A DNA stretch of 64,000 bases, from positions 682,001 through 746,000 of the forward strand of contig NZ_NRGW01000001.1 in the NCBI RefSeq assembly GCF_002332255.1. The letters run 5' to 3'. A program made the translations under genes and the position numbers. Positions within the stretch are counted from its first letter, which is position 1; each line of letters opens with the position of its first letter. This stretch comes from Halomonas sp. JB37 (GTDB lineage Bacteria; Pseudomonadota; Gammaproteobacteria; Pseudomonadales; Halomonadaceae). Below, piece by piece: positions 1 through 64,000 of the stretch. Under the pieces are notes generated by a model, which was given only the letters and a program-made list of their open reading frames with translations, was not told where the DNA came from and searched no databases.

Positions 1-2
1 AT

Positions 3-302
3 CAGTGGGGCGTTGGCCGTGCCTACAACCGTTTGGTCAAGCTGCGCTTTGATGAGGCGGGTATCGAGATTCCGTTCCCGCATACGACGCTCTACTTCGG
101 GCAAGATAAAACCGGCTCTGCGCCGCCCGCGAACTTACGGGTTATGCAGCAAGCCTTTACGATTGATGGTAGCCCCGCTGGGCAGCCTAAAACCGGTGAT
201 CTCTCCACGACGGATGACCGGTTTGACCCTCGCAGCCGTCAATCAGCCCCTGAAACGATTGAGCATGAAAAGCCTGACCATGATGATGTGGATGAAACCT
301 AA
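3..302 (+). CDS. MscS-family mechanosensitive channel, C-terminal end (partial)
   Basis: The frame is already open at the window edge and ends with TAA at 300-302, so only the last 99 codons are present. Visible residues such as VGRAYNRLVKLRFDEAGIEI followed by PFPHTTLYFGQ match the cytoplasmic alpha/beta domain that closes MscS-type small-conductance channels; the IPFPHTTLYFG stretch is typical of that family. After it comes a hydrophilic, acidic tail of about 60 residues ending DDVDET, longer than the tail of E. coli MscS. Such channels sit in the inner membrane and release solutes on osmotic downshock. The pore region lies outside the window, so the subfamily cannot be set. Confidence 0.75.
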   Translation, partial: QWGVGRAYNRLVKLRFDEAGIEIPFPHTTLYFGQDKTGSAPPANLRVMQQAFTIDGSPAGQPKTGDLSTTDDRFDPRSRQSAPETIEHEKPDHDDVDET

Positions 303-322
303 TCCGTTGTTATCTTAACTCT

Positions 323-352
323 CAGTGAGGCCGCCTACGGGCGGCCTCACTG
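323..352 (+). terminator. Hairpin terminator after the MscS gene
   Basis: Perfect 13-bp inverted repeat, CAGTGAGGCCGCC and its complement, around a TACG loop, 20 bases after the stop codon. The T-run after the stem is weak (CGTTATAG), so termination may be partial. The remaining 200 bases to the next gene hold no other gene. Confidence 0.7.
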
Positions 353-554
353 CGTTATAGTCAGCGTGCTTTCTTTGCTTGCGCTTCATTCCTTGGCCGC
401 GATTGTTTGCTTTGAGCGTTTCATCGACTGTCGCTTCATCCGACATGCATTCCAGTTTGGCATGCATTGAGCGTTTTTTTTCGTTTGTGATCTACCGCTT
501 GAATTTGCTTTGATAAGGGCATTAATCCTTGAATGACAGAGAGAAGCAACGGCG

Positions 555-1808
555 ATGGATCTTCCCCATGTAAGTGCCGCGTTGGGCGTACTACACCCTA
601 TTTGTATTGCTCGCGGACGAAATGCTGAGGTTTGGGATGAATCCGGCCTGCGCTATATCGATTTTATCGGTGGCATTGGCGTGCTTAATCTTGGTCATAG
701 CCATCCGGCCGTTGTTGATGCCGTTAAACATCAAGTAGAAACGTTGATGCACTCTGCGTTTAATGCCGTGCCTCATCGTGGCTATTTAGCAGTAGCGGAA
801 GCATTAAATCAGTTTGTCCCGGTTTCTTACCCGCTTTCCTGCATGCTGACCAATAGCGGTGCAGAAGCCACTGAAAACGCGCTAAAAGTTGCCCGAGGCG
901 TTACCGGCCGACAGGCGGTTATCGCCTTTGATGACGCCTTTCATGGTCGTACGCTGGCTGCTTTGAACCTGAATGGCAAGGTTAAACCTTATAAATCTGG
1001 ACTTGGCGCCTTACCCGGCCCGGTCTATCACCTGCCGTTTCCAAGTCGCGATAGTGGTGTGACTGCCGAGCAGTCGCTGGCCGCGCTGGAGCGCATATTC
1101 GAGGTTGAAATACCTGCCGATGAAGTGGCCTGCATCATTGTTGAGCCCATTCAAGGCGAGGGCGGTTTCCGTTTGCTCTGCCCGCAGTTTGCTCAAGCCA
1201 TGCGCGATATTTGTAATCAGCACAACATCTTATTGATTTTCGATGAAATTCAGTCTGGTTTTGGGCGTAGCGGTAAACGCTTTGGTTTCACGCATGTGGG
1301 CGTTGAGCCTGATCTGATCTTAATAGGTAAAAGCATCGCCTCTGGGCTGCCGCTGGCCGCTGTCGTAGGACGGGCCGAATTGATGGATGCGTTACCCAAA
1401 GGCGCTTTGGGAGGAACATACTCCGGTAACGCTGTGGCATGCGCAGCAGCATTGGCCGTGATGGACGTTATGCAAGAAGCCACTTTGGCAGAGTGGGGTG
1501 CACGTCAAGAAACGCTAATGGTGGAGGCCTACCAAGCATGGCAATCAAGCGGGCGCTTTCCTATGCTGGGGGTCATGACCGGCGTTGGCTCAATGCGTGG
1601 CATCGTCTTTAACGATACACCAAATGCCAGCGGAGCTGAGCATTTGGCAGCGCTACTAACAGCAGGACGCAGGGCCGGTATTCTGCTGATGCCGAGCGGG
1701 CGAAAACGCAATATTCTGCGCTTATTGCCGCCCCTCACCACTGAGCCGGAAATCTTAAAAGAAGGCTTAAATCTTATTGAGCAAGCGCTGGAAACGCTAA
1801 GCGCATGA
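555..1808 (+). CDS. Class III aminotransferase, probable L-2-aminoadipate aminotransferase
   Basis: 417-residue PLP enzyme of the GabT/PuuE class III fold. The PLP-binding Asp is D230 in LIFDEIQSGFGR and the Schiff-base Lys is K259 in LILIGKSIASGLP; the GGTYSGNAVACAAAL stretch is also typical. By sequence alone it would be called 4-aminobutyrate aminotransferase. Its stop overlaps the start of a YdiJ-like dehydrogenase (ATGA), and HglS follows. In Pseudomonas putida lysine catabolism a class III enzyme of this type (PP_4108) converts L-2-aminoadipate to 2-oxoadipate, the HglS substrate. From that context I infer the same reaction, with 2-oxoglutarate as likely amino acceptor. The start is ATG 555 with a GAGAG-type site upstream. 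GABA or another omega-amino acid remains possible. Confidence 0.8.
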   Translation: MDLPHVSAALGVLHPICIARGRNAEVWDESGLRYIDFIGGIGVLNLGHSHPAVVDAVKHQVETLMHSAFNAVPHRGYLAVAEALNQFVPVSYPLSCMLTNSGAEATENALKVARGVTGRQAVIAFDDAFHGRTLAALNLNGKVKPYKSGLGALPGPVYHLPFPSRDSGVTAEQSLAALERIFEVEIPADEVACIIVEPIQGEGGFRLLCPQFAQAMRDICNQHNILLIFDEIQSGFGRSGKRFGFTHVGVEPDLILIGKSIASGLPLAAVVGRAELMDALPKGALGGTYSGNAVACAAALAVMDVMQEATLAEWGARQETLMVEAYQAWQSSGRFPMLGVMTGVGSMRGIVFNDTPNASGAEHLAALLTAGRRAGILLMPSGRKRNILRLLPPLTTEPEILKEGLNLIEQALETLSA

Positions 1809-4800
1809 TTGCAGCAGAAGCCGGTGAACGTATTAATGCGTTATACGCACGCTTTTTACAAGCGCTCAGAATACGCGGCTTCGACGGCGAAATTGCCCCT
1901 GACTATGCCAGCCGCACGGTGCTGTCCACCGATAATTCGATTTACCAGCGTCTGCCTCAGGCGGTGGTGTTTCCCCGTCATTCACAAGATCTTGAGCGCT
2001 TGACCAAGTTAGCCGCTGAAATGCTTTACCGCGAGGTGGTGTTAACGCCCCGCGGCGGCGGCACCGGTACCAACGGCCAATCGCTGACCGATGGTATCGT
2101 GGTGGATGTCTCCCGACATATGAATCAAATCCTGGAGATTGACGTAGAGCGCCGACAGGTACGGGTGCAAGCCGGCGTGGTCAAAGACCAGTTGAATGTG
2201 GCACTCAAGCCTCACGGGCTTTTTTTTGCGCCAGAGCTTTCGACCTCAAACCGGGCAACGATCGGCGGCATGATCTCAACCGATGCCAGCGGGCAGGGTA
2301 GCTGCACCTACGGCAAGACCCGCGATCATGTGCTGGCACTGGATACCGTGCTGCTGGGCGGCCATCACTTGCATAGCCATGTGCTTAGTGCCGACGATGA
2401 ACATCAAGCCTGCCAGCAGGCAGGAATTCTGGGGGAGGTGCACCGGACGTCCGCGTTGATTATCGATCAGCAGCGGTCCTTGATTGAGGCGACGTTTCCA
2501 CCGCTGAATCGCTGTCTGACCGGTTATGACCTTGCGCACCTACGCGATGATCAGGGTCAGCTTAACTTGAACAGCGTGCTGTGCGGCTCTGAAGGCTCGC
2601 TGGGCTTTGTTAACGAAGCCGTGCTCAACGTGCTGCCTATCCCCAGCCACGTGACGTTGATCAATATACGTTACGCCGGCTTTATGGATGCCCTGTGTGA
2701 TGCTAAGGCGCTCATGGCTTCGACGACGCCTGGACGCATGGCAATTCAGCCTATCTCGATTGAGACAATCGACGATACGGTGCTCCAACTGGCTATGGCG
2801 GATTTTGTTTGGGACAGCGTGGCTGAATTTTTCCCTGATCCCGGCGACATGCCGGTTCGGGGTATTAATCTGGTTGAGTTCAGCGATGATGATCCGCAAG
2901 TTTTGGCCGAGCGGGTCGCCGCTTTTATACGCTATTTAGAGCAGGACGAGACAGTCGTGCGGCTGGGCTATAGCTTGGCCGAAGGCCGTGAGCAGATCAG
3001 TGCCGTCTATGGAATGCGAAAACGTGCGGTGGGCCTGCTGGGTAATGTGCAAGGTGAAAGACGACCACTACCTTTTGTGGAAGATACTGCCGTACCGCCT
3101 GAGTACTTAGCGGACTATATTGGTGAATTTCGCGCGGCGCTGGATGCCCGTGGACTTGCTTATGGAATGTTCGGCCACGTCGATGCTGGTGTACTCCATG
3201 TGCGCCCAGCGCTGGATATGAAAGACCCCGCCCAGGAAGCGTTGATTCGAGAGATTTCCGATGAGGTCGCCGTGCTAACGCAAAAGTACGGCGGGTTGCT
3301 GTGGGGCGAACACGGCAAGGGTGTGCGCTCTGAGTATGCGCCAGCCTTCTTCGGTGCGCTGTATCCGAGCTTGCAGCACCTCAAAGCCGCCTTTGATCCA
3401 CACAACCAGTTAAACCCCGGTAAGATTGCTTCTCCACGTGCTTTTTCCTCCGTGCTGACAGTTAGCCCCAAGCCTGCCCTCATTGCTACAACTCGCGACC
3501 CCAATTTGCTCACGATTGACGGCGTCATTACGCGAGGCCAGCTGGATCGTACGATTGACGAGCGCGCTTGGCAGGCTTACGACGCTGCGGTGTATTGCAA
3601 TGGTAATGGCGCTTGCTACAACTATGATCTTGATGACCCCATGTGCCCTTCGTGGAAAGCCACGCGCGACCGTGTTCACTCGCCTAAAGGACGCGCGAGC
3701 CTAATGCGAGAATGGCTACGTTTACAGTCGCAGGCTGGCGTTGACGTGGTTGAAGAATCTCGCCAGATTAGTGATCAGCGATTGGATGGCGCGCTAAAGC
3801 GCTTCCCTCAGCGGGTTATCAATACGCTTAGCCGTCAGCGGCACCACGACTACTCCCACGAGGTGTACGATGCCATGGCAGGCTGTCTGGCGTGCAAATC
3901 CTGCGCCGGCCAGTGCCCAGTCAAGGTCAACGTGCCGCAGTTTCGGTCGCAGTTTCTGGAGGTGTATCACGGTCGTTATCTACGTCCGCTCCGCGATTAC
4001 TTAATTGGCAATACCGAGCAAATGCTGCCGATGCTTGCCCGGGCAGCCCCGTTATATAACGCGTTGATGCGCCAGCGCTGGCTTGAGCGACTGATGCGCC
4101 GAACGCTGGGAGTGAGCGACTCTCCGCAACTTTCTCGCGGCAGTGTTAAAAAGCAGTTACGCGCCTGGGGAGTGGCGGCTGCTACGCCCACCTCGCTTAG
4201 CCTACTAACCGAAGCGCAGCGCGCAAATAGTGTGATCCTAGTGCAGGATGCGTTCACCACACACTTTGAAGTCAAGCTGGTGATGGACGTGGTGGAGTTG
4301 CTAACACGACTCGAATTGCGAGTATTTGTAGTGCCCTATGCTGCTAATGGAAAACCGCAACACGTACAGGGCTTTCTAGGTGCCTTCAAACGTACGGCAG
4401 AAAAGCAGGCTAAGCGGCTGCGGATGCTGGCTGAGTTTGGGGTGCCGATAGTAGGAATCGACCCAGCCATGACGCTGACCTACCGGCAAGAGTATGTAAA
4501 AGCGCTAGGCCCGCAGGCTGCCCCGGACGTCGGCCTGCTTCAGGAGTGGCTAGTCGCACGGCTTGATAGCCTAGCTTTGCCCTTGCGCCCACTCACCCAT
4601 CCTGGTTTTAAGCTATTGTCCCACTGCACGGAAAAAACCAATGTCCCGGGCAGTCCCAAAGCATGGCAGCAGGTATTTGAGGCCTTTGGCCTGCAGCTTG
4701 CACTAATCAATACCGGCTGTTGCGGCATGTCGGGCACCTACGGACATGAAACCCGCAACGTGGCCACGTCGAAAACGATTTACGCCCAATCCTGGCAGCC

Positions 4801-4951
4801 TCAAGTGGAGGCTAACGATAGCGTGAATACATTGCTGGCCACCGGGTACTCCTGTCGCAGCCAGGTAAAACGGTTTTCAGATCATATATTGCAGCATCCC
4901 CTTCAAGCGCTGTTAGCGCAACTGAAGGCGAGCACTCCCTTTTCACCGTAA
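1805..4951 (+). CDS. ydiJ: YdiJ-type FAD/4Fe-4S oxidoreductase, probable D-2-hydroxyglutarate dehydrogenase
   Basis: 1048 residues, close to E. coli YdiJ (about 1018). Order of domains: FAD_binding_4 (about 50-190, TPRGGGTGTNGQSL), FAD-oxidase C-terminal domain (about 280-540, with the GEHGKGVRSEY and NPGKI motifs), two cysteine clusters for Fe-S (about 598-615 and CLACKSCAGQCP near 693-704), and a CCG-like heterodisulfide-reductase domain (SHCTEKT near 940, TGCCGMSGTYGHE near 970). YdiJ and its P. putida homologue PP_4493 are linked to D-2-hydroxyglutarate oxidation to 2-oxoglutarate, passing electrons to the respiratory chain. Position between the aminotransferase (4-bp overlap) and HglS fits that role: it removes the HglS product. 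Substrate is inferred from context. Confidence 0.85.
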   Translation: MIAAEAGERINALYARFLQALRIRGFDGEIAPDYASRTVLSTDNSIYQRLPQAVVFPRHSQDLERLTKLAAEMLYREVVLTPRGGGTGTNGQSLTDGIVVDVSRHMNQILEIDVERRQVRVQAGVVKDQLNVALKPHGLFFAPELSTSNRATIGGMISTDASGQGSCTYGKTRDHVLALDTVLLGGHHLHSHVLSADDEHQACQQAGILGEVHRTSALIIDQQRSLIEATFPPLNRCLTGYDLAHLRDDQGQLNLNSVLCGSEGSLGFVNEAVLNVLPIPSHVTLINIRYAGFMDALCDAKALMASTTPGRMAIQPISIETIDDTVLQLAMADFVWDSVAEFFPDPGDMPVRGINLVEFSDDDPQVLAERVAAFIRYLEQDETVVRLGYSLAEGREQISAVYGMRKRAVGLLGNVQGERRPLPFVEDTAVPPEYLADYIGEFRAALDARGLAYGMFGHVDAGVLHVRPALDMKDPAQEALIREISDEVAVLTQKYGGLLWGEHGKGVRSEYAPAFFGALYPSLQHLKAAFDPHNQLNPGKIASPRAFSSVLTVSPKPALIATTRDPNLLTIDGVITRGQLDRTIDERAWQAYDAAVYCNGNGACYNYDLDDPMCPSWKATRDRVHSPKGRASLMREWLRLQSQAGVDVVEESRQISDQRLDGALKRFPQRVINTLSRQRHHDYSHEVYDAMAGCLACKSCAGQCPVKVNVPQFRSQFLEVYHGRYLRPLRDYLIGNTEQMLPMLARAAPLYNALMRQRWLERLMRRTLGVSDSPQLSRGSVKKQLRAWGVAAATPTSLSLLTEAQRANSVILVQDAFTTHFEVKLVMDVVELLTRLELRVFVVPYAANGKPQHVQGFLGAFKRTAEKQAKRLRMLAEFGVPIVGIDPAMTLTYRQEYVKALGPQAAPDVGLLQEWLVARLDSLALPLRPLTHPGFKLLSHCTEKTNVPGSPKAWQQVFEAFGLQLALINTGCCGMSGTYGHETRNVATSKTIYAQSWQPQVEANDSVNTLLATGYSCRSQVKRFSDHILQHPLQALLAQLKASTPFSP

Positions 4952-4974
4952 CAATACACATAGAGAGCCGTGAA

Positions 4975-6336
4975 ATGACTCAGACCCCTTTTTTAGCCAC
5001 CAATGACGTGCGCGACCGTTTCTCCACTGCCATGTCAGCGATGTACCAAAAGGAAGTGCCCCAGTACGGCACGCTGTTGGAACTGGTGGAGCAGGTTAAC
5101 CAAGAGACGCTGAATCAGCAGCCTGAGCTGCGCCGCCGCTTGGAAGCCCAGGGAGAGCTGGCGCGACTGAGCGTAGAGCGCCACGGGGCAATTCGCGTAG
5201 GTTCCGCCGATGAATTATCCATGTTGCGCCGCCTGTTTGCGGTGATGGGGATGTACCCAGTCGGCTATTATGATTTGTCCGCAGCGGGCGTGCCGGTACA
5301 CTCGACGGCTTTTCGCCCTATCGAAGATGAGGCGCTGGCGTGCAATCCTTTTCGCGTGTTTACCTCGCTGCTGCGCCTAGAGCTTATTGAAAGCGAGACG
5401 CTGCGCCAGCGTGCTGAAGAGATTCTGACTAAGCGGGATATTTTCACACCTAAAGCGCGCGATTTGATCAAGCGCTTTGAGACGCAAGGCGGATTAACCA
5501 GCGACGAGGCCGATCAGTTTGTTAATGAAGCCCTAGAAACGTTCCGCTGGCACCAGGATGCCACGGTAGATCTAGACACCTACCAGGCGCTGCATGACGA
5601 GCACCGTCTCATTGCCGATGTAGTGTGTTTTCGTGGCCCGCACATCAACCATTTAACGCCGCGTACCCTGGATATTGACGAAGCTCAGCGCCGTATGCCG
5701 AGCGTCGGCATGAATCCTAAAGCCGTGATCGAAGGCCCGCCGCGTCGTGAAAGCCCCATCTTGCTGCGGCAAACGAGTTTTAAAGCGTTAGAAGAATCTA
5801 TTCGCTTTGCTGGGGATGCTCAGGGTACGCATACCGCGCGATTTGGCGAGATCGAGCAGCGAGGCATGGCGCTTACGCCTAAAGGTCGTGCGCTTTACGA
5901 TCAGCTGTTAAATGAAGGCCGTAAGCAGACGGCAGGGCTGGATAACGATGCCCACCAAGCGGTGATGGATAAAGTATTTACAGCGCTGCCTGACAGTGAT
6001 GAAGCGATGCGCCGCGAAGGACTCGCCTACTTCCACTACCACCTCACCGCTGCCGGAAAAGCCGCGACAGGCAATACCAATAGCGATATGGATGCCCTGA
6101 TAGCACAAGGATTGGTAGAGGCCCAGCCCATTACCTATGAAGACTTTTTACCGGTCAGCGCGGCGGGTATTTTTCAATCCAATTTGGGCGGCAACGCCAG
6201 CGATGCCTATGCTGGCAACGCCAATAGAGAGGCATTTGAAGAAGCATTAGGGGCGCCGGTGACGGATGAGCTGGCGCTTTATGCCGAGCGGGAGCAGGCC
6301 TCTCTGCAGCGCATATTGGCAGCGCTAGCGGGCTAA
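4975..6336 (+). CDS. hglS: 2-oxoadipate dioxygenase/decarboxylase (HglS, DUF1338)
   Basis: 453-residue DUF1338/YdcJ protein. HglS is an Fe(II) enzyme of vicinal-oxygen-chelate-like fold that converts 2-oxoadipate plus O2 into D-2-hydroxyglutarate and CO2 in D-lysine catabolism. The metal ligands known in the P. putida enzyme (H70, H226, E294) are all present here at the same positions: SVERHGAIRVGS (H70, with R74), FRGPHINHLTP (H226) and ARFGEIEQRG (E294). It starts 23 bases after the dehydrogenase stop, behind an AGAGAG-type site, so it is the third gene of one operon. A hairpin at 6365-6393 ends the unit. Confidence in family is high. Reaction is by family knowledge plus operon logic. Confidence 0.9.
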   Translation: MTQTPFLATNDVRDRFSTAMSAMYQKEVPQYGTLLELVEQVNQETLNQQPELRRRLEAQGELARLSVERHGAIRVGSADELSMLRRLFAVMGMYPVGYYDLSAAGVPVHSTAFRPIEDEALACNPFRVFTSLLRLELIESETLRQRAEEILTKRDIFTPKARDLIKRFETQGGLTSDEADQFVNEALETFRWHQDATVDLDTYQALHDEHRLIADVVCFRGPHINHLTPRTLDIDEAQRRMPSVGMNPKAVIEGPPRRESPILLRQTSFKALEESIRFAGDAQGTHTARFGEIEQRGMALTPKGRALYDQLLNEGRKQTAGLDNDAHQAVMDKVFTALPDSDEAMRREGLAYFHYHLTAAGKAATGNTNSDMDALIAQGLVEAQPITYEDFLPVSAAGIFQSNLGGNASDAYAGNANREAFEEALGAPVTDELALYAEREQASLQRILAALAG

Positions 6337-6364
6337 TTCACTTTGCCTTGATGATGGGACATCC

Positions 6365-6393
6365 CTTAGGCTGCCTTAAACGGGCGGCCTGAG
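6365..6393. terminator. Bidirectional hairpin between convergent hglS and the LysR gene
   Basis: 11-bp stem CTTAGGCTGCC / GGCGGCCTGAG with two G-T wobbles and a 7-base loop, placed in the 61-base gap between two converging genes. No long T-run. Confidence 0.55.
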
Positions 6394-6397
6394 TTGT

Positions 6398-7312
6398 CTA
6401 TAAACGGCTCTCAATGGCTGTGGTCACAGCGGCACTTGCCGTTAGGTGTTCGACAAACCGGCGAACTTTAGCCAGCTCGCCTAAGTGCTCGGGGTAGACC
6501 AAGTAATACGCGCTTTCGCTATGCAAACGATGCGGCCAGGCCAGTATAAGCCGGTTGGCGGCCAGCTCTTCATCTACCACAAAGTGTGGTACCAACGCGA
6601 CGCCACCCCCGGCCATGGCGGTACGCACCAGCATCGGGAAAGTTTCAAAGCGGGTGCCATGATAGCTGCGGTCAGTGGCAATCTCCTGGCCCGCAAACCA
6701 GTGGTGCCAGGCATCAGGGCGAGTGGAAAGGTGCAATAGCGGCAGTTGAGCTAAGTCGTTGGCAGCCTCAACGGGATGCTGCGCCAGCAGAGTAGGAGCG
6801 GCAACGGCGACCATCTCTTCATCTACCAGTTTATGGCAGGCAAGATTAGGCCAGCTGCCGTGACCGTAAAACAGCGCGATATCGATATCTTGCTGCTCTA
6901 GATCAAAGTCCTCCACGCGGTCATGAAACTCCAAACTAATACCCGGGTTCGCGGCTAAAAAGGCCGGTAGCTTGTCGGCTAGCCAGCGGCTGCCAAAGCT
7001 TGGCAGCGTGGCGACTTTGAGTACCTCACTATTGCCACTGTAGGTCATGATGGTATGGGTCGACATCTCAAGCTGAGCAAGCACTTTGCGTACGTCGCTC
7101 AGAAAGATAGCGCCTTCTGGAGTGAGCAAAAGGCTGCGCCTGACGCGACGGAATAGCTTATGTTGCAGAATCGACTCAAGATGCGCGACCTGCTTGCTTA
7201 CCGCGCTTTGCGTAAGGCTCAGCTCATCGGCTGCCCGGGTAAAACTCATATGACGCGCCGCAGCCTCAAAGCACTGCATAGCGGCGGTTGAAGGAAGATT
7301 ACGTGATGCCAA
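6398..7312 (-). CDS. LysR-family transcriptional regulator (GcvA-like)
   Basis: LysR protein with an N-terminal winged helix (LPSTAAMQCFEAAARHMSFT then RAADELSLTQSAVSKQVAHLE) and a two-lobed effector domain. I prefer a TTG start at 7312: it has AGGAG eight bases upstream and gives the usual six-residue lead before the first helix (304 aa). A start at ATG 7390 (330 aa) would overlap the permease stop by ATGA, but would translate through the hairpin at 7340-7365 and add 26 residues not typical of the family. It is transcribed in line with the TAXI-TRAP genes and converges on the aminoadipate operon, so either may be its target. No autoregulatory divergent gene is present, which is atypical for LysR genes. 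Confidence 0.85.
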   Translation of the reverse strand: MASRNLPSTAAMQCFEAAARHMSFTRAADELSLTQSAVSKQVAHLESILQHKLFRRVRRSLLLTPEGAIFLSDVRKVLAQLEMSTHTIMTYSGNSEVLKVATLPSFGSRWLADKLPAFLAANPGISLEFHDRVEDFDLEQQDIDIALFYGHGSWPNLACHKLVDEEMVAVAAPTLLAQHPVEAANDLAQLPLLHLSTRPDAWHHWFAGQEIATDRSYHGTRFETFPMLVRTAMAGGGVALVPHFVVDEELAANRLILAWPHRLHSESAYYLVYPEHLGELAKVRRFVEHLTASAAVTTAIESRL

Positions 7313-7339
7313 GCGAGGAGCTCCTGATAACCTATGAAC

Positions 7340-7365
7340 CGCCCCAGTGCCTGAGCACCGGGGCG
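7340..7365 (-). terminator. Hairpin between TRAP permease and LysR gene
   Basis: CGCCCCAGTGC / GCACCGGGGCG around a CTGA loop, ten pairs with one A-C mismatch. No U-run follows. It argues for a true intergenic space here and so for the later LysR start; it may reduce read-through into the regulator. Confidence 0.5.
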
Positions 7366-7386
7366 ATGTAATGAGTTGATCATAGC

Positions 7387-9344
7387 TCATGAAGCGAGCG
7401 GCTTCGCGTCCTGAAAAGCATCCGGGCGGCGCGACTGCCACCAGCCAACTGCCGCCATGGCTATCAATCCCAGGCCGCTGGTCAATAGCTCAGGAACAAC
7501 CATCGCAAGTCCTGCGGCCAAGATTACCAAGCGCTCCCAGAAGTGAGAGTCACGCACAAAGTAGCCGAGCAATGCGCTGCTCACGCCCATAATCCCCAGC
7601 AGCGAGAATCCCAGCGCGGTGATTAACCCCAGAGGAGTGGGGTCGACCATTACCAGCATCGGATTGTAAATAAACGCATAAGGAATAATGAAGGCACCAA
7701 TGGCCAGCTTAACCGCGGTAAAGCCGGTTTTCATCGGGTTCGCCTGGGCGATACCGGCACCGGCAAAGGCGGCTAGGCAAACGGGCGGCGTAATATCGGC
7801 AATGATGCCGAAATAGAATACAAACAGATGAACGGCCATCGGCGGCAGGCCGAATTCATTGATTAGCGCTGGTGCGGCAATCGTCGCTGTTACCACATAG
7901 TTGGCGGTTGTTGGCAATCCCATGCCCAGCACAATGCAGGCAATCATTGTGAACAGTAGTGCCAGTATTAACACGCCATCGGCCAGGCTAATGATACCGG
8001 CAGCAAATTTCGAGCCCATACCGGTCATACCGACAACACCCGCAATAATGCCCGCACAGGCCACTGCCGCAATGACTGGCAAGGCTACCCGAGCACCTTG
8101 CTCAAAAATATTGAGTATGTCTTTGAGCGATGGACGAGTCTCTTTACGCACCAAGCTTACGGCAAAAGCACAGCCGATCCCCAAGAGGGCGGCACGCTGA
8201 GCCGTGAACCCGACGCTGATCGTGGTAATGATGACCAGCAGTGGCAGCAGCATGTAGCCTTTTTCTAACAGCAGTTTACGTTTGCTAGGCAACTGGTCTT
8301 TAGGAAGGCCCAGAATACGATGACGCTTGGCTTCAAAATGGACGCCAATAAAAATACTGGCGAAATAGAGAATCGCAGGGATAAGTGCGGCGAACATGAT
8401 CTCGCGATACGAGACGCCCACGTACTCCACCATGATAAACGCAGCTGCCCCCATCAGTGGCGGCATAATTTGTCCGCCCGTAGATGCGGAGGCCTCAATG
8501 GCACCAGCGACTTCGGGCTTGAAGCGTGCATTCTTCATCATAGGAATGGTGAACGAGCCAGAGGCCACTGTATTGCCAATAGAACTGCCTGAAATCATAC
8601 CCTGTAAAGAGCTTGCCATAACCGCCGCCTTGCCCGCACCGCCAGTAAAGCGTCCAGTAACGGCAAAGGCTAAATCATTAAAGAAGCGGCCAACGCCGGT
8701 GTGCATAAGCACAACGCCGAAGAACAAAAATAGGAAGATAAAGCGCGCCGATATTTGCAGAGGTGTACCAAACACGCCGCTTTCTCTAAACCATAAATAC
8801 GGTGAGACTTGCTCAAGCGAAAAGCCTGGATGAGACAGTAAGGGGCTGGGTATTAGATTACCAAACAGCGCATAAGCAATGGCTAAGGCCGCCATAATTA
8901 CGATGGGCATACCCACCGTACGGCGCGTTGCTTCTAGAACAAACAGTACCCCGAGTACGGCGATAACGAGGTCAAACGTGGAGTAGCCGGTAATGCGGGC
9001 ACGTAGCACTTCTTCATAAAAGATAATTTTATAATAGGCAGCGAACGTTGCCGTGAAGGCCAGCACGATGTCGTACCAAGGAACGCCCTGGCGGGGGCCT
9101 GCGCCGCGAGTAGCCGGGAAGATAATAAATATCATCCCTAGCGCCATGCCTAAGTGAACGGCGCCCTGCTGTTGTGAGGGTAGCGTACCGAAGTAAGCGG
9201 TGTAGAGATGGAAGCAGGTAAGTGACACGCCCATTAACGTGATGAGCCATGCCCATTTGCCTAATTGTAATGGCGAGCGAACCTGAGACTCGCGGTCATA
9301 TTTCTCTAAGAGAGCTGCTTCATCAGATGTTTTTTTTTATCCAC
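7387..9344 (-). CDS. TRAP transporter fused permease (DctQM type, TAXI partner), out-of-frame start
   Basis: Large membrane protein of the fused 4TM-12TM TRAP family that works with TAXI binding proteins. The segment GRFTGGAGKAAVMASSLQGM followed by ISGSSIGNTVASGSFTIP is a family hallmark of the DctM part. The first ATG in frame is 9234, giving 615 residues that begin inside the DctQ part. Upstream the same frame encodes further family-like sequence (DEAALLEKYDRESQVRS, then LQLGKWAWLITL) with no usable start, until a TAA formed in an A9 run. A GTG at 9344 with GAGG seven bases upstream is one base out of frame: ten instead of nine A would join it exactly. Either the base is missing from the read, or slippage or a mutation is involved. 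I list the full span. Confidence 0.75.
9330..9338 (-). repeat. A9 homopolymer at the start of the TRAP permease gene
   Basis: Nine A on the coding (minus) strand, two codons after the GTG at 9344. With nine A the GTG frame meets TAG after 12 codons. With ten A it runs into the 615-residue permease frame. This is a candidate phase-variable or slippage tract, or a sequencing length error. Confidence 0.7.
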
Positions 9345-9399
9345 GGTTAAGCCTCATGCGGATGACGCCGCTGGTTTACCCAGCGGCGATAAGGAGTTG

Positions 9400-10395
9400 T
9401 TAATCAGTCAGATCACTTAAGCTTTCAATCTTGGAGCGTTCGCGAGTAACAATTTGGATAACTTCTGGATAGATATGGCCGATAAAGGCAACGTTGCCGA
9501 TTGGACCACCTTCGAACTCGCCGCTGCCTTCAACGGCATCTTGGGCGGGCGCGTGAACGGTCATACCCAAATCCATCGTATTGTCGCGGATACTGACAAG
9601 GTTCTCGATGGAGGCACCGGTTTCGATGTTGGTAAAATTCTGGCCATCCAGGTAACGATTCCAGATAGTCGCCATTTCGCCACCCAGCGGGTAGTAGGTG
9701 CCGCCCTGGCTGCCGGTACCCAGAATGAATTCACTTTTGGATTCTATATTGCCAAGCTCTGCCACGGGGTTATCGACCGTCAGCCCCTGCTCCTCATAGT
9801 AGCGCTTTGCACCCGGGTGAATTGGTAGGCCTTCAGAGCCGTTCAAGGCATTTTCCAGCGTCATGAAGGCTGACTGAGCGTGCGTATTTTCTTCAGCGTG
9901 TTCATGCATCAAACGCGCCAGCTCATAGCCGAGTTCTTCATCAATCGTCTGGGTATTACCGACCAAGACAGCGTAAGCCGTAATGGTTTCTACATCTTCT
10001 TTCTGAAAATCATAGCTGCCTGCGGGAATCGTAAACCGCTTATAGGCGCTATTCGCTTCGATGTAATCAATTGCCTCGTCGCTTAGGCTCATCAAGCGGA
10101 CATCGCCACTAGACGCCTGGAGGTTTTCAATGCTGCCTGAAGGCAAGCCAAGAATGCCGATCGAAATATCAATATTGCCATCTTGTACACCGTCGAGCGC
10201 GGCGCCAAAGCCTTCCTGATATGTTTTGTATTTGTCGCTGCCAATACCGTAAGCATCAAAAAGCAGTTGGGAAACGCTTTGCGTTGTGCTAGCAGGAGGC
10301 CCAACCGCAATATTAGGCTTGCTTTCGCTACTACATCCCGCGAGGAAAATGCTGGCACTTAAGCCACAGAAGACCTTGGACAGGGAAAGCTTCAT
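9400..10395 (-). CDS. TAXI-family TRAP substrate-binding lipoprotein, circularly permuted
   Basis: 331 residues from ATG 10395 (AGGAG five bases upstream). Residues 1-21 are a lipoprotein signal with lipobox LAGC, Cys21. The mature protein has every segment of a TAXI binding protein but in rotated order. It starts at N28 with IAVGPPASTTQSVSQLL, normally the middle of the protein (after DLKGKR). It runs to the usual C-terminal stretch GLPIHPGAKRYYEEQGL (about 189-205), crosses a short linker (206-222), then has the usual N-terminal stretch FILGTGSQGGTYYPLGG (223-239). It ends with IYPEVIQIVTR and KIESLSDLTD at 331, where the family normally continues with GKR-(I/V)-(A/S)-V-G. Ser22 at +2 lacks the Asp retention signal, so outer-membrane sorting is possible. 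It feeds the permease 55 bases downstream. The ligand is unknown, probably an organic acid. Confidence 0.88.
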   Translation of the reverse strand: MKLSLSKVFCGLSASIFLAGCSSESKPNIAVGPPASTTQSVSQLLFDAYGIGSDKYKTYQEGFGAALDGVQDGNIDISIGILGLPSGSIENLQASSGDVRLMSLSDEAIDYIEANSAYKRFTIPAGSYDFQKEDVETITAYAVLVGNTQTIDEELGYELARLMHEHAEENTHAQSAFMTLENALNGSEGLPIHPGAKRYYEEQGLTVDNPVAELGNIESKSEFILGTGSQGGTYYPLGGEMATIWNRYLDGQNFTNIETGASIENLVSIRDNTMDLGMTVHAPAQDAVEGSGEFEGGPIGNVAFIGHIYPEVIQIVTRERSKIESLSDLTD

Positions 10396-10793
10396 GTTAA
10401 CTCCTGCTAATAAGATTATTTGTAATGGTTCAGTGCCGCTCATTGCGGTGTCGAGCCTTCGGTGCATTGACCAAAGGTGGTTAAACGAAAGCGCGAGCGG
10501 AAAATTGACTGGCTATTGTTCACGTACGAAGGGCGGCAGACAAAAGAAATTAAGTTGCGTATGCATTCCTATTTTTCATGATTCTATCGGGCGCTGTTTC
10601 CCAGTCGCTTGAAATATTGATCACATGCGCTAGTTTTTATCGCTAAAGCTTTTATTAATCAGCTGGTTATTTTTATTGAGGTGGTTGGGCTGCGCAAGGT
10701 TATCATTACGACAGTGTATTCGGTGAGGGAATGCATAGCCTCTAATGAAGCTATGCCAAACGCCACTCCCGTGATTAGCCGCAATAGGGTTGA
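10396..10793. other. 398-base intergenic region
   Basis: Upstream region of the TAXI gene and downstream region of the BCCT gene, both minus strand. I see no gene. A short inverted repeat, GCATAGC / GCTATGC (10733-10739 and 10750-10756), lies about 40 bases after the BCCT stop and may end that transcript. The 10620-10690 stretch is AT-rich and could hold the TAXI promoter, but no boxes stand out. Confidence 0.4.
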
Positions 10794-12350
10794 TTAACGG
10801 TCAATAATCCCCTGCTCACGCGCCATGGCATACGCCGCTTTAGGGCCATCCCATAAAGAAGGCAGCAGGATGAATGAGACCGGAATGGCAGTGACCACAA
10901 TAAACTGCTGGAGCGCAGCGATCTGCCCTGACCCCATATGTAAAAGCACGCCCGCCATGATCGCCATGGCGACCCCCCAGAAGGCACGCATGACTGCACT
11001 TGGGTCATCGTGGCCTGCACCCACGACGGCAATGGCGTAGCTCATTGAGTCGCCGGTGGTGGCCACAAAGATAGTTGTAAGCAGCAAAATGGCCATGGTC
11101 ATAAAGGACCCGCCCGGTAGCGACTGGGCGACGGCTAAGGTGGCCACATCAAACTGGAAGTTGCTTAGCGGCTCGGTTAAATCAAACACGCCGGTCATCT
11201 GGTAGTAGATACCTGACCCACCCAGCAGGGTGAACCACACTGTGGTGGCGATAGGCGCCAGTATCGCCACCGCAATAATCATCTCGCGGATGCTGCGACC
11301 GCGGGAAATACGCGCCACAAAAATAGCTACTAGCGGGCCAAAGCCGATAAACCAGGCAAAGAAAAATATCGTCCACCACTGCATCCACCAAGCGGGAGCG
11401 GTTTCAGCGGTCATCGTTGCCATCGGGAAAAAATCACTTATGTAAGTGCCCATTCCTGCAAAGTAGCTGTTAAACAGAAACAGCGTGGGGCCAAATATGA
11501 AAATCACCGCACCGACCGCCAGGGCTAGAAAGACGTTGAAACGGCTGAGTATCTGCATGCCCTTATGCACACCACTGACGGCCGACAGCACATACATCGT
11601 GCCCAGGACGGCGAGAATAATCAGCTTGCTGGTGTAGTTATTGGGAATATCAAACACTTCATGTAGCCCAAAGCTTACTTGGGTCGCTAGAAAGCCAATA
11701 GGCCCCACCGTACCGGCCACAACGGCAATCACACAGCAGGCATCAATGATGCCGCCCAGCGGGCCGCGCAAAAGTCGTTCACCCAACAGAGGATAAAGCA
11801 GCGTGCGTGGCTGCAGCGGTTGGCCTTTTACATAGTGAGCATGCGCCAGCACGATAGCGGACAACGAGCCAAGTACCGCCCAGCCAATAAACCCCCAATG
11901 CGTGAAGGCCTGCGCCAAAGCACCTGCAACGGCGTCGGGCGTGCCTGGCTCAGTATCAAACGCGGGTGGCGTGACTAAAAAGTGAGAAATCGGCTCACCG
12001 GCAGCAAAAAACACTCCACCACCTGCCAAAAGCGTGCACAGAATGATCGATAGCCACTTGAATGTGCTCATTTCTGGTGCATCCAAATTGCCAATTTTGG
12101 CTTTTGCAGCCGGTGTGACTGCAATCCCCATGGCAATAAAGAACGTGAGCAGCAGCAGTAGTTGGAAGTAGCTGCCAAAGACCAACGCCGTCCAGCTGAA
12201 GCTGGTGCTGATGGCACCCGCCACTAAGTTAATGTCGTAAAAGGACAGGCCTAGGAAAGCGACAATAAATCCAATACTTAGGGTGAGCACGATAGGATCG
12301 CCAAGCGAGTGTCGCTTATGGCTTTCAGCACCGGGAGTCGGTTGGTTCAT
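10794..12350 (-). CDS. BCCT-family transporter (betaine/choline/carnitine class)
   Basis: 518 residues from ATG 12350 (MNQPTPGAESHKRH), with an AAGG site nine bases upstream; longer readings from 12524 would run through a terminator and are rejected. Twelve hydrophobic segments are visible, and the tryptophan-rich stretch WWMQWWTIFFFAWFIGFGPL followed by VAIFVARISRGRSIREM is the BCCT signature region. Family members import trimethylammonium compounds or related zwitterions by Na+ or H+ symport and often serve osmoprotection, fitting a halophile. Both tails are short, unlike the long C-terminal osmosensor of BetP, so osmotic gating by that route is not expected. It looks monocistronic. The substrate cannot be read from sequence. 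Confidence 0.85.
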   Translation of the reverse strand: MNQPTPGAESHKRHSLGDPIVLTLSIGFIVAFLGLSFYDINLVAGAISTSFSWTALVFGSYFQLLLLLTFFIAMGIAVTPAAKAKIGNLDAPEMSTFKWLSIILCTLLAGGGVFFAAGEPISHFLVTPPAFDTEPGTPDAVAGALAQAFTHWGFIGWAVLGSLSAIVLAHAHYVKGQPLQPRTLLYPLLGERLLRGPLGGIIDACCVIAVVAGTVGPIGFLATQVSFGLHEVFDIPNNYTSKLIILAVLGTMYVLSAVSGVHKGMQILSRFNVFLALAVGAVIFIFGPTLFLFNSYFAGMGTYISDFFPMATMTAETAPAWWMQWWTIFFFAWFIGFGPLVAIFVARISRGRSIREMIIAVAILAPIATTVWFTLLGGSGIYYQMTGVFDLTEPLSNFQFDVATLAVAQSLPGGSFMTMAILLLTTIFVATTGDSMSYAIAVVGAGHDDPSAVMRAFWGVAMAIMAGVLLHMGSGQIAALQQFIVVTAIPVSFILLPSLWDGPKAAYAMAREQGIIDR

Positions 12351-12407
12351 CAATAAGAACACCTTGGGTGGAACATGAAGAAACAGCGCAAATGCGGAAA
12401 GCGCAGC

Positions 12408-12437
12408 AAAAAAAAAGCGCCATTCATTGAATGGCGC
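12408..12437 (-). terminator. Rho-independent terminator of the DUF481 gene
   Basis: Ten-bp perfect stem GCGCCATTCA / TGAATGGCGC at 12417-12437 followed on the minus strand by nine T (12416-12408). It lies about 100 bases past the DUF481 stop and just ahead of the BCCT start. Confidence 0.85.
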
Positions 12438-12533
12438 GAGGACAGGAAACTGGACACAGTATATCGATAATATAGACCAACGTCTAACTCGTTTTATTTT
12501 GGTGCGTAAAAAAATAGCCTGCACGCTTTTGGC

Positions 12534-13280
12534 TCACCAGCGGTAAAGAAGTGACGCACTCACGGTGCTGTCGGTACGCTCACTGGCATCGGCAGGTGGT
12601 TCGGAGTTGTGCTTGATTTCGTGTGACAGGCGTAACGAAAGCTTTGAATTGAGACGTGCGGTAAGCGCTGTTAGCGAGCGGGACGTGACATTTTGCTCGG
12701 TATACTCCAATGACATTTCCTGCTGAAGATCGGCATAGTCAGAAAACCCCCAGCGGTAGTCGAGTGCGGTGTAGGCCACTGCCAGTCGATCGTTGTCGTC
12801 ATCTCGTAAGCGATCATGACGGTAGCCGGGGCCTGCTTCTAGCGACAGGGTATGGGCATCGGTCTCAAGGATCTGTCGGCCATAGCCGCCAATCACGGAG
12901 AGCTGCTGGTCATAGCCGGCAAAGCGGTCTTTTTCCCACCGGGCGAAGCCAAACAAATAGTGAGGACCTTCTAAATCATAGCGCTCTCGTCCGGCCACCA
13001 AATATTGCTCAGCGCTGGTTTCATCATCTTTAGTCACGTTGCGGACTTCACCGCGCAGCGAGTAGGTATAATTGCCCGTTAGCCACGTTAACAGCATTTT
13101 GCCAATCAGCGTTTGGCTGTCGGTGTTGCCTGAAAGGCGCGTAAAGCCGAATTCAGCATCACCGCTGAAAACCGGGGCGTCTTCTTTCGGCGCCGGTGGT
13201 GCATAGAAAGGGCTGGCATAAGCTGCGGTTAGCCACAATGGCCAGCAGGCCAGCAAAAGCATCCATCGAGTGATCGCCAC
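12534..13280 (-). CDS. DUF481 family outer-membrane beta-barrel protein
   Basis: 248 residues from GTG 13280, chosen because AGGAGG lies seven bases upstream and the product then opens with a clean signal peptide (MAITRWMLLLACWPLWLTAA, cut near AYA-S). The mature part shows alternating polar/aromatic strands (SGDAEFGFTRLSGNTDSQTL, SLRGEVRNV, LSLEAGPGYRHDRL) as in DUF481/YdiY proteins, and ends in a terminal aromatic (LLYRW), as barrels recognised by BamA do. The function of DUF481 proteins is unsettled; salt-induced expression has been noted for members. It has its own terminator and is divergent from the sensor kinase gene 46 bases away. Confidence 0.75.
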   Translation of the reverse strand: MAITRWMLLLACWPLWLTAAYASPFYAPPAPKEDAPVFSGDAEFGFTRLSGNTDSQTLIGKMLLTWLTGNYTYSLRGEVRNVTKDDETSAEQYLVAGRERYDLEGPHYLFGFARWEKDRFAGYDQQLSVIGGYGRQILETDAHTLSLEAGPGYRHDRLRDDDNDRLAVAYTALDYRWGFSDYADLQQEMSLEYTEQNVTSRSLTALTARLNSKLSLRLSHEIKHNSEPPADASERTDSTVSASLLYRW

Positions 13281-13326
13281 AAGGTCCCTCCTTGAGTAAG
13301 GCATTCGGCCATTATATCAGCGAACG

Positions 13327-15084
13327 ATGACAGAAAGTGGCGACGTTCAACGCCGTTTGCTGGCGCGTGTCATAATGACGCTATCACGTATTTTGAGCGT
13401 ATCTATGACCCTTTCTCGCCCCCGCACCTTAGCTGACCTTCAGCGCTGGCGCCGCACTCGCGCCAGGCGCAGCTGGTATAAACGCAGCTTTCGTCTTCAG
13501 GTAATGCTGTTGGTCGGGCTATTGCTAGCCGGCATGCTACTGGCACAGGGTACGTATCTCAATCATCGTAAGGCGGAAATTATTAGCCAACAGATGGGCG
13601 AGCGGGCGCTGGCGGTGGCAAAGACGGTGGCGTCGATGCCGCAAATTATCAACGCGTTTGCTATTCCCGATCCATCTTTCATCATTCAGCCGCTCGCGGA
13701 GCGCATTCGCCATGAAACAGGGGCGCGCTACGTGGTTGTGGGTGATGCGCAAAGCAGGCGCTACTCGCATCCGGTGCAGGAGCGGATTGGCGAGAAAATG
13801 GTGGGAGGAGACAACGAACAAGCGCTGATTTATGGTCAATTCTATGTCTCAGAGGCGACCGGCTCGTTGGGTACCGCCATGCGAGGAAAAGCCCCCATTT
13901 GGGATGAAGAGGGCAATATCATTGGCGTTGTTTCCGTCGGGTTTATGATGGACCGCGTTGCTATGGATGTCGGTAGGCACACCAGCTTCGGCTGGTGGCT
14001 GGTCGGGCTAATGATTTGCTTAGGTTTTGCCGGGGCTTACTGGCTGTCACAGCATCTTAAACGCGTGATTTTGGGGCTTGAACCCTATGAAATTGCCCGC
14101 TTAGCGATGGAAAAAGAGGCCATTTTGCAATCGATTCACGAGGGCGTGCTGGCAGTTAATCGTGAGGGCCATATCACGCTGGTTAATCAGCAGGCGCGGC
14201 GCTTTCTTAATCTAGACGATGCGCATGTGCTGCTCGGACAGCCTATCCGCGGGGTGGTGCCGAATTCTCGGCTCTTAGAAGTCCTTAAGCACGGCGAGCG
14301 GGAGTTTGATCAGGAGATGTGGCTAGGCGATCACCCGGTGGTGGTGAACCGCGTGCCGATTCTGCATGAGGGCGAGATCGAGGGCGCGGTGGCCACGTTT
14401 CGTAGCCGTCGCGAGATCATTGATCTGTCTCAAGCACTGACCCAGGCCAGCCGCGACGTGGATATGCTGCGCGCTCAGGCGCATGAGTTTTCCAATAAGC
14501 TTTACACTATTTCGGGCTTACTACAGTTAAAGCGCACCGACGAGGCGCTGGCGCTGATTCACCAAGAAACCAAGCGTACCCAGGCGCAGATGAGCTTTTT
14601 AATGCGCCATGTAGCTGACGCCGTGCTTAGTGGCACGCTACTGGGTAAACTCACCCGGGCGCGGGAGCTGGGCGTGGCGCTGGAAATCGACTCGCAAAGC
14701 TCGCTTTCTTGCCCGCTCACGCCTACCGGGCAAGAAGTCATGATGAGTGTGGTCGGCAACCTGCTAGATAACGCCTGCCACGCCGCGCTTAATGGGCCGA
14801 GTAAGGAGCCTAAAGTGCGCCTGTTTTTCACCGACCTAGGCGAGCAGCTGCTGATTGAGGTGGAAGATAACGGCCCAGGCGTGCCCGCTGAACTCGCAGA
14901 GTCGATTTTCCAAGACGGCTTTTCAACCAAAAGCGGCAAGCATCAGGGCATTGGCTTAGCGCTCGTTGCAAGGCTTTGTCGTCAAAACGGAGGAGCGGTG
15001 ACGCTAGAGGAAAGTGAGCTTGAGGGCGCGTGTTTTATCGCCGTGTTAGACCGCTCGCTATGCGCCGCTTCTCGCACCGTATGA
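13327..15084 (+). CDS. CitA/DcuS-family sensor histidine kinase
   Basis: 585 residues as read from ATG 13327. No ribosome site is obvious there, and ATG 13375 or 13405 are reasonable alternatives (569 or 559 aa). A transmembrane helix (LQVMLLVGLLLAGMLLAQGT) is followed by a periplasmic PAS-like sensor (about 80-210), a second helix (WWLVGLMICLGFAGAYWL), a cytoplasmic PAS domain (about 255-365), and the CitA/DcuS H-box AHEFSNKLYTISGLLQL with its His near residue 385. The HATPase boxes NLLDNACHAAL, DNGPGVP and GIGLALV complete it. This class senses C4 or tricarboxylates directly. The response regulator follows, then citrate/tricarboxylate carriers, so citrate or a relative is the probable signal. 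Confidence 0.88.
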   Translation: MTESGDVQRRLLARVIMTLSRILSVSMTLSRPRTLADLQRWRRTRARRSWYKRSFRLQVMLLVGLLLAGMLLAQGTYLNHRKAEIISQQMGERALAVAKTVASMPQIINAFAIPDPSFIIQPLAERIRHETGARYVVVGDAQSRRYSHPVQERIGEKMVGGDNEQALIYGQFYVSEATGSLGTAMRGKAPIWDEEGNIIGVVSVGFMMDRVAMDVGRHTSFGWWLVGLMICLGFAGAYWLSQHLKRVILGLEPYEIARLAMEKEAILQSIHEGVLAVNREGHITLVNQQARRFLNLDDAHVLLGQPIRGVVPNSRLLEVLKHGEREFDQEMWLGDHPVVVNRVPILHEGEIEGAVATFRSRREIIDLSQALTQASRDVDMLRAQAHEFSNKLYTISGLLQLKRTDEALALIHQETKRTQAQMSFLMRHVADAVLSGTLLGKLTRARELGVALEIDSQSSLSCPLTPTGQEVMMSVVGNLLDNACHAALNGPSKEPKVRLFFTDLGEQLLIEVEDNGPGVPAELAESIFQDGFSTKSGKHQGIGLALVARLCRQNGGAVTLEESELEGACFIAVLDRSLCAASRTV

Positions 15085-15194
15085 ACGCAGCGCTTTGGGT
15101 CTAATCGACATAAACGAGCAACACCGGCGCCGGTTACCATCGCCACTACACATTGCCACTACAACAATGATGAAACATTGCTAGGGGAAAACGC

Positions 15195-15932
15195 ATGTCT
15201 GCCAAGCAATACGGCATTTTGGTCATCGAAGATGATTTTCGCATTGCCGATATCCATAAAGCCTTTATTGAGCAAAGCGACGGTTTTTACGTCGTCGGTA
15301 TGGCGCGCAATGGCAGTGAGGCGAAAGCGCTGATGGCCCAGCATGCCAATGATATTCATCTGATTTTGCTGGATGCCTACTTACCCGATGTGGAAGGTCT
15401 GGAGCTTTTATGGGCAATTCGGCGCGACTATGTGCATGTGGATATCGTGATGGTAACGGCCGCGCGCGAGGTGGAAACGATTAGCGAGGCGCTGCGCGGT
15501 GGGGTCTTTGATTACTTGATTAAGCCAATTGAAGCCGCGCGAATGAGCCAGATGCTCATTCGATTTCGCCGTGAACGCGAAGTGCTGGCCAACTACGCAG
15601 AGCTGAGCCAGGATGAATTGGATAACGTACTGGCCCGATTACAACCCAGTGGTGCGGGACGTTCGGCGCAGAAAACGCGCGTGCTGCCCAAAGGTATTGA
15701 CCGCCTAACCCTTCGTGCAGTGGTGGCCGCGCTTCAGGCATCATCTCAGCCTCAGGCCGCTATGCAGGTGGCGCGGGAGATGGGCACTAGCCGCTCCACG
15801 GCGCGCCGCTATTTAGAGTTTTTGGTCTCGGTGCAGCTGGTAAACGCCGAGCTGGGCTACGGCGATGTCGGCAGGCCCGAGCGCCGCTATCGTTTGGTCG
15901 GTGACGCCTTGCCTTGGTGTGAAGAGGAGTAG
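15195..15932 (+). CDS. CitB/DcuR-family response regulator
   Basis: 245 residues. Receiver domain with acidic pocket (VIEDDFR), phospho-acceptor D60 in LILLDAYLPD, the conserved T in MVTAARE and K in YLIKPIE. The C-terminal domain carries the CitB-type helix-turn-helix REMGTSRSTARRYLEFL. It pairs with the kinase 110 bases upstream. Likely targets are citMHS and tctCBA, whose upstream regions share a conserved element (15955-16010 and 17805-17860). The gap to the kinase holds a 12-bp GC palindrome at 15123-15134 and a short direct repeat. RBS AGGGGAAA precedes the ATG. Confidence 0.9.
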   Translation: MSAKQYGILVIEDDFRIADIHKAFIEQSDGFYVVGMARNGSEAKALMAQHANDIHLILLDAYLPDVEGLELLWAIRRDYVHVDIVMVTAAREVETISEALRGGVFDYLIKPIEAARMSQMLIRFRREREVLANYAELSQDELDNVLARLQPSGAGRSAQKTRVLPKGIDRLTLRAVVAALQASSQPQAAMQVAREMGTSRSTARRYLEFLVSVQLVNAELGYGDVGRPERRYRLVGDALPWCEEE

Positions 15933-16370
15933 CCTCGTAGGAGGAGGCGATGCCTGTGAGCAAAATGCACACAACGCTCAAAACGAACTTTTTGTCCATT
16001 ATGTTCATAACGTTGAGAGGCGGTGTGCCAATCCTTTAATGTGCGCTCAGCACGCCAGCTAGTAATGATTTCTTCACAAGAAGAGCGCCATGATCGTCAG
16101 CATCCCTGATATTAAGGCGTTTTAGAGGGTCTGGACTGCCTCCGATGTTCCTGACTGGACCTAGTGTCACCCTTAAGGTGAATGCGTAGGATCCTTCCAT
16201 ATTTCAGCCAATTTCTAACGTTAGTCATTCCCTTTGGCGGGGAGAATACCCCGACTCAGTTATCAGGCAACCAACGCTCGTCGCTAAGTCTATTGAGACC
16301 TAAGGTGGGCGCGTGTTTGGCGTTGCTAGGGATGATTAAGCTTAAGAATTAAAGAAAAGGTTAATGACGA
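15933..16370. other. 438-base intergenic region ahead of the CitMHS gene
   Basis: Contains the shared regulatory element (15955-16010), a small CGGGG/CCCCG hairpin at 16238-16253, and an AAGG ribosome site before 16371. I see no gene in the remainder. Confidence 0.5.
15955..16010 (+). promoter_or_regulatory. Regulatory element upstream of citMHS, shared with tctC
   Basis: This stretch aligns without gaps to 17805-17860, 1850 bases on. The core GAACTTTTTGTC is identical (15985-15996), followed by a TTATG-NN-CATAA inverted repeat (15999-16010). Both copies lie upstream of organic-acid transporter genes that follow the CitAB-like genes. Best guess is the CitB-like regulator's operator. Confidence 0.6.
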
Positions 16371-17699
16371 ATGAGCTTAAGTGTCATTGGTTTTATCACC
16401 ATCATCGTTATCGTCGGCCTCCTTATTAGTGGGCGCGTCTCTCCTCTGGTGGCAATGGTTATTCCGCCGGTAATTGCAGCCTTTGCGGCAGGCTTTGATG
16501 CGACGGATCTAGGCGAGTTTTTTAGTGCGGGGCTAAGCTCCGTAATGAATGTTGCAGTAATGTTCATTTTCGCCATTATTTTCTTTGGAATCATGCAGGA
16601 CACGGGGCTGTTTGAGCCGGTGATCAATAAGATGATCGCCCTATCGAGAGGCAATATTATTACCGTCGCTCTGATTACCGTGCTCATTGCCATGGTGGCT
16701 CAGTTAGATGGCTCCGGCGCATCCACGTTCCTAATTACGATCCCGGCGCTATTGCCGCTCTATCTGCGGCTACGTATGAATCCTTATTTACTGTTGCTAC
16801 TTATTGCCGGCTCCGCCTCCATCGTGAATATGGTGCCGTGGGGTGGGCCATTGGGGCGCGTGGCATCAGTACTTGATGTAGATGTCACTGAATTATGGTA
16901 TCCGCTGATTCAGATTCAGGCCATCGGCGTGGTGTTAATGCTGGCGCTGGCGGTTTTTATGGGAATTCTGGAAAAACGCCGGATTTTAAGAACCTACGGC
17001 ACGCTTCAGCCGGGCCAGGAGCATGACGAAGGCTCACTGACCCAAGGCGTCTTCTCAAACGATGTTGATGCCAGCCTGCTGCGACCAAAGCTGATCTGGG
17101 TTAATGCCATCATCGCTACTGCCGTCATCACGATTCTGGTTGCCGGTATATTGCCTGCGGGATTGGCGTTCTTACTGGGTGTCGCTGTGGCGCTGCTGGT
17201 GAACTATCGTACGCCTAAAGAGCAAATGGCGCGCATTCAAGCGCATGCGCCGAGTGCCTTAACAATGGCCTCTATCATTATCTCCGCTGGCCTGTTTCTG
17301 GGGGTCTTGAACGGTACGGGCATGTTGAATGCCATCGCCAACGATGTGGTGACGGTGCTGCCGAGCGCCTTCTCCGACTACCTGCATATCATTATTGGGG
17401 TGCTGGGTGTGCCGTTGGACTTGCTGCTTAGCACGGATGCCTACTACTTCGCTCTGTTCCCTGTGGTAGAGCAAATCGGGCTCTCCTTTGATATCGACTC
17501 GTATTCAACAGCCTATGCCATGATCATTGGTAACATCGTGGGCACCTTCGTATCTCCCTTGGCTCCCGCCGTGTGGCTGGCGCTAGGTCTCTCCGGTTTA
17601 GAGATGCACAAGCACTTGCGCTACTCGTTCTTCTGGATGTGGGGGCTGAGTATCGTGCTATTGATGTGTGCTGTTTTACTCGGCGTGATAGCCGTTTGA
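16371..17699 (+). CDS. CitMHS-family citrate/metal-citrate transporter
   Basis: 442 residues, about eleven to twelve hydrophobic helices, length normal for CitMHS (about 430-450). The stretch IAMVAQLDGSGASTFLITIP followed by ALLPLYLRLRMNP is characteristic, with a second half repeat near LGVPLDLLLSTDAYYFALFP. CitM and CitH of Bacillus take up citrate bound to Mg2+ or Ca2+ with protons. It stands between a CitAB-like two-component system and the Tct system, sharing an upstream element with tctC, so both carriers probably respond to the same signal. It ends with a hairpin at 17754-17777 and is probably monocistronic. Which metal complex it prefers cannot be read from sequence. Confidence 0.85.
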   Translation: MSLSVIGFITIIVIVGLLISGRVSPLVAMVIPPVIAAFAAGFDATDLGEFFSAGLSSVMNVAVMFIFAIIFFGIMQDTGLFEPVINKMIALSRGNIITVALITVLIAMVAQLDGSGASTFLITIPALLPLYLRLRMNPYLLLLLIAGSASIVNMVPWGGPLGRVASVLDVDVTELWYPLIQIQAIGVVLMLALAVFMGILEKRRILRTYGTLQPGQEHDEGSLTQGVFSNDVDASLLRPKLIWVNAIIATAVITILVAGILPAGLAFLLGVAVALLVNYRTPKEQMARIQAHAPSALTMASIIISAGLFLGVLNGTGMLNAIANDVVTVLPSAFSDYLHIIIGVLGVPLDLLLSTDAYYFALFPVVEQIGLSFDIDSYSTAYAMIIGNIVGTFVSPLAPAVWLALGLSGLEMHKHLRYSFFWMWGLSIVLLMCAVLLGVIAV

Positions 17700-17753
17700 T
17701 CCACGGATGCTTCACGGCTAAGCTGAATTTGGGGTGCCGGTAGCAATGGAAGG

Positions 17754-17777
17754 CGGCGCATTCTGGACGATGCGCCG
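17754..17777 (+). terminator. Hairpin after the CitMHS gene
   Basis: 8-bp stem CGGCGCAT / ATGCGCCG with an 8-base loop, 55 bases past the stop. No strong T-run. Confidence 0.5.
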
Positions 17778-17804
17778 TCACAGCGTTAATGCGCGATTAA
17801 TGCG

Positions 17805-17860
17805 AGTGAACACAATGAACAAAATGCCCATAAAGAACTTTTTGTCTTTTATGCGCATAA
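17805..17860 (+). promoter_or_regulatory. Regulatory element upstream of tctC, shared with citMHS
   Basis: Second copy of the element at 15955-16010: identical GAACTTTTTGTC core (17835-17846) and palindrome TTATGCGCATAA (17849-17860). It lies 113 bases before the tctC start. Confidence 0.6.
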
Positions 17861-17972
17861 GCTTGTCGGTCAGGGGCACCGTCTTCTAACGTTCGCGACG
17901 TGTCATCACATAATAAGACCAATATTTATACCAATACCCATACAACAACACTGAGATATGGAGAACGCCATC

Positions 17973-18971
17973 ATGACCTCGCTTACTCTCAAGCGCTTAT
18001 CTGTATTTGCTCTACCGCTAGCCGCATTTGCTGGAATGACGACCGCCGCACAGGCGCAAGAGTGGACGCCAAGCCGCTCGATTGAATTCGTCGCGCCAGC
18101 TAATCCGGGCGGTGGTTGGGACACGCTTGCCCGCACCATGTCGCGGGTGATCCAGCAAGAAGGGCTGGCCGATGAAAGCTTCGCTGCGATCAACGTACCC
18201 GGCGGTGGCGGTGCCGTCGCCTGGGCACAAGTGGCACGCGACACCGGCAACCCGCACAAGCTGTTTGCGACCAGCCCACCGATGATTCTGGTACCGCTGG
18301 CAGGCGCCTCACGCTATGACCACACCGATTTTACCCCGGTCGCTAGGATTAATACCGACTACTCGATCATTCTGGTCGCGGCGGACTCTGAGTATCAGAC
18401 CCTTGAAGATCTGCTCAATGCGCTGAAAGAAGACCCGAGCTTGAGCGTGGGCGGCGGCAGTGCGCCTGGCTCCATGGATCATATTGCTATTGCAGGCTTG
18501 GCCTCAGCGGCGGGTATGGACGCCTCATCAGTCAATTACATTCCTTTCTCCGGTGGCGGTGATGCCATGACCAACCTGATGGGCGGCCACATCGAAGCCG
18601 TTGTCGGTGGTGCCGGTGAAGCGGTTGGCCAACTTGGTGAAGGAAGCCAGCTTCGTGCGCTGGGCGTCTCGTCTGAAGAGCGCCTGGGTGGTGGTTTGAG
18701 TGAAGTGCCTACCTATCAAGAGCAGGGCTTTGACTACACCTTCGATATTTGGCGCGGCATCATGGGCACGCCGGATATGCCTGAAGAAGCTGTGGCTTAC
18801 TACGAAGATCTGTTCGCTGAAATGCTTGAAACCGACGCCTGGCGTGAAGCGAGCGATCAGTTGGGCTGGATCGACGCCTACCAAAACAGCGAAGAATTTG
18901 GTGCTTTCCTGGATCAGCAGCAAGAGCAGTTCAGCGATGTGCTGAGTGAGCTTGGTTTGCTGCGCCAGTAA
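17973..18971 (+). CDS. tctC: Tripartite tricarboxylate transporter substrate-binding protein TctC
   Basis: 332 residues from ATG 17973 (GGAG nine bases upstream; an in-frame ATG at 17958 overlaps that site and is less likely). Signal peptide ends near AQA-Q. The mature protein has the Bug/TctC fold, with VAPANPGGGWDTLART near the N terminus and GGGSAPGSMDHIAIAGLA in the middle, the loops that hold a carboxylate ligand. It is the periplasmic receptor for TctBA, encoded downstream after a hairpin. Citrate is the classical Tct ligand, and the CitAB/CitMHS neighbours support a tricarboxylate, but Bug proteins are diverse. Confidence 0.88.
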   Translation: MTSLTLKRLSVFALPLAAFAGMTTAAQAQEWTPSRSIEFVAPANPGGGWDTLARTMSRVIQQEGLADESFAAINVPGGGGAVAWAQVARDTGNPHKLFATSPPMILVPLAGASRYDHTDFTPVARINTDYSIILVAADSEYQTLEDLLNALKEDPSLSVGGGSAPGSMDHIAIAGLASAAGMDASSVNYIPFSGGGDAMTNLMGGHIEAVVGGAGEAVGQLGEGSQLRALGVSSEERLGGGLSEVPTYQEQGFDYTFDIWRGIMGTPDMPEEAVAYYEDLFAEMLETDAWREASDQLGWIDAYQNSEEFGAFLDQQQEQFSDVLSELGLLRQ

Positions 18972-18987
18972 TCCTACTCCTGTATAA

Positions 18988-19011
18988 CCCAGCCGCTTGA
19001 GTGCGGCTGGG
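18988..19011 (+). terminator. Hairpin between tctC and tctB
   Basis: Perfect 9-bp stem CCCAGCCGC / GCGGCTGGG with a 6-base loop, 16 bases past tctC. No T-run directly after, so probably partial termination or protection of the tctC mRNA, giving more receptor than permease. Confidence 0.6.
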
Positions 19012-19107
19012 GCACTACTGTTGTTAACTACTTGTTTTTATTAAATATCGTGACTAAAGCGGGTTGTTAACGACAGTCGGTGCGTTGGCTCCTTCGGAGA
19101 GATTCCT

Positions 19108-19590
19108 ATGACTCGTTTAAATACCAATCAGTGGTTAGCGCTGGTATTGGCGCTATTGGCTGTCGCCTACATCGCGATGGCATGGCAAATCCCGACCTTC
19201 CCGCTACCGCGGCCGGTCGATTCGGACCTGTTTCCCAAAGTATTGGGGTTTTCTTTATTGATCCTGTCGGCTTTTCTATTCTTTGAGAAGCCTACGCCGA
19301 TTGCCGGTGCTGACGAAATTGATCAAGAGGCACAACAAGGGCCGCTGCTATTAACGCCCTGGGCTCGGATTATAGTGACCTCGCTGGCGATTGCCGCCTA
19401 TGCGTTTTTACTGGTGCCGTTGGGCTTCGTGCTCGCCTCAGTGCTGCTCTGCGTCGGTTTAACGGCTTACTACGGCTACCGCCGCCATACGGTTAACCTC
19501 GCGACATCGCTGGGGGTAGTACTAGCGCTCTATCTCACCATGACGCGAGTGATGGACGTCTATCTACCCACTGGCGTGCTGCCTTTCTAA
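19108..19590 (+). CDS. tctB: Tripartite tricarboxylate transporter small membrane protein TctB
   Basis: 160 residues with four hydrophobic helices (LALVLALLAVAYIAMAWQI, LGFSLLILSAFLFF, IIVTSLAIAAYAFLLVPLG, LGVVLALYLTM). The FPLPRPVDSDLFPKVLG loop after the first helix is usual for TctB (DUF1468). RBS GGAGAG seven bases upstream. It lies between tctC and tctA and forms the permease with TctA in the inner membrane. Confidence 0.88.
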   Translation: MTRLNTNQWLALVLALLAVAYIAMAWQIPTFPLPRPVDSDLFPKVLGFSLLILSAFLFFEKPTPIAGADEIDQEAQQGPLLLTPWARIIVTSLAIAAYAFLLVPLGFVLASVLLCVGLTAYYGYRRHTVNLATSLGVVLALYLTMTRVMDVYLPTGVLPF

Positions 19591-19643
19591 ACCAGCCGTT
19601 TTAGCCGAAATTAAGCTAGCAGGTCTTTAAGAGAGTAATTCCC

Positions 19644-21137
19644 ATGGATGCCTTCAATAATCTGATGTACGGCTTTGGCATCGCGCTTGAGCCGATGAAT
19701 ATCGCTTACGTATTTGCTGGCGTGTTCGCCGGTACTATTATCGGCATGCTGCCGGGCTTAGGCCCTATCAGCGCACTTGCCCTCATGATTCCTATTACCT
19801 TTTCCATGGAGCCTTCGTCAGGCTTAATTCTAATGGCAGGGGTTTATTACGGCGCCATCTTCGGCGGCTCTACGTCATCGATTTTGCTCAACGCCCCCGG
19901 CGTGGCGGGCACGGTGGCGACCTCATTTGACGGCTACCCGATGGCCAAGAAAGGCCTGGCGGGTAAAGCGCTGGCCATTGCCGCCTATTCGTCATTCGTG
20001 GGCGGCACGGTGTCGGTTATTTTCCTGATGCTTGTTGCACCGCTGCTGTCGAAAGTGGCCGTCAGCTTTGGTCCTTCTGAGTACTTTGCGCTGATGGTGC
20101 TGGGCTTAACCGCCGTGGTCTCGCTGTCGGATAAGTCACTGGTCAAAGGGCTCATTGCCGCCGTGGTTGGGGTGATTATCTCGATTGTGGGTATCGATAT
20201 GCAGACCGGCACCGAGCGCTATACGTTTGGCTCCATTCAGCTTCTCGATGGCATTGATTTCCTTGTCGTAGCGCTGGGTATTTTCGCGCTTGCCGAGGTG
20301 TTTTATATGCTACTGCGCGGCGGCGGTGGCAAAGAAGCGCCGCGCAATGCGATTGGCTCGCTGAAGTTGACCCGCAGTGAAGTAAAAGAGATTGCTGGCC
20401 CGGTTGGCCGTAGCTCGGTGCTCGGTTTCTTTACCGGCGTACTGCCAGGCGCGGGTGCAACCATCGGCTCATTTTTGGGCTACAGCATGGAAAAGCGTAT
20501 TGCTAAAGATGGCCACACCTTTGGACAGGGCAATATCAAGGGCGTTGCGGCACCAGAAGCCGCCAATAACGCTGCTTGTACCGGCTCCTTTGTGCCGCTA
20601 TTAACGCTAGGCGTGCCTGGCTCGGGTACTACCGCGGTGCTACTGGGTGCGCTACTGGTAATGGGCGTGAACCCTGGCCCCATGATGCTTGAGCAGCGCC
20701 CGGACGTGTTCTGGGGCGTGGTCGCCAGTATGTATATCGGCAATATCTTCCTGCTGGCGCTTAACCTGCCGCTGATTCCCTATATCGCCAAAATTCTCGA
20801 TATGCCCCGCCCATTGCTGCTATCACTCATCCTAATCTTCTGCATGATCGGCGTTTATGGCATGAGCTTCAGCGTGTTTGATCTGCTGCTGCTGTTGGGC
20901 TTTGGCTTGGTTGGCCTGGGAATGCGCCTGTTTGGTTTCCCGGCGGCGCCGCTAATCCTGGCGCTGATTTTGGGTAATATCATGGAAGAGTCCATGCGCC
21001 GTGCGCTGCAAATCTCGGGTGGCGATTGGACAACCTTCATCGATAAGCCGATTGCGCTGGGGCTGCTGCTGGTTGCCTTACTGTCGCTTGGCTTACCGCT
21101 ACTGAAAAAACGCCGCAAGAAAAGTGCCTCTGTGTAA
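19644..21137 (+). CDS. tctA: Tripartite tricarboxylate transporter large permease TctA
   Basis: 497 residues, about twelve helices, standard TctA length. The family motif GTIIGMLPGLGPISALALMI lies near the N terminus and its repeat LGFFTGVLPGAGATIGSFLG in the second half; SILLNAPGVAGTVATSFDGYP is also diagnostic. It moves the acid across the inner membrane, powered by an ion gradient, with TctB and the receptor TctC. A strong terminator at 21170-21200 closes the operon. Confidence 0.92.
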   Translation: MDAFNNLMYGFGIALEPMNIAYVFAGVFAGTIIGMLPGLGPISALALMIPITFSMEPSSGLILMAGVYYGAIFGGSTSSILLNAPGVAGTVATSFDGYPMAKKGLAGKALAIAAYSSFVGGTVSVIFLMLVAPLLSKVAVSFGPSEYFALMVLGLTAVVSLSDKSLVKGLIAAVVGVIISIVGIDMQTGTERYTFGSIQLLDGIDFLVVALGIFALAEVFYMLLRGGGGKEAPRNAIGSLKLTRSEVKEIAGPVGRSSVLGFFTGVLPGAGATIGSFLGYSMEKRIAKDGHTFGQGNIKGVAAPEAANNAACTGSFVPLLTLGVPGSGTTAVLLGALLVMGVNPGPMMLEQRPDVFWGVVASMYIGNIFLLALNLPLIPYIAKILDMPRPLLLSLILIFCMIGVYGMSFSVFDLLLLLGFGLVGLGMRLFGFPAAPLILALILGNIMEESMRRALQISGGDWTTFIDKPIALGLLLVALLSLGLPLLKKRRKKSASV

Positions 21138-21169
21138 CTCATTAGCGGTACGTTTTGGATGATTAATAA

Positions 21170-21200
21170 GGAGCCTTGGGGATACCCAGGCTCCTTTTTT
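21170..21200 (+). terminator. Rho-independent terminator of tctCBA
   Basis: GGAGCCT-T-GGG / CCC-A-GGCTCC stem around GATA, followed by six T. The classical pattern, 32 bases past the tctA stop. Confidence 0.9.
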
Positions 21201-21282
21201 GTATCTCACGCTTTTATTGGCTTTGTAACCAGATAGTGAGCTTAGCGTTGCTGTTGTGTATCGGCGTCCGGTAAGTACCCGA

Positions 21283-21353
21283 TTGGTGCAAGGGGCTTTA
21301 TTGGTGCATTGATAGCGTGCTTAAGTTCAGGCGCCGTGCTTAATGTTGGTGCA
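21283..21353 (+). promoter_or_regulatory. Three NtrC-like sites upstream of urtA
   Basis: The octamer TTGGTGCA occurs at 21283-21290, 21301-21308 and 21346-21353. Against the enteric NtrC consensus GCACTATATTGGTGC the three 15-mers ending in GGTGC match at roughly 11, 12 and 11 positions. They lie 80 to 150 bases before a sigma-54 promoter, where NtrC enhancers are expected. The rest of the 21201-21546 gap holds no gene. Confidence 0.6.
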
Positions 21354-21428
21354 TTCGGCTAGGCTATGGTTTTTTATAATATCAGTAAGTCATTGAATAA
21401 ATGGTTGTAAATAAGTGTTGTGCCAATC

Positions 21429-21445
21429 TGGCGCACCCCTTGCAA
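21429..21445 (+). promoter_or_regulatory. Sigma-54 promoter of urtABCDE
   Basis: TGGCGCACCCCTTGCAA: GG at 21430-21431 and GC at 21442-21443 with exactly ten bases between, as RpoN promoters need. It lies about 100 bases before urtA. Confidence 0.7.
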
Positions 21446-21546
21446 GTGTTAATGGCTAGTGGACGTATTGGGGGGAACTAACACCGCAGCCCTAAATGCG
21501 ACGCCAATTAACAAGCCCCACACATAAGGGGTGCAAGGAGGTTCAA

Positions 21547-22935
21547 GTGATCACATTGCCATACAACACAAGCGCTCGCTCGACACACCTGAGCGCAACC
21601 CGCTCGCCGGGTCGCTTTGCGCTCGCCTTGCTCGCCGCTGCCGTGATGGGAGCTAGTGCTCAGGCCATCGCTCAAGATGCTGATCAGAGCGAAGACCCGA
21701 TTAAGGTCGGCATTCTACATTCGCTCTCCGGCACTATGGCGATCAGTGAGACCGTTCTTAAAGACACCGTCGAAATGTTGATTGAACAGCAGAACGAAGC
21801 GGGTGGCCTGCTGGGTCGCCAGCTAGAGGCCGTTGTCGTCGACCCCGCTTCTAACTGGCCGCTGTTTGCTGAACGCGCCCGTGAGCTGCTGGCTCAGGAA
21901 GAAGTTGACGTTATTTTCGGTAACTGGACCTCGGTTTCCCGTAAAGCGGTGCTGCCCGTCGTGGAAGAACTCAACGGCCTGCTTTTCTACCCGGTGCAGT
22001 ACGAAGGTGAGGAGTCCTCAGAAAATGTCTTCTACACCGGCGCGGCGCCTAACCAGCAGGCGATTCCTGCCGTTGAGTATCTGATCAACGAAGTGGGTAT
22101 CGAACGCTTCGCGCTGATCGGCACCGACTACGTGTATCCGCGCACGACTAACCGGATTCTTGAGGCGTTTCTCAAAGATGAGTATGGCATCGCCGACGAA
22201 GACATCATGGTCAATTACACGCCATTCGGTCATTCCGATTGGCAGAATATCGTGTCTGAGCTGAGCCGTTTTGGCGAAGAGGGTAAGCGCACCGCCGTCA
22301 TCTCGACGATTAATGGCGATGCCAACGTGCCGTTCTACACCGAGCTTGCTAACCAGGGCATCGATGCCGCCGATATTCCGGTCATCGCCTTCTCCGTGGG
22401 CGAACAGGAGCTTACCGGTATCGATACGGGCCCGCTAGTGGGTCATTTAGCCGCTTGGAACTACTTCATGAGCGTCGATAATGATGACAACTATGACTTT
22501 ATCGATGCCTGGATCGACTACACCGGCGACGAAGAGGCAGTGACGAATGACCCGATGGAAGCACACTACATTGGGTTTAATATGTGGGCAGAAGCGGTTC
22601 GTAAAGCAGGCACCACCGATGTCGACAGCGTAAAAGATGCGATTATTGGCGTGACGGTGCCGAATCTATCCGGTGGCTACGCGGCGATGATGCCCAACCA
22701 TCACATCACCAAGCCGGTGCTGATTGGTGAAATTCAAGACAACGGCCAGTTTGATATTGTCTGGCAGACGCCGTCTACCGTGACAGGCGATGCTTGGTCG
22801 GATTACCTACCTGGTTCGCGTGATCTGATTGCTGATTGGCGCAAGCCGATAGAATGCGGCAACTTTAACGTCGTTAACGGCTCTTGCGGCGGCAGTACCG
22901 CTGTAGAAGAAGCCGAAGCGGCCCTCGCAGAATAA
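21547..22935 (+). CDS. urtA: Urea ABC transporter substrate-binding protein UrtA
   Basis: 462 residues from GTG 21547, picked for AGGAGG five bases upstream; an ATG at 21496 in the same frame would put a non-signal stretch first. A signal peptide with core FALALLAAAVMGASAQAIA precedes the mature protein. IKVGILHSLSGTMAISE opens the Leu/Ile/Val-type periplasmic fold, and LLFYPVQYEGEESSENVFYT and the GNWTSVSRKAVLP stretch are typical of UrtA and amide-binding relatives. First gene of urtABCDE, behind NtrC/sigma-54 signals. It binds urea in the periplasm, supplying the urease encoded about 20 kb downstream. Confidence 0.93.
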   Translation: MITLPYNTSARSTHLSATRSPGRFALALLAAAVMGASAQAIAQDADQSEDPIKVGILHSLSGTMAISETVLKDTVEMLIEQQNEAGGLLGRQLEAVVVDPASNWPLFAERARELLAQEEVDVIFGNWTSVSRKAVLPVVEELNGLLFYPVQYEGEESSENVFYTGAAPNQQAIPAVEYLINEVGIERFALIGTDYVYPRTTNRILEAFLKDEYGIADEDIMVNYTPFGHSDWQNIVSELSRFGEEGKRTAVISTINGDANVPFYTELANQGIDAADIPVIAFSVGEQELTGIDTGPLVGHLAAWNYFMSVDNDDNYDFIDAWIDYTGDEEAVTNDPMEAHYIGFNMWAEAVRKAGTTDVDSVKDAIIGVTVPNLSGGYAAMMPNHHITKPVLIGEIQDNGQFDIVWQTPSTVTGDAWSDYLPGSRDLIADWRKPIECGNFNVVNGSCGGSTAVEEAEAALAE

Positions 22936-22945
22936 CGATGATTTC

Positions 22946-22979
22946 CCTCTACGCCTGACTGAAAAGTGAGGCGTAGAGG
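22946..22979 (+). terminator. Hairpin between urtA and urtB
   Basis: Perfect 11-bp stem CCTCTACGCCT / AGGCGTAGAGG with a 12-base loop, ten bases past urtA and 43 before urtB. No T-run. A likely attenuator or mRNA-stabilising element that raises receptor over permease. Confidence 0.6.
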
Positions 22980-23022
22980 AGCACGCTACTTTTCCCTCTC
23001 CGATAACCAAAGGAAGAACCCC

Positions 23023-24633
23023 ATGAGGCGTTTCCTTTCCTTAGGGCTACTGTGCCTGCTGTTGTTGAGCATCACAGTCACCTCGCAAGCCCAAACGAGT
23101 TCTACAGCTAACGCTGACGCCGCCGCCCTTGAGCTGCTAGAAGCGCTGAACGTTAAATCATATAGCGCTAAAGGCGACGCCATCACCGCTATTTTGCAAA
23201 GCGATGATGAGCGCGCCCGCGATTGGCTGCAGGCGCTATTGGATGGCCGCTTACAGAGTACCGACGATGGCAGAATAGTGCTGGTGCTCGACAACAGCGG
23301 CCGCGAGTGGCCGGTTGCCGATGTACTAACGGGCGAAGCGCTGGGCCAGATGTCGCGCCGCGACTTAGATCGTATCGGCATAAATAACGCGCTGCGCAAT
23401 CAGCTGCGTAGCGCCATCGCCGTGGTTGACCTTTACTCGCCTAACATTGAGCGTCGTCGCCACTCGGCAGAACGGCTATTGGGCGAAGTGGATGAAACGC
23501 TGGCCGAGCCGCTCAGTGAGCTGATTGCCGGCGAGCAGGATAGCCAGGTTGTCCGCAGGCTTTCCCAAGCGTTAGCGATCTACCAAGTGGAAAGCGGTGA
23601 GCTGGCGGGCGTTGAAGCGCTGCGTGGCAGTCTGCATCCTCGCGCCCGAGTCGCGCTAAGCCGCGCCGTGAACGGAGATGACCCCATTGTGGCAGACGCA
23701 GCGGCGAGCGCTTTGGGCAGCATTGAACAAAATCTCAAGATTAATCGTGGCTTGGAAACGCTCTACTTCGGTTTAAGTCTCGGCTCGGTACTAGTGCTGG
23801 CAGCGATAGGCCTGGCGATTACCTTTGGCGTCATGGGCGTGATCAATATGGCCCACGGTGAGCTGATGATGCTGGGCGCTTATACCACCTGGGGAATGCA
23901 GCAGCTGCTGCCCGGCCAGCCGGGGCTGGCGCTGATTCTTGCTATTCCTGCGGGCTTTATGGTCGCAGCGCTGGCGGGTATTGCCATCGAGCGCGGCGTT
24001 ATTCAGTTTTTAAAAGGCCGCCCGCTGGAAACCTTGCTGGCGACCTTCGGTATCAGCTTGATTCTACAGCAACTGGTGCGCACCGTTATTTCACCGCTTA
24101 ACCGTACGGTGATTACCCCTGAGTGGATGAGCGGCTCTTTAGTGATCAATGATGCGCTGTCTCTCACGCTTAACCGTATGGTGGTGCTCGGTTTTGCGCT
24201 GGTGGTGTTTGCGGCGCTGATGCTGATTATGCGCCGCACACGGCTAGGGCTTGATGTGCGCGCCGTGACGCAAAATAGGGCCATGGCCCGCTCGATGGGC
24301 ATTCGCGCTACCCGTGTCGATATTATGACCTTCGCACTGGGTTCGGGCGTGGCCGGTTTGGCAGGTGTCGCGCTTTCCCAGTTGACCAACGTCGGCCCTA
24401 ACCTGGGGCAAAACTACATCATCGACTCCTTTATGGTGGTGGTGTTTGGCGGCGTCGGCAATCTGTGGGGAACGCTGGTGGCGGGCCTCTCGCTGGGGAT
24501 TATTAATCAGGTATTAGAACCTTGGGCGGGCGCAGTGCTGGCCAAAATTATCGTCTTGGTCTTTATCATCCTATTCATTCAAAAACGCCCGCGTGGACTC
24601 TTCCCGCAGAAGGGCCGGGCTGCGGAGGGCTAA
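23023..24633 (+). CDS. urtB: Urea ABC transporter permease UrtB
   Basis: 536 residues from ATG 23023 (AGGAAG six bases upstream). A signal-like helix (FLSLGLLCLLLLSITVTS) is followed by a periplasmic region of about 220 residues with helical repeats (ERRRHSAERLLGEVDETLAE), then a LivH-type permease core of eight or so helices beginning GLETLYFGLSLGSVLVLAAI. The long N-terminal domain is usual in proteobacterial UrtB and absent from LivH. VFGGVGNLWGTLVAG is the family's cytoplasmic loop. It pairs with UrtC. Confidence 0.92.
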   Translation: MRRFLSLGLLCLLLLSITVTSQAQTSSTANADAAALELLEALNVKSYSAKGDAITAILQSDDERARDWLQALLDGRLQSTDDGRIVLVLDNSGREWPVADVLTGEALGQMSRRDLDRIGINNALRNQLRSAIAVVDLYSPNIERRRHSAERLLGEVDETLAEPLSELIAGEQDSQVVRRLSQALAIYQVESGELAGVEALRGSLHPRARVALSRAVNGDDPIVADAAASALGSIEQNLKINRGLETLYFGLSLGSVLVLAAIGLAITFGVMGVINMAHGELMMLGAYTTWGMQQLLPGQPGLALILAIPAGFMVAALAGIAIERGVIQFLKGRPLETLLATFGISLILQQLVRTVISPLNRTVITPEWMSGSLVINDALSLTLNRMVVLGFALVVFAALMLIMRRTRLGLDVRAVTQNRAMARSMGIRATRVDIMTFALGSGVAGLAGVALSQLTNVGPNLGQNYIIDSFMVVVFGGVGNLWGTLVAGLSLGIINQVLEPWAGAVLAKIIVLVFIILFIQKRPRGLFPQKGRAAEG

Positions 24634-24636
24634 ACG

Positions 24637-25800
24637 ATGTCATTGACGACCGAATCATCGACCAATTTTTGGCTAACACGTCCGTTCAGCGAGCGCTCTA
24701 CGCAGATTTTTTTAGGCGTGCTGGTCGCTGCGCTGGCGTTAGTCACGCTGCTACATGTGGCGATACCGCCGGAAAACCCGCTGCATATTGGCGCGTATAC
24801 GGTCAATTTGTTCGGCAAGTACCTAAGCTATGCGCTGCTAGCGGTGGCAGTAGATTTAGTGTGGGGCTATCTGGGTATTTTGAGCCTGGGGCACGGTGCG
24901 TTTTTTGCTATTGGCGGCTACGCCATGGGCATGTACCTGATGCGCCAAATAGGTGATCGGGGTACCTACGGCCACCCGGTGCTGCCGGACTTTATGGTGT
25001 TTTTAAACTGGGACAGCCTGCCGTGGTTCTGGCAGGGCTTCGACATGGCCTGGTTTGCCTTTGCCATGGTGCTCTTGGCCCCCGGGCTGCTGGCGTTAGT
25101 GTTTGGCTTCTTGGCGTTTCGCTCGCGAGTGACCGGCGTTTACCTGTCGATCATTACCCAGGCGTTAACGTTTGCCTTAATGCTGGCGTTCTTTCGCAAT
25201 GAGATGGGGTTTGGCGGTAACAATGGCTTAACCGACTTCCGCGAGCTGCTGGGATACAACCTGCGCAACAACGATACGCGCCTGGGCCTGTTTATCGCCA
25301 CCGGGGTTGCGCTGGCGCTGGGCTATATTCTGTGCCGTGCCATAGTGACCAGCAAACTGGGCCGGGTCAGTATCGCTACGCGTGATGCCGAAGCACGTAC
25401 GCGCTTTCTTGGCTACCGAGTCGAGCGCTTTCAGCTGTTTGTGTTTGTGGTGTCGGCGATGTTGGCAGGCTTGGCGGGGGCACTCTATGTGCCGCAGGTA
25501 GGGATCATTAATCCCAGCGAGTTTTCACCCATTTTCTCTATCGAAATTGTGCTGTGGGTGGCCCTAGGCGGTCGCGCTACGCTTTATGGCGCGGTGATCG
25601 GCGCTATTTTAGTCAACTACGCCAAAACGTTTTTTACCGGCGTCATGCCGGATGCGTGGCTGTTTGCGCTAGGGGCGATGTTTGTATTGGTCACGGTATT
25701 TCTGCCCAAGGGTGTGGCGGGGCTGTTTCGCCATATCAAGCGGCGTAAGCGCGACGATAATAGCGCCAAACCCACCGCGCCCAAGGAGGCTTCCGCATGA
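24637..25800 (+). CDS. urtC: Urea ABC transporter permease UrtC
   Basis: 387 residues, about ten helices, LivM type. YLGILSLGHGAFFAIGGYAM and the cytoplasmic coupling loop ALGGRATLYGAVIGAILVNY are typical. It starts three bases after urtB with GGAGGG in place and overlaps urtD by ATGA. The C-terminal tail is basic and charged (RHIKRRKRDDNSAK), likely cytoplasmic. Confidence 0.92.
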   Translation: MSLTTESSTNFWLTRPFSERSTQIFLGVLVAALALVTLLHVAIPPENPLHIGAYTVNLFGKYLSYALLAVAVDLVWGYLGILSLGHGAFFAIGGYAMGMYLMRQIGDRGTYGHPVLPDFMVFLNWDSLPWFWQGFDMAWFAFAMVLLAPGLLALVFGFLAFRSRVTGVYLSIITQALTFALMLAFFRNEMGFGGNNGLTDFRELLGYNLRNNDTRLGLFIATGVALALGYILCRAIVTSKLGRVSIATRDAEARTRFLGYRVERFQLFVFVVSAMLAGLAGALYVPQVGIINPSEFSPIFSIEIVLWVALGGRATLYGAVIGAILVNYAKTFFTGVMPDAWLFALGAMFVLVTVFLPKGVAGLFRHIKRRKRDDNSAKPTAPKEASA

Positions 25801-26633
25801 GCTTGCTGCAATCGCTAACTCAGCGTGATCGGGTGTTCGACTTTATGGCGCCGCAGGATTCACCGGTGGATGTGCGCCATGGTCCTATCCTGTATATGGA
25901 GGATGTCACCGTTAGCTTCGATGGCTTTAAAGCGATCAATAACCTCAATTTGACTATTGATGATGGCGAGCTGCGCTGCATTATCGGCCCTAACGGCGCA
26001 GGTAAAACCACCATGATGGATATTATTACCGGTAAAACGCGCCCTAATAGCGGCAGCGTTTGGTTTGGCAGCCGCCATAACCTGCTTAATATGAACGAGC
26101 CAGATATCGCAAGCTTAGGCATTGGGCGCAAGTTTCAAAAGCCCACGGTGTTTGAAGTGCTCTCGGTGTTTGAAAACCTGGAGCTTGCCATGTCGGCGGA
26201 TAAGCGCATTTTTCCCACGCTCACCGCCCGCATGACCGGTGAGATTAAAGACCGCATCGATGAAGTGCTGGAAACTATCGGCTTGACGGCGCTACGCCAC
26301 CAGCCCGCGGGTATCCTTTCCCACGGCCAGAAGCAGTGGTTAGAGATCGGCATGCTATTAATGCAGCGCCCGCGCTTACTGCTGGTGGACGAGCCAGTCG
26401 CCGGCATGACTGAGCAGGAGATGGAGCGCACCGCCGAACTGCTCACGGGGCTTGCTGGCAAGCAGTCCGTGGTCGTCGTGGAACATGATATGGGGTTTGT
26501 ACGCTCGATTGCCCGCCAAGTCACCGTATTGCATCAGGGCAGCGTGCTGGCGGAAGGCACCATGGATCAGGTATCCAGTGATCCCAAAGTGATCGAAGTG
26601 TATTTGGGTGCTGATGATGATGAGGCCGCCTGA
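25797..26633 (+). CDS. urtD: Urea ABC transporter ATP-binding protein UrtD
   Basis: 278 residues, LivG type. Walker A GPNGAGKTT, ABC signature LSHGQKQWLEIG (family variant of LSGGQ), Walker B LLLVDEPVAGM and the H-loop VVEHDMGFVRS. The LSHGQ form and the 25-residue lead before the ATPase fold are usual for UrtD. Its start overlaps the urtC stop by four bases, so it is translationally coupled. Confidence 0.93.
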   Translation: MSLLQSLTQRDRVFDFMAPQDSPVDVRHGPILYMEDVTVSFDGFKAINNLNLTIDDGELRCIIGPNGAGKTTMMDIITGKTRPNSGSVWFGSRHNLLNMNEPDIASLGIGRKFQKPTVFEVLSVFENLELAMSADKRIFPTLTARMTGEIKDRIDEVLETIGLTALRHQPAGILSHGQKQWLEIGMLLMQRPRLLLVDEPVAGMTEQEMERTAELLTGLAGKQSVVVVEHDMGFVRSIARQVTVLHQGSVLAEGTMDQVSSDPKVIEVYLGADDDEAA

Positions 26634-27343
26634 TGTTAGCCATTGAAAAGCTCAACCAGTTTTATGGCGAAAGCCACACCCTTTGGGATTTAGACCTTGA
26701 TGTGCCCGCCGGCCAGTGTACTTGCGTGATGGGCCGCAACGGCGTGGGTAAAACCACGTTGTTGAAAGCAGTGATGGGCGAAGTCGCGGTGAAAAGCGGT
26801 GCGTTACGCTACACACGCGGAGAGGCGGGTGAGATCGAACTAACCCAAAAAGCCGTGGAAGCGCGTTCGCGACTGGGAATTGGCTATGTGCCCCAGGGGC
26901 GGCAGATTTTTCCGCTACTGACCGTGGAAGAAAACCTGCGCACCGGCTTAGCGGCGCGTCGGGACGGGCTGAAGAAAATCCCCGAACGGATATACGAGCT
27001 GTTCCCCGTGCTGAAAGAAATGAAACACCGGCGTGGCGGCGACCTTTCCGGTGGCCAACAGCAGCAGCTCGCCATCGGCCGCGCGCTGGTGATTGCACCC
27101 CAACTGCTCATTTTGGATGAGCCGGGGGAGGGCATTCAGCCCAATATCGTCGCGCAAATTGGCCAGGTTATTCGTCAGTTGATCAATGAGGATGGTTTGA
27201 CGGTGCTACTGGTCGAACAGAAGCTGCCCTTCGCCCGCAAGTACGCCGACCGTTTCGTGATCATGGACCGCGGTCGGCCGGTCGCCAAAGGCGAGATCAG
27301 TGAGCTTTCTAACGCGCTGATTAAACAGCATTTGACGGTATAA
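26633..27343 (+). CDS. urtE: Urea ABC transporter ATP-binding protein UrtE
   Basis: 236 residues, LivF type. Walker A GRNGVGKTT, signature LSGGQQQQLAIGRAL, Walker B LLILDEPGEGIQPNI and switch VEQKLPFARKYADR. The GEGIQP stretch is typical of UrtE as against LivF. The start codon shares one base with the urtD stop (TGATG). It ends the urt operon, followed by an imperfect hairpin. Confidence 0.93.
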   Translation: MLAIEKLNQFYGESHTLWDLDLDVPAGQCTCVMGRNGVGKTTLLKAVMGEVAVKSGALRYTRGEAGEIELTQKAVEARSRLGIGYVPQGRQIFPLLTVEENLRTGLAARRDGLKKIPERIYELFPVLKEMKHRRGGDLSGGQQQQLAIGRALVIAPQLLILDEPGEGIQPNIVAQIGQVIRQLINEDGLTVLLVEQKLPFARKYADRFVIMDRGRPVAKGEISELSNALIKQHLTV

Positions 27344-27381
27344 CATGCTGAACGAGGCCTTTGAAATAGTCTAGTAGCGCT

Positions 27382-27424
27382 CCATTGGGTGTGGCAGATT
27401 GGCGCAATTGGCCACTCTCAATGG
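27382..27424 (+). terminator. Imperfect palindrome after urtE
   Basis: CCATTGGGTGTGGC pairs with GCCACTCTCAATGG with two or three imperfections, and the centre ATTG-GCG-CAAT is itself palindromic. It may end the urt transcript. No T-run. Low confidence in function. Confidence 0.35.
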
Positions 27425-27501
27425 ATAAATAGGCCTGCAACCGCTAGAGTCATTGTCAATGACGTTAACCTCAATGCGGACTACTGTTAAAAAGCCCACT
27501 T

Positions 27502-27846
27502 ATGCGTAAAAACCGTCCCTTCATACTGCTTGTCGCCATTCCCCTTACCGCCATTGTCATTTTGGGCGGGCTCATCTTTGGCAGTCAGGCGATGTCTGAT
27601 CAAAACCAAGAAGGTGATATTCAGCGAGCATTAGCGACGGCGACAGCGCTTGAAACGCCTGATGACGTGGAGCTTCAGTATTTGCAGAGTGTTAACTACG
27701 GTTACGGTGTGTGCGGCCTGTACAAAACGCCGTCAGCAGAAAAAGGTTTTGCGCCCTTCTTTTATGACACGACTAACCACGACCTCGTGCTCGATATTAA
27801 TTCGCGTCGATATAAGTCGAACTGTAGCCTTGGCTCTCTGTGTTAA
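27502..27846 (+). CDS. Small membrane-anchored protein of unknown function
   Basis: 114 residues. I do not recognise the family. An N-terminal hydrophobic helix (FILLVAIPLTAIVILGGLIF) follows a basic RKNR lead, so it is either an anchor or an uncut signal, with the rest outside. The outer part is short, with a GYGVCGLYKTP stretch and three cysteines in all (VCGLY, KSNCS and a C-terminal Cys as the last residue). Coding potential is supported by codon use like its neighbours and by position between urtE and the copper genes, 125 bases ahead of the PCu(A)C gene. The conserved-looking CGLYKTPS and NCSLGSLC suggest disulfides. No ribosome site is clear. Confidence 0.5.
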   Translation: MRKNRPFILLVAIPLTAIVILGGLIFGSQAMSDQNQEGDIQRALATATALETPDDVELQYLQSVNYGYGVCGLYKTPSAEKGFAPFFYDTTNHDLVLDINSRRYKSNCSLGSLC

Positions 27847-27971
27847 TAGCGCTTATTGACTAACGCTTGGTTAGACCATGACGGCGTCTGCTGAGTTGTC
27901 AATGAGTGTCTAATCAGGCGGTTAATACCTTGCTGTCCACAACTTAACGTTAACAATAAGGGGAAGTTAAA

Positions 27972-28412
27972 ATGCTAAACATGCGTACTAAAGCAGTCTG
28001 GGGACTCTTAGCGTTAGCGCTGTCGGCAGGCAGCGTGCAGGCTGCTGAACCTGAAGTCACCGACGCGAGGCTGAGTCTATTGCCCGGCGACTCACCTGGT
28101 GCTGGCTACTTTAATATTACCAATACAAGTGATGAACCGCTCACCTTGGTGGGCGCAGAAAGCGCTGCATTTCATATGACCGAAATGCACGTTAGCACCA
28201 CTGAAAATGATATGGCGCGCATGGAGTCTGTTGAAAAAGTCGACGTCGCGCCTGGTGAGAGTTTTGCCTTTGCTCCCAAAGGTTATCATCTTATGTTCAT
28301 GCACAGAGCTGAACCGTTGGAGCAAGGCGATGAAGTGGATGTGCTGCTTCACTTTGAAAATCAGCCAGAGCTGCCGGTTACCTTCACCGTCGTTGCTCCC
28401 GGATCAATGTAA
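27972..28412 (+). CDS. Periplasmic copper chaperone, PCu(A)C family
   Basis: 146 residues with a signal peptide (cut near VQA-A) and the DUF461/PCu(A)C fold. The Cu(I) site pattern is visible: FHMTEMH, the following Met residues, and GYHLMFM near the C-terminal third. The family delivers copper to the CuA centre of cytochrome c oxidase. An SCO protein is encoded 27 bases downstream, the usual partner that keeps the CuA cysteines reduced or loads copper. RBS AAGGGGAAG is well placed. Confidence 0.88.
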   Translation: MLNMRTKAVWGLLALALSAGSVQAAEPEVTDARLSLLPGDSPGAGYFNITNTSDEPLTLVGAESAAFHMTEMHVSTTENDMARMESVEKVDVAPGESFAFAPKGYHLMFMHRAEPLEQGDEVDVLLHFENQPELPVTFTVVAPGSM

Positions 28413-28439
28413 GACAGTTCTTGTGATGGATGTTTAGCG

Positions 28440-29018
28440 ATGATTAAAAGGCTATGTTTGTTTATCGGGCTATTGTTGCTAGTAGGATGTAGCGACGAAA
28501 GTTGGCGCACTAACGACGTCTCCGACATGCTGCCGGAACTTGATTTTGATTTAGTCAATGAAGATAGCGAGGCCGTCGATGAAACAGCCTATGCCGATAA
28601 AGCCACGCTGGTTTACTTTGGCTTTACGAACTGCCCTGATGTTTGCCCTATCATGCTAGCAACCGTTGCATCAGCCATACGGCAATTGGAGGAGGGTGAT
28701 CGGGACAATCTACAGGTGTTGTTTATTTCGGTTGATCCTGAGCGTGACACGCCCAGCGTGCTGCAAACATATACCGATGCGTTTGGGCCCGAGTTTATCG
28801 GCCTGACCGGCGACAGAGCGGATATAGACGCGGTCGCTAACCGATATCGTATTGCCTACGAATACGGCGAAAAGGATGAGCACGGCAACTATGAGGTCAC
28901 TCACTCCAGCGCCGTTTTTGCGTTTGATCGCCACGGTAAAGCAAAATTCATGATCCGCGACAGTGATTCGATGACGTCTATTGTTGCTGACCTTAAGAAC
29001 TTGGCTTCAGGCTCCTGA
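28440..29018 (+). CDS. SCO family copper-delivery/thiol protein
   Basis: 192 residues with a lipoprotein signal (LLLLVGC). Thioredoxin fold with the SCO copper site CxxxC in TNCPDVCPIM and the distal His in YEVTHSSAVFAFD; VLFISVDPERDTP is also a family mark. It forms an operon with the PCu(A)C chaperone. Together they assemble the binuclear CuA site of cytochrome oxidase. No oxidase genes lie in the window, so this pair is detached from its client. Confidence 0.9.
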   Translation: MIKRLCLFIGLLLLVGCSDESWRTNDVSDMLPELDFDLVNEDSEAVDETAYADKATLVYFGFTNCPDVCPIMLATVASAIRQLEEGDRDNLQVLFISVDPERDTPSVLQTYTDAFGPEFIGLTGDRADIDAVANRYRIAYEYGEKDEHGNYEVTHSSAVFAFDRHGKAKFMIRDSDSMTSIVADLKNLASGS

Positions 29019-29073
29019 TAATGCGTTTTTAACCACGCCAGACGTGGTTGCTAAGGCACATGTTGAAATACCT

Positions 29074-29109
29074 TCCGGCCCTTATGCTAGTGATAGCATA
29101 AGGGCCGGA
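29074..29109. terminator. Bidirectional terminator between SCO and PepSY genes
   Basis: Perfect 16-bp stem TCCGGCCCTTATGCTA with its complement around GTGA, between two converging genes. Confidence 0.85.
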
Positions 29110-29121
29110 GCGTTATTGAGC

Positions 29122-30486
29122 TTAGCCTAGTCGTTTTTCCTGTCTTGGACGCACAATTAGCCAATCAAGCAGCAGCATAACGATCAGCGACGCGCCGACA
29201 AGCGGAAATAGCAGACCACCGATTGCCAAAATGGCAATCAACCCCCGGAAAACGCGTTTATCAGCCGGTAGTGGCGGTACGCCCATCGCGCGCGAGGGAC
29301 GGCGCTTCCACCACATCACGCCAGCCGATACCGCCAGCAAGATAATCGCCATACAGACGGCCAGAAACAGCAGCTGATTAAATAACCCAAACTGCTGGCC
29401 CATATGCACGTTAATGCCAAATTCCAGCCAGCGACCCATGGGCCCGTAGTCGGCGTAGCTCATGTCGATCAAGCGCTCGCCAGTGTACTGGTCCAGATGC
29501 ACTACGCGCTGTTGGCTAAGATCATTGGGGTAGACCGAGCCGGAGTACACCCCGGTTTCCGTGGCCGGCAGGCTGACCGCATAGCCGTGATGCAATCCCA
29601 ATTCATCGAAGATGGTGACAGCACCGTCAAGGCCAATGCTCGTTGTCTGGCTTGGCCAGTGCGTGGATGTTGGAATTTGTGCCTGTTCGAGTGACCAGCT
29701 CGTCAGACTTTGCTCGTTTAAACGTGCCTCGGACATGGGCACTTCCACCCGTACACCGGCTGGATAGCCGAAATTGTTACCGTTAGCCCACTGATTAACC
29801 TGCGCGCCCCATACGCCTGACCAGGGCATGCCGGTAATGGCTAGAAAGACGATAAACCCGCCCACAAAAATACCCAGCACGGCATGCAGATCGCGCCAGA
29901 ACACGCGTTTTTGGGGCTTGCCGCGCACGCTAATCACACCGCCCGCGCCTTTACGCCGTGGCCACCAAAGGTAAATGCCGGTGAGCACCAGCAGAATTGA
30001 CCAGCCGCCGGCTATTTCAATCAGTTTGCGCGCCGTAGGGCCAAAGTATTTCAAACTGTGCAAATAGCGAACGGTCCACATTACCGTGCCGCGATCATCC
30101 AGCGCACCCAGCACATGGGCAGTATACGGGTCGACGTAAACCGCTAATCGCTCGCCCGCGGTTGTATTAACCGTGATTTCTGCCGAGCTTTCCGGCGTCG
30201 CGGGATCAGTGAATTTTACAGCGGTGCCGGGGTGTGCTGTCAGGGCCGCACTTACCAGCGAAGAGGGAGGGAGCGTCGCCTCTTGAACGGCCACGCGCTT
30301 CACGTCAGCGTGTATCAGTGCATCCAGTTCGTCTTTGAAAAGATATAGCCCGCCGGTGATCGCCAGGATAATCATAAAGGGCAACACTAAAAGACCGGCA
30401 TAAAAATGCCAGCGCCAGACGGCGCGGTACAGGTCTAATGAGGCTTTGCGCCCAGCCTGTGGGGAAGAGGTAGTCGTCGACATCAT
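29122..30486 (-). CDS. PepSY-associated transmembrane protein (PiuB-like)
   Basis: 454 residues from ATG 30486 (AGGAAACG upstream), with four main helices: WHFYAGLLVLPFMIILAITG, GGWSILLVLTGIYLWWPRR, VLGIFVGGFIVFLAITGMPW and FLAVCMAIILLAVSAGVMWW, plus a hydrophobic C-terminal pair. The H-F-Y-A-G and W-W-P-R-R motifs and the DLHAVLG loop are typical of the PepSY_TM group, many of which accompany TonB receptors and act in iron or ferric-siderophore reduction. Here it follows a DUF2946 gene and lies 900 bases from the siderophore receptor gene. Reductase activity is inferred from relatives only. Confidence 0.8.
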   Translation of the reverse strand: MMSTTTSSPQAGRKASLDLYRAVWRWHFYAGLLVLPFMIILAITGGLYLFKDELDALIHADVKRVAVQEATLPPSSLVSAALTAHPGTAVKFTDPATPESSAEITVNTTAGERLAVYVDPYTAHVLGALDDRGTVMWTVRYLHSLKYFGPTARKLIEIAGGWSILLVLTGIYLWWPRRKGAGGVISVRGKPQKRVFWRDLHAVLGIFVGGFIVFLAITGMPWSGVWGAQVNQWANGNNFGYPAGVRVEVPMSEARLNEQSLTSWSLEQAQIPTSTHWPSQTTSIGLDGAVTIFDELGLHHGYAVSLPATETGVYSGSVYPNDLSQQRVVHLDQYTGERLIDMSYADYGPMGRWLEFGINVHMGQQFGLFNQLLFLAVCMAIILLAVSAGVMWWKRRPSRAMGVPPLPADKRVFRGLIAILAIGGLLFPLVGASLIVMLLLDWLIVRPRQEKRLG

Positions 30487-30590
30487 CGTTTCCTGACGCG
30501 TTAGCTTGTTTCGCTAAGCGCCAATTGAATTTGCATAAGCAGCCGTCAGCCAAAAGCGATCTTTAGGCTGATAGGACGAAGAGAAATGGG

Positions 30591-31049
30591 CTATACAGGT
30601 TGCGAGAACGGCGGTGCGCGAGTAAGTGCGTGAGGGTAGGTATCACAGGACTGCGTGCCCTGAGCCGGTTGCGACAGCAGTCGTTCATGGGTGATGAACG
30701 CTTGCTGGCCGATCGCGGGAAGCAAGGCTTGGGTGGTCGGAAACTGCTGCCAGACAGCGCAGTAGCCACACTGATGAAACCAGTTAAATATTGGCTCTAC
30801 TGTTTCAGCCTGGCCCGCATGATGGTGGTGGTCAGTGCTTGCTTGCGGCGCCGCGTGTTGATGATGGCCCCCGCCATGGTGACTAGATGGGTGGCTAGGT
30901 GGGTGGTGAGTGCCGTGATTAGCGTGATGTTGACCACCGGCTTGGTACTGCGAAATCAGCGGCCCGCCCAATAGGAGATGCATCGCCACAAACGCCATAA
31001 AAAGCGCCATGCGATACCAAAGAGTCCCTACTGAACGTGATAAATACAT
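30591..31049 (-). CDS. DUF2946-like His-rich membrane protein
   Basis: 152 residues from ATG 31049 (ATG 31010, MALFMAFVAM, is an alternative start). One N-terminal helix, then about 35 residues crowded with His (HHPPSHPSSHHGGGHHQHA), then a conserved-looking FNWFHQCGYCAVW block with a CxxC pair. The CGYC pair after a helix is the mark of DUF2946, often next to TonB receptors, PepSY proteins or copper genes. The His run and CxxC suggest metal binding. It leads an operon with the PepSY gene 104 bases on. Family call is moderate. Confidence 0.65.
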   Translation of the reverse strand: MYLSRSVGTLWYRMALFMAFVAMHLLLGGPLISQYQAGGQHHANHGTHHPPSHPSSHHGGGHHQHAAPQASTDHHHHAGQAETVEPIFNWFHQCGYCAVWQQFPTTQALLPAIGQQAFITHERLLSQPAQGTQSCDTYPHALTRAPPFSQPV

Positions 31050-31241
31050 TTACTCGATACGCTTTGTTGGCCGTGTTGTGTTTTTTATATAGATTCTAGG
31101 ATTTTAGCTGATGAGAGAGTGACAGTTGTGCGGTCAATTGCCACGTTGTGATAACCATTGCCAGGTAGGGAACTATTGGGCCGGGTTCGGAGTTGCCTGC
31201 AGTGCACCTGCGTCATGGGGCACAATGACGGTTGAAGTTAT

Positions 31242-31272
31242 CCCCCTACGCCCGCTCGACGGGCGTAGGGGG
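31242..31272. terminator. Hairpin between the siderophore receptor gene and the DUF2946 gene
   Basis: Perfect 13-bp stem CCCCCTACGCCCG with its complement and a 5-base loop, about 95 bases past the receptor stop. The rest of the 31050-31366 gap (317 bases) must hold the DUF2946 promoter. I see no clear boxes and no gene. Confidence 0.7.
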
Positions 31273-31366
31273 GATGTTTTACGAGGTTAGTAGTGAAAAA
31301 CAGCAGTGAAAATCAGTAGTGGACAACAGTAGCTGTTATGGCATCAGCATCGCTTGTTAAAGCTGT

Positions 31367-33592
31367 CTAGAAGTCCAGTGAGGCCGAAAACATAAAGGTG
31401 CGGGGGGCGCCTAATGCGAGGCTTGAGAGTTGAGGCATTGCCCAGTACGTTTTATCGGTCACATTGTTAACAGTGGCACGCAGTGTGAGTGGATAGCCGG
31501 AAAGGTTAGAGGCGTAGCGTGCGCCAACGTCATAAATAGTGTGTCCGGGGACTGATAGGGAGTTGTCACTATTAATGTACTGCTCTGACATTGCGGTGGC
31601 ATTAGCGGTCAGTGTCAGCCCTGGTGCTGCGCGCAGATCCCATTCAGTGCCTAGCTTGGCTTGCAGGTTCGGTACGCCGGTTGCCTGATTACCTTGCTCT
31701 TCATCGCTCGCGGCGCGGGTGATTTCAGGATCGACATAGGCGATGCCACCCATCAGGCGCAGGTTGCTGATAGGAGTGCCGAAGAAGCTCCACTCTACTC
31801 CACGGTTCCGCTGCTCGCCCCCAACCGAGAAGGTATTGGTGACCAGATCGGTGTAGCTGCTGGGCCGCTTTATTTCATACAGGCTAAGCGTGTGTGAAAA
31901 ATCACCCAGATCAAGCTTCACGCCAACCTCGTTCTGTTTAGTCGTGTAAGGCTCAAACACCTCACCCGCGTTAGCGGCACTCATAGGTGCTGTGGCCCCC
32001 TGACTGAGTCCCTCAATATAGTTGGCGTAGAGCGATACCTGGTCGGTGGCTCTGAAGAGTAGTGCTGCGGCGGGGGTGACCGCGCTTTCATCATAGCGGG
32101 AGATACGTTCGCCGGTTGCCACGCTGTAGGCATCGCTCACTACCTCCTGGCGTCGGGCGCCGAGCGTCAGTTGTATACGATCATCGGCAAACGAGAGCGT
32201 GTCTGCCAAGCCGTAGCTGTTTAAGCGTAGCTCTGTATGCATGATGTGCGGCGTGATGAATTCGGCAGCGGCGCCCCACTGCGGATCGTATAGGTTGGTG
32301 ACCCAGTCCGCACCGGGGACAATTCTGCGGCCGTAGTCGTGCTGCTCATGCTCGTAATGGGTGGCATTGACGCTAATTGCGTGGCTGACGGCGCCGGTCT
32401 GGAAATGGCCGCGAAGCCCAACTTCCGCCGATGTTTTCTCGACATCGAAGGCGAGCTGACCAATGCTTGTGCGATAGTTGCCTTGATCATCAAGCACCTG
32501 GGCTAACATGGCACCGTTGTAGGTGTAGTTCGTTTCGCTTCGACCCATTGACGCGTACCCCATGATCTCGTCGGTAAAGTCGAATTCGCCACGCAATATG
32601 GCGCCCTTGTCTCGTGTGTCGGCAAAGGCCCAGTCCGGATTGATCAATGTATCGGAGTCGGGAGGCGTTGGAACTGCCAGGCCTGGGGCCAGGTTGATAC
32701 CTCGAGCGGGGCCATCAATATGGTCGTCAGCACTGTACAAGTCAGCTGACAGTCGAGCTTGCTCACCGCGCCAGTCCAGCCCTAGAGAGCCCATTTGAAC
32801 CCTTGGTTTCTGGTTGTCCACAGCACCCTCGCCGTCGCGGTATACGCCGTTAAAGCGAACGCCAAACTGCTGATCGTCACCCAGGCGTCGGCCGACATCA
32901 AGGTGCCCGCCAAGCTGAGCGTCGGACATATACGTGGTGGTGAAACGCGTCAGCGGTTCATCGCCAGCCCGCTTGGGAACCAGGTTAATGGCTCCACCAA
33001 CGGAGCCACCTGGTGGCATCCCGCTGAGTAGTGCCGAAGGCCCCTTGAGCACCTCGATGCGCTCGAACATTTCTGGGGACGTGCGGTAGTAAGGGGCCAT
33101 ACCGGCCAGACCGCCGAACGTTACGTCACGTGTGCTGACGTCAAAACCACGGATCGAGTAGGTTTCGCTCCAGGCACTGGTGACGCCGTTGCTGAAGACA
33201 CTCGGATCAGTCGCTGCAATCACATCGGTAATATTCTGAGCTTGTTGATCCTGGATGAAGCGGTCCGTATAGCTGATGGTATTGAAAGGCGTCTCCATAA
33301 AGTCTTTATTACCCAGAAAACCAGCCCTATTGCTGTAGGTGACTTGGCCGCCGGAATACGTATCGTTAACGGATGTCGCTTCTCCGTGTACGGTGATAGG
33401 GGCTAGGGCAGTACTACTGCGGGTCTCGGTCTCCTGGGCCTGTGCTAGAGCTTGTGAGGAAAGCAGCATGGCAGCACTCGCGCTCAGCGCCAGCGGAAAG
33501 GCGCTCCTGACGAGCGATAAAGGGCTTGAGCAAGAGGCGCAATGTGGCGCTCTCGTCGGCTGTAGGGGGCGGTGGTGGCAACGTAAGGGCAT
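31367..33592 (-). CDS. TonB-dependent siderophore receptor
   Basis: 741 residues from ATG 33592, preferred because GGAG lies six bases upstream; the ATG four codons earlier lacks one. A long leader with hydrophobic core ends near ALAQA. The plug domain runs from APITVHGEATSVNDTY to about residue 220 and contains the VLKGPSALLSGMPPGGSVGG motif. The beta-barrel ends in FMFSASLDF with a terminal Phe. Last gene of a seven-gene iron operon, 106 bases after the binding-protein gene. The ligand is probably a foreign siderophore, since no synthesis genes are in view. Confidence 0.9.
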   Translation of the reverse strand: MPLRCHHRPLQPTRAPHCASCSSPLSLVRSAFPLALSASAAMLLSSQALAQAQETETRSSTALAPITVHGEATSVNDTYSGGQVTYSNRAGFLGNKDFMETPFNTISYTDRFIQDQQAQNITDVIAATDPSVFSNGVTSAWSETYSIRGFDVSTRDVTFGGLAGMAPYYRTSPEMFERIEVLKGPSALLSGMPPGGSVGGAINLVPKRAGDEPLTRFTTTYMSDAQLGGHLDVGRRLGDDQQFGVRFNGVYRDGEGAVDNQKPRVQMGSLGLDWRGEQARLSADLYSADDHIDGPARGINLAPGLAVPTPPDSDTLINPDWAFADTRDKGAILRGEFDFTDEIMGYASMGRSETNYTYNGAMLAQVLDDQGNYRTSIGQLAFDVEKTSAEVGLRGHFQTGAVSHAISVNATHYEHEQHDYGRRIVPGADWVTNLYDPQWGAAAEFITPHIMHTELRLNSYGLADTLSFADDRIQLTLGARRQEVVSDAYSVATGERISRYDESAVTPAAALLFRATDQVSLYANYIEGLSQGATAPMSAANAGEVFEPYTTKQNEVGVKLDLGDFSHTLSLYEIKRPSSYTDLVTNTFSVGGEQRNRGVEWSFFGTPISNLRLMGGIAYVDPEITRAASDEEQGNQATGVPNLQAKLGTEWDLRAAPGLTLTANATAMSEQYINSDNSLSVPGHTIYDVGARYASNLSGYPLTLRATVNNVTDKTYWAMPQLSSLALGAPRTFMFSASLDF

Positions 33593-33710
33593 GTCGATCT
33601 CCATTTTTAAAGACAGAGGAACTACACCGCTTCAATTGAGCAACTGTTAAAAGGCTCAATGAAGCAGTCGATGAAAACGTTTTTTTTAGGTGCTCTGGGA
33701 CGACGAGCCG

Positions 33711-34682
33711 CTAGTTCCGGTATCCGTCGATAATGTCATCCGCGATGATCGCCAGAGAGCTGACGCTGGCTGCGGTGACATACCAGGCTTCGGGGTCGAC
33801 AAAGACCACCCGGTCCTTTCGCCAGGCGTTAGTTTGGCGTAACAGGGGGTTTGCCAGGCTGTCGGCACTCATGGTGGGCCGGTGCTCCATCACGGCAGTA
33901 CGATCTACGACATAGATGATGTCGGGGTTAGCCTGCTGGATGAATTCGCTAGAGACCGGCTGGCCGTGCAGGCCGGTATCAATGTCAGGTGCGGCGGGTG
34001 CAACGCCTAGTTCGGTGAAGATGAAGCCGTAGCGTGACTGCATGCCAAAGGAGTGGAAGGCACCATTATTGTGCAGCAGGATAAGGGCTTTCTCAGGGCG
34101 GCCCTGGGTAACACGTCTGACTTCCTCGACGGTATGAGCCAGCTCGGCAACTCGCTGACGGGCCAACGCCTGTTTACCAAAGATCTGCCCAAGATCCATG
34201 AGATGATCCATGACAACGTCAATGTGGTTGGTCTGGCTGTTGCGGTAATCCACGTCGAAGTGCAGCGTGGGGGCGATCTGCGTCAGCTCGTCATAATCGT
34301 TGGCCTGTAATGACGTCATAAGAATGAGGTCAGGGTTAGCTCGATGCACTCGCTCAAGGTTAGGGCGTACGATAGCGCCCAGGTCTTCAATCGTCGGGTC
34401 GTCCCGGTACTTCTCCAGAAAATGGGGAATAAAGTCCTTTGGCATGCCCACCACCGGAACGTCCAACTGATCCAGAAAGTCGACTTCATTCATGTCCAAT
34501 GCCGCTACCCGTTGTGGACGGTGATTGATCACAGTGCTGCCCAGCGCGTGGTGAATCGTGAGCGGTGTCATGGCCTCCTGTGCGGGCATGTCATTGGCTG
34601 AGGGTTGATCGCACCCTTGTAGCAACGCCACCAAGGCGAGTGGGAGAAAGCGTGCCAAGCGGTTGTTGAGAGATTGTTTCAT
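33711..34682 (-). CDS. Siderophore ABC transporter substrate-binding lipoprotein (FatB/VctP-like)
   Basis: 323 residues, with signal and lipobox LLQGC; Asp at +2 predicts retention in the inner membrane beside the permease. Class III (FepB/BtuF-type) fold: PQRVAALDMNEVDFLDQL at the N-lobe, a long helix, and AWRKDRVVFVDPEAWYV in the C-lobe. It belongs to the group that includes FatB, CeuE and VctP, which bind catecholate or mixed ferric siderophores. It overlaps the ATPase gene by four bases. The periplasmic step links the TonB receptor to the FecCD-type permeases. Confidence 0.88.
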   Translation of the reverse strand: MKQSLNNRLARFLPLALVALLQGCDQPSANDMPAQEAMTPLTIHHALGSTVINHRPQRVAALDMNEVDFLDQLDVPVVGMPKDFIPHFLEKYRDDPTIEDLGAIVRPNLERVHRANPDLILMTSLQANDYDELTQIAPTLHFDVDYRNSQTNHIDVVMDHLMDLGQIFGKQALARQRVAELAHTVEEVRRVTQGRPEKALILLHNNGAFHSFGMQSRYGFIFTELGVAPAAPDIDTGLHGQPVSSEFIQQANPDIIYVVDRTAVMEHRPTMSADSLANPLLRQTNAWRKDRVVFVDPEAWYVTAASVSSLAIIADDIIDGYRN

Positions 34683-35455
34683 TCCAGGTTTCCTGAGGGC
34701 TTGAAGTAATTACATAGATAGCCGCGTTCGTTATGGGCGATGTCGAACTTCAGGCCGTAAAGCTCACTCAAGCGCCGTTCGGTGATGACATCGGAGACGT
34801 TGCCATCGCAGTGCACGGCCCCGTCCTTCATGGCGACGATGTAATCGGAATAGTTGGCGGCGAAGTTGATGTCATGAACGACCAGGATGACCGTTCGTCC
34901 ATGCTCATCGCAGAGGCGGCGAAGCGCCTGCATGATCTGAACGGCATGTTTGATATCGAGGTTATTCAGTGGCTCGTCGAGCAGTAGGTAATCGGTCTGC
35001 TGTGCAATGGTCATGGCCAGGAACGCCATCTGGCGCTGGCCGCCGCTGAGCTCATGCAGATAAGCACCGCGTAGTGTCGTCAGCGATAGAAACGACAGGG
35101 CGTCGTCAATCACACGATGGTCATGCCGAGTGAGCGTGCCACGGCTATAGGGAAAGCGGCCAAAGGCCACCAACTCCTCGACGGTCAGGCGTAGATTGAA
35201 CTCAGGCGTCTGGCGCAGTGTGGCCACCTGCTTGGCATACTCACTGATGGGAATGCGCGTTACCTGGGAGCCGTCGAGTCGAATATCCCCACGAGTGGGC
35301 TTAAGCAGTCTCGCGAGCATCATCAGCAGCGTCGTCTTGCCCGCACCATTAGGGCCCACCAAGGACGTTAACTGTCCTGATGGAAAGCAGAGATTGACCG
35401 CCGATAGCACCGAACGGTCGCCGTAGGTTTTATGAAGGTCTTGAACCGTGATCAT
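34679..35455 (-). CDS. Siderophore ABC transporter ATP-binding protein (FatE/VctC-like)
   Basis: 258 residues. Walker A GPNGAGKTT, signature LSGGQRQMAFLAM, Walker B YLLLDEPLNNLD, H-loop VVHDINFAANYSD. FepC-type ATPase for iron-siderophore import. Four-base overlaps with the permease before it and the binding protein after it show tight coupling. Confidence 0.9.
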   Translation of the reverse strand: MITVQDLHKTYGDRSVLSAVNLCFPSGQLTSLVGPNGAGKTTLLMMLARLLKPTRGDIRLDGSQVTRIPISEYAKQVATLRQTPEFNLRLTVEELVAFGRFPYSRGTLTRHDHRVIDDALSFLSLTTLRGAYLHELSGGQRQMAFLAMTIAQQTDYLLLDEPLNNLDIKHAVQIMQALRRLCDEHGRTVILVVHDINFAANYSDYIVAMKDGAVHCDGNVSDVITERRLSELYGLKFDIAHNERGYLCNYFKPSGNLE

Positions 35456-36399
35456 GCTGCGCCCCGCTTACGCACCATCAGCGAAAGGAAGTAAGCCCCA
35501 CACACAAGGTTGACGAGGATGCCGACGGTGGTTGTGTAGTTGAAGAGATGTTCGACCAGCAGTTGGGCGAGGATGAAAAGGGCAATGGCGATGGCACAAC
35601 CCAACGGCAGCGTGACCCGATGACGGTAAGTCCCGGCAAGCGCATAGGCGGTATTGGCCACGAAAATGCCCATGAACGCCGTAGGGCCAAGCAAGCTGGT
35701 CGATACAGCCACCAGCGCGGCGATCAGAAAGAGCTGGCGCTGCACGCAGCGTCGATAATCGATGCCAAGCGATATGGCCTGCTCTCTGCCCAGCAAGAGC
35801 ACATCGAGCATTGGGAGGCTTTTCAGGCCCACCAGGCAAATCGTGGCCACGATCAGCGTGGCGTAGAGCAGTTGTGTGGCGTTGGCGTTACCGAAAGTGG
35901 CTTGGCTGTAACCCATCAGAATGGAAAACTCACCTGGGCTCATCTTAAGCTGAACGAACTGGGTGAACGTGGTAATGACCATTGTCAGTACCAGTCCTAC
36001 CAACAGCAGGAAATAGACATTGTCTCTGTCGTCTCTAAACAGCCAGCGATGCAGCGTCCAGGAGTAGCCAAGCATCAGCAGGATCGAGAGTGCGGCGTTG
36101 CCGTGCTCGCCGAGTACCATCAGGCTGTGAGTGCCCAGCATCAGCATCAACAAGGTCTGAAACAGCAGATAGACGGCCTCATAGCCCATGATGGCAGGCG
36201 TTAATATCCGGTTACCGGTAAGGCTCTGAAACGTAATGGCGGACCAGGCGACACAGATGCCACCGATCACCATGGTGGCCAAGCGTTCAAGTCGTTTCGG
36301 GATCACATACTCGAAGTCGAAACCGGAGCGTACGAAGACAAAAGCGAGCGCAAGAGCGATCACTGCCGCCCAAACGGTGTGGCTAGCTTTGATAGTCAT
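35452..36399 (-). CDS. Siderophore ABC transporter permease, FecCD type (second subunit)
   Basis: 315 residues from ATG 36399, which shares one base with the preceding stop (TGATG). About nine helices. FMGIFVANTAYALAGTYRHR takes the place of the usual (G)LxxPHxxR coupling loop, in diverged form. LGREQAISLGIDYR is a FecCD mark. FatC/VctG-like partner of the permease encoded just upstream. Confidence 0.87.
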   Translation of the reverse strand: MTIKASHTVWAAVIALALAFVFVRSGFDFEYVIPKRLERLATMVIGGICVAWSAITFQSLTGNRILTPAIMGYEAVYLLFQTLLMLMLGTHSLMVLGEHGNAALSILLMLGYSWTLHRWLFRDDRDNVYFLLLVGLVLTMVITTFTQFVQLKMSPGEFSILMGYSQATFGNANATQLLYATLIVATICLVGLKSLPMLDVLLLGREQAISLGIDYRRCVQRQLFLIAALVAVSTSLLGPTAFMGIFVANTAYALAGTYRHRVTLPLGCAIAIALFILAQLLVEHLFNYTTTVGILVNLVCGAYFLSLMVRKRGAA

Positions 36400-37340
36400 C
36401 ACTGTGCCCTCCTGACAATCAGGATCAGAAACAGCACTCCTCCGACACAAGCCGACGTTAAGCCGATGGGCACTTCAAAGGGATAGATCAGCAGGCGTCC
36501 CGCAATGTCGCAGGCCAGCAGCAGGGTTGCCCCCGACAGTGCTACGGCGGGTAGAGTGCGAGCCAGGTTATCGCCGTAGTACAGCGCCACCAGATTGGGA
36601 ATCACTAATCCGACAAAGGGGATGGCACCCACGGCGATGACCGTGACCGAGACAGTAATGGCCACCAGCATCAGTCCAATGGCAGAGGTGACGAGATAGT
36701 TCACGCCTAAACTCGTCGCCATCTCTTCGCCCATGCCCAGTACCGTGAAGCGATGAGCGTAGACGTAGGCGAGTATAACGACCGGCAGAATAAGGTAGAT
36801 AATTTCGTAATGACCCTGGACGATCTTCGAAAAATCTCCCAGCAGCCAGCCCTGCATGCTTTGCAGGATGTTATGGCGGTAGGCGTAGAACTCGGCGAGG
36901 GCGCTTAGTACGCCGCCGTACATCAAACCGATGACGGGAATCAGCACCGTGTTGATGAACTTGATGCGGCGAACGATAGCGATAAAGATAACATTCGCAG
37001 CGAAGCAGAAGAGCAGGGCGGCAAGCATTCGTGATCCAACGCCAGCCGTAGGCATTAGTGGCAGCGATACGAGAATGCCCAGTTTGGCGGCATCAAGCCC
37101 ACCCGAGGTGGCGGGCTCCACGAACTTATTGCGCACGATATGCTGCAGAATCACACCGCAAATCGCGAGGCCCACTCCGGTCAATGACACCGTAATCAGG
37201 CGTGGCAGCCGGCTGGCCATCAGCGTCAACCAAGCATCATCCGACAGGGTGATGAGTTGGTAACCGCTTATCTGCCGCGCGCCGACCAGTAATGATATCC
37301 CGCACAGCAATACAAACAGGAGAGGCAAATACACGCGCAT
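36399..37340 (-). CDS. Siderophore ABC transporter permease, FecCD type (first subunit)
   Basis: 313 residues from ATG 37340, sharing a base with the preceding ABC gene's stop. About nine to ten helices. GMGEEMATSLGVNYLVTSAI and GAIPFVGLVIPNLVALYYGD match the FecCD fold and its coupling helix. FatD/VctD-like. The two permeases should form a heterodimer over the FatE-like ATPase. Confidence 0.88.
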   Translation of the reverse strand: MRVYLPLLFVLLCGISLLVGARQISGYQLITLSDDAWLTLMASRLPRLITVSLTGVGLAICGVILQHIVRNKFVEPATSGGLDAAKLGILVSLPLMPTAGVGSRMLAALLFCFAANVIFIAIVRRIKFINTVLIPVIGLMYGGVLSALAEFYAYRHNILQSMQGWLLGDFSKIVQGHYEIIYLILPVVILAYVYAHRFTVLGMGEEMATSLGVNYLVTSAIGLMLVAITVSVTVIAVGAIPFVGLVIPNLVALYYGDNLARTLPAVALSGATLLLACDIAGRLLIYPFEVPIGLTSACVGGVLFLILIVRRAQ

Positions 37341-39100
37341 CACTGTGAGGTTTCTCGCGTTTTATCCGGGGTGATGCGCCATCCTTTGGCGGTTTGGCGT
37401 TGGCCAAGGAACGTGGCGTATCGCCCCTGCTGAGCGAGCAGTTCATCGGGCGCGCCTTGCTCAATGATACGCCCCTCATCTAGCACGATGATCTGGTCAG
37501 CCATGCTCACAGTAGAGAGTTGGTGGGCGATCACCAAGAGCGTACGTTGGCCTCTCAGTCGCACCAGCGCCTGGGTAATGATGGCCTGATTTTCCGCATC
37601 CAGTGCGGCTGTCGCTTCATCCACCAGCAGAATGGGCGCATTCTTAATGAGGGCACGGGCGATGGCGATACGCTGCCGCTCGCCGCCGGAAAGGCGGGTG
37701 CCTGCTTCGCCCACCGGGGTGTCCAATCCTTGGGGCAGGCGTTCGACGATCTCGATGACACCGGCTAGACGCGCGGCTTCCATCAGTGCGGCATCGCTGG
37801 CTTCGGGGCATCCAAAGCGAATATTGTCAGCAATGCTGCCAGCAAACAGGTAGCTCTCCTGAAAGATCTGACTGACTTGGTTCGCCAGCTGGGTGCTCGA
37901 CATATCGCGCACGTCTACGCCGCCGACGAGCACACTACCGTGATCTGCATCGAAAAACCGCGCTACCAGTCGTGCCAGGGTGGTCTTGCCTGAACCTGAC
38001 TCGCCGATCAATGCGGTCATGCTACCGGGCGTGATAGATAGGCTAACCCCGTTGAGCACATCGGGCTCATGCGGCGCATAGCGAAAGCGGACAGCTCTCA
38101 ATTCGATGGAGGCGTCACGCGGCGGCTGAGGGGCGGTGGGCTCGGCTAAGGGGGGCGCGTCGAAAATCGACTGGATCTCTTCGAGTTGCCCTCTTGCACT
38201 GCGCAAAATGTCGCTATGTTGAGCGACATCCAGCAGCGGCTCGACGAACCGGCTTACCAGTACCAGCGCAATGATGACACTGATGATGCTCGCTGCCGTC
38301 AGCGATCCTTCTAGAAGCGTATTGATCCACAGGGTCGTGACGATCAGCAGTACGGCAAAGACTGTCTGTACTGCCCAGGCATTGAGCAGCGCCGAAAGTG
38401 CCGAGAGGCAAGCCAGCCTGGTTCCCGAACGCTGCTGTTGTTGCATGGCCTGTTCCAAGAAGCGCGTGCTGTGGTTGTTGCCACTAAAGGCGCGTAAGAC
38501 GGCCTGGGCACTGGCGAACTCAACCATGCGCTGACTGGTATCGGCAAAGTGTTGCTGGAAGGCTCTGTCGGCATGCCGGGCAAGCTTAGCGGTGAGTAAT
38601 AAAACCCCCAACAGCAGCGGCAGTGCGACCAGCGCTGCAATGCCCAGCGGTGTATGCAACACCAACAGCGCGGCAAGCAGGACGATAGGCGTGACAAGCC
38701 CGCTGATTACCGGTGTAAAGACGTGGGCAGGAAGCTGAGCCACCGCCATCATACCCTGCGTGGTGGCATGGCTAAGTCGCGCGGTGTTCGTCGCGGTAAA
38801 CCAGCCGACCGGCAGGTGCGCGACGTGTTCGCCAAGGCGATGGCGACCCGACTGCAAGATGGCGACGCCGACACGGACGCCTGCCTGCTCCACGTGCCAT
38901 CGCACGCCCCAACAGACCAGGATGCCGAAAAGCAGCGCTGCCAGCCATGCGGTGGCCACGCTGAGTTGGCCGATCAGGAGGTAATTGAGAAGCGGAATAA
39001 GGGCCAAGATGGTCAGACCGCTTAGCACACCATAGACAATGGCCAGCCCGAGATAGCGACGTAAAAGCGCGGTGTCGTCGCCAAGCAGTTGATTGAGCAT
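37340..39100 (-). CDS. Exporter-fold ABC half-transporter, YbtQ/IrtB-like
   Basis: 586 residues from ATG 39100, two bases after the preceding stop (a GTG three codons earlier is possible). Six-helix membrane domain followed by an ATPase with Walker A GESGSGKTT, signature LSGGERQR, Walker B LLVDEATAALD. Its immediate partner gene has the same build, so they should form a heterodimer. In iron operons this pairing (YbtPQ, IrtAB) imports ferric siderophore despite the exporter fold. Export of a siderophore or drug remains possible. IrtA's extra siderophore-reductase domain is absent. Confidence 0.82.
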   Translation of the reverse strand: MLNQLLGDDTALLRRYLGLAIVYGVLSGLTILALIPLLNYLLIGQLSVATAWLAALLFGILVCWGVRWHVEQAGVRVGVAILQSGRHRLGEHVAHLPVGWFTATNTARLSHATTQGMMAVAQLPAHVFTPVISGLVTPIVLLAALLVLHTPLGIAALVALPLLLGVLLLTAKLARHADRAFQQHFADTSQRMVEFASAQAVLRAFSGNNHSTRFLEQAMQQQQRSGTRLACLSALSALLNAWAVQTVFAVLLIVTTLWINTLLEGSLTAASIISVIIALVLVSRFVEPLLDVAQHSDILRSARGQLEEIQSIFDAPPLAEPTAPQPPRDASIELRAVRFRYAPHEPDVLNGVSLSITPGSMTALIGESGSGKTTLARLVARFFDADHGSVLVGGVDVRDMSSTQLANQVSQIFQESYLFAGSIADNIRFGCPEASDAALMEAARLAGVIEIVERLPQGLDTPVGEAGTRLSGGERQRIAIARALIKNAPILLVDEATAALDAENQAIITQALVRLRGQRTLLVIAHQLSTVSMADQIIVLDEGRIIEQGAPDELLAQQGRYATFLGQRQTAKGWRITPDKTRETSQ

Positions 39101-39102
39101 TT

Positions 39103-40905
39103 TCAGCACGCTGCCACCTTCGATTCCAGTGAGTTTGTTATCTCTTCCAGTGCCCAAAGGCGAGCATAAAGACCCTTGCTGGCTAGCAGTTGGTCGTGAT
39201 CGCCTTGCTCAGCGACCTTGCCGTCATCGAGTACCAGAATGTGGTCGGCGTGCATAATCGAATTTAGGTGATGCGAAATAATCACAAGCGTGCGCCCCTG
39301 GGTTAAACGCGAAAGTGCCTGCTGAATGGCCAGTTCGTTGCTGGCGTCAACGGCTGCTGTCGCCTCGTCCAGCACCAATAGAGGCGGATCAAGTAATATG
39401 GCGCGGGCGATACTGACACGCTGCTGCTCGCCACCTGACAGTTGAATATCCTCGCCAACAATCGAGCGATAGCCTTGAGGGAGCGCTGCAATACGTTCGT
39501 GAATATTCGCCGCGCGAGCGGCATCCTCGATTTCCTGTTGGCTGGCCGAAGGTCGGCCCAACGCAATGTTGTCACCAATGCTGGCATGGATAAGACGCAC
39601 GTCTTGCAGAACAAAACCAATACGCTGGTAGAGCGTTGACATCTCAAGATGGCGCAGATCCACCCCGCCTAACGTAATGCGCCCATGGGTGGGGTCAAAA
39701 AAGCGCAGCATCAGCCGTGCCAGGGTGGACTTGCCCGCACCAGATGGGCCAACAATTGCCGTCACGCTGCCAGGTGCAAGCGTAAAGTGAAGGTTAGATA
39801 GCCCGTTTTGAGCGTTGTCATAGACGTAACTGACGTTTTCAAAGCGTACTTCATGGTTGTTTGGGAGCTGGCGCTCATCAGGGGGGATTGATGACAGCAC
39901 CGGCGTTTCAAGCAGTGCCATGACGCGCTGGGCGGCGCCAACGGCACTGCCTAAGTCGTGCAGCAAAGTATGCAGTAGCAGTAACGGAGCGCAGATGCCG
40001 GGTGCTACCAGAATGAAGGGCACCAGATCGACCGGTTCTGACCAGCCATTGGCGACGCAAAATATGCCAAACGTGAGCGTCAGACCCAATATCGTCCCCG
40101 TTGTCACCATCGCATGGACATGCGCCATAGAAGCGACCAGAGGGCGGGTAAATTGCTCAAAGGCATGAGCAAAACTATCCACGGCGGCTTGGTAGCCACG
40201 ATAGGCTTGTCCGGTGGTACCGAAGGCCTTGACGACGGGAATGCCACAGACAAATTCATTGATGGCGTTATTCATGCGCTCAAGCTGGGCAATAAACTCA
40301 CCCATATTGGCTTTGCCGGCTTGCATCAGCCGGCGCAGGAAAAGAAAGAAACCGGGCAGCGGCAGTAACGTAATCACGGCGATTTTCCAATCCAGCGCGA
40401 GCAGGTAGATCACCGAGATCAGTAAGGCGCCAAGCACGCGTCCTACCGCCGTGTAAAAGTGCGCGGTCAGGCTGTGCAGCGTCGCAATATCGTCTTGCAT
40501 CGCCTGTTTTACATCGCCGGATGCACGGCTGGTAAACCAGCCAAGCGGTGCTTGGGACAAGCGCCGCATAACAGCCAAGCGTAACTGGTAGGTGAGTTGG
40601 TTATCCGCCAGATGCGCGACCAGCTCGCCCAGGAACATGCACCCCATGCCGACGAAAAGGCTCGCGACGCTGGCGGCTACCACCCAGCCGATTTCACGCA
40701 TGCTGGCGGTTGATAACGTCCAGGCGGCGCCTGGGTCAGACACAGGAATCTTGGCGATATGTGCCATACCGGCAAGCGGCACCATCGTTAATATCGTGCC
40801 GATGCCCGCCAGCATTGCCGCGGCAAAAAGCCGTGTGCGTATAGGGGCCAGCACTTGGCTGATGGGGCTCTTACCTTGGGATTTCGATGTATCGTGCGTG
40901 CTCAT
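39103..40905 (-). CDS. Exporter-fold ABC half-transporter, YbtP/IrtA-like
   Basis: 600 residues, first gene of the iron operon. Six helices, then an ATPase with Walker A GPSGAGKST, signature LSGGEQQRVSIARAIL, Walker B LLVLDEATAAVD, H-loop IISHHLNSIMHADH. TSRASGDVKQAMQDDIATLH is the intracellular-loop region usual in this family. It lacks an N-terminal siderophore-interacting domain, so it is nearer YbtP than mycobacterial IrtA. Promoter and operator lie in the 201-base gap shared with the divergent TetR gene. RBS is weak. Confidence 0.82.
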   Translation of the reverse strand: MSTHDTSKSQGKSPISQVLAPIRTRLFAAAMLAGIGTILTMVPLAGMAHIAKIPVSDPGAAWTLSTASMREIGWVVAASVASLFVGMGCMFLGELVAHLADNQLTYQLRLAVMRRLSQAPLGWFTSRASGDVKQAMQDDIATLHSLTAHFYTAVGRVLGALLISVIYLLALDWKIAVITLLPLPGFFLFLRRLMQAGKANMGEFIAQLERMNNAINEFVCGIPVVKAFGTTGQAYRGYQAAVDSFAHAFEQFTRPLVASMAHVHAMVTTGTILGLTLTFGIFCVANGWSEPVDLVPFILVAPGICAPLLLLHTLLHDLGSAVGAAQRVMALLETPVLSSIPPDERQLPNNHEVRFENVSYVYDNAQNGLSNLHFTLAPGSVTAIVGPSGAGKSTLARLMLRFFDPTHGRITLGGVDLRHLEMSTLYQRIGFVLQDVRLIHASIGDNIALGRPSASQQEIEDAARAANIHERIAALPQGYRSIVGEDIQLSGGEQQRVSIARAILLDPPLLVLDEATAAVDASNELAIQQALSRLTQGRTLVIISHHLNSIMHADHILVLDDGKVAEQGDHDQLLASKGLYARLWALEEITNSLESKVAAC

Positions 40906-40995
40906 GAAGCGTTAGTACTCGGCCATAGGGGGTTATCGAACCTGCATAGCAGCAATCTGTAACGAGAATTAGTCGCGTTTAGTTAGGCTAATAGA

Positions 40996-41024
40996 TAATT
41001 AGTTTCATGGCAATAAACTAATTA
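40996..41024. promoter_or_regulatory. Palindromic operator between iron operon and TetR gene
   Basis: TAATTAGTTT and AAACTAATTA, perfect 10-bp arms with nine bases between, in an AT-rich divergent promoter region; another half-site, CAACTAATTG, lies at 41044-41053. Probably the binding site of the TetR protein encoded at 41107. I see no good Fur box here. Confidence 0.6.
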
Positions 41025-41106
41025 ATATAATTGCATGTCAATCAACTAATTGACCCTAAGGTGAGTGAGTGGCTAGATAGGGGACGTCAGCGATCAAGGA
41101 TGCAAT

Positions 41107-41745
41107 ATGACAACGCAACAGCCAGTTAAAGCACGCGGGCGGCCGCCTACCATCACGCTTGAGCGTATTGCCAATGCGGGTATCGAAATCGGTCTGCCCA
41201 ACATCACCTTTGTTGGGGTGGCCAGCGCGCTAGGCATCAGCCATATGGCGCTGTATAAGCACGTGACGAATCTCAAGGCGCTGAAGAGGTTGGTGGCCGA
41301 AGAGATTTTTCGACGCTGGAGCATTCCGCGCGCTCGTCGAGAGGAATCCCAAGCGCTTCAGGCGTATCTGTTCACCTTTGCCATGTCGATAGCCGAGTTT
41401 GTCAAAGCGCACCCAGGCCTAACGCCCTACGTAATCCGTCGCTTGGCGGCGACCCAGCCCATGATTGAAAAAATCCATGCGCACCAAGCGCATATTGCGG
41501 AGGTCTATGAGATTTCCCAGGCCCAGGCGCGTTGGCTGCTTGCGACGGTCGCCTTTCACTGTTTTGCCGTGGCAGACACGATTTACTCGGTGATAGGACA
41601 GGCGCCTGATGACGCGGTAGATCGTGCTGAAGAAGAGGCGGAAATGGAGATTGATCTAGCGCAAGGTATGCAGGCGCTGATTACCGGCGCGCTAGTTATA
41701 CTGACCGAAAACTCACTTGAGGAAGCTCACCATTCCGCCCTTTGA
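41107..41745 (+). CDS. TetR-family transcriptional regulator
   Basis: 212 residues. The N-terminal helix-turn-helix reads ITLERIANAGIEIGLPNITF and then VGVASALGISHMALYKHVTN, the usual TetR core; the C-terminal ligand domain (about 80-205) has no recognisable subfamily. It is divergent from the siderophore operon and sits beside a 29-bp palindrome, so it probably represses that operon or itself. AAGGA lies seven bases before the ATG. A metal-free or siderophore-type effector is a guess only. Confidence 0.82.
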   Translation: MTTQQPVKARGRPPTITLERIANAGIEIGLPNITFVGVASALGISHMALYKHVTNLKALKRLVAEEIFRRWSIPRARREESQALQAYLFTFAMSIAEFVKAHPGLTPYVIRRLAATQPMIEKIHAHQAHIAEVYEISQAQARWLLATVAFHCFAVADTIYSVIGQAPDDAVDRAEEEAEMEIDLAQGMQALITGALVILTENSLEEAHHSAL

Positions 41746-41767
41746 GAGCCGGTAAAATGGTTAGGCC

Positions 41768-41800
41768 AGAGTCGCTAAGCAGAGTCGCCAAGTAGAGCCG
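41768..41800 (+). repeat. 13-bp tandem repeat, 2.5 units
   Basis: AGAGTCGCTAAGC, AGAGTCGCCAAGT, then AGAGCCG, just past the TetR stop. Function unknown. Confidence 0.6.
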
Positions 41801-41812
41801 CGTCCTGCGGGC

Positions 41813-41864
41813 TAGGCTTTGTACGAAAAGTCGGCGAGCGAAGGCAGTTTTCGTACAGAGCCTA
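41813..41864. repeat. Inverted repeat, possible insertion-sequence relic or MITE
   Basis: 17-bp arms TAGGCTTTGTACGAAAA and TTTTCGTACAGAGCCTA (one T-G wobble) around 18 bases. GGCTTTGTACGAAAA-type ends look like IS terminal repeats, and both sides carry CTA, so this may be two IS ends left after internal deletion. It could also act as a hairpin after the TetR gene. The 41746-42209 gap otherwise holds only the ureD promoter signals. Confidence 0.45.
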
Positions 41865-42030
41865 ATGTCACGTTTGCAAGGTGATGTCTAATACGTTGCC
41901 CACACCTCTCTCCAATACCTGGCTCCTTCACTCCCTTGCGGCAGAGCGGTTGTCTAGCCGCGTTATCCCCTTTAATCGATATATTTACCTGCTTATGCAG
42001 CCCCGTTGGCAGCATAAGCAGCGCCTGTAC

Positions 42031-42076
42031 GTTCTTGTTTGGTGCAAATTGTTATTTTTTTGATCTTTTGTGGTGC
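42031..42076 (+). promoter_or_regulatory. NtrC-like half-sites upstream of ureD
   Basis: Two TGGTGCA half-sites (42040-42046 and 42071-42077); the 15-mers ending in GGTGC match the NtrC consensus at about ten positions each. They lie 80-110 bases before the sigma-54 promoter. Confidence 0.45.
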
Positions 42077-42151
42077 ATTGAAAATTTTTAGGTGTAGGGA
42101 GAAATTGTTTAAGTCATTGTCTTAGAGCTGGAAAATAATTTTTCACCATTT

Positions 42152-42167
42152 TGGCGCATTAATTGCA
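42152..42167 (+). promoter_or_regulatory. Sigma-54 promoter of ureD
   Basis: TTGGCGCATTAATTGCAC: GG at 42153-42154 and GC at 42165-42166 with ten bases between. The flank TTCACCATTTTGG is repeated before the ureA promoter. Confidence 0.7.
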
Positions 42168-42209
42168 CTACTTAGCTAACGGCTTACTGAAAGGAAGCGA
42201 TAGCTAATT

Positions 42210-43094
42210 ATGATGCTATGCGATATCGCAAAATCTCCCCTTGCCTCTGGCCACCGCTTTGATCAAGGCCGCCACTGGGCGGCTTCGTTGGACTTACGTT
42301 TTGCCCAGCGCGACGGCGTTACCCGCATGGTACAGGCGCGCCACCAAGGCCCGCTGCGGGTGCAACGGCCGTTTTACCCAGAAGGCCGAAGTGAGGCGTG
42401 CCATGTGTACGTGCTTCACCCACCGGGCGGACTGGTGAGTGGCGATGCGCTTACCATTAGTGCTCATGTAGAGAGCGGTGCCCATGCGCTGCTGACGACT
42501 CCGGCTGCCAATAAACTCTATAAAGCCGACAGCCAAGGCGTTGCCTGGACTCAACATACCCAGCTAAGCGTGGAAGATAACGCGATTCTGGAATGGCTGC
42601 CCCAAGAAACCATCGCCTTTGATGGCTCGAAAGGTGAGCAGCGCACGCATATTGCCCTACACGGCAGTGCTCGCTGCTTAGGTTGGGAAATGATGGCGCT
42701 GGGGCGCCCGGCAAGCAATTTGCCCTACGTTTCGGGGCGCATTGAACAACACTTTCGGCTCACGCTAGATGGCAAACCGCTGTGGTTAGAGCGCCAGCCG
42801 TTAGACCCGCTACACCCACGCTTTGCGGGGCGCTGGGGGCAAGGTGGTGCGACCGTACAAGCTACCCTCTGGGCGGTAGGTATTGCTGATGCACCTGCCG
42901 CTATTGATGCCCTGCGCGAGGCGTTGCCGGATAACCCTCGTTGGGCCGTCACCGTGCGTTACGGCGTACTGCTGCTGCGCTACTTGGGTCATTCACGCAA
43001 TGAAGCCTGGTCGCTGTGCGAGCAGGCCTGGCGGCTACTGCGTCCGCGTTGGATTGAGCGTGAAGCGCATACGCCGCGTATCTGGTTAACCTAG
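42210..43094 (+). CDS. ureD: Urease accessory protein UreD
   Basis: 294 residues. UreD marks: RHQGPLRVQRPFYPEG near the N terminus, HPPGGLVSGDALTI, LTTPAANKLYKA, and WLPQETIAFDGSK in the middle. UreD forms the scaffold with UreF and UreG that loads nickel into the UreABC apoenzyme. In most proteobacteria it directly precedes ureA. Here 3.5 kb with a TonB receptor and AraC gene, both reversed, separates them, and ureD has its own sigma-54 promoter. Two adjacent ATG codons (42210, 42213) are possible starts; AAGGAAG is rather far upstream. Confidence 0.92.
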   Translation: MMLCDIAKSPLASGHRFDQGRHWAASLDLRFAQRDGVTRMVQARHQGPLRVQRPFYPEGRSEACHVYVLHPPGGLVSGDALTISAHVESGAHALLTTPAANKLYKADSQGVAWTQHTQLSVEDNAILEWLPQETIAFDGSKGEQRTHIALHGSARCLGWEMMALGRPASNLPYVSGRIEQHFRLTLDGKPLWLERQPLDPLHPRFAGRWGQGGATVQATLWAVGIADAPAAIDALREALPDNPRWAVTVRYGVLLLRYLGHSRNEAWSLCEQAWRLLRPRWIEREAHTPRIWLT

Positions 43095-43127
43095 GGCTGT
43101 GGTGGACACAACCCTAACGGCCGGTTC

Positions 43128-45269
43128 TTACCAATCCCAGTTCAATGAAACGGTGGCACTACGCGGTTCGCCCAGCCAGTACTGGCTATAAAAGCCAATT
43201 TGCTCGTAGTAATCCTTGTCGAAGAGATTATTGACGTTTAGCTGAGCGTTCAGATTGTCATTGAAGCGGTATCTGGCCATCAGGTCGGCAACAGCATAAG
43301 CATCCTGGCCGACCTGCACACTACCGTTCGGGCTAGAGGCAGCGCGCGAGATATCACTTTGCCAGCGCACGCCACCGCCCACGGTCAGGTCGTGCCATGT
43401 GCCCGGCAACTGGTAGGCGGTAAACAGCTTAAGCTGCTGGCGCGGGTGGGACGTATTGGTGCGTTCTCCCTGGGCCGTTTCTGCCTGCGCTAAGGTGTAG
43501 CTCGCGCTCAGGTTCCAGCCAGGCTGCACCTCACCGATGAGTTCCAGCTCCAGCCCGTTAACTTGATTACCATCAATGCTTCGGTTTGCCTGTGTACCGG
43601 GCTGGCCGATAACCTCTACGCCCGGGATCGCTTCAGCGGCGTTATTTTGCTCTGTTCTGAACACGGCGACACTGGCATCCAGCTGGTCTCGCAGCAAGCT
43701 GGTTTTAGCGCCGATCTCATAGCTACGCCCCTGCAGAGGATCCAGCAGTGAGCCGTCTTCAAAGCGAGCGTTCTGAGTCTGAAAAATTTCTGTAGCGCTC
43801 GCGTATAGCGAGGTATGCTCGGTCACGTCATAAACAAGGCCTGCATAGGGCGTTAGCTCGTTGCTATAGCGATATTGCCGCTCATCGCCGAAGTAGTTTT
43901 GATCCAGCTCCCAGTCACTCAGGCGTGCGCCGACAATCAGGCTCAGCGGGTCACTGAGTGAAAAGCGTGAGACCACATAGCCGCCGCTTTGAGTGACGCG
44001 CATGCTATCAGCGTTAGCAAAATCTCCCCATGCGGGCTTGGCAACCACGCTGTCGCGCCAGTTGAAGAAGCTACCGGCATCCGGCGCTGCACCCGCGGGT
44101 GACGCGGTCAAAATATCGAAATCGTCCTCGTTATACATCCAGCCTATGCCCAGCTCATGCTGGCGCCCCAAGAGGCCAAAATTGCCCTCTGCGGAGAGAT
44201 TGACCGTTTGCTGAGTACGGTTGCCGCGGTAGTTCAAGTAAGAACTCGACATGCCAAGGCCGGTATCTCGGTCGGGGTAGCCGCCACGGTATAGGTACTG
44301 CATGCCGTAGTTACCGTCGTTATGGCTGTAGGCCGCCCGCAAGGTCCAGCCGTTATCCAGCGTGTGGCTGAGGTCTGCAAACGCGCGCGTGGTTTCGTTA
44401 TAGAACGTTGACCAGGCGGTATTGTTAGAGGCACTGCGATCAAAGTCGGTGCGGTCGCCATCGGCGTAAAAAACGGGCACGCCAGAGCCCATGCCATCAG
44501 AGTCATTGCGCTGGTATTCAACGCCTGCCGTTAACTGCGTCGCAGACGACAGTTCACTGCTGATCACGCCATATAACGTGTCGTGATCATCTCCCTGGTG
44601 GCTAATAAAGCTGTCATTGCGATCTTTGGCAGCGACAAAGCGGATGCCCGTCGTGCCATCGCTGGTTAACGGTGTCGAGACATCAGCGCTTATCCGGCGT
44701 CGATCCCATCGCCCTATGCTGGTAGAAAGCGAGATTGCCGCGTCAGGCAGCGGGCGTTTGCGGATAAAATTCACGCTCGCAGAGGGGTCGCCTGCACCCG
44801 TCAAAAGCCCCGTCGCGCCGCGTACTACTTCCACACGGTCATAGATAGCAGCATCCCAATCTGTATCCCCAAAATTCCAGAAATTGTTGATGGGAATGCT
44901 CAGCCCATCGAACTGAAAGCTGCGAATCGTGAAGCCGCGTGCGGAATAGCTCATACGGTTACTATCGGCACGACTGGGTGAAACGCCAGGTACCTGAGCG
45001 AGCACGTCACCGCTGGTTTGTAATGCTCGGTCATCAATCTGCTGGCGGGTAATGATGCTAACGGATTGCGGCGTTTCACGAGGCGTCAGCGACAAGCCCG
45101 TTGCACTACGGCTAGCCGGCACCGTGTATCGCTGCGTGCTTTCGCTATTATCGGCAAGCCGCTCTCCGGTAACGACAAGATTGTTGAGCGTCTCCTTTGC
45201 ATCCGCCAATGCGTGAAGGGGATATGCCAGTAATAAAGCAGTGAGCGTTAGACGGGGAAAAGATGGCAT
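43128..45269 (-). CDS. TonB-dependent siderophore receptor (FhuE/FpvA-like)
   Basis: 713 residues with a signal peptide (cut near ALA-D). A plug domain carries the early TonB box region (LNNLVVTGERL) and RVEVVRGATGLLTGAGDPSA, typical of hydroxamate-type receptors; SVSIITRQQIDDRALQTSGD is also a family stretch. The barrel ends ATVSLNWDW with a terminal Trp. No extra N-terminal signalling domain is present, so regulation is through the AraC protein encoded just upstream on the same strand and perhaps Fur (site at 45303-45317). It lies between ureD and ureA. Confidence 0.9.
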   Translation of the reverse strand: MPSFPRLTLTALLLAYPLHALADAKETLNNLVVTGERLADNSESTQRYTVPASRSATGLSLTPRETPQSVSIITRQQIDDRALQTSGDVLAQVPGVSPSRADSNRMSYSARGFTIRSFQFDGLSIPINNFWNFGDTDWDAAIYDRVEVVRGATGLLTGAGDPSASVNFIRKRPLPDAAISLSTSIGRWDRRRISADVSTPLTSDGTTGIRFVAAKDRNDSFISHQGDDHDTLYGVISSELSSATQLTAGVEYQRNDSDGMGSGVPVFYADGDRTDFDRSASNNTAWSTFYNETTRAFADLSHTLDNGWTLRAAYSHNDGNYGMQYLYRGGYPDRDTGLGMSSSYLNYRGNRTQQTVNLSAEGNFGLLGRQHELGIGWMYNEDDFDILTASPAGAAPDAGSFFNWRDSVVAKPAWGDFANADSMRVTQSGGYVVSRFSLSDPLSLIVGARLSDWELDQNYFGDERQYRYSNELTPYAGLVYDVTEHTSLYASATEIFQTQNARFEDGSLLDPLQGRSYEIGAKTSLLRDQLDASVAVFRTEQNNAAEAIPGVEVIGQPGTQANRSIDGNQVNGLELELIGEVQPGWNLSASYTLAQAETAQGERTNTSHPRQQLKLFTAYQLPGTWHDLTVGGGVRWQSDISRAASSPNGSVQVGQDAYAVADLMARYRFNDNLNAQLNVNNLFDKDYYEQIGFYSQYWLGEPRSATVSLNWDW

Positions 45270-45302
45270 CGGTTATTCTTCTCAAGTGAATTTTTTAACA
45301 AT

Positions 45303-45317
45303 TGAGAATTATTCCAT
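45303..45317 (-). promoter_or_regulatory. Candidate Fur box upstream of the TonB receptor
   Basis: TGAGAATTATTCCAT resembles the 7-1-7 Fur core (TGATAAT-N-ATTATCA), 34 bases before the receptor start. Confidence 0.5.
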
Positions 45318-45398
45318 TAATGGAGTGGGAATAGTTATGCCATCTCAGCCATGCGTTATGCGCAATCGTCAGATCGCGTCAAATGCGGGAACTTTCAT

Positions 45399-46331
45399 TC
45401 AGCCCGCCTGATGGCATAAACCGCCGGGTGAGATGCCATACAGCTTACGAAAAGCCGTAATGAAATTACTGGCGTGACGATAGCCACTTAGGTGAGCAGC
45501 CTGTTGCACGCTATGACCACGCATGAGCAGCTCCTTGGCTAGCGCTAAGCGGCGCTTTCGCAAATAGTCGATGGGGGCTAATCCGTAGGCCAGCTTAAAG
45601 TGGCGTAACAGGGTGCTTGGGCTCATCGCTGCGTGCTCGGCCAAACGGGCTAATGAATGATTCAGCAGCGGTTCTTCATCCAGCCAGCGACGAACTTGTT
45701 CAAGGCGCTCCTGGTAAGCGCATAGGGGTGGTGCTATGCATTGCTGGGGCTGAGCCGACATGCTTTGCGCTAATACCTGTAACGCTAGTCCTTGAAGCTG
45801 TGTGCGCTGAGCAAGCTCTGAGCCAACACGGTCGCATCCTTCTTCAAGAGCGAGGCGTAAGCCGGCACTCAATCGCCACGTATGAGACATGGTTTTAGCA
45901 GAAGATGCGCCACACCAGCTATTGATCGCCGGTTTCTGCAATGAAAGGCATAGCGTGCGCAGCCGTTGATTGGCGGGGTGAAGAGCGCTGAGAGTCCGCT
46001 CCTCCGTCAGTCGCAAACAGCATGCCTCGCCTTCGGTTAGCCAGCGGCGCTGGCCTGAAATATCAAAATGGACCCGGCCTTCTAGCAGCACGACAATCAA
46101 TAACGTTTCACTGCCCTGTGAGCAAGATCGGTAGGGGCGCTTAATGTCGAGATCGGAAATGAATAGCCCCATCCCGTCCATCAAGTCATGTTCTTCTACG
46201 CGGCCAATAGCAACGGCTGCATGAGGCAGGTAAGTGGGGGCGGCATTCACGTCGGGGAAGCGATAGTCGATGCAATAGCGACGGCCATAGTCCAGAAAGT
46301 GATTGATGGTGTAGCGTCGAGAGACCGTCAC
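45399..46331 (-). CDS. AraC-family regulator (PchR-like)
   Basis: 310 residues from GTG 46331. The C-terminal hundred residues hold two helix-turn-helix units: LNHSLARLAEHAAMSPSTLL with RHFKLAYGLAPIDYLRKRRL, then SVQQAAHLSGYRHASNFITA with FRKLYGISPGG. The N-terminal part is an effector domain. Regulators of this type beside TonB receptors (PchR, YbtA) activate uptake when the ferric siderophore is present. Same strand as the receptor gene, 129 bases upstream of it. A Fur-like AAATGATAATGG lies at 46363-46374. Confidence 0.82.
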   Translation of the reverse strand: MTVSRRYTINHFLDYGRRYCIDYRFPDVNAAPTYLPHAAVAIGRVEEHDLMDGMGLFISDLDIKRPYRSCSQGSETLLIVVLLEGRVHFDISGQRRWLTEGEACCLRLTEERTLSALHPANQRLRTLCLSLQKPAINSWCGASSAKTMSHTWRLSAGLRLALEEGCDRVGSELAQRTQLQGLALQVLAQSMSAQPQQCIAPPLCAYQERLEQVRRWLDEEPLLNHSLARLAEHAAMSPSTLLRHFKLAYGLAPIDYLRKRRLALAKELLMRGHSVQQAAHLSGYRHASNFITAFRKLYGISPGGLCHQAG

Positions 46332-46362
46332 GTTATGGGAATACCGCTATGAATAGGTCCTT

Positions 46363-46374
46363 AAATGATAATGG
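46363..46374 (-). promoter_or_regulatory. Possible Fur half-site upstream of the AraC gene
   Basis: AAATGATAATGG, matching one half of the Fur palindrome, 32 bases before the GTG. Weak. Confidence 0.3.
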
Positions 46375-46429
46375 TTTTTATTTATTTTTTGAAGACGGCA
46401 TATGCTTAAATTCTTGGTAACGCCAAAAT

Positions 46430-46444
46430 GCACTATTTTGGTGC
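46430..46444 (+). promoter_or_regulatory. NtrC site upstream of ureA
   Basis: GCACTATTTTGGTGC differs from the NtrC consensus GCACTATATTGGTGC at one of 15 positions. A second half-site, TTGGTGCA, lies at 46468-46475. Both are about 80-125 bases before the sigma-54 promoter. Confidence 0.75.
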
Positions 46445-46552
46445 CTGGGCGGGGTGGGTTGATTGATTTGGTGCATTTAAAGCGTTCGGCTAAGCCCAGT
46501 GATTAATTATAAGTTTTTGAATTTTAATTTCTTTTCCTTTTATTCACCATTT

Positions 46553-46568
46553 TGGTACATGGGTTGCG
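46553..46568 (+). promoter_or_regulatory. Sigma-54 promoter of ureABCEFG
   Basis: TGGTACATGGGTTGCG: GG 46554-46555 and GC 46566-46567 with ten bases between. It is preceded by TTCACCATTTTGG, the same flank as at ureD. Confidence 0.72.
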
Positions 46569-46613
46569 CTATGTTACTACAGTCCCGCCTAACCTATGTA
46601 ACGGAGACACCTC

Positions 46614-46916
46614 ATGGAACTAACCCCGAGAGACAAAGACAAGCTGCTGCTGTTCTCAGCCGCCCAATTGGCGGAGCGCCGCAAGGCACGTGGTTTAAAA
46701 CTCAATTACCCGGAAGCGGTGGCGCTTATCAGCTTCGAGATTATGGAAGGTGCTCGGGATGGCCGCAGCGTGGCGGATTTAATGAGCTATGGCCGTGAAA
46801 TACTTAGCCGTGAAGACGTAATGGAAGGCGTTGCCGAGATGGTTGACGAAGTCCAGGTAGAAGCCACGTTTCCGGATGGCACCAAGCTGGTCACTGTGCA
46901 TACCCCCATCAACTAA
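46614..46916 (+). CDS. ureA: Urease subunit gamma
   Basis: 100 residues, normal length. It opens [20 protein letters not shown] and holds [18 protein letters not shown] and the [11 protein letters not shown] stretch, all strongly conserved in UreA. Structural subunit of the cytoplasmic nickel urease. GGAGA lies seven bases before the ATG. First gene of ureABCEFG. Confidence 0.96.
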
Positions 46917-46939
46917 GCGCCCCTCTTGGAGAAGATACG

Positions 46940-47260
46940 ATGATTCCTGGTGAGTATCAGTTAAAAGAGGGCGATATCGAGCTGTGCGTGGGGCGTGAGC
47001 GCATTACGGTAGACGTTGCGAATACCGGTGACCGCCCCATCCAGCTAGGCTCTCACTATCATTTTGCAGAAGCCAATCCCGCGCTCATTTTCGATCGCGT
47101 CAAAACCCGCGGCTTTCGTTTAGACGTGGCAGCAGGCACGGCGATTCGCTTTGAGCCTGGCCAGACCCGTGAAGTCACGCTAATTCCGTTTGTCGGCAAG
47201 CGCGAAATTTATGGCTTTCGTGGCGAAGTCATGGGCGCGCTCGACGGAGGTAAACAATGA
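46940..47260 (+). CDS. ureB: Urease subunit beta
   Basis: 106 residues, normal length. [40 protein letters not shown] and [20 protein letters not shown] are standard UreB stretches. It ends overlapping ureC by ATGA. Structural subunit, trimerises with UreA and UreC. Confidence 0.96.
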
Positions 47261-48972
47261 AACCGACCAACAAGATCAGTCGGCGAGCCTACGCCGATAT
47301 GTACGGCCCTACGGTGGGCGACCGGGTTCGCTTAGGCGATACCGAGCTGTGGATTGAAGTCGAAAAAGACGCCACTCACTACGGTGATGAAGTGAAGTTC
47401 GGCGGTGGCAAAGTGATTCGCGATGGTATGGGCCAAAGCCAGCGTGTTGATGACTCGGTGATGGATACCGTCATCACCAACGCGCTGATTTTAGACTGGT
47501 GGGGCATCGTTAAAGCCGATGTAGGGCTGCAAAATGGCCGTATCGCTGCGATTGGCAAATCTGGCAACCCGGACGTACAGCCCGATGTTGATATCGTGAT
47601 TGGTCCCGGTACTGAAATTATTTCAGGCGAAGGCAAAATTCTTACCGCTGGCGGCATCGACTCGCATATTCACTTTATTTGCCCCCAGCAGGTCGAAGAA
47701 GCATTGATGAGTGGCATCACCACGATGCTAGGCGGCGGCACCGGGCCGGCTACCGGTACCAACGCCACGACCTGTACGCCCGGCGCATGGCATATTGGTA
47801 AAATGCTGCAAGCCGTTGATGACCTGCCGATGAATATCGGCCTGCTGGGGAAAGGCAATGCCAGCCTGCCCGAAGCGCTTGAGGCCCAGCTAGAAGCGGG
47901 TGCCATGGGCCTAAAGCTCCACGAAGACTGGGGTACCACGCCGGCCTCCATTGATAACTGCTTAACCGTGGCGGAAAAGTATGATGTGCAGATTGCTATT
48001 CATACTGACACGCTAAACGAGTCGGGTTTTGTCGAAGACACCCTGGCAGCCTTTAAAGAGCGCGGTATTCACACCTATCACACGGAAGGGGCGGGCGGCG
48101 GCCACGCGCCGGATATTCTGACCGCCTGTTCGAAAGAGTATGTGCTGCCGTCATCCACCAACCCGACACGGCCCTACACGATCAATACCATCGACGAGCA
48201 TCTCGATATGCTGATGGTGTGTCATCACCTCGACCCTAATATTCCTGAAGACGTGGCGTTTGCCGATTCGCGTATTCGCCGCGAAACCATTGCCGCTGAA
48301 GACATTCTGCATGACCTTGGCGTGATCTCGATGATTGCCTCAGACTCCCAAGCCATGGGGCGCGTAGGCGAGGTGGTCTGCCGTACTTGGCAAACCGCGC
48401 ATAAAATGAGAGTACAGCGCGGCTTACTGCCAGAAGATGAAGCGCTGGGCGCCGATAACTTTCGCGCTAAGCGCTATATCGCTAAATACACCATCAACCC
48501 CGCGATCACGCACGGTATTGCTCATGAAGTGGGGTCGGTGGAAGTGGGTAAACTGGCTGACTTAGTGCTGTGGAAGCCTGCTTTCTTCGGCGTTAAACCG
48601 GCACTGATTTTAAAAGGCGGCATGATTGTGGGCGCGCCCATGGGCGATCCCAATGCGTCAATCCCCACACCCCAGCCGGTTCACTACCGGCCCATGTTTG
48701 GCGCTTTCGGCCGTGCCACCAGTCAAATTCGACTCAACTTCGTTAGCCAGGCCGCGCTAGATGCCGGTATTAAGGAGCGCCTGGGCCTGCAAAGTACGCT
48801 GGCTGCGTGTAAAAACGTGCGCGGCGTGCGTAAAAAAGATATGAAGTTGAACGATGCGTGTCCTGAATTAACCGTGGACCCGCAAACCTATGAAGTGCGC
48901 TGTGACGGCGAAATTTTAACCTGCGAGCCGGCCACCGAACTGCCGCTGGCCCAGCGCTATCACTTGTTTTGA
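47257..48972 (+). CDS. ureC: Urease subunit alpha (catalytic)
   Basis: 571 residues, normal length. All active-site groups are visible: the nickel His pair in [14 protein letters not shown], the carbamylated Lys in GLKLHEDWG, further nickel His in [13 protein letters not shown] and [15 protein letters not shown], the flap His in [14 protein letters not shown], and the nickel Asp in [14 protein letters not shown]. It hydrolyses urea to ammonia and carbamate. Nothing is missing, so an active enzyme is expected once nickel is loaded by UreDEFG. Confidence 0.97.
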
Positions 48973-48991
48973 TTGAACTATTATCCGGGGC

Positions 48992-49088
48992 GCCGGGGAT
49001 AGGCCTACGAGAGGGCGCTGTGAATACGTCCGTGTACGCTACTTTTGCCATCCATGGCAAAAGACCCTCTCTACTGCCTACCCCCGGC
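48992..49088. repeat. 97-bp nested palindromic intergenic element (REP/BIME-like)
   Basis: Between ureC and ureE. Outer arms GCCGGGG / CCCCGGC (48992-48998, 49082-49088), then TAGGC / GCCTA, then GAGAGGG / CCCTCTC (49009-49015, 49065-49071), enclosing CTTTTGCCAT-CC-ATGGCAAAAG, a perfect 10-bp inverted repeat. The GGCGCTGTGAATAC and CCATCCATGG wording is like dispersed intergenic repeats of Halomonadaceae and relatives. It will fold strongly in the ure mRNA. Confidence 0.65.
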
Positions 49089-49120
49089 ACAGCCGCACCG
49101 AGCGAGAAAGGACGCTAGTC

Positions 49121-49636
49121 ATGCTAAAACTGATAGAACGTTTAGGGCCGATAAACGAGAGCGCTGCTAGCGATACACTAACGCTGCCCTTTGAGCTGCG
49201 AATTCGTGGACGCCTGAAAGCCAAAAGCGACAGTGGCCGTGAGCTTGGGTTGTTTTTAGATCGCGGGCCGGTACTGCGTAGCGGCGAAGGCCTAAAAGCC
49301 GAAAGCGGCGAAGTGGTACGCATCTGCGCCGCCATAGAACCGGTGGTTACCGCGCGAGTGAGTACTGGCTTACCGCTAGCGCGACTGGCCTATCATCTGG
49401 GTAATCGCCACGTTCAGTTAGCCTTAGGTGACGATGAAAAAGGCAGCTGGGTGCGCTTCCCGCCAGATCACGTGCTGGAGGAACTAGCCGTGCTGTTGGG
49501 CGCCACGCTGGAGCACCATGACGCGACCTTCGACCCAGAGCCGGGCGCCTATAGCCAAGTAGGCGGTGGGCACTCCCATGGCCATGCGCACGGCCACGAC
49601 CATGTGCACGATCACGATCACCACCATGCCCACTGA
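49121..49636 (+). CDS. ureE: Urease accessory protein UreE, nickel metallochaperone
   Basis: 171 residues. N-terminal UreE domain (LPFELRIRGRLKAKSDSGRE, LFLDRGPVLRSGEGLKAESG), then the metal-binding domain with TGLPLARLAYHLGNRHVQLA, whose His is the conserved dimer-interface nickel ligand. The tail from about residue 148 is His-rich (GHSHGHAHGHDHVHDHDHHH), as in Klebsiella UreE, and can store extra nickel. It starts 148 bases after ureC, across the palindromic element, with GAAAGGA upstream, and overlaps ureF by 11 bases. Confidence 0.94.
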   Translation: MLKLIERLGPINESAASDTLTLPFELRIRGRLKAKSDSGRELGLFLDRGPVLRSGEGLKAESGEVVRICAAIEPVVTARVSTGLPLARLAYHLGNRHVQLALGDDEKGSWVRFPPDHVLEELAVLLGATLEHHDATFDPEPGAYSQVGGGHSHGHAHGHDHVHDHDHHHAH

Positions 49637-50339
49637 GCAAACCGCATCCGCCGGGCAGCACGACGATTTAGCGCTGTTGGGGCTGATGCAACTGGTTAGC
49701 CCGGCGTTGCCCATCGGGGCATTTGCTTTCTCGCAAGGCTTGGAAAGCGCATTTGAGCTTGATTGGGTACGGGATGAGGCCAGCCTGACTGAATGGCTGT
49801 GCGGCGTCTTGGAAGATGGCATAACACGCTGCGAACTACCGGTACTGGCACGGCTGCACAAGGCCATTGATGACGCAGACCGTGATTCAATCGCGCAGTG
49901 GGATGAGTGGCTGGCCGCCACGCGGGAAACGGCGGAGTTAGCCGCTGAAGATAGCCGCCTGGGCGCATCGTTAAAGCGCTTGTTGGGCAGCTTAAATCTG
50001 ATGCCGAGTGAAGACTTACTACCGCCCTTGTTACCGGCCCACCCAGGCTATGTGACGCTATTTGCCTTTGCGGCCCACTTGCGTGGCGCGTCTATTCGGC
50101 AAATGTTGCTCGGCTTTGCCTGGGCGTGGCTGGAAAATCAGCTAGCCGTGGCCTGCAAAGCGCTACCGCTTGGTCACACCGCTGCGCAGCGTATTATTGA
50201 GCAGCTGCGCCCCGCTTTGGTTGATGCCGTTGATCATGCGCTGACGTTATATGACGACGAGCTAGGCCCTGTGCTGCCTGGGTTGGCGCTCGCCAGCGCA
50301 TTACACGAAACGCAATATTCACGCCTGTTTAGAAGCTAA
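49626..50339 (+). CDS. ureF: Urease accessory protein UreF
   Basis: 237 residues from ATG 49626, inside the end of ureE. An upstream in-frame ATG at 49566 would read the ureE His tail in another frame (MRTATTMCTITITT) and is rejected. UreF marks: LMQLVSPALPIGAFAFSQGL and SRLGASLKRLLGS. All-helical GTPase-modulating protein that joins UreD and UreG in nickel transfer. Confidence 0.94.
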   Translation: MPTEQTASAGQHDDLALLGLMQLVSPALPIGAFAFSQGLESAFELDWVRDEASLTEWLCGVLEDGITRCELPVLARLHKAIDDADRDSIAQWDEWLAATRETAELAAEDSRLGASLKRLLGSLNLMPSEDLLPPLLPAHPGYVTLFAFAAHLRGASIRQMLLGFAWAWLENQLAVACKALPLGHTAAQRIIEQLRPALVDAVDHALTLYDDELGPVLPGLALASALHETQYSRLFRS

Positions 50340-50401
50340 CAGATTCACGTTTTGTAGACGTTAGATAGCTCAGCAGTTAATCCGCTTATTGAGGACATGT
50401 T

Positions 50402-51037
50402 ATGACGCACTGTTTACGTATTGGAGTAGGCGGCCCGGTGGGTTCCGGTAAAACGGCGCTGCTCAAGCAGCTTTGCTTAGCGCTGCGCGATTATTACGAT
50501 ATTGCCGTGGTCACTAATGATATCTATACCCGCGAAGATGCCGATTTTTTGCTCAAACACGATGCCCTGCCTGCCGATCGCATTTTGGGCGTGGAAACCG
50601 GCGGCTGCCCGCATACGGCTATTCGTGAAGATGCTTCGATGAACCTTGCCGCCATTGATGAGCTACAGGCGCGTCATCCTAAGCTTGAGCTGGTGATGGT
50701 GGAGTCGGGGGGCGATAATCTTTCAGCGACCTTTAGCCCTGAGCTTTCCGATCTAACGCTTTACGTGATCGACGTTTCTGCCGGCGACAAAATTCCACGC
50801 AAGGGCGGGCCAGGGATCACCAAGTCCGATTTGCTGATTATCAATAAAATGGATATCGCGGAACAGGTGCACGCTTCGTTAGACATTATGGCGCGAGATT
50901 CTAAAAAGATGCGCGGCGAGCGCCCCTTTGTATTTACCAATCTTTATGATGGGGTGGGGCTTGAGGAGATCATCCGCTTTATTCTCGATAAAGGAATGCT
51001 TGACGAGCGTCGGCCTGATGTTGCGGCAGCCCTATAA
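50402..51037 (+). CDS. ureG: Urease accessory GTPase UreG
   Basis: 211 residues. P-loop [15 protein letters not shown], the invariant [17 protein letters not shown] with the metal-binding CPH motif, [16 protein letters not shown], and base-recognition NKMD. SIMIBI-class GTPase that delivers nickel to UreABC with GTP hydrolysis. Last gene of the operon, with TTGAGGA upstream of the ATG and hairpins downstream. Confidence 0.96.
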
Positions 51038-51046
51038 ACAAAAAAG

Positions 51047-51079
51047 CCGCCCTGACCAGGCGGTTTAAGTGGTCAGGGC
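51047..51079 (+). terminator. Terminator region after ureG with two competing hairpins
   Basis: Stem A: CCGCC / GGCGG (51047-51051, 51059-51063) flanked by A6 and TTT. Stem B: GCCCTGACCA / TGGTCAGGGC (51049-51058, 51070-51079). They share bases and cannot form together. The gap on to 51283 holds nothing else I can name. Confidence 0.6.
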
Positions 51080-51283
51080 AACTGAAGAATGTGGTTAGCT
51101 GCTTGCTAAAAACGGGCCATCCTTGGCCACCACCTAAGTAGATTGGACGACTAAGGTAATGCACACCTTAACCCATGTTATGAAACCTACAATTGTTAGC
51201 TAAATAACTGCTTACACAGTAGAAAAATACCTAAAGTGGGCAAAAATGGCACATATAAGGCCTTCAGTTTAGGGGCTTTCGCG

Positions 51284-52138
51284 TTAGCCATCCTGTGCAT
51301 AGGCAGCTGTTGTAAGAGGGCGGTGATAGATCAAATGACGACCTGGGCGTGCAAAGCCAGCCAGCAGTAAACCCGCCTCGCGGGCCTGTTCCACCGCCAG
51401 CGCCGTGGCCGCAGAGACAGCGACCAGTGCACCAATGCCTGCGCTGGCACACTTGTGCACCATCTCGTAGCTAGCCCTACTTGAGACCAGCACAAAGCCT
51501 TCATCAAGCAGCACCCCATCGCCGGCCAAGGAGCCGATCAGCTTGTCTAGCGCATTGTGGCGGCCAACATCCTCGCGTAACCGTTGAATTCGTCCATTTA
51601 AATCGCACCAAGCAGCACCGTGGCTGGCGCCAGTCACCGCCTGTAACGGCTGGTGAGCGAGTAATTCGCCCAGGGCATGCTGAATAGCCGCGTCGCTCAG
51701 CGCTGGCGCAATCACATGGGGAATCGGGCTAATCGCTTGTTCCAGGGATTCGGTGCCGCATAGACCGCAGCCGGTGCGGCCGGTCAGGTTGCGGCGGCGC
51801 TGTTTGAGTTCCACCAGTCTTTGGGTCGAAATTGTCAGTTGAACGGCCAGCCCATGCTCTTCCTCACGTAGTTCCATGTCGTAGCACTCGTGCGGATGGG
51901 CAAGGATACCTTCAGAAAGGCTGAACCCCAGCGCCAGGTCTTCCAGGTCGGTAGGGCTGGCCATCATCACCGCGTGGGAGATACCGTTGTAGACCAGCGC
52001 CACCGGTACTTCCAGTGCCAGCATGTCCTCCTGAGCGTTGGCATGCCAGCCGCTGGCATCGTGGCGTACCTCCATTGGCTGATACGCCAAGGCGGCCTCT
52101 GGTGGAGATGACGAGCTTTTTGGGCGCTGTGCGTTCAT
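51284..52138 (-). CDS. fdhD: Formate dehydrogenase accessory sulfurtransferase FdhD
   Basis: 284 residues from ATG 52138 (AGGAG five bases upstream). FdhD marks: EVPVALVYNGISHAVMMASP, LEDLALGFSLSEGIL, the sulfur-carrying cysteine pair in RTGCGLCGTESL, and REDVGRHNALDKLIG. It passes sulfur from IscS to the molybdenum cofactor of formate dehydrogenase. No fdh structural genes are in the window. It follows the TRAP operon on the same strand, 89 bases after dctM, which may be coincidental. Confidence 0.92.
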   Translation of the reverse strand: MNAQRPKSSSSPPEAALAYQPMEVRHDASGWHANAQEDMLALEVPVALVYNGISHAVMMASPTDLEDLALGFSLSEGILAHPHECYDMELREEEHGLAVQLTISTQRLVELKQRRRNLTGRTGCGLCGTESLEQAISPIPHVIAPALSDAAIQHALGELLAHQPLQAVTGASHGAAWCDLNGRIQRLREDVGRHNALDKLIGSLAGDGVLLDEGFVLVSSRASYEMVHKCASAGIGALVAVSAATALAVEQAREAGLLLAGFARPGRHLIYHRPLTTAAYAQDG

Positions 52139-52227
52139 GGTGTCTCCTGCTAAGCCCGACCAAGCCATCCTGGGCTTGGTCAAAGGCATTGAAGGGGAAG
52201 GGCTGCGGTCAGTAAATTCCAACGCTG

Positions 52228-53490
52228 CTAACGCCCTGACCAGCCCATGAGTATCGGCACGTAAACGACCAGCAGCAGCACGCCAATCAGCCCCAATAAG
52301 TACGGCACGATGGCGCGGGTGATGCGCTCAAGCGGCAGCTGCGTGATCGATGACGCCACGTAAAGGTTAATCGCCACCGGCGGGGTAATCATTCCAATGG
52401 AAAGCCCCACCACAATGATCAAACCAAAGTGAATAGGATCAATCCCCAGCTGAAGCACCAGCGGCAGCAGTACCGGCGTGAGAATAATCAGCGCGCTGGC
52501 CGTTTCAATAAACACCCCGGTGAGCAAAATAACGCCGACTACCAGCAGCATAATCACGTAGGGGTTGGTCGAGAGCGACAGCACGGCTTGGGCAATGGCG
52601 CCCGGCACCTGCCAGCTGGAGAGCGTCCAGCTCAGCACCGCTGACATCGCAATCACCAGCATAATCACCGCCGTGGTCATCGCAGAGCGAATCAACAGCT
52701 TATAAACCTGCACCAGCGTTAGGTCACGATACACAAGCAGCGATACCAGCATGGCGTAATTGACCGCGACGACCGCTGCTTCTGACGGTGTGAATAGCCC
52801 CGTGAAAATACCGCCCAGGATGATCACCGGCGTCATCAGCCCCCAGCTGGCATCTTTAAAGGTGCGCAGAATAGTGGCTAGTGATAGCGGCGTACCTTTA
52901 GGGTATTGGCGCTTATAGGCCTGCGCAATGGCGATGGCCATTAGCCCTAATCCCATCGCGAGCCCTGGCAAAAAGCCGTTTAAAAACAGCTTGGATACCG
53001 ACTGTTGGGCGATGACCGCATAGATAATCATCGGCACCGAGGGCGGAATGACCACGCCAATGGTGCCGCTCGCCGCGATCAGGCTAGCCGCCGAGGCCGG
53101 GTCGTAGCCCTTGCGTTTAAGCTCTGGTACTAGGCTTGAGCCTACGGCTGCCGTGGTCGCGGCCCCTGAGCCGGAAATCGCCGCAAAGAACATGCCCGCC
53201 ATCACGGAAACCACCGACAGCCCGCCGCGCATAAAGCCCACTAGCGAATCGGCAAAGCTGACCAGTTTTTCGCTCACCTTACCCTGGGCCATTAAATCAC
53301 CGGCCAGAATAAACATCGGGATCGCGACCAGCGCAAAGGAGTTAATGCCCTGGAACATCTGCTGGGTGACGACCATCAGCGGTACGCCCGACTGGTACAG
53401 GGCATACAGCGCGCTGGCGCCAATCGCAAAAGCGATCGGCACGCCCAGCAGCATAAACAGGAAGAAAAGCCCAAATAGCAGCAGCGTCAT
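52228..53490 (-). CDS. dctM: TRAP transporter large permease DctM
   Basis: 420 residues, about twelve helices. MTLLLFGLFFLFMLLGVPIAFAIG opens it (motif shown from its start), and SGSGAATTAAVGSSLVPELK is the ion/substrate loop; IPPSVPMIIYAVIAQQSV and TPPVAINLYVASSI complete the two-half pattern. AGGA lies before the ATG, which overlaps the dctQ stop (ATGA). It works with DctQ and the DctP-type receptor upstream. Confidence 0.93.
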   Translation of the reverse strand: MTLLLFGLFFLFMLLGVPIAFAIGASALYALYQSGVPLMVVTQQMFQGINSFALVAIPMFILAGDLMAQGKVSEKLVSFADSLVGFMRGGLSVVSVMAGMFFAAISGSGAATTAAVGSSLVPELKRKGYDPASAASLIAASGTIGVVIPPSVPMIIYAVIAQQSVSKLFLNGFLPGLAMGLGLMAIAIAQAYKRQYPKGTPLSLATILRTFKDASWGLMTPVIILGGIFTGLFTPSEAAVVAVNYAMLVSLLVYRDLTLVQVYKLLIRSAMTTAVIMLVIAMSAVLSWTLSSWQVPGAIAQAVLSLSTNPYVIMLLVVGVILLTGVFIETASALIILTPVLLPLVLQLGIDPIHFGLIIVVGLSIGMITPPVAINLYVASSITQLPLERITRAIVPYLLGLIGVLLLVVYVPILMGWSGR

Positions 53491-54011
53491 AGCGGTTCCT
53501 CCTGGTGATGGGAGGTCTCGCCGTTAAGCAGCAGCTCTAGAATATCGACCAGCGCATACCATGCCATAATGGCCGCGCAGATCGGCATCACCGCATACAC
53601 ATAGGTCATCGACAGGCGCAGCGAGGCGGATTTCTGAAAGCTCTGCACCTGCATATAACGGTAGCCAATCACAATCAGCGTGATCATAAAGGCCAGCACG
53701 ATGAGCAGGGCGATAACCCGTGCCGCTTGGCGCAGACGGCCGGGTAGGGCATCCACCGCAAAGGTCACGGCAATATGCCGCCCGCGCTGAAACGCCAGGG
53801 TGCCGGCCAAAAAGGTGATCCATACCAGTAGAAAACGGGCGACTTCTTCGGTCCAGCCGACGGCGCTAAATAGCACCCGAGAGACAATTTGTAGCGTGAT
53901 CACGCCAATCAGGGCAGCCATGCCAAGGAACACGATAGGCTGGAGAATCTTATCCAGCCCGCGCTCAATGCCTCTTAATAGTGATAATAACGATTGCGAC
54001 AAAGTGGCCAC
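53487..54011 (-). CDS. dctQ: TRAP transporter small permease DctQ
   Basis: 174 residues from GTG 54011, one base after the dctP stop; a longer reading into dctP is out of place. Four helices. VGWTEEVARFLLVWITFLAG is the classic DctQ motif, followed by QRGRHIAVTF. It forms the inner-membrane core with DctM. Confidence 0.9.
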   Translation of the reverse strand: MATLSQSLLSLLRGIERGLDKILQPIVFLGMAALIGVITLQIVSRVLFSAVGWTEEVARFLLVWITFLAGTLAFQRGRHIAVTFAVDALPGRLRQAARVIALLIVLAFMITLIVIGYRYMQVQSFQKSASLRLSMTYVYAVMPICAAIMAWYALVDILELLLNGETSHHQEEPL

Positions 54012-54012
54012 G

Positions 54013-55035
54013 TTACTGCAGCGCCTCCTGGATACGGGGGAGGTAGTCACCGAACTGACTGCCGTATTTTTCGTAGACCGGGGCTACCGCGGCCTGAAAC
54101 GCTTCAATATCCGGCGAGTCGTTGATTTCCATACCGGCGGCTTCAAGGGCGGCTAACTGCTCGGCTTCCATTTCCGCATTTTGTTCACGTGCGTAGGCCG
54201 ATGCCTCACGTGATGCCTCAAGCACTAAGGTCTGCACGTCTTCGGGCAGTGAATTCCACTTGGGCAGGCTCATAATAAACAGCGCCGGTGCGTAAATGTG
54301 GCGGGTCATGGTCAGGTAATCCTGAGTTTCCGCCAGGTTGAACGCATAGATCGCATTGATGGGGTTTTCCTGCCCATCAATGGTGCCTTGCTGTAGGGCG
54401 GTCAGTGCTTCGGTCCAGGCCATCGGCACGGCGTTGGAACCCAGCGTGCGGAAGGTATCCACATACACTTCGTTCTCGATCACGCGCAGCCTTAAACCAT
54501 CAAGATCGTCAGGGGTATTAATCGCGTTGCGGCTATTGGTGATGTTACGAAAACCGCGCTCGGCGTAAGCCAGCCCTTTGAGATTGACGCCTTCCAGCTT
54601 GTCGAGGATCTCCTGGCCGATGTCACCATCTAACACCGAGTAGGCGGCTTCGGCAGATGGGAACAGAAACGGCAGCTCAAAAACGGAAAACTCATCAACG
54701 AAGTTAGCCACCGGCCCGTTGGTAATAACGCCCATATCGACGGTACCAATCTGCATACCTTCCAGCAGCGTACGCTCATCGCCTAGCGAAGCATTGGGGA
54801 AAATTTCGATGCTAATCGCGCCGTCGCTCTTTTCGCTGAGCAGTTCTTGAAAGCGCGTTGCCGCAATGTGGTAAGTGTCATCGCTATTAACAACGTGTGC
54901 CAAGCGCAGCGTGGTGGCGGGTAGCGTGTCAGCATGAGTGGCCAGCGAAAGCCCCAGAAGGCTGGTGCAAACCATGGCTAGCGTCGCGCGCTGAAGCAGC
55001 TGGTAAGGCATATTGGAACGTGTGGCGTTATCCAC
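54013..55035 (-). CDS. dctP: TRAP transporter substrate-binding protein DctP
   Basis: 340 residues from GTG 55035 (AAGGAG five bases upstream). The N-terminal signal ends near THA-D. DctP fold: LRLAHVVNSDDTYHIAATRF, the LGDERTLLEGMQIGTVDMGV stretch, the ligand-binding Arg in GLRLRVIEN, and NAVPMAWTEALTALQQGTID. Probably binds a C4- or other carboxylate. First gene of dctPQM. A near-paralogue without permeases is encoded at 58017-59015. Confidence 0.9.
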   Translation of the reverse strand: MDNATRSNMPYQLLQRATLAMVCTSLLGLSLATHADTLPATTLRLAHVVNSDDTYHIAATRFQELLSEKSDGAISIEIFPNASLGDERTLLEGMQIGTVDMGVITNGPVANFVDEFSVFELPFLFPSAEAAYSVLDGDIGQEILDKLEGVNLKGLAYAERGFRNITNSRNAINTPDDLDGLRLRVIENEVYVDTFRTLGSNAVPMAWTEALTALQQGTIDGQENPINAIYAFNLAETQDYLTMTRHIYAPALFIMSLPKWNSLPEDVQTLVLEASREASAYAREQNAEMEAEQLAALEAAGMEINDSPDIEAFQAAVAPVYEKYGSQFGDYLPRIQEALQ

Positions 55036-55273
55036 GTGATCTCCTTGGAGTGGGCAGTTTTTTATAGTGAGACAAGGGGCTATCTGTGACAGGGGCGTCA
55101 CCTATAGCATATTGGTTTTAGCGCACAAATAAATGATTCTACTCCTGTGATTCATCATAGAAAGAAAAAAAGTGCTAGAACGCGGGCTCAAGAGGTAATC
55201 CTATCGACACCAGAAACGCGATAGGCAAAGATCGGTCAAAAGTGGATGTTTTTGGCAGGAGAAAGTTTGCTGA

Positions 55274-55696
55274 TCAAGCCTCGCGCTTGATCGGCACTAA
55301 GTGATCGAAAATCCACGTGAACACGAAGGTGAAGACCAGGAAGAAAACCAGTAGCGCCACTTCCATTTTAAGTGCATCGAGCGGCCCCACTTGGTACCAC
55401 CACATGAACAGAGGGATTAAAATGATGACCAGGCCACCTTCAAAACCAACGGCATGGGCAACACGCAGGCCAAGGGAACGGGCCTGAATACTGCGGCTCA
55501 TCTCCCACCGTTCGAAGAGCGTGTTATAGATGAAATTCCAGACCACTGCGGCAAGGGAGCTTGCAGCTGCAACTGGTAGCGAACTGTGTGCTTCACCCCC
55601 GTTGAGAGCCATGAGAAGTAATGTCGCAAGAGCGATTGCGAATGTTTCAAAAACTACCACGTAGGTGGCCCGGCGAGCGAGTGGAGAGAGAGTCAT
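55274..55696 (-). CDS. PACE-family multidrug/biocide efflux transporter
   Basis: 140 residues, four helices in two BTP repeats. First repeat: RRATYVVVFETFAIALAT with a membrane Glu, and WNFIYNTLFERWE. Second: LRVAHAVGFEGGLVIILIPL and FTFVFTWIFDHLVP. The RxxHAxxFE-type motif is diagnostic of PACE (AceI-like) pumps, which export chlorhexidine, acriflavine or polyamines by proton antiport. Divergent from a TetR gene, with an operator between. Confidence 0.9.
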   Translation of the reverse strand: MTLSPLARRATYVVVFETFAIALATLLLMALNGGEAHSSLPVAAASSLAAVVWNFIYNTLFERWEMSRSIQARSLGLRVAHAVGFEGGLVIILIPLFMWWYQVGPLDALKMEVALLVFFLVFTFVFTWIFDHLVPIKREA

Positions 55697-55750
55697 TTAC
55701 ATTCGATCCTGCTTGATTGAAAACTTGCGACATTAGGTATGTCAGTATAT

Positions 55751-55766
55751 AAATACGACCGTATTT
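55751..55766. promoter_or_regulatory. Operator between PACE pump and TetR gene
   Basis: AAATACG-AC-CGTATTT, perfect 7-bp arms, 25 bases before the TetR start and 55 before the PACE start. Likely TetR binding site controlling both. Confidence 0.6.
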
Positions 55767-55790
55767 TAACAGGGTGAAAAGGGAAATAGT

Positions 55791-56327
55791 ATGGCTAGGC
55801 CGAGATTGATCGATCGTGAACAGTTGCTCGATTTGGCGGAAGGTGTGATTGCCAGCGGAGGCGCCGCTTCGTTGTCGTTCGGATCATTAGCTAAAGCAGC
55901 TTCCTTGTCGAAGGCAAGTGTGCAGACAGTCTTCGGCACCCGCGAGGCGATGGTCGAGGCGTTACTGGCGAGGTGGATGGTCCGCGAGGCTGAGGAGTAC
56001 CAAGCCATTCTCGGGGATAACAGAACTGCTGATGCCCGTTTGAAAGCCCACCTCCAGTCTACACAACGAGAAGAGAGTCACGTCGGCAGGACCGTCTCCG
56101 CGATGCTCGCCACACTAGCAAGCAGCGGCTACGCCAGCTCAGAAATGCAGAGCTGGTACCGGGTTCGCATAGACGATCTGGACGCAAATGATTGGGAGAG
56201 TCGACAGCGCAGACTTGCCTATTTGGCGGCAGAGGGCGCATTTCTTCTACGCAACCTCGTTGGTTTGGAGATAGACGACGATAAGTGGGCGTTAATCTTT
56301 CGCGACATCGAAGAGATGGTCGGCTGA
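55791..56327 (+). CDS. TetR-family regulator of the PACE pump
   Basis: 178 residues, short for TetR. Helix-turn-helix: DREQLLDLAEGVIASGG, SFGSLAKAASLSKASVQTVF, then GTREAMVEALLARW. The C-terminal domain is compact (about 65-178). Divergent gene pair with the pump and the 16-bp palindrome suggest local repression relieved by a pump substrate. AAAAGGGAA precedes the ATG. Confidence 0.85.
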   Translation: MARPRLIDREQLLDLAEGVIASGGAASLSFGSLAKAASLSKASVQTVFGTREAMVEALLARWMVREAEEYQAILGDNRTADARLKAHLQSTQREESHVGRTVSAMLATLASSGYASSEMQSWYRVRIDDLDANDWESRQRRLAYLAAEGAFLLRNLVGLEIDDDKWALIFRDIEEMVG

Positions 56328-56396
56328 AGCAGTTTCGCTTCCATTATGTCCTAGCCGCCTTGCATACCTATCATCGTCGAAGTGTAATGACATAGT

Positions 56397-56492
56397 GAAT
56401 TTGGCCCGGAATACATCAGTGCCACCCTGGCTGCTTGGGCAAAGAAGCAAGAAATGACAATGGTCTTTATTCAGCCCGGAAAAACCCGTAAC
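56397..56492 (+). pseudogene. Relic of an IS3-family transposase
   Basis: Translating from 56397 gives EFGPEYISATLAAWAKKQ then MVFIQPGKT, matching the end of the IS3 OrfB catalytic core (usually DNGPEFIS...FIQPGKP). Only about 32 codons remain, the invariant Asp is lost, and no start or downstream Glu part is present. The rest of 56328-56538 holds no gene. Confidence 0.6.
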
Positions 56493-56538
56493 TCGCCAGA
56501 TTGCTCACTGCGCCGACTGGCCATAATAGGAACAGATA

Positions 56539-57924
56539 ATGGACACGCTGATTAACGATCTTTTAAACATCGTAGGCAAAACAGGTGTGCTGCTAGGCGA
56601 CGATATCGCGCTGCGAAGCGTCGACTGGTTCACCAAAGCGCCTTGCGAAGCGAAAGCGATCATCAGACCGCAATCGACCGAGCAACTCAGCCAAGTAATG
56701 GCGAAATGCCATGCCGCCAAGCAGCCGGTGGTGACGCACGGCGGGTTAACCGGCATCGTGCACGGCGCCGTGGCCAGCCCCAATGAGCTGGTGGTATCGC
56801 TAGAGCTGATGAATCAGATTGAGGCCATCGATGCGATCGGTTCGACGATGCAGGTACAGGCAGGCGTGACGCTTCAGCGTGTCCAGGAAGCTGCCCAAGA
56901 GATCGATATGCAGTTTGCACTCGACCTGGGGGCGCGTGGTTCTTGCACCATTGGTGGCAACATCGCTACCAACGCGGGCGGTATCCGAGTTATACGCTAC
57001 GGTATGATGCGCCAGCAGGTGCTGGGGCTAGAGGTAGTATTGAGTGACGGCACCGTGGTGAGTTCGATGAATACCATGCTGAAAAATAACGCCGGCTATG
57101 ATCTCAAACAGATGTTCATCGGCAGCGAAGGCACGCTAGGGATCGTTACACGCGCCGTGTTGCGCCTGCATCCCAATATGCCCAGCGAGCAAACGGCCCT
57201 GGTCGCCGTGCCCTCGTTTGACGCGCTGACATCGCTGCTGAAGCTCGCATCTAAAGACCTCGCGAACAGTCTGAGCGCCTTTGAAGCGCTGTGGAATAAT
57301 CACTACGCGTTGATGACCTCCGCCACGACCAAACATACGCCGCTGTTGGCAACCGACTCACCGTTCTATGCCATCATCGAAACCCTGGGCTCCGATGAAA
57401 AGCAAGAAGCCGAGGCGTTCGCACGCGTGCTAGAAAAAGCGCTGGAAGCTGGGTTAATCACCGATGCCGTGCTGGCCAACTCAAGCACGCAGCGCCAGGG
57501 CATTTGGGACGTGCGCGAGGATATCGAAACGCTGGTGCATGAGCTTAATCCCATGTTCTCTTACGATATCAGCCTACCGATCACGCATATGAATGAATAC
57601 GTAACGGCGCTAGAGGGCAAGCTAAACGCGCAGTGGCCGGAAACCGGCACGATGGTCGTGTTTGGTCATTTGGGCGATGGCAACCTGCACATTATGATTA
57701 CGGTGCGCGACGCCAGCCCGCACAGCCGCCGCGAAGTGGAAGAGCTGGTGTACGGTTCGCTAGTAAAATACAACGGCTCGATTTCCGCCGAGCACGGCGT
57801 GGGGCTGGAAAAACGCGACTACCTGGCGCTTTCACGCTCGCCAGAAGAAATCGCGCTGATGAAGCGCATGAAGCTGGCGCTAGACCCTAAGAACCTGCTC
57901 AATCCTGGCAAAATTTTAGCCTAA
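56539..57924 (+). CDS. FAD-linked D-2-hydroxyacid dehydrogenase (GlcD/D2HGDH-like)
   Basis: 461 residues, usual length. FAD_binding_4 domain: PVVTHGGLTGIVHGAVASP and ARGSCTIGGNIATNAGGIRV, then the C-terminal cap with the catalytic metal-site pattern GHLGDGNLHIMITV and AEHGVGLEKRDYL, ending NLLNPGKIL. It oxidises a D-2-hydroxyacid (D-lactate, glycolate or D-2-hydroxyglutarate). It lies between a TRAP operon and a TRAP receptor gene, so the imported acid may be its substrate. AGGA lies eight bases upstream of the ATG. It is distinct from the YdiJ-type enzyme at 1805 and has no Fe-S domain. Confidence 0.85.
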   Translation: MDTLINDLLNIVGKTGVLLGDDIALRSVDWFTKAPCEAKAIIRPQSTEQLSQVMAKCHAAKQPVVTHGGLTGIVHGAVASPNELVVSLELMNQIEAIDAIGSTMQVQAGVTLQRVQEAAQEIDMQFALDLGARGSCTIGGNIATNAGGIRVIRYGMMRQQVLGLEVVLSDGTVVSSMNTMLKNNAGYDLKQMFIGSEGTLGIVTRAVLRLHPNMPSEQTALVAVPSFDALTSLLKLASKDLANSLSAFEALWNNHYALMTSATTKHTPLLATDSPFYAIIETLGSDEKQEAEAFARVLEKALEAGLITDAVLANSSTQRQGIWDVREDIETLVHELNPMFSYDISLPITHMNEYVTALEGKLNAQWPETGTMVVFGHLGDGNLHIMITVRDASPHSRREVEELVYGSLVKYNGSISAEHGVGLEKRDYLALSRSPEEIALMKRMKLALDPKNLLNPGKILA

Positions 57925-57954
57925 GCGCGATATGTAATAGCTGCTTTAATCTAA

Positions 57955-57984
57955 GCAAAAGGCCACCCAACGGTGGCCTTTTGC
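57955..57984. terminator. Bidirectional terminator between dehydrogenase and orphan DctP genes
   Basis: Perfect 13-bp stem GCAAAAGGCCACC with its complement around CAAC, between converging genes. TTTTGC in the right arm gives a partial T-run. Confidence 0.85.
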
Positions 57985-58016
57985 GTTAACGAATTACGCA
58001 ATGCTTAAGATGCTGC

Positions 58017-59015
58017 TTACTCGCTCAACGCTTCGCGAATGCGCGGTAGGTAATCGCCAAACTGTTCGCCGTACTTTTCATAAACTGGCGCAACCGCTGC
58101 TTGGAACGCTTCCATATCCGGCGTTTCGTTGATCTCCATGCCCGCTTCGCGCAGCGCTGCTAACTGCTCAGCTTCCATCTCAGCGTTGACCTGGCGCTCA
58201 TACTCCGCCGCTTCCTGCGCCGACTCTTTCAACACCACCTGCACGGGCTCGGGCAACTGATTCCAGACCGGCATGCCCATCACAAAAATAGCCGGTGCGT
58301 AGGTATGGCGAGAAAGCGTCATGTAATTTTGGGTTTCATCGAGCTTGAACGAATGGATCACGTTCACCGGGTTTTCCTGCCCGTCGATCGTGCCCTGCTG
58401 CATCGCGGTGAGGGCTTCGGTCCAGGCCATGGGAATCGCGTTGGCGCCTAGTTCACGGAAAGTGTCGGTATACACCGGGTTCTCCATCACGCGGATGCGC
58501 AGGCCATCAAGATCTTCTGGCGCGTTAATCGCCCGCTCGCTGTTGGTCAGGTTACGAAAGCCGCGCTCGGCGTAGGCCAAGCCTTTCAGGTTGACGTCTG
58601 ATAGCTTATCCAGCAGCTCCTGGCCAATCGGGCCATCAAGCACTCCATAAGCGGCGTCTGGCGAGGGAAACAGGAACGGCAATTCAAACACCGCCATCTC
58701 TTCCACAAAGTTGGCCACCGGCCCGTTGGTGATTACGCCCATATCCACGGTGCCGATCTGCATGCCTTCCAGCAGCGTGCGCTCGTCGCCCAGTGTCGCG
58801 TTGGGGAAAATCTCGATCGTCACCTTGCCATCGGTGCGTTCTTCTACCAGTTCTTCAAATTTGATGGCGGCGATGTGGAAACCGTCCTGCTCATTGACCA
58901 CGTGGGCCAAACGCAGATTAACGGGGTCCATATCCGCAAAATCAGCAGCGTTCGCGGCGCTAACTAACGCCAGTGAGATGCCCAATGCCAGCGTGCTGCG
59001 TGCAAATGTTTTCAT
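58017..59015 (-). CDS. Orphan TRAP substrate-binding protein, paralogue of DctP
   Basis: 332 residues from ATG 59015, signal peptide cut near ANA-A. Side by side with the protein at 54013-55035 it is about seventy percent identical by eye, including LGDERTLLEGMQIGTVDMGV, GPVANFV, GLAYAERGFRN and the C-terminal KYGxQFGDYLPRI. The Arg that holds the carboxylate is kept (GLRIRVMEN). No DctQ/DctM genes adjoin it, so it probably shares the DctQM encoded 3 kb away. Ligand may be a second acid. Confidence 0.88.
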   Translation of the reverse strand: MKTFARSTLALGISLALVSAANAADFADMDPVNLRLAHVVNEQDGFHIAAIKFEELVEERTDGKVTIEIFPNATLGDERTLLEGMQIGTVDMGVITNGPVANFVEEMAVFELPFLFPSPDAAYGVLDGPIGQELLDKLSDVNLKGLAYAERGFRNLTNSERAINAPEDLDGLRIRVMENPVYTDTFRELGANAIPMAWTEALTAMQQGTIDGQENPVNVIHSFKLDETQNYMTLSRHTYAPAIFVMGMPVWNQLPEPVQVVLKESAQEAAEYERQVNAEMEAEQLAALREAGMEINETPDMEAFQAAVAPVYEKYGEQFGDYLPRIREALSE

Positions 59016-59158
59016 TTTATTATGTTCCCAATGTACGAAGGTGAGAAAGTACCTACGAAGCATGCACCAGAGAAAGGAAAAGGGTCAATTGACCAAAGGG
59101 CTCAAGCGGCATACGGCTGGACACATCGCGCCCGCACGGTTACGATACGCACCCACAA

Positions 59159-59235
59159 GCGCCCGTAGCTCAGTTGGATAGAGTATCGGCCTCCGAAGCC
59201 GAGGGTCGCAGGTTCAAATCCTGCCGGGCGCGCCA
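59159..59235 (+). tRNA. tRNA-Arg, anticodon CCG
   Basis: 77 bases including encoded CCA. Acceptor GCGCCCG / CGGGCGC, D-arm with GTTGGATA, anticodon stem TCGGC / GCCGA around loop CTCCGAA (anticodon CCG), and T-loop GGTTCAAATCC. Reads CGG. A terminator follows at once. Beyond it base composition drops sharply, a usual picture at an island edge. Confidence 0.96.
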
Positions 59236-59240
59236 AATTG

Positions 59241-59280
59241 TAAAAGAGGGGCCTGCGAGAAATCGCAGGCCCCTCTTTTA
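59241..59280 (+). terminator. Terminator of the tRNA-Arg gene
   Basis: Perfect 18-bp stem TAAAAGAGGGGCCTGCGA with its complement around GAAA, five bases after the tRNA. The right arm ends CTCTTTTA. The AT-rich 59281-59451 stretch beyond holds no gene I can see. Confidence 0.88.
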
Positions 59281-59451
59281 TGGGCCAACCTTCAGGTGAA
59301 AGGATTGTTAATACTATTTATAGTAATGAGAGGAGTTTTATTCGCATAAATAGATTTTTTGGCATGAGGCTGTTCAGTTTTTAGTTATAATCTATCAAAG
59401 TTTTTGATTGCAGATGATTATGAAGAATGCCTGTTTCTCTTATTTCGAATA

Positions 59452-60654
59452 TTAAGTTCTGTTGGAATTTAAATTATTTTTTGGATAAGTGGTGGAGTTG
59501 ATTGTGTCGTTCCATACTGGGTAAGGTATCTTTCCCACAAGCTTGTCGTCGACTAGAATAGCTAGGCTATAACGAGCTCTCGTAATTGCTACATAAAGTT
59601 TGTTTCTAGACTCATCCGTCTTATCCTTATTAAATGCTTCAGTGTCTCCACTTAAAAAATCAATATGTTTCTTCGGAGGTATAATTAATACACGATTGAA
59701 TCCAAGTCCTTTGCTTGAACCAAAGGTGTGCCATGAAAGATTGGCCGGAAGATAGCTTTTACCTGTAGTTGACGACCACCGTAAAATCTGAGGATTTAGA
59801 TATTTTATATAATCATTAACTTGGGATTTTTTAACTAAGTAGGTGCCATAATGGTGAGCAATTTCATCCGGAATATTATCTACTTCTGACACTGCCCTTA
59901 CGTACATATTAGGATGAATTGTGTCAGAGAGGTCACAGATGCTCTGAATGCACCTGCGATTTGTAGGCATTGAGTGCTGCTTAAATTTAAGCTTATGAAA
60001 GTATTTTATTTTTTGTTGAGACGTCTTTGGTGCCTTATGTCCAAATGTAGTGCTATAAATTGTTTGACGGAAATCACCCACGCAGCAAATAGTGGAGGGC
60101 ATTATTTTGCTGAGTGACTTAATTACTTCATAATCCCATCCTACTAAATCTTGGACTTCATCGAAGAAAACTCGGTGGTAGATGTCTTGGAGCCGCTTCG
60201 CAGGAGCATTTGTTGATTGCTTTGCGATAAGGGCCGCTAATTTGGCTAATAACCCTGAGTAGACCTGAGTTTTACATGGTGTGAGGTAATGAAGCGGATT
60301 TATTAAACCGTCATCGAGCTTCTCGCCACGGTTTTTCTTGTACTTGGTAGAACCTGGCCATAAGTGAGGATTATTCTCAGTGAAGGCGATAGCCGTGATG
60401 CGATCAGTGAATACTAAGTTCTGATAAGGTCTCACCATATCTTCCAAGTAGAAAGAAAATAGTCCTTTTACTACAAAATCTTCGCTACTTTTACCGTAAA
60501 GTTCGACGAAGCGAGAGCGAAGTTCTGCTTGATTATTGATGGTGTAAGTAATGACAAGAACTCTCCCACCTCCGTCAATAATATTGATAGCGTCTGTAAT
60601 GATTTTATGCGTTTTGCCCGATCCAGCGCCTGCAATCCATAGTTCGTTAGTCAA
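59452..60654 (-). CDS. UvrD-like helicase, Gabija GajB-like
   Basis: About 400 residues from a TTG at 60654 (overlaps the upstream gene by eight bases, GAGG nine bases before); ATG 60669 or 60690 are alternatives. Superfamily 1 motifs: Walker A IAGAGSGKTHK, motif Ia VLVITYTINNQAEL, motif II VFFDEVQDLVGWDYE, motif III CCVGDFRQTIYST, motif V TFGSSKGLGFNRVLI, motif VI NKLYVAITRARYSLAIL. All are intact. An OLD-type nuclease followed by such a compact helicase is the Gabija anti-phage arrangement (GajA, GajB); published GajB is near 494 residues, so this one is short. AT-rich compared with the chromosome. Confidence 0.72.
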   Translation of the reverse strand: MTNELWIAGAGSGKTHKIITDAINIIDGGGRVLVITYTINNQAELRSRFVELYGKSSEDFVVKGLFSFYLEDMVRPYQNLVFTDRITAIAFTENNPHLWPGSTKYKKNRGEKLDDGLINPLHYLTPCKTQVYSGLLAKLAALIAKQSTNAPAKRLQDIYHRVFFDEVQDLVGWDYEVIKSLSKIMPSTICCVGDFRQTIYSTTFGHKAPKTSQQKIKYFHKLKFKQHSMPTNRRCIQSICDLSDTIHPNMYVRAVSEVDNIPDEIAHHYGTYLVKKSQVNDYIKYLNPQILRWSSTTGKSYLPANLSWHTFGSSKGLGFNRVLIIPPKKHIDFLSGDTEAFNKDKTDESRNKLYVAITRARYSLAILVDDKLVGKIPYPVWNDTINSTTYPKNNLNSNRT

Positions 60655-61786
60655 AATTGAATACCTCATCGAGGAAAGCTGGGTATTCAAATTCTAGCGA
60701 GCCATCAAACAGCTTGATTGCAGAATCGACCTTCCTTGTACCCTTGCCATTGCCTTTAATACTCCTGAACCAATCGATCAGAAATTCACGCCTATCTTCC
60801 AAAGTGGATTTTTTATTGTAGAGATTTTTAGTCTGAGTCGACAAAACCATCTCTGCAAAGGCATCAAGCATTTCTAAGTTATTAGCATTGGCGTAAATCA
60901 ATGCTGGCTCAAGTGAGAATTCAAGATCACTTTCAGAAGAGAAAAGCTGAATATTGGGAAAATCGGTGTATTCCAAGCGCGCTGCAATTACGTTTCTTTC
61001 ATAATCTCCGTCATTATCCCTAAGCACATGAATCTTTGTTCCGATCTCCTTACCCACCGCAATGAACGTATCGAAACCCACGCCGCGTACGACAATTATA
61101 TCGATTCCATCCTGTTCAGGAAGTCGGCCATGTTTGCGATAGTAGATTTTTTTGAGAACTAACTCGTCTGAGGGTCCTTCAACTAATATTACCCTGTTGG
61201 ATAGTGCCACCCGTAATGTGTCATATCCAGGAAGTCGTTTGAGTGTTTTTACCACTTTAGGGTCTAGCCTATCCAGCCTTTTATAATCCGACTGCAGAAG
61301 GCAGATTTTGTCAATACTTAGCTTATTCAATACATAAGAGCTGTGTGTGGTTAAAAATAGTTGCTTATTGCTTCGCTGATTTTCAATGTAGTGCACTAGT
61401 CTGCTTAAATTTGTGTGGGAAAGGTGGTTTTCTGGTTCCTCCATCATCACCAGATCAATGTCCTTGGATTTGTTCTGAATTGCCAGCTTGATTTGAACGT
61501 TGCTCTGTTCACCCTTTCCGATGAACTGAAAAGGCACTTCATCAACTTTAAGCTGTAACCCTGTCTGAATAGAGCCTGCTGGTAATGTGCTAGCTGCAAT
61601 AGTTAGTTTCTTATCAGTGATTAAATGATCAGTATCTAGATTGCCGTTGACCGTCTTAACCTCTTCTGAGTCGTTAAAAATCTGCTGGTTTTCTCTATAA
61701 TTAAGAGTAAGTTTTACCAGCTCTTCTTTCTCCAATGCGGTATTCAAAATGGATGATATGTACTGGTTTTTACCCATTGTTGGGTG
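60647..61786 (-). pseudogene. OLD-family nuclease (Gabija GajA-like), C-terminal part, split by IS
   Basis: Holds the second half of an OLD protein: signature-like GKGEQSNVQIKLAI, Walker B IDLVMMEEPENHLS, H-motif LFLTTHSSYVLNKL, then a TOPRIM domain with VILVEGPSDELVLKKIYY and HVLRDNDGD. An ATG at 61777 could start a 376-residue piece, but the ATPase would lack Walker A. Joined to 63468-63991 minus one GGGTG copy, it gives one uninterrupted 552-codon gene, close to GajA length (578). Confidence 0.75.
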
Positions 61787-61822
61787 CGGTGATTTTCAAC
61801 CCAGTTGTCCAAATGGCTGCAC

Positions 61823-62833
61823 TTAAGCAGCCTTTTTATTACGCTCGATTTCCTGCACTTTCCCTGGGTTAAGCGACACTGAACCAGTGACCTCCCAGTT
61901 TCGGGTGCTGCCCGACCAGCGTTTCGGATAGCGACGCTTAGCGCTTTCATAAACCGCTTTACGACGTTCAAGGCGTTTTCGATCAACGCCACGATGCCGG
62001 TCAGCTGGCGTGACATATTGGATGCCACTGTGAAGGTGCTGTTCGTTGTAAGCCCGCTCGAACACCAACATCCATTCTCGTACCGCGCTCAGCGATGTAA
62101 AGCCCTTGGTGGGCCATGCTGGGCAGTATTTGACGGTACGGAACAGCGATTCCGAGTAAGGGTTGTCGTTGCTTACTCTCGGGCGACTGTAAGACATCAA
62201 CATCCCCAGTTCGGTTAACCTCGCTTTGAGCGTATAGGACGTCATCGGCGCCCCGTTATCTGAGTGCAGTACCGGTGGTTGATGCCAGCAACCTTCTCGC
62301 AGCAAAGCGCGTTCCAGTAATTGTTTAGCCAGCTCGCCCGATTCGGTGTCGTGAACTTCCCAGGCGATGATTTTGCGGCTGTAGATATCCATGATCAGGT
62401 AGAGATACCAGTGCTGGCCTCGCACAACGGAGGCGCAGAAGCTAATGTCCCAACTCCAGACCTGGTTTGGCCCTGTTGCCGTAAAACTGGTCGGCGCGGG
62501 CACTGGACGGCGTGGTTTCATACGGCCACGAGGGTGCTGCTGGTGATGCTTTTTCAAAACCCGGTAAAACGACGATTCGGAGGCCAGATAGACGCCGTTG
62601 TCTGCCAGCAAAGGCACGATTTGAGACGGCGGCAAGCTCTGATACTCGGGACGATGACACGTGTTCAAAATGGCTTGCTCTTCCTCATGCGTTAGCTGAT
62701 GCGGCTGCCTGCCTTGCACCACGTGATGACGCTGATCCTCAACAACAGCGCCACACTCAGATCGCCAACGTTTCAGTGTGCGTTCATTCACGTTGATAAT
62801 CTCAGCGGCTTTATAACGAGACGCGCCATCCAC
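61823..62833 (-). CDS. IS3-family transposase OrfB (DDE catalytic part)
   Basis: 336 residues as an independent frame (GTG 62833). The frame is open further upstream and in practice is reached by frameshift from OrfA, reading TPLDERARLIALFDEAVVDG first. Catalytic core: WSWDISFCASVV (first Asp), LHSDNGAPM (second Asp), NPYSESLFRTVKY (Glu), giving the D,D(35)E pattern. The integrase domain looks intact, so the element may still be mobile. Confidence 0.88.
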   Translation of the reverse strand: MDGASRYKAAEIINVNERTLKRWRSECGAVVEDQRHHVVQGRQPHQLTHEEEQAILNTCHRPEYQSLPPSQIVPLLADNGVYLASESSFYRVLKKHHQQHPRGRMKPRRPVPAPTSFTATGPNQVWSWDISFCASVVRGQHWYLYLIMDIYSRKIIAWEVHDTESGELAKQLLERALLREGCWHQPPVLHSDNGAPMTSYTLKARLTELGMLMSYSRPRVSNDNPYSESLFRTVKYCPAWPTKGFTSLSAVREWMLVFERAYNEQHLHSGIQYVTPADRHRGVDRKRLERRKAVYESAKRRYPKRWSGSTRNWEVTGSVSLNPGKVQEIERNKKAA

Positions 62834-62883
62834 AACCGCTTCGTCAAATAGCGCGATGAGCCTTGCACGTTCGTCGAGCGGCG

Positions 62884-63393
62884 TTAGTCGTCCTCGCCGC
62901 TGTCGGGATCTTCGCTGTACAAGGCTTCGAGCTTTTTTGAGAGCACCAGTAACGACGTCGTCTCAGCCACTACCTTGTCTTTGCGCCGCACTTCCGCTTT
63001 GAGTTGCTTGATGGTCTTACGGTCTTCTTTACGCTGCTTTTGCGCCGCTTTTTCCTGGTCTTCTTGCCGACCAGCGCCTTCGAGGCAAGCCGCTTTCCAC
63101 TGCTGAATTTGCTCGGGATAAAGGCCTTTTTCGCGACAGTAAGCGCCAAGCTCTGCCTCTGACAGGGTGGCGGTTTCGATGACCACGGCTAGCTTGGCGT
63201 CGGGCGACCATTCACTGTCGCCTGGGGTGTAACCCGGCACAGGCACTCCTTTTACTCGACACTGTTTTAACCAACTATACAGCGTCGCGTCAGAGATGCC
63301 TTCCTCTGTCGCTACCGATGCCACACTGTGATTATGGGGTGGTAACAACTTCTTCAGGACGGCTGATTTACGCTCTGCGGAATAACGTGGCAC
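62884..63393 (-). CDS. IS3-family transposase OrfA (helix-turn-helix part)
   Basis: 169 residues from GTG 63393, preferred for GGAG five bases upstream. Two helix-turn-helix blocks, HNHSVASVATEEGISDATLYSW and the EAELGAYCREKGLYPEQIQQW stretch (both seen from their first residues), then a leucine-zipper-like coiled region (KTIKQLKAEVRRKDKVVAET). Ends in acidic DSGEDD after the slippery site. Confidence 0.85.
   Translation of the reverse strand: MPRYSAERKSAVLKKLLPPHNHSVASVATEEGISDATLYSWLKQCRVKGVPVPGYTPGDSEWSPDAKLAVVIETATLSEAELGAYCREKGLYPEQIQQWKAACLEGAGRQEDQEKAAQKQRKEDRKTIKQLKAEVRRKDKVVAETTSLLVLSKKLEALYSEDPDSGEDD
62932..62938 (-). other. Programmed -1 frameshift site AAAAAAG of the IS3 element
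   Basis: On the coding strand OrfA reads TCA AAA AAG CTC. A -1 slip on AAAAAAG puts ribosomes into the OrfB frame, which is open from here to 61823, giving the OrfAB fusion that IS3 elements use as active transposase. Confidence 0.8.
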
Positions 63394-63467
63394 AAGGACT
63401 CCATGCCGCTCCCTCTGGATTAGATTTAGGCGATATCGCCAACCGGACAACTAGGCTGACAGAGGGG

Positions 63468-63991
63468 GGGTGTAGGCGTGTGGGATCGATGTATAGTGCT
63501 TTAAATTTTTTAGCAATTGCTTTAATAGGGTTCCAGCCAAAATCAAGCCACTCTACTTTGTAGAACTCTATTGGGATTGCGGTTATGTTTGGTTTTGTTA
63601 ACAGATATTGGTTGTAAACGTCTTCCAATGTTTTGTCGAATAATGCCTGCACTACGACACCTTGACTATCAGTTTTTAAGCTATTATTTGTTCCTTTATA
63701 CTCAGGTACGCCATTAATATAGGCTTCAATGATAAGGCTGGGCAAATACCTAGATGATTTGTCAGAGTTTAGGAAGTTATTAACTGCCTCCTGGTTGAAA
63801 AGATCAGGAGTGAACTCTACATTAAAAGGACGTCCCCTGTAATTATAGTTAAGTACTATCTCTAGTGCCTCAAGAATGGTGCTTTTTCCAGAATTATTAT
63901 CTCCAACAAAAATGTTAACATCATCGTTGAATTCAAAATAATTGTTTATGAATTTTTTGAAATTAAGAAGTTTTATTGATTTTACTTGCAT
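63468..63991 (-). pseudogene. OLD-family nuclease (Gabija GajA-like), N-terminal part, split by IS
   Basis: Starts at ATG 63991 with MQVKSIKLLNFKKFINNYFE and carries Walker A in FVGDNNSGKSTILEAL. Native sequence runs to KALYIDPTRLHP, where the IS3 element begins. The frame runs on into IS DNA for another 30 or so codons. Its product would lack Walker B and the TOPRIM nuclease. AT-rich like the helicase gene. The upstream promoter is outside the window. Confidence 0.75.
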
Positions 63992-64000
63992 TCTAAATTC

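Follow-up and report, generated by a model that had tools for sequence, protein, structure and literature searches.

A circularly permuted TAXI receptor of a TRAP transporter, of single origin and kept in two phyla

Background

Rotation of the chain is already known among two-lobed receptors of ABC transporters. OpuAC of Bacillus subtilis is a natural permutation relative to ProX, and CPSARST groups 2b4l (OpuAC) and 1r9l in one circular-permutation family (PMC2395249, in excerpt), 1r9l being ProX of E. coli (PMC2861598, in excerpt). TpMglB-2 of Treponema pallidum is also circularly permuted and is lipid-anchored, and the excerpted text of PMC4990184 raises a possible origin of its topology together with membrane anchoring. 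Among the TAXI receptors of TRAP transporters, a solved one is VcGluP (8s4j/9ibo), for which the domain description in PMC11574862 gives domain 1 as residues 29–115 and 268–328, the hinge strands as 116–131 and 255–267, and domain 2 as 132–254. BP0403 TAXI-GltS of Bordetella pertussis also deviates from the usual TAXI layout, in its additional N-terminal domains and in having GltS as its partner (PMC12344293, in excerpt).

The receptor described here is encoded in a window of 64,000 nucleotides from Halomonas sp. JB37 and is genuinely a TAXI TRAP receptor in circularly permuted form; the permutation arose once and persists in two phyla. Chain rotation, known from ABC receptors, thus occurs in TRAP receptors too. 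With canonical TAXI receptors (VcGluP, 1us4) it has in common the sequence family, the two lobes, the hinge strands, part of the pocket and the linkage of its gene to that of a fused TRAP permease, while these differ from it in their unrotated chain, in lacking the new linker (mostly of 17 or 19 residues), and in being anchored at lobe 1 (by our reading lobe 2 here). OpuAC and ProX share the natural permutation of a two-lobed receptor but are glycine-betaine receptors of ABC transporters and belong to another sequence family, whereas the partner here is a TRAP permease. TpMglB-2, in turn, serves an ABC transporter as a Type I sugar receptor and has a large insertion in its permuted part (PMC4990184, in excerpt), and the anchor of the receptor here is a predicted one. 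The earlier note on this DNA knew of no described permutation in TRAP-TAXI receptors, and none was found in an open-access library: no TRAP receptor was among the 12 of 33 matches listed for natural permuted periplasmic binding proteins, and words beginning with "permut" are absent from PMC11574862 and PMC12344293.

Chain order of the receptor

Positions 9400–10395 on the minus strand hold one 331-residue TAXI receptor open reading frame (ORF) with its halves in rotated order, and the ORF, start, stop and motifs that the earlier note had named were all located there by sequence reading. The chain runs from a lipoprotein-type signal through the native C-terminal part and a 17-residue linker to the native N-terminal part, and the gene adjoins that of its permease. 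The features are as follows.

10336..10395, minus strand: signal peptide, residues 1–20, with LAG before Cys21 (read by eye)
10333–10335, minus strand: Cys21, the predicted lipid-anchored residue (read by eye)
9781..10314, minus strand: native C-terminal part, residues 28–205, now first (profile and structure alignments, model)
9730..9780, minus strand: linker from native C-terminus to native N-terminus, residues 206–222 (alignment of relatives)
9403..9729, minus strand: native N-terminal part, residues 223–331, now last (structure alignment, model, relatives)
7387..9344, minus strand: fused TRAP permease partner, TIGR02123 (ORF list, profile, conserved upstream residues)

Family membership was established by profile (TIGR02122, 220.7 bits against a cut-off of 84.35; PF16868, 213.5 against 27), and each of the two profiles matches the receptor in two stretches. 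The best stretches, which place PF16868 positions 113–289 of 289 at receptor residues 28–204 and TIGR02122 positions 144–320 of 320 at residues 29–204, are the family's C-terminal part, sitting first in the chain. Compared with the solved TAXI receptor 8s4j, residues 223–330 correspond to chain positions 6–116 and residues 29–205 to positions 120–298, so that the canonical collinear order is absent and two swapped stretches are seen, whereas a normal-order relative (L151) aligns to 8u79, 1us4 and 8s4j in one stretch each. Judged by chain order, the receptor is a permuted derivative of the TAXI family rather than a standard member. Because the protein still clears the TIGR02122 cut-off, the rotation is hidden from profile annotation.

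The LAGC box suggests lipid anchoring; similar boxes, with [AG]C after a hydrophobic stretch, were also seen by eye in the permuted relatives whose N-terminus was inspected. As read from the alignments, the old termini are joined via a linker, in the window of 17 residues, as had been estimated before. Among 148 permuted ORFs, 146 have a linker of 16–19 residues, most often 17 (76 ORFs) or 19 (67), and the remaining two fall outside the pattern of the counting script; the core of the linker, TVDNPVAEL, is mostly conserved among permuted relatives.

Distribution and phylogeny

Of 82 genomes of the genus, 19 gave a full-length permuted match; the count for the family is likewise 19, out of 201 genomes, spread over 5 of its 24 genera. 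Across genome contigs, 128 stretches encode confirmed relatives; the best 80 of these were examined and all 80 are permuted, belonging to Halomonadaceae, one Pseudomonas and Bacillota and being 60–92% identical in the best segment. The Bacillota among the labelled rows of the trees are Bacillaceae and Caryophanaceae. In the taxonomic order of genome G087, a strong half match was present in 36 of 261 genomes and all 30 with loci were permuted, and in that of genome G098 permuted receptors were found in 10 of 299 genomes and normal-order sisters in six. Even samples across phyla, sparse at 398 genomes each, contained permuted receptors in one genome of Bacillota, the centre genome itself, with one normal-order sister besides (G363), and in two genomes of Pseudomonadota. 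Over all loci, which partly overlap between searches, 237 TAXI ORFs were classed, 148 as permuted, 89 as normal and none as having one part only. The search for homologues with the same order, proposed in the earlier note, thus yielded a permuted lineage in two phyla.

A single fused TRAP permease adjoins the receptor in the window (TIGR02123, 709.5 bits against a cut-off of 320.65) and in 79 of the best 80 of 128 relatives; the permuted gene, which occurs in Halomonadaceae too, lies next to that of its permease. In one Virgibacillus locus (L082, 4352–5365) the stretch examined contains a permuted receptor but no permease, and the same Virgibacillus has a second permuted receptor that is accompanied by one (L093).

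For the careful tree, 67 rows were used (47 of the 148 permuted and 20 of the 89 normal ORFs), with the two parts aligned separately and then put in native order. Rooted, it recovers the permuted proteins as one clade (support 100/97), the next sister of which is a pair of normal-order proteins, L151 and L231 (98/91); five further normal-order proteins join next, the whole group having support of 100/99. These seven sisters are 51–59% identical to the window receptor per part. Support for the permuted clade was lower in earlier trees (85 in a quick tree of 122 rows; 90/75 in a tree with one close normal-order sister), and inclusion of the seven sisters lifted it to 100/97; meeting long branches were flagged in the 122-row, the one-sister and the 67-row trees alike. 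Chain order changes once on the careful tree and, as the outgroup has normal order, rotation is the derived state. The Pseudomonadota rows form one clade (100/99) nested in a mostly Bacillota clade (100/99), which is most simply read as transfer from Bacillota into Halomonadaceae; in an earlier tree the Pseudomonadota clade joins Bacillus chungangensis L104 (97/93), and the careful tree leaves the donor branch unsettled. The rooted tree gives a single rotation event in Bacillota, with later transfer into Halomonadaceae. In a quick permease tree of 100 rows, the permeases of permuted receptors form one clade (98) with the permease of L151 as sister (96), and this congruence with the receptor tree indicates that one transporter lineage retained its permease through the rotation of the receptor. 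It is very probable that the protein serves a TAXI-type TRAP transporter as its membrane-anchored receptor and that its gene was permuted once, in an ancestor within Bacillota.

Cut site, predicted fold and probable effect of the rotation

VcGluP residues were obtained as 8s4j chain index + 28, verified on the alignment letters. On this scale, with the domain limits of PMC11574862, the new termini map to about VcGluP 144–148, which is 12–16 residues inside domain 2 and beyond the hinge strand 116–131. The earlier note had put the termini exactly at the lobe boundary, which is right as an approximation but not to the letter, since the cut sits within lobe 2. Most inspected normal-order relatives read GI(K/E)SxxDL(K/E)GKRVxIGPxGSGT or a close variant across this region. 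The receptor here terminates in SLSDLTD, as noted before, where normal-order relatives run on with GKR or similar, and permuted Bacillota proteins typically finish with GIKSFDDLK and begin soon after the cysteine with GKKNIAIGPPAS or similar. These sequences show that the chain was opened between DL(K/E) and GK(R/K).

An AlphaFold model gives one two-lobed protein (pLDDT 87, pTM 0.82), with block-mean pLDDT of 86–98 across residues 201–230, linker included. In it, residues 28–205 comprise most of lobe 2, the hinge strand 135–147 and the C-terminal part of lobe 1, and residues 223–331 comprise the start of lobe 1, the hinge strand 302–318 and the first short piece of lobe 2. Strands 302–318 and 135–147 are the counterparts of the VcGluP hinge strands 116–131 and 255–267 as delimited in PMC11574862; because the cut lies beyond the first hinge strand, both survive. 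A normal-order control was attempted with the sister L151, but its model, made from a single sequence, was unusable at pLDDT 36.4. In a structure search with the model, the top Foldseek match was the TAXI chain 9ibp (E 3.0e-9, 205 columns), the sole TAXI entry among the 50 matches listed (VIA-align). OpuAC stood at rank 3, with an rmsd of about 10 Å over 338 columns, and was the best row over the whole receptor model; its likeness is one of structure, at 11–12% identity, with no sequence homology and no ABC partner to link the two.

The pocket was compared at 13 VcGluP positions that touch L-glutamate directly or via water, hand-mapped from the 8s4j alignment and drawn from excerpts of the published description. 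At 12 of the 13 positions, the putative pocket is the same or similar across the 47 permuted and seven sister proteins, which argues that the rotation altered it little. The exception is position 37 (VcGluP 156), with E, T, G or A in the permuted clade and G in all seven sisters. VcGluP residues S40, Y45, Y46, S75, E125 and G203 are kept in permuted and sister proteins with rare exceptions; changes relative to VcGluP are Q93 to H, H123 to Y, Y200 to G, D157 to T, V44 to T and M201 to I or L. The pocket thus differs from that of the glutamate receptor, and the ligand is likely a small carboxylate or amino acid, perhaps not glutamate. The predicted fold is that of an ordinary two-lobed receptor, in which both hinge strands remain and the pocket is near that of the normal-order sisters; the protein would close around such a ligand and hand it to the adjoining fused permease, and binding and delivery are most likely ordinary.

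A change in hinge motion, as had been suggested before, is an unlikely effect with both hinge strands present in the predicted model; as to the other suggestion, docking or tether geometry may have changed. Lobe 2 now carries both free ends, so that the lipid tether would attach the receptor there and not at lobe 1; the anchor would thus have moved from one lobe to the other. The main physical effect would then most likely be an altered tether geometry relative to the permease rather than a new binding or hinge mechanism. That the rotation is neutral, tolerated drift without effect on anchoring or docking, has a little under an even chance: the nearly unchanged pocket, the kept hinge strands and the same permease lineage speak for it, and what can be set against it, namely the single origin without reversal among the tree rows and the mostly conserved linker core, is compatible with neutrality too. 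Retention by re-anchoring, in which lobe 2 is tethered and another side is turned towards the permease, the topology having converged on that of OpuAC and slippage at a run of nine A's (see below) setting the ratio of receptor to permease in Halomonadaceae, is offered as a tentative proposal. One rotation, normal-order sisters that still exist and differ little in their pocket, and a permease of the same lineage amount to a natural experiment for testing which lobe tolerates tethering or has to go first when a receptor docks on a TRAP permease.

The permuted protein might instead be a domain-swapped dimer or split-lobe assembly and not a monomeric flytrap, given that termini and linker are new and monomer prediction is blind to pairing between chains; in view of the confident monomer model and its well-predicted linker region, this is improbable.

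Rotation, duplication and artefact

Tandem duplication is a probable intermediate of a permutation, and in three loci (L074, L078 and L080, from Siminovitchia and Bacillus) the permuted operon is immediately preceded by a normal TAXI operon. It is nevertheless very improbable that the protein consists of two tandem partial duplicates or of fused pieces from two receptor genes. The two parts cover complementary, non-overlapping ranges of the TAXI profiles and structure with no segment repeated, which marks a rotation rather than a tandem duplicate or an assembly join; complementary TIGR02122 ranges of about 141–320 and 23–147 were found in each of 19 genomes picked as carriers of permuted loci. 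Normal-order sisters exist, and identity between them and the window receptor is similar in both parts (0.51–0.57 and 0.53–0.59). Quick trees of each part alone show one order change each, and in both the permuted rows group with those seven sisters (98 in either tree), which lends no support to a fusion of two different receptors; origin from the upstream normal operons was rejected, their receptors being distant from the permuted clade in the tree.

A sequencing or assembly artefact has a negligible probability: nothing was found in its favour, and the rotated order recurs within the genus (19 of 82 genomes), in all of the best 80 relatives and in a second phylum; the same order in separate assemblies of many species bears out that this is one genuine reading frame.

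Upstream region of the permease gene

One further feature was read from the sequence at the start of the permease gene.

9330..9338, minus strand: run of nine A's just after GTG 9344–9342 (sequence reading)

The ORF list starts the permease at ATG 9234, but its conserved N-terminal residues reach upstream to this run. GTG 9344–9342 has GAGG upstream and is followed by GAT and the nine A's, and one added A or a −1 shift connects it to the permease frame. In Pseudomonadota loci, the conserved N-terminus (KKTSDEAALLEKYDRES in the window) is usually without an in-frame start upstream: among 27 distinct upstream sequences from 50 loci (the Pseudomonadota among L011–L028, L040–L062 and L211–L217), 24 carry the nine A's and lack any ATG, GTG or TTG in frame; one carries ten A's with its GTG in frame, and the other two pair an in-frame start with a longest run of six or less. 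In the Bacillota loci L063–L119, each of the 59 permease ORFs, a handful of which belong to neighbouring systems, starts in frame and is free of a run of nine. According to excerpts of PMC1088944, nine nucleotides is the run length at which many bacterial genomes, a large share of the total, show selection against slippage-prone runs, and slippage serves the expression of some genes; on slippage in TRAP transporters, nothing relevant was found in an open-access library. The run is likely a conserved candidate site of transcriptional slippage or −1 frameshifting, which would lower permease relative to receptor. Ten-A transcripts, or a permease peptide covering KKTSDEAALLEK, would then be expected in Halomonas.

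Gene neighbourhood and substrate

Beyond the permease, the neighbouring genes of the window are as follows.

6398..7348, minus strand: LysR-type regulator adjoining the permease (best NCBIfam matches below cut-offs)
4975–6336, plus strand: 2-oxoadipate dioxygenase/decarboxylase HglS (above curated cut-off)
1805–4951, plus strand: D-2-hydroxyglutarate dehydrogenase YdiJ (above curated cut-off)
555–1808, plus strand: 2-aminoadipate transaminase (above curated cut-off)

The genes at 555–6336 belong to lysine catabolism, which suggests a C5–C6 dicarboxylate or aminodicarboxylate substrate in Halomonadaceae. Four similarity clusters take their names from annotated examples (the transaminase, YdiJ, HglS and a piperidine-6-carboxylate dehydrogenase, the last example being truncated by the end of its locus with a score below cut-off); at least one of them occurs in 21 of 24 Pseudomonadota loci (the window and L040–L062). 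No member of the four was found in the Bacillota loci L063–L119, nor was a constant neighbour besides the permease in the Bacillota loci inspected. As the genes lie within a lysine/2-aminoadipate catabolic cluster in Halomonadaceae, a substrate such as 2-aminoadipate, 2-oxoadipate or 2-hydroxyglutarate would be a reasonable but weakly supported guess; the substrate is uncertain because the lysine-pathway neighbours occur in Pseudomonadota loci only, yet the pocket is common to Bacillota. On the other side, upstream of the receptor gene, a BCCT family transporter is encoded at 10794–12524 on the minus strand (TIGR00842, 327 bits, below the cut-off of 407.55), and its cluster recurs in eight other Pseudomonadota loci.
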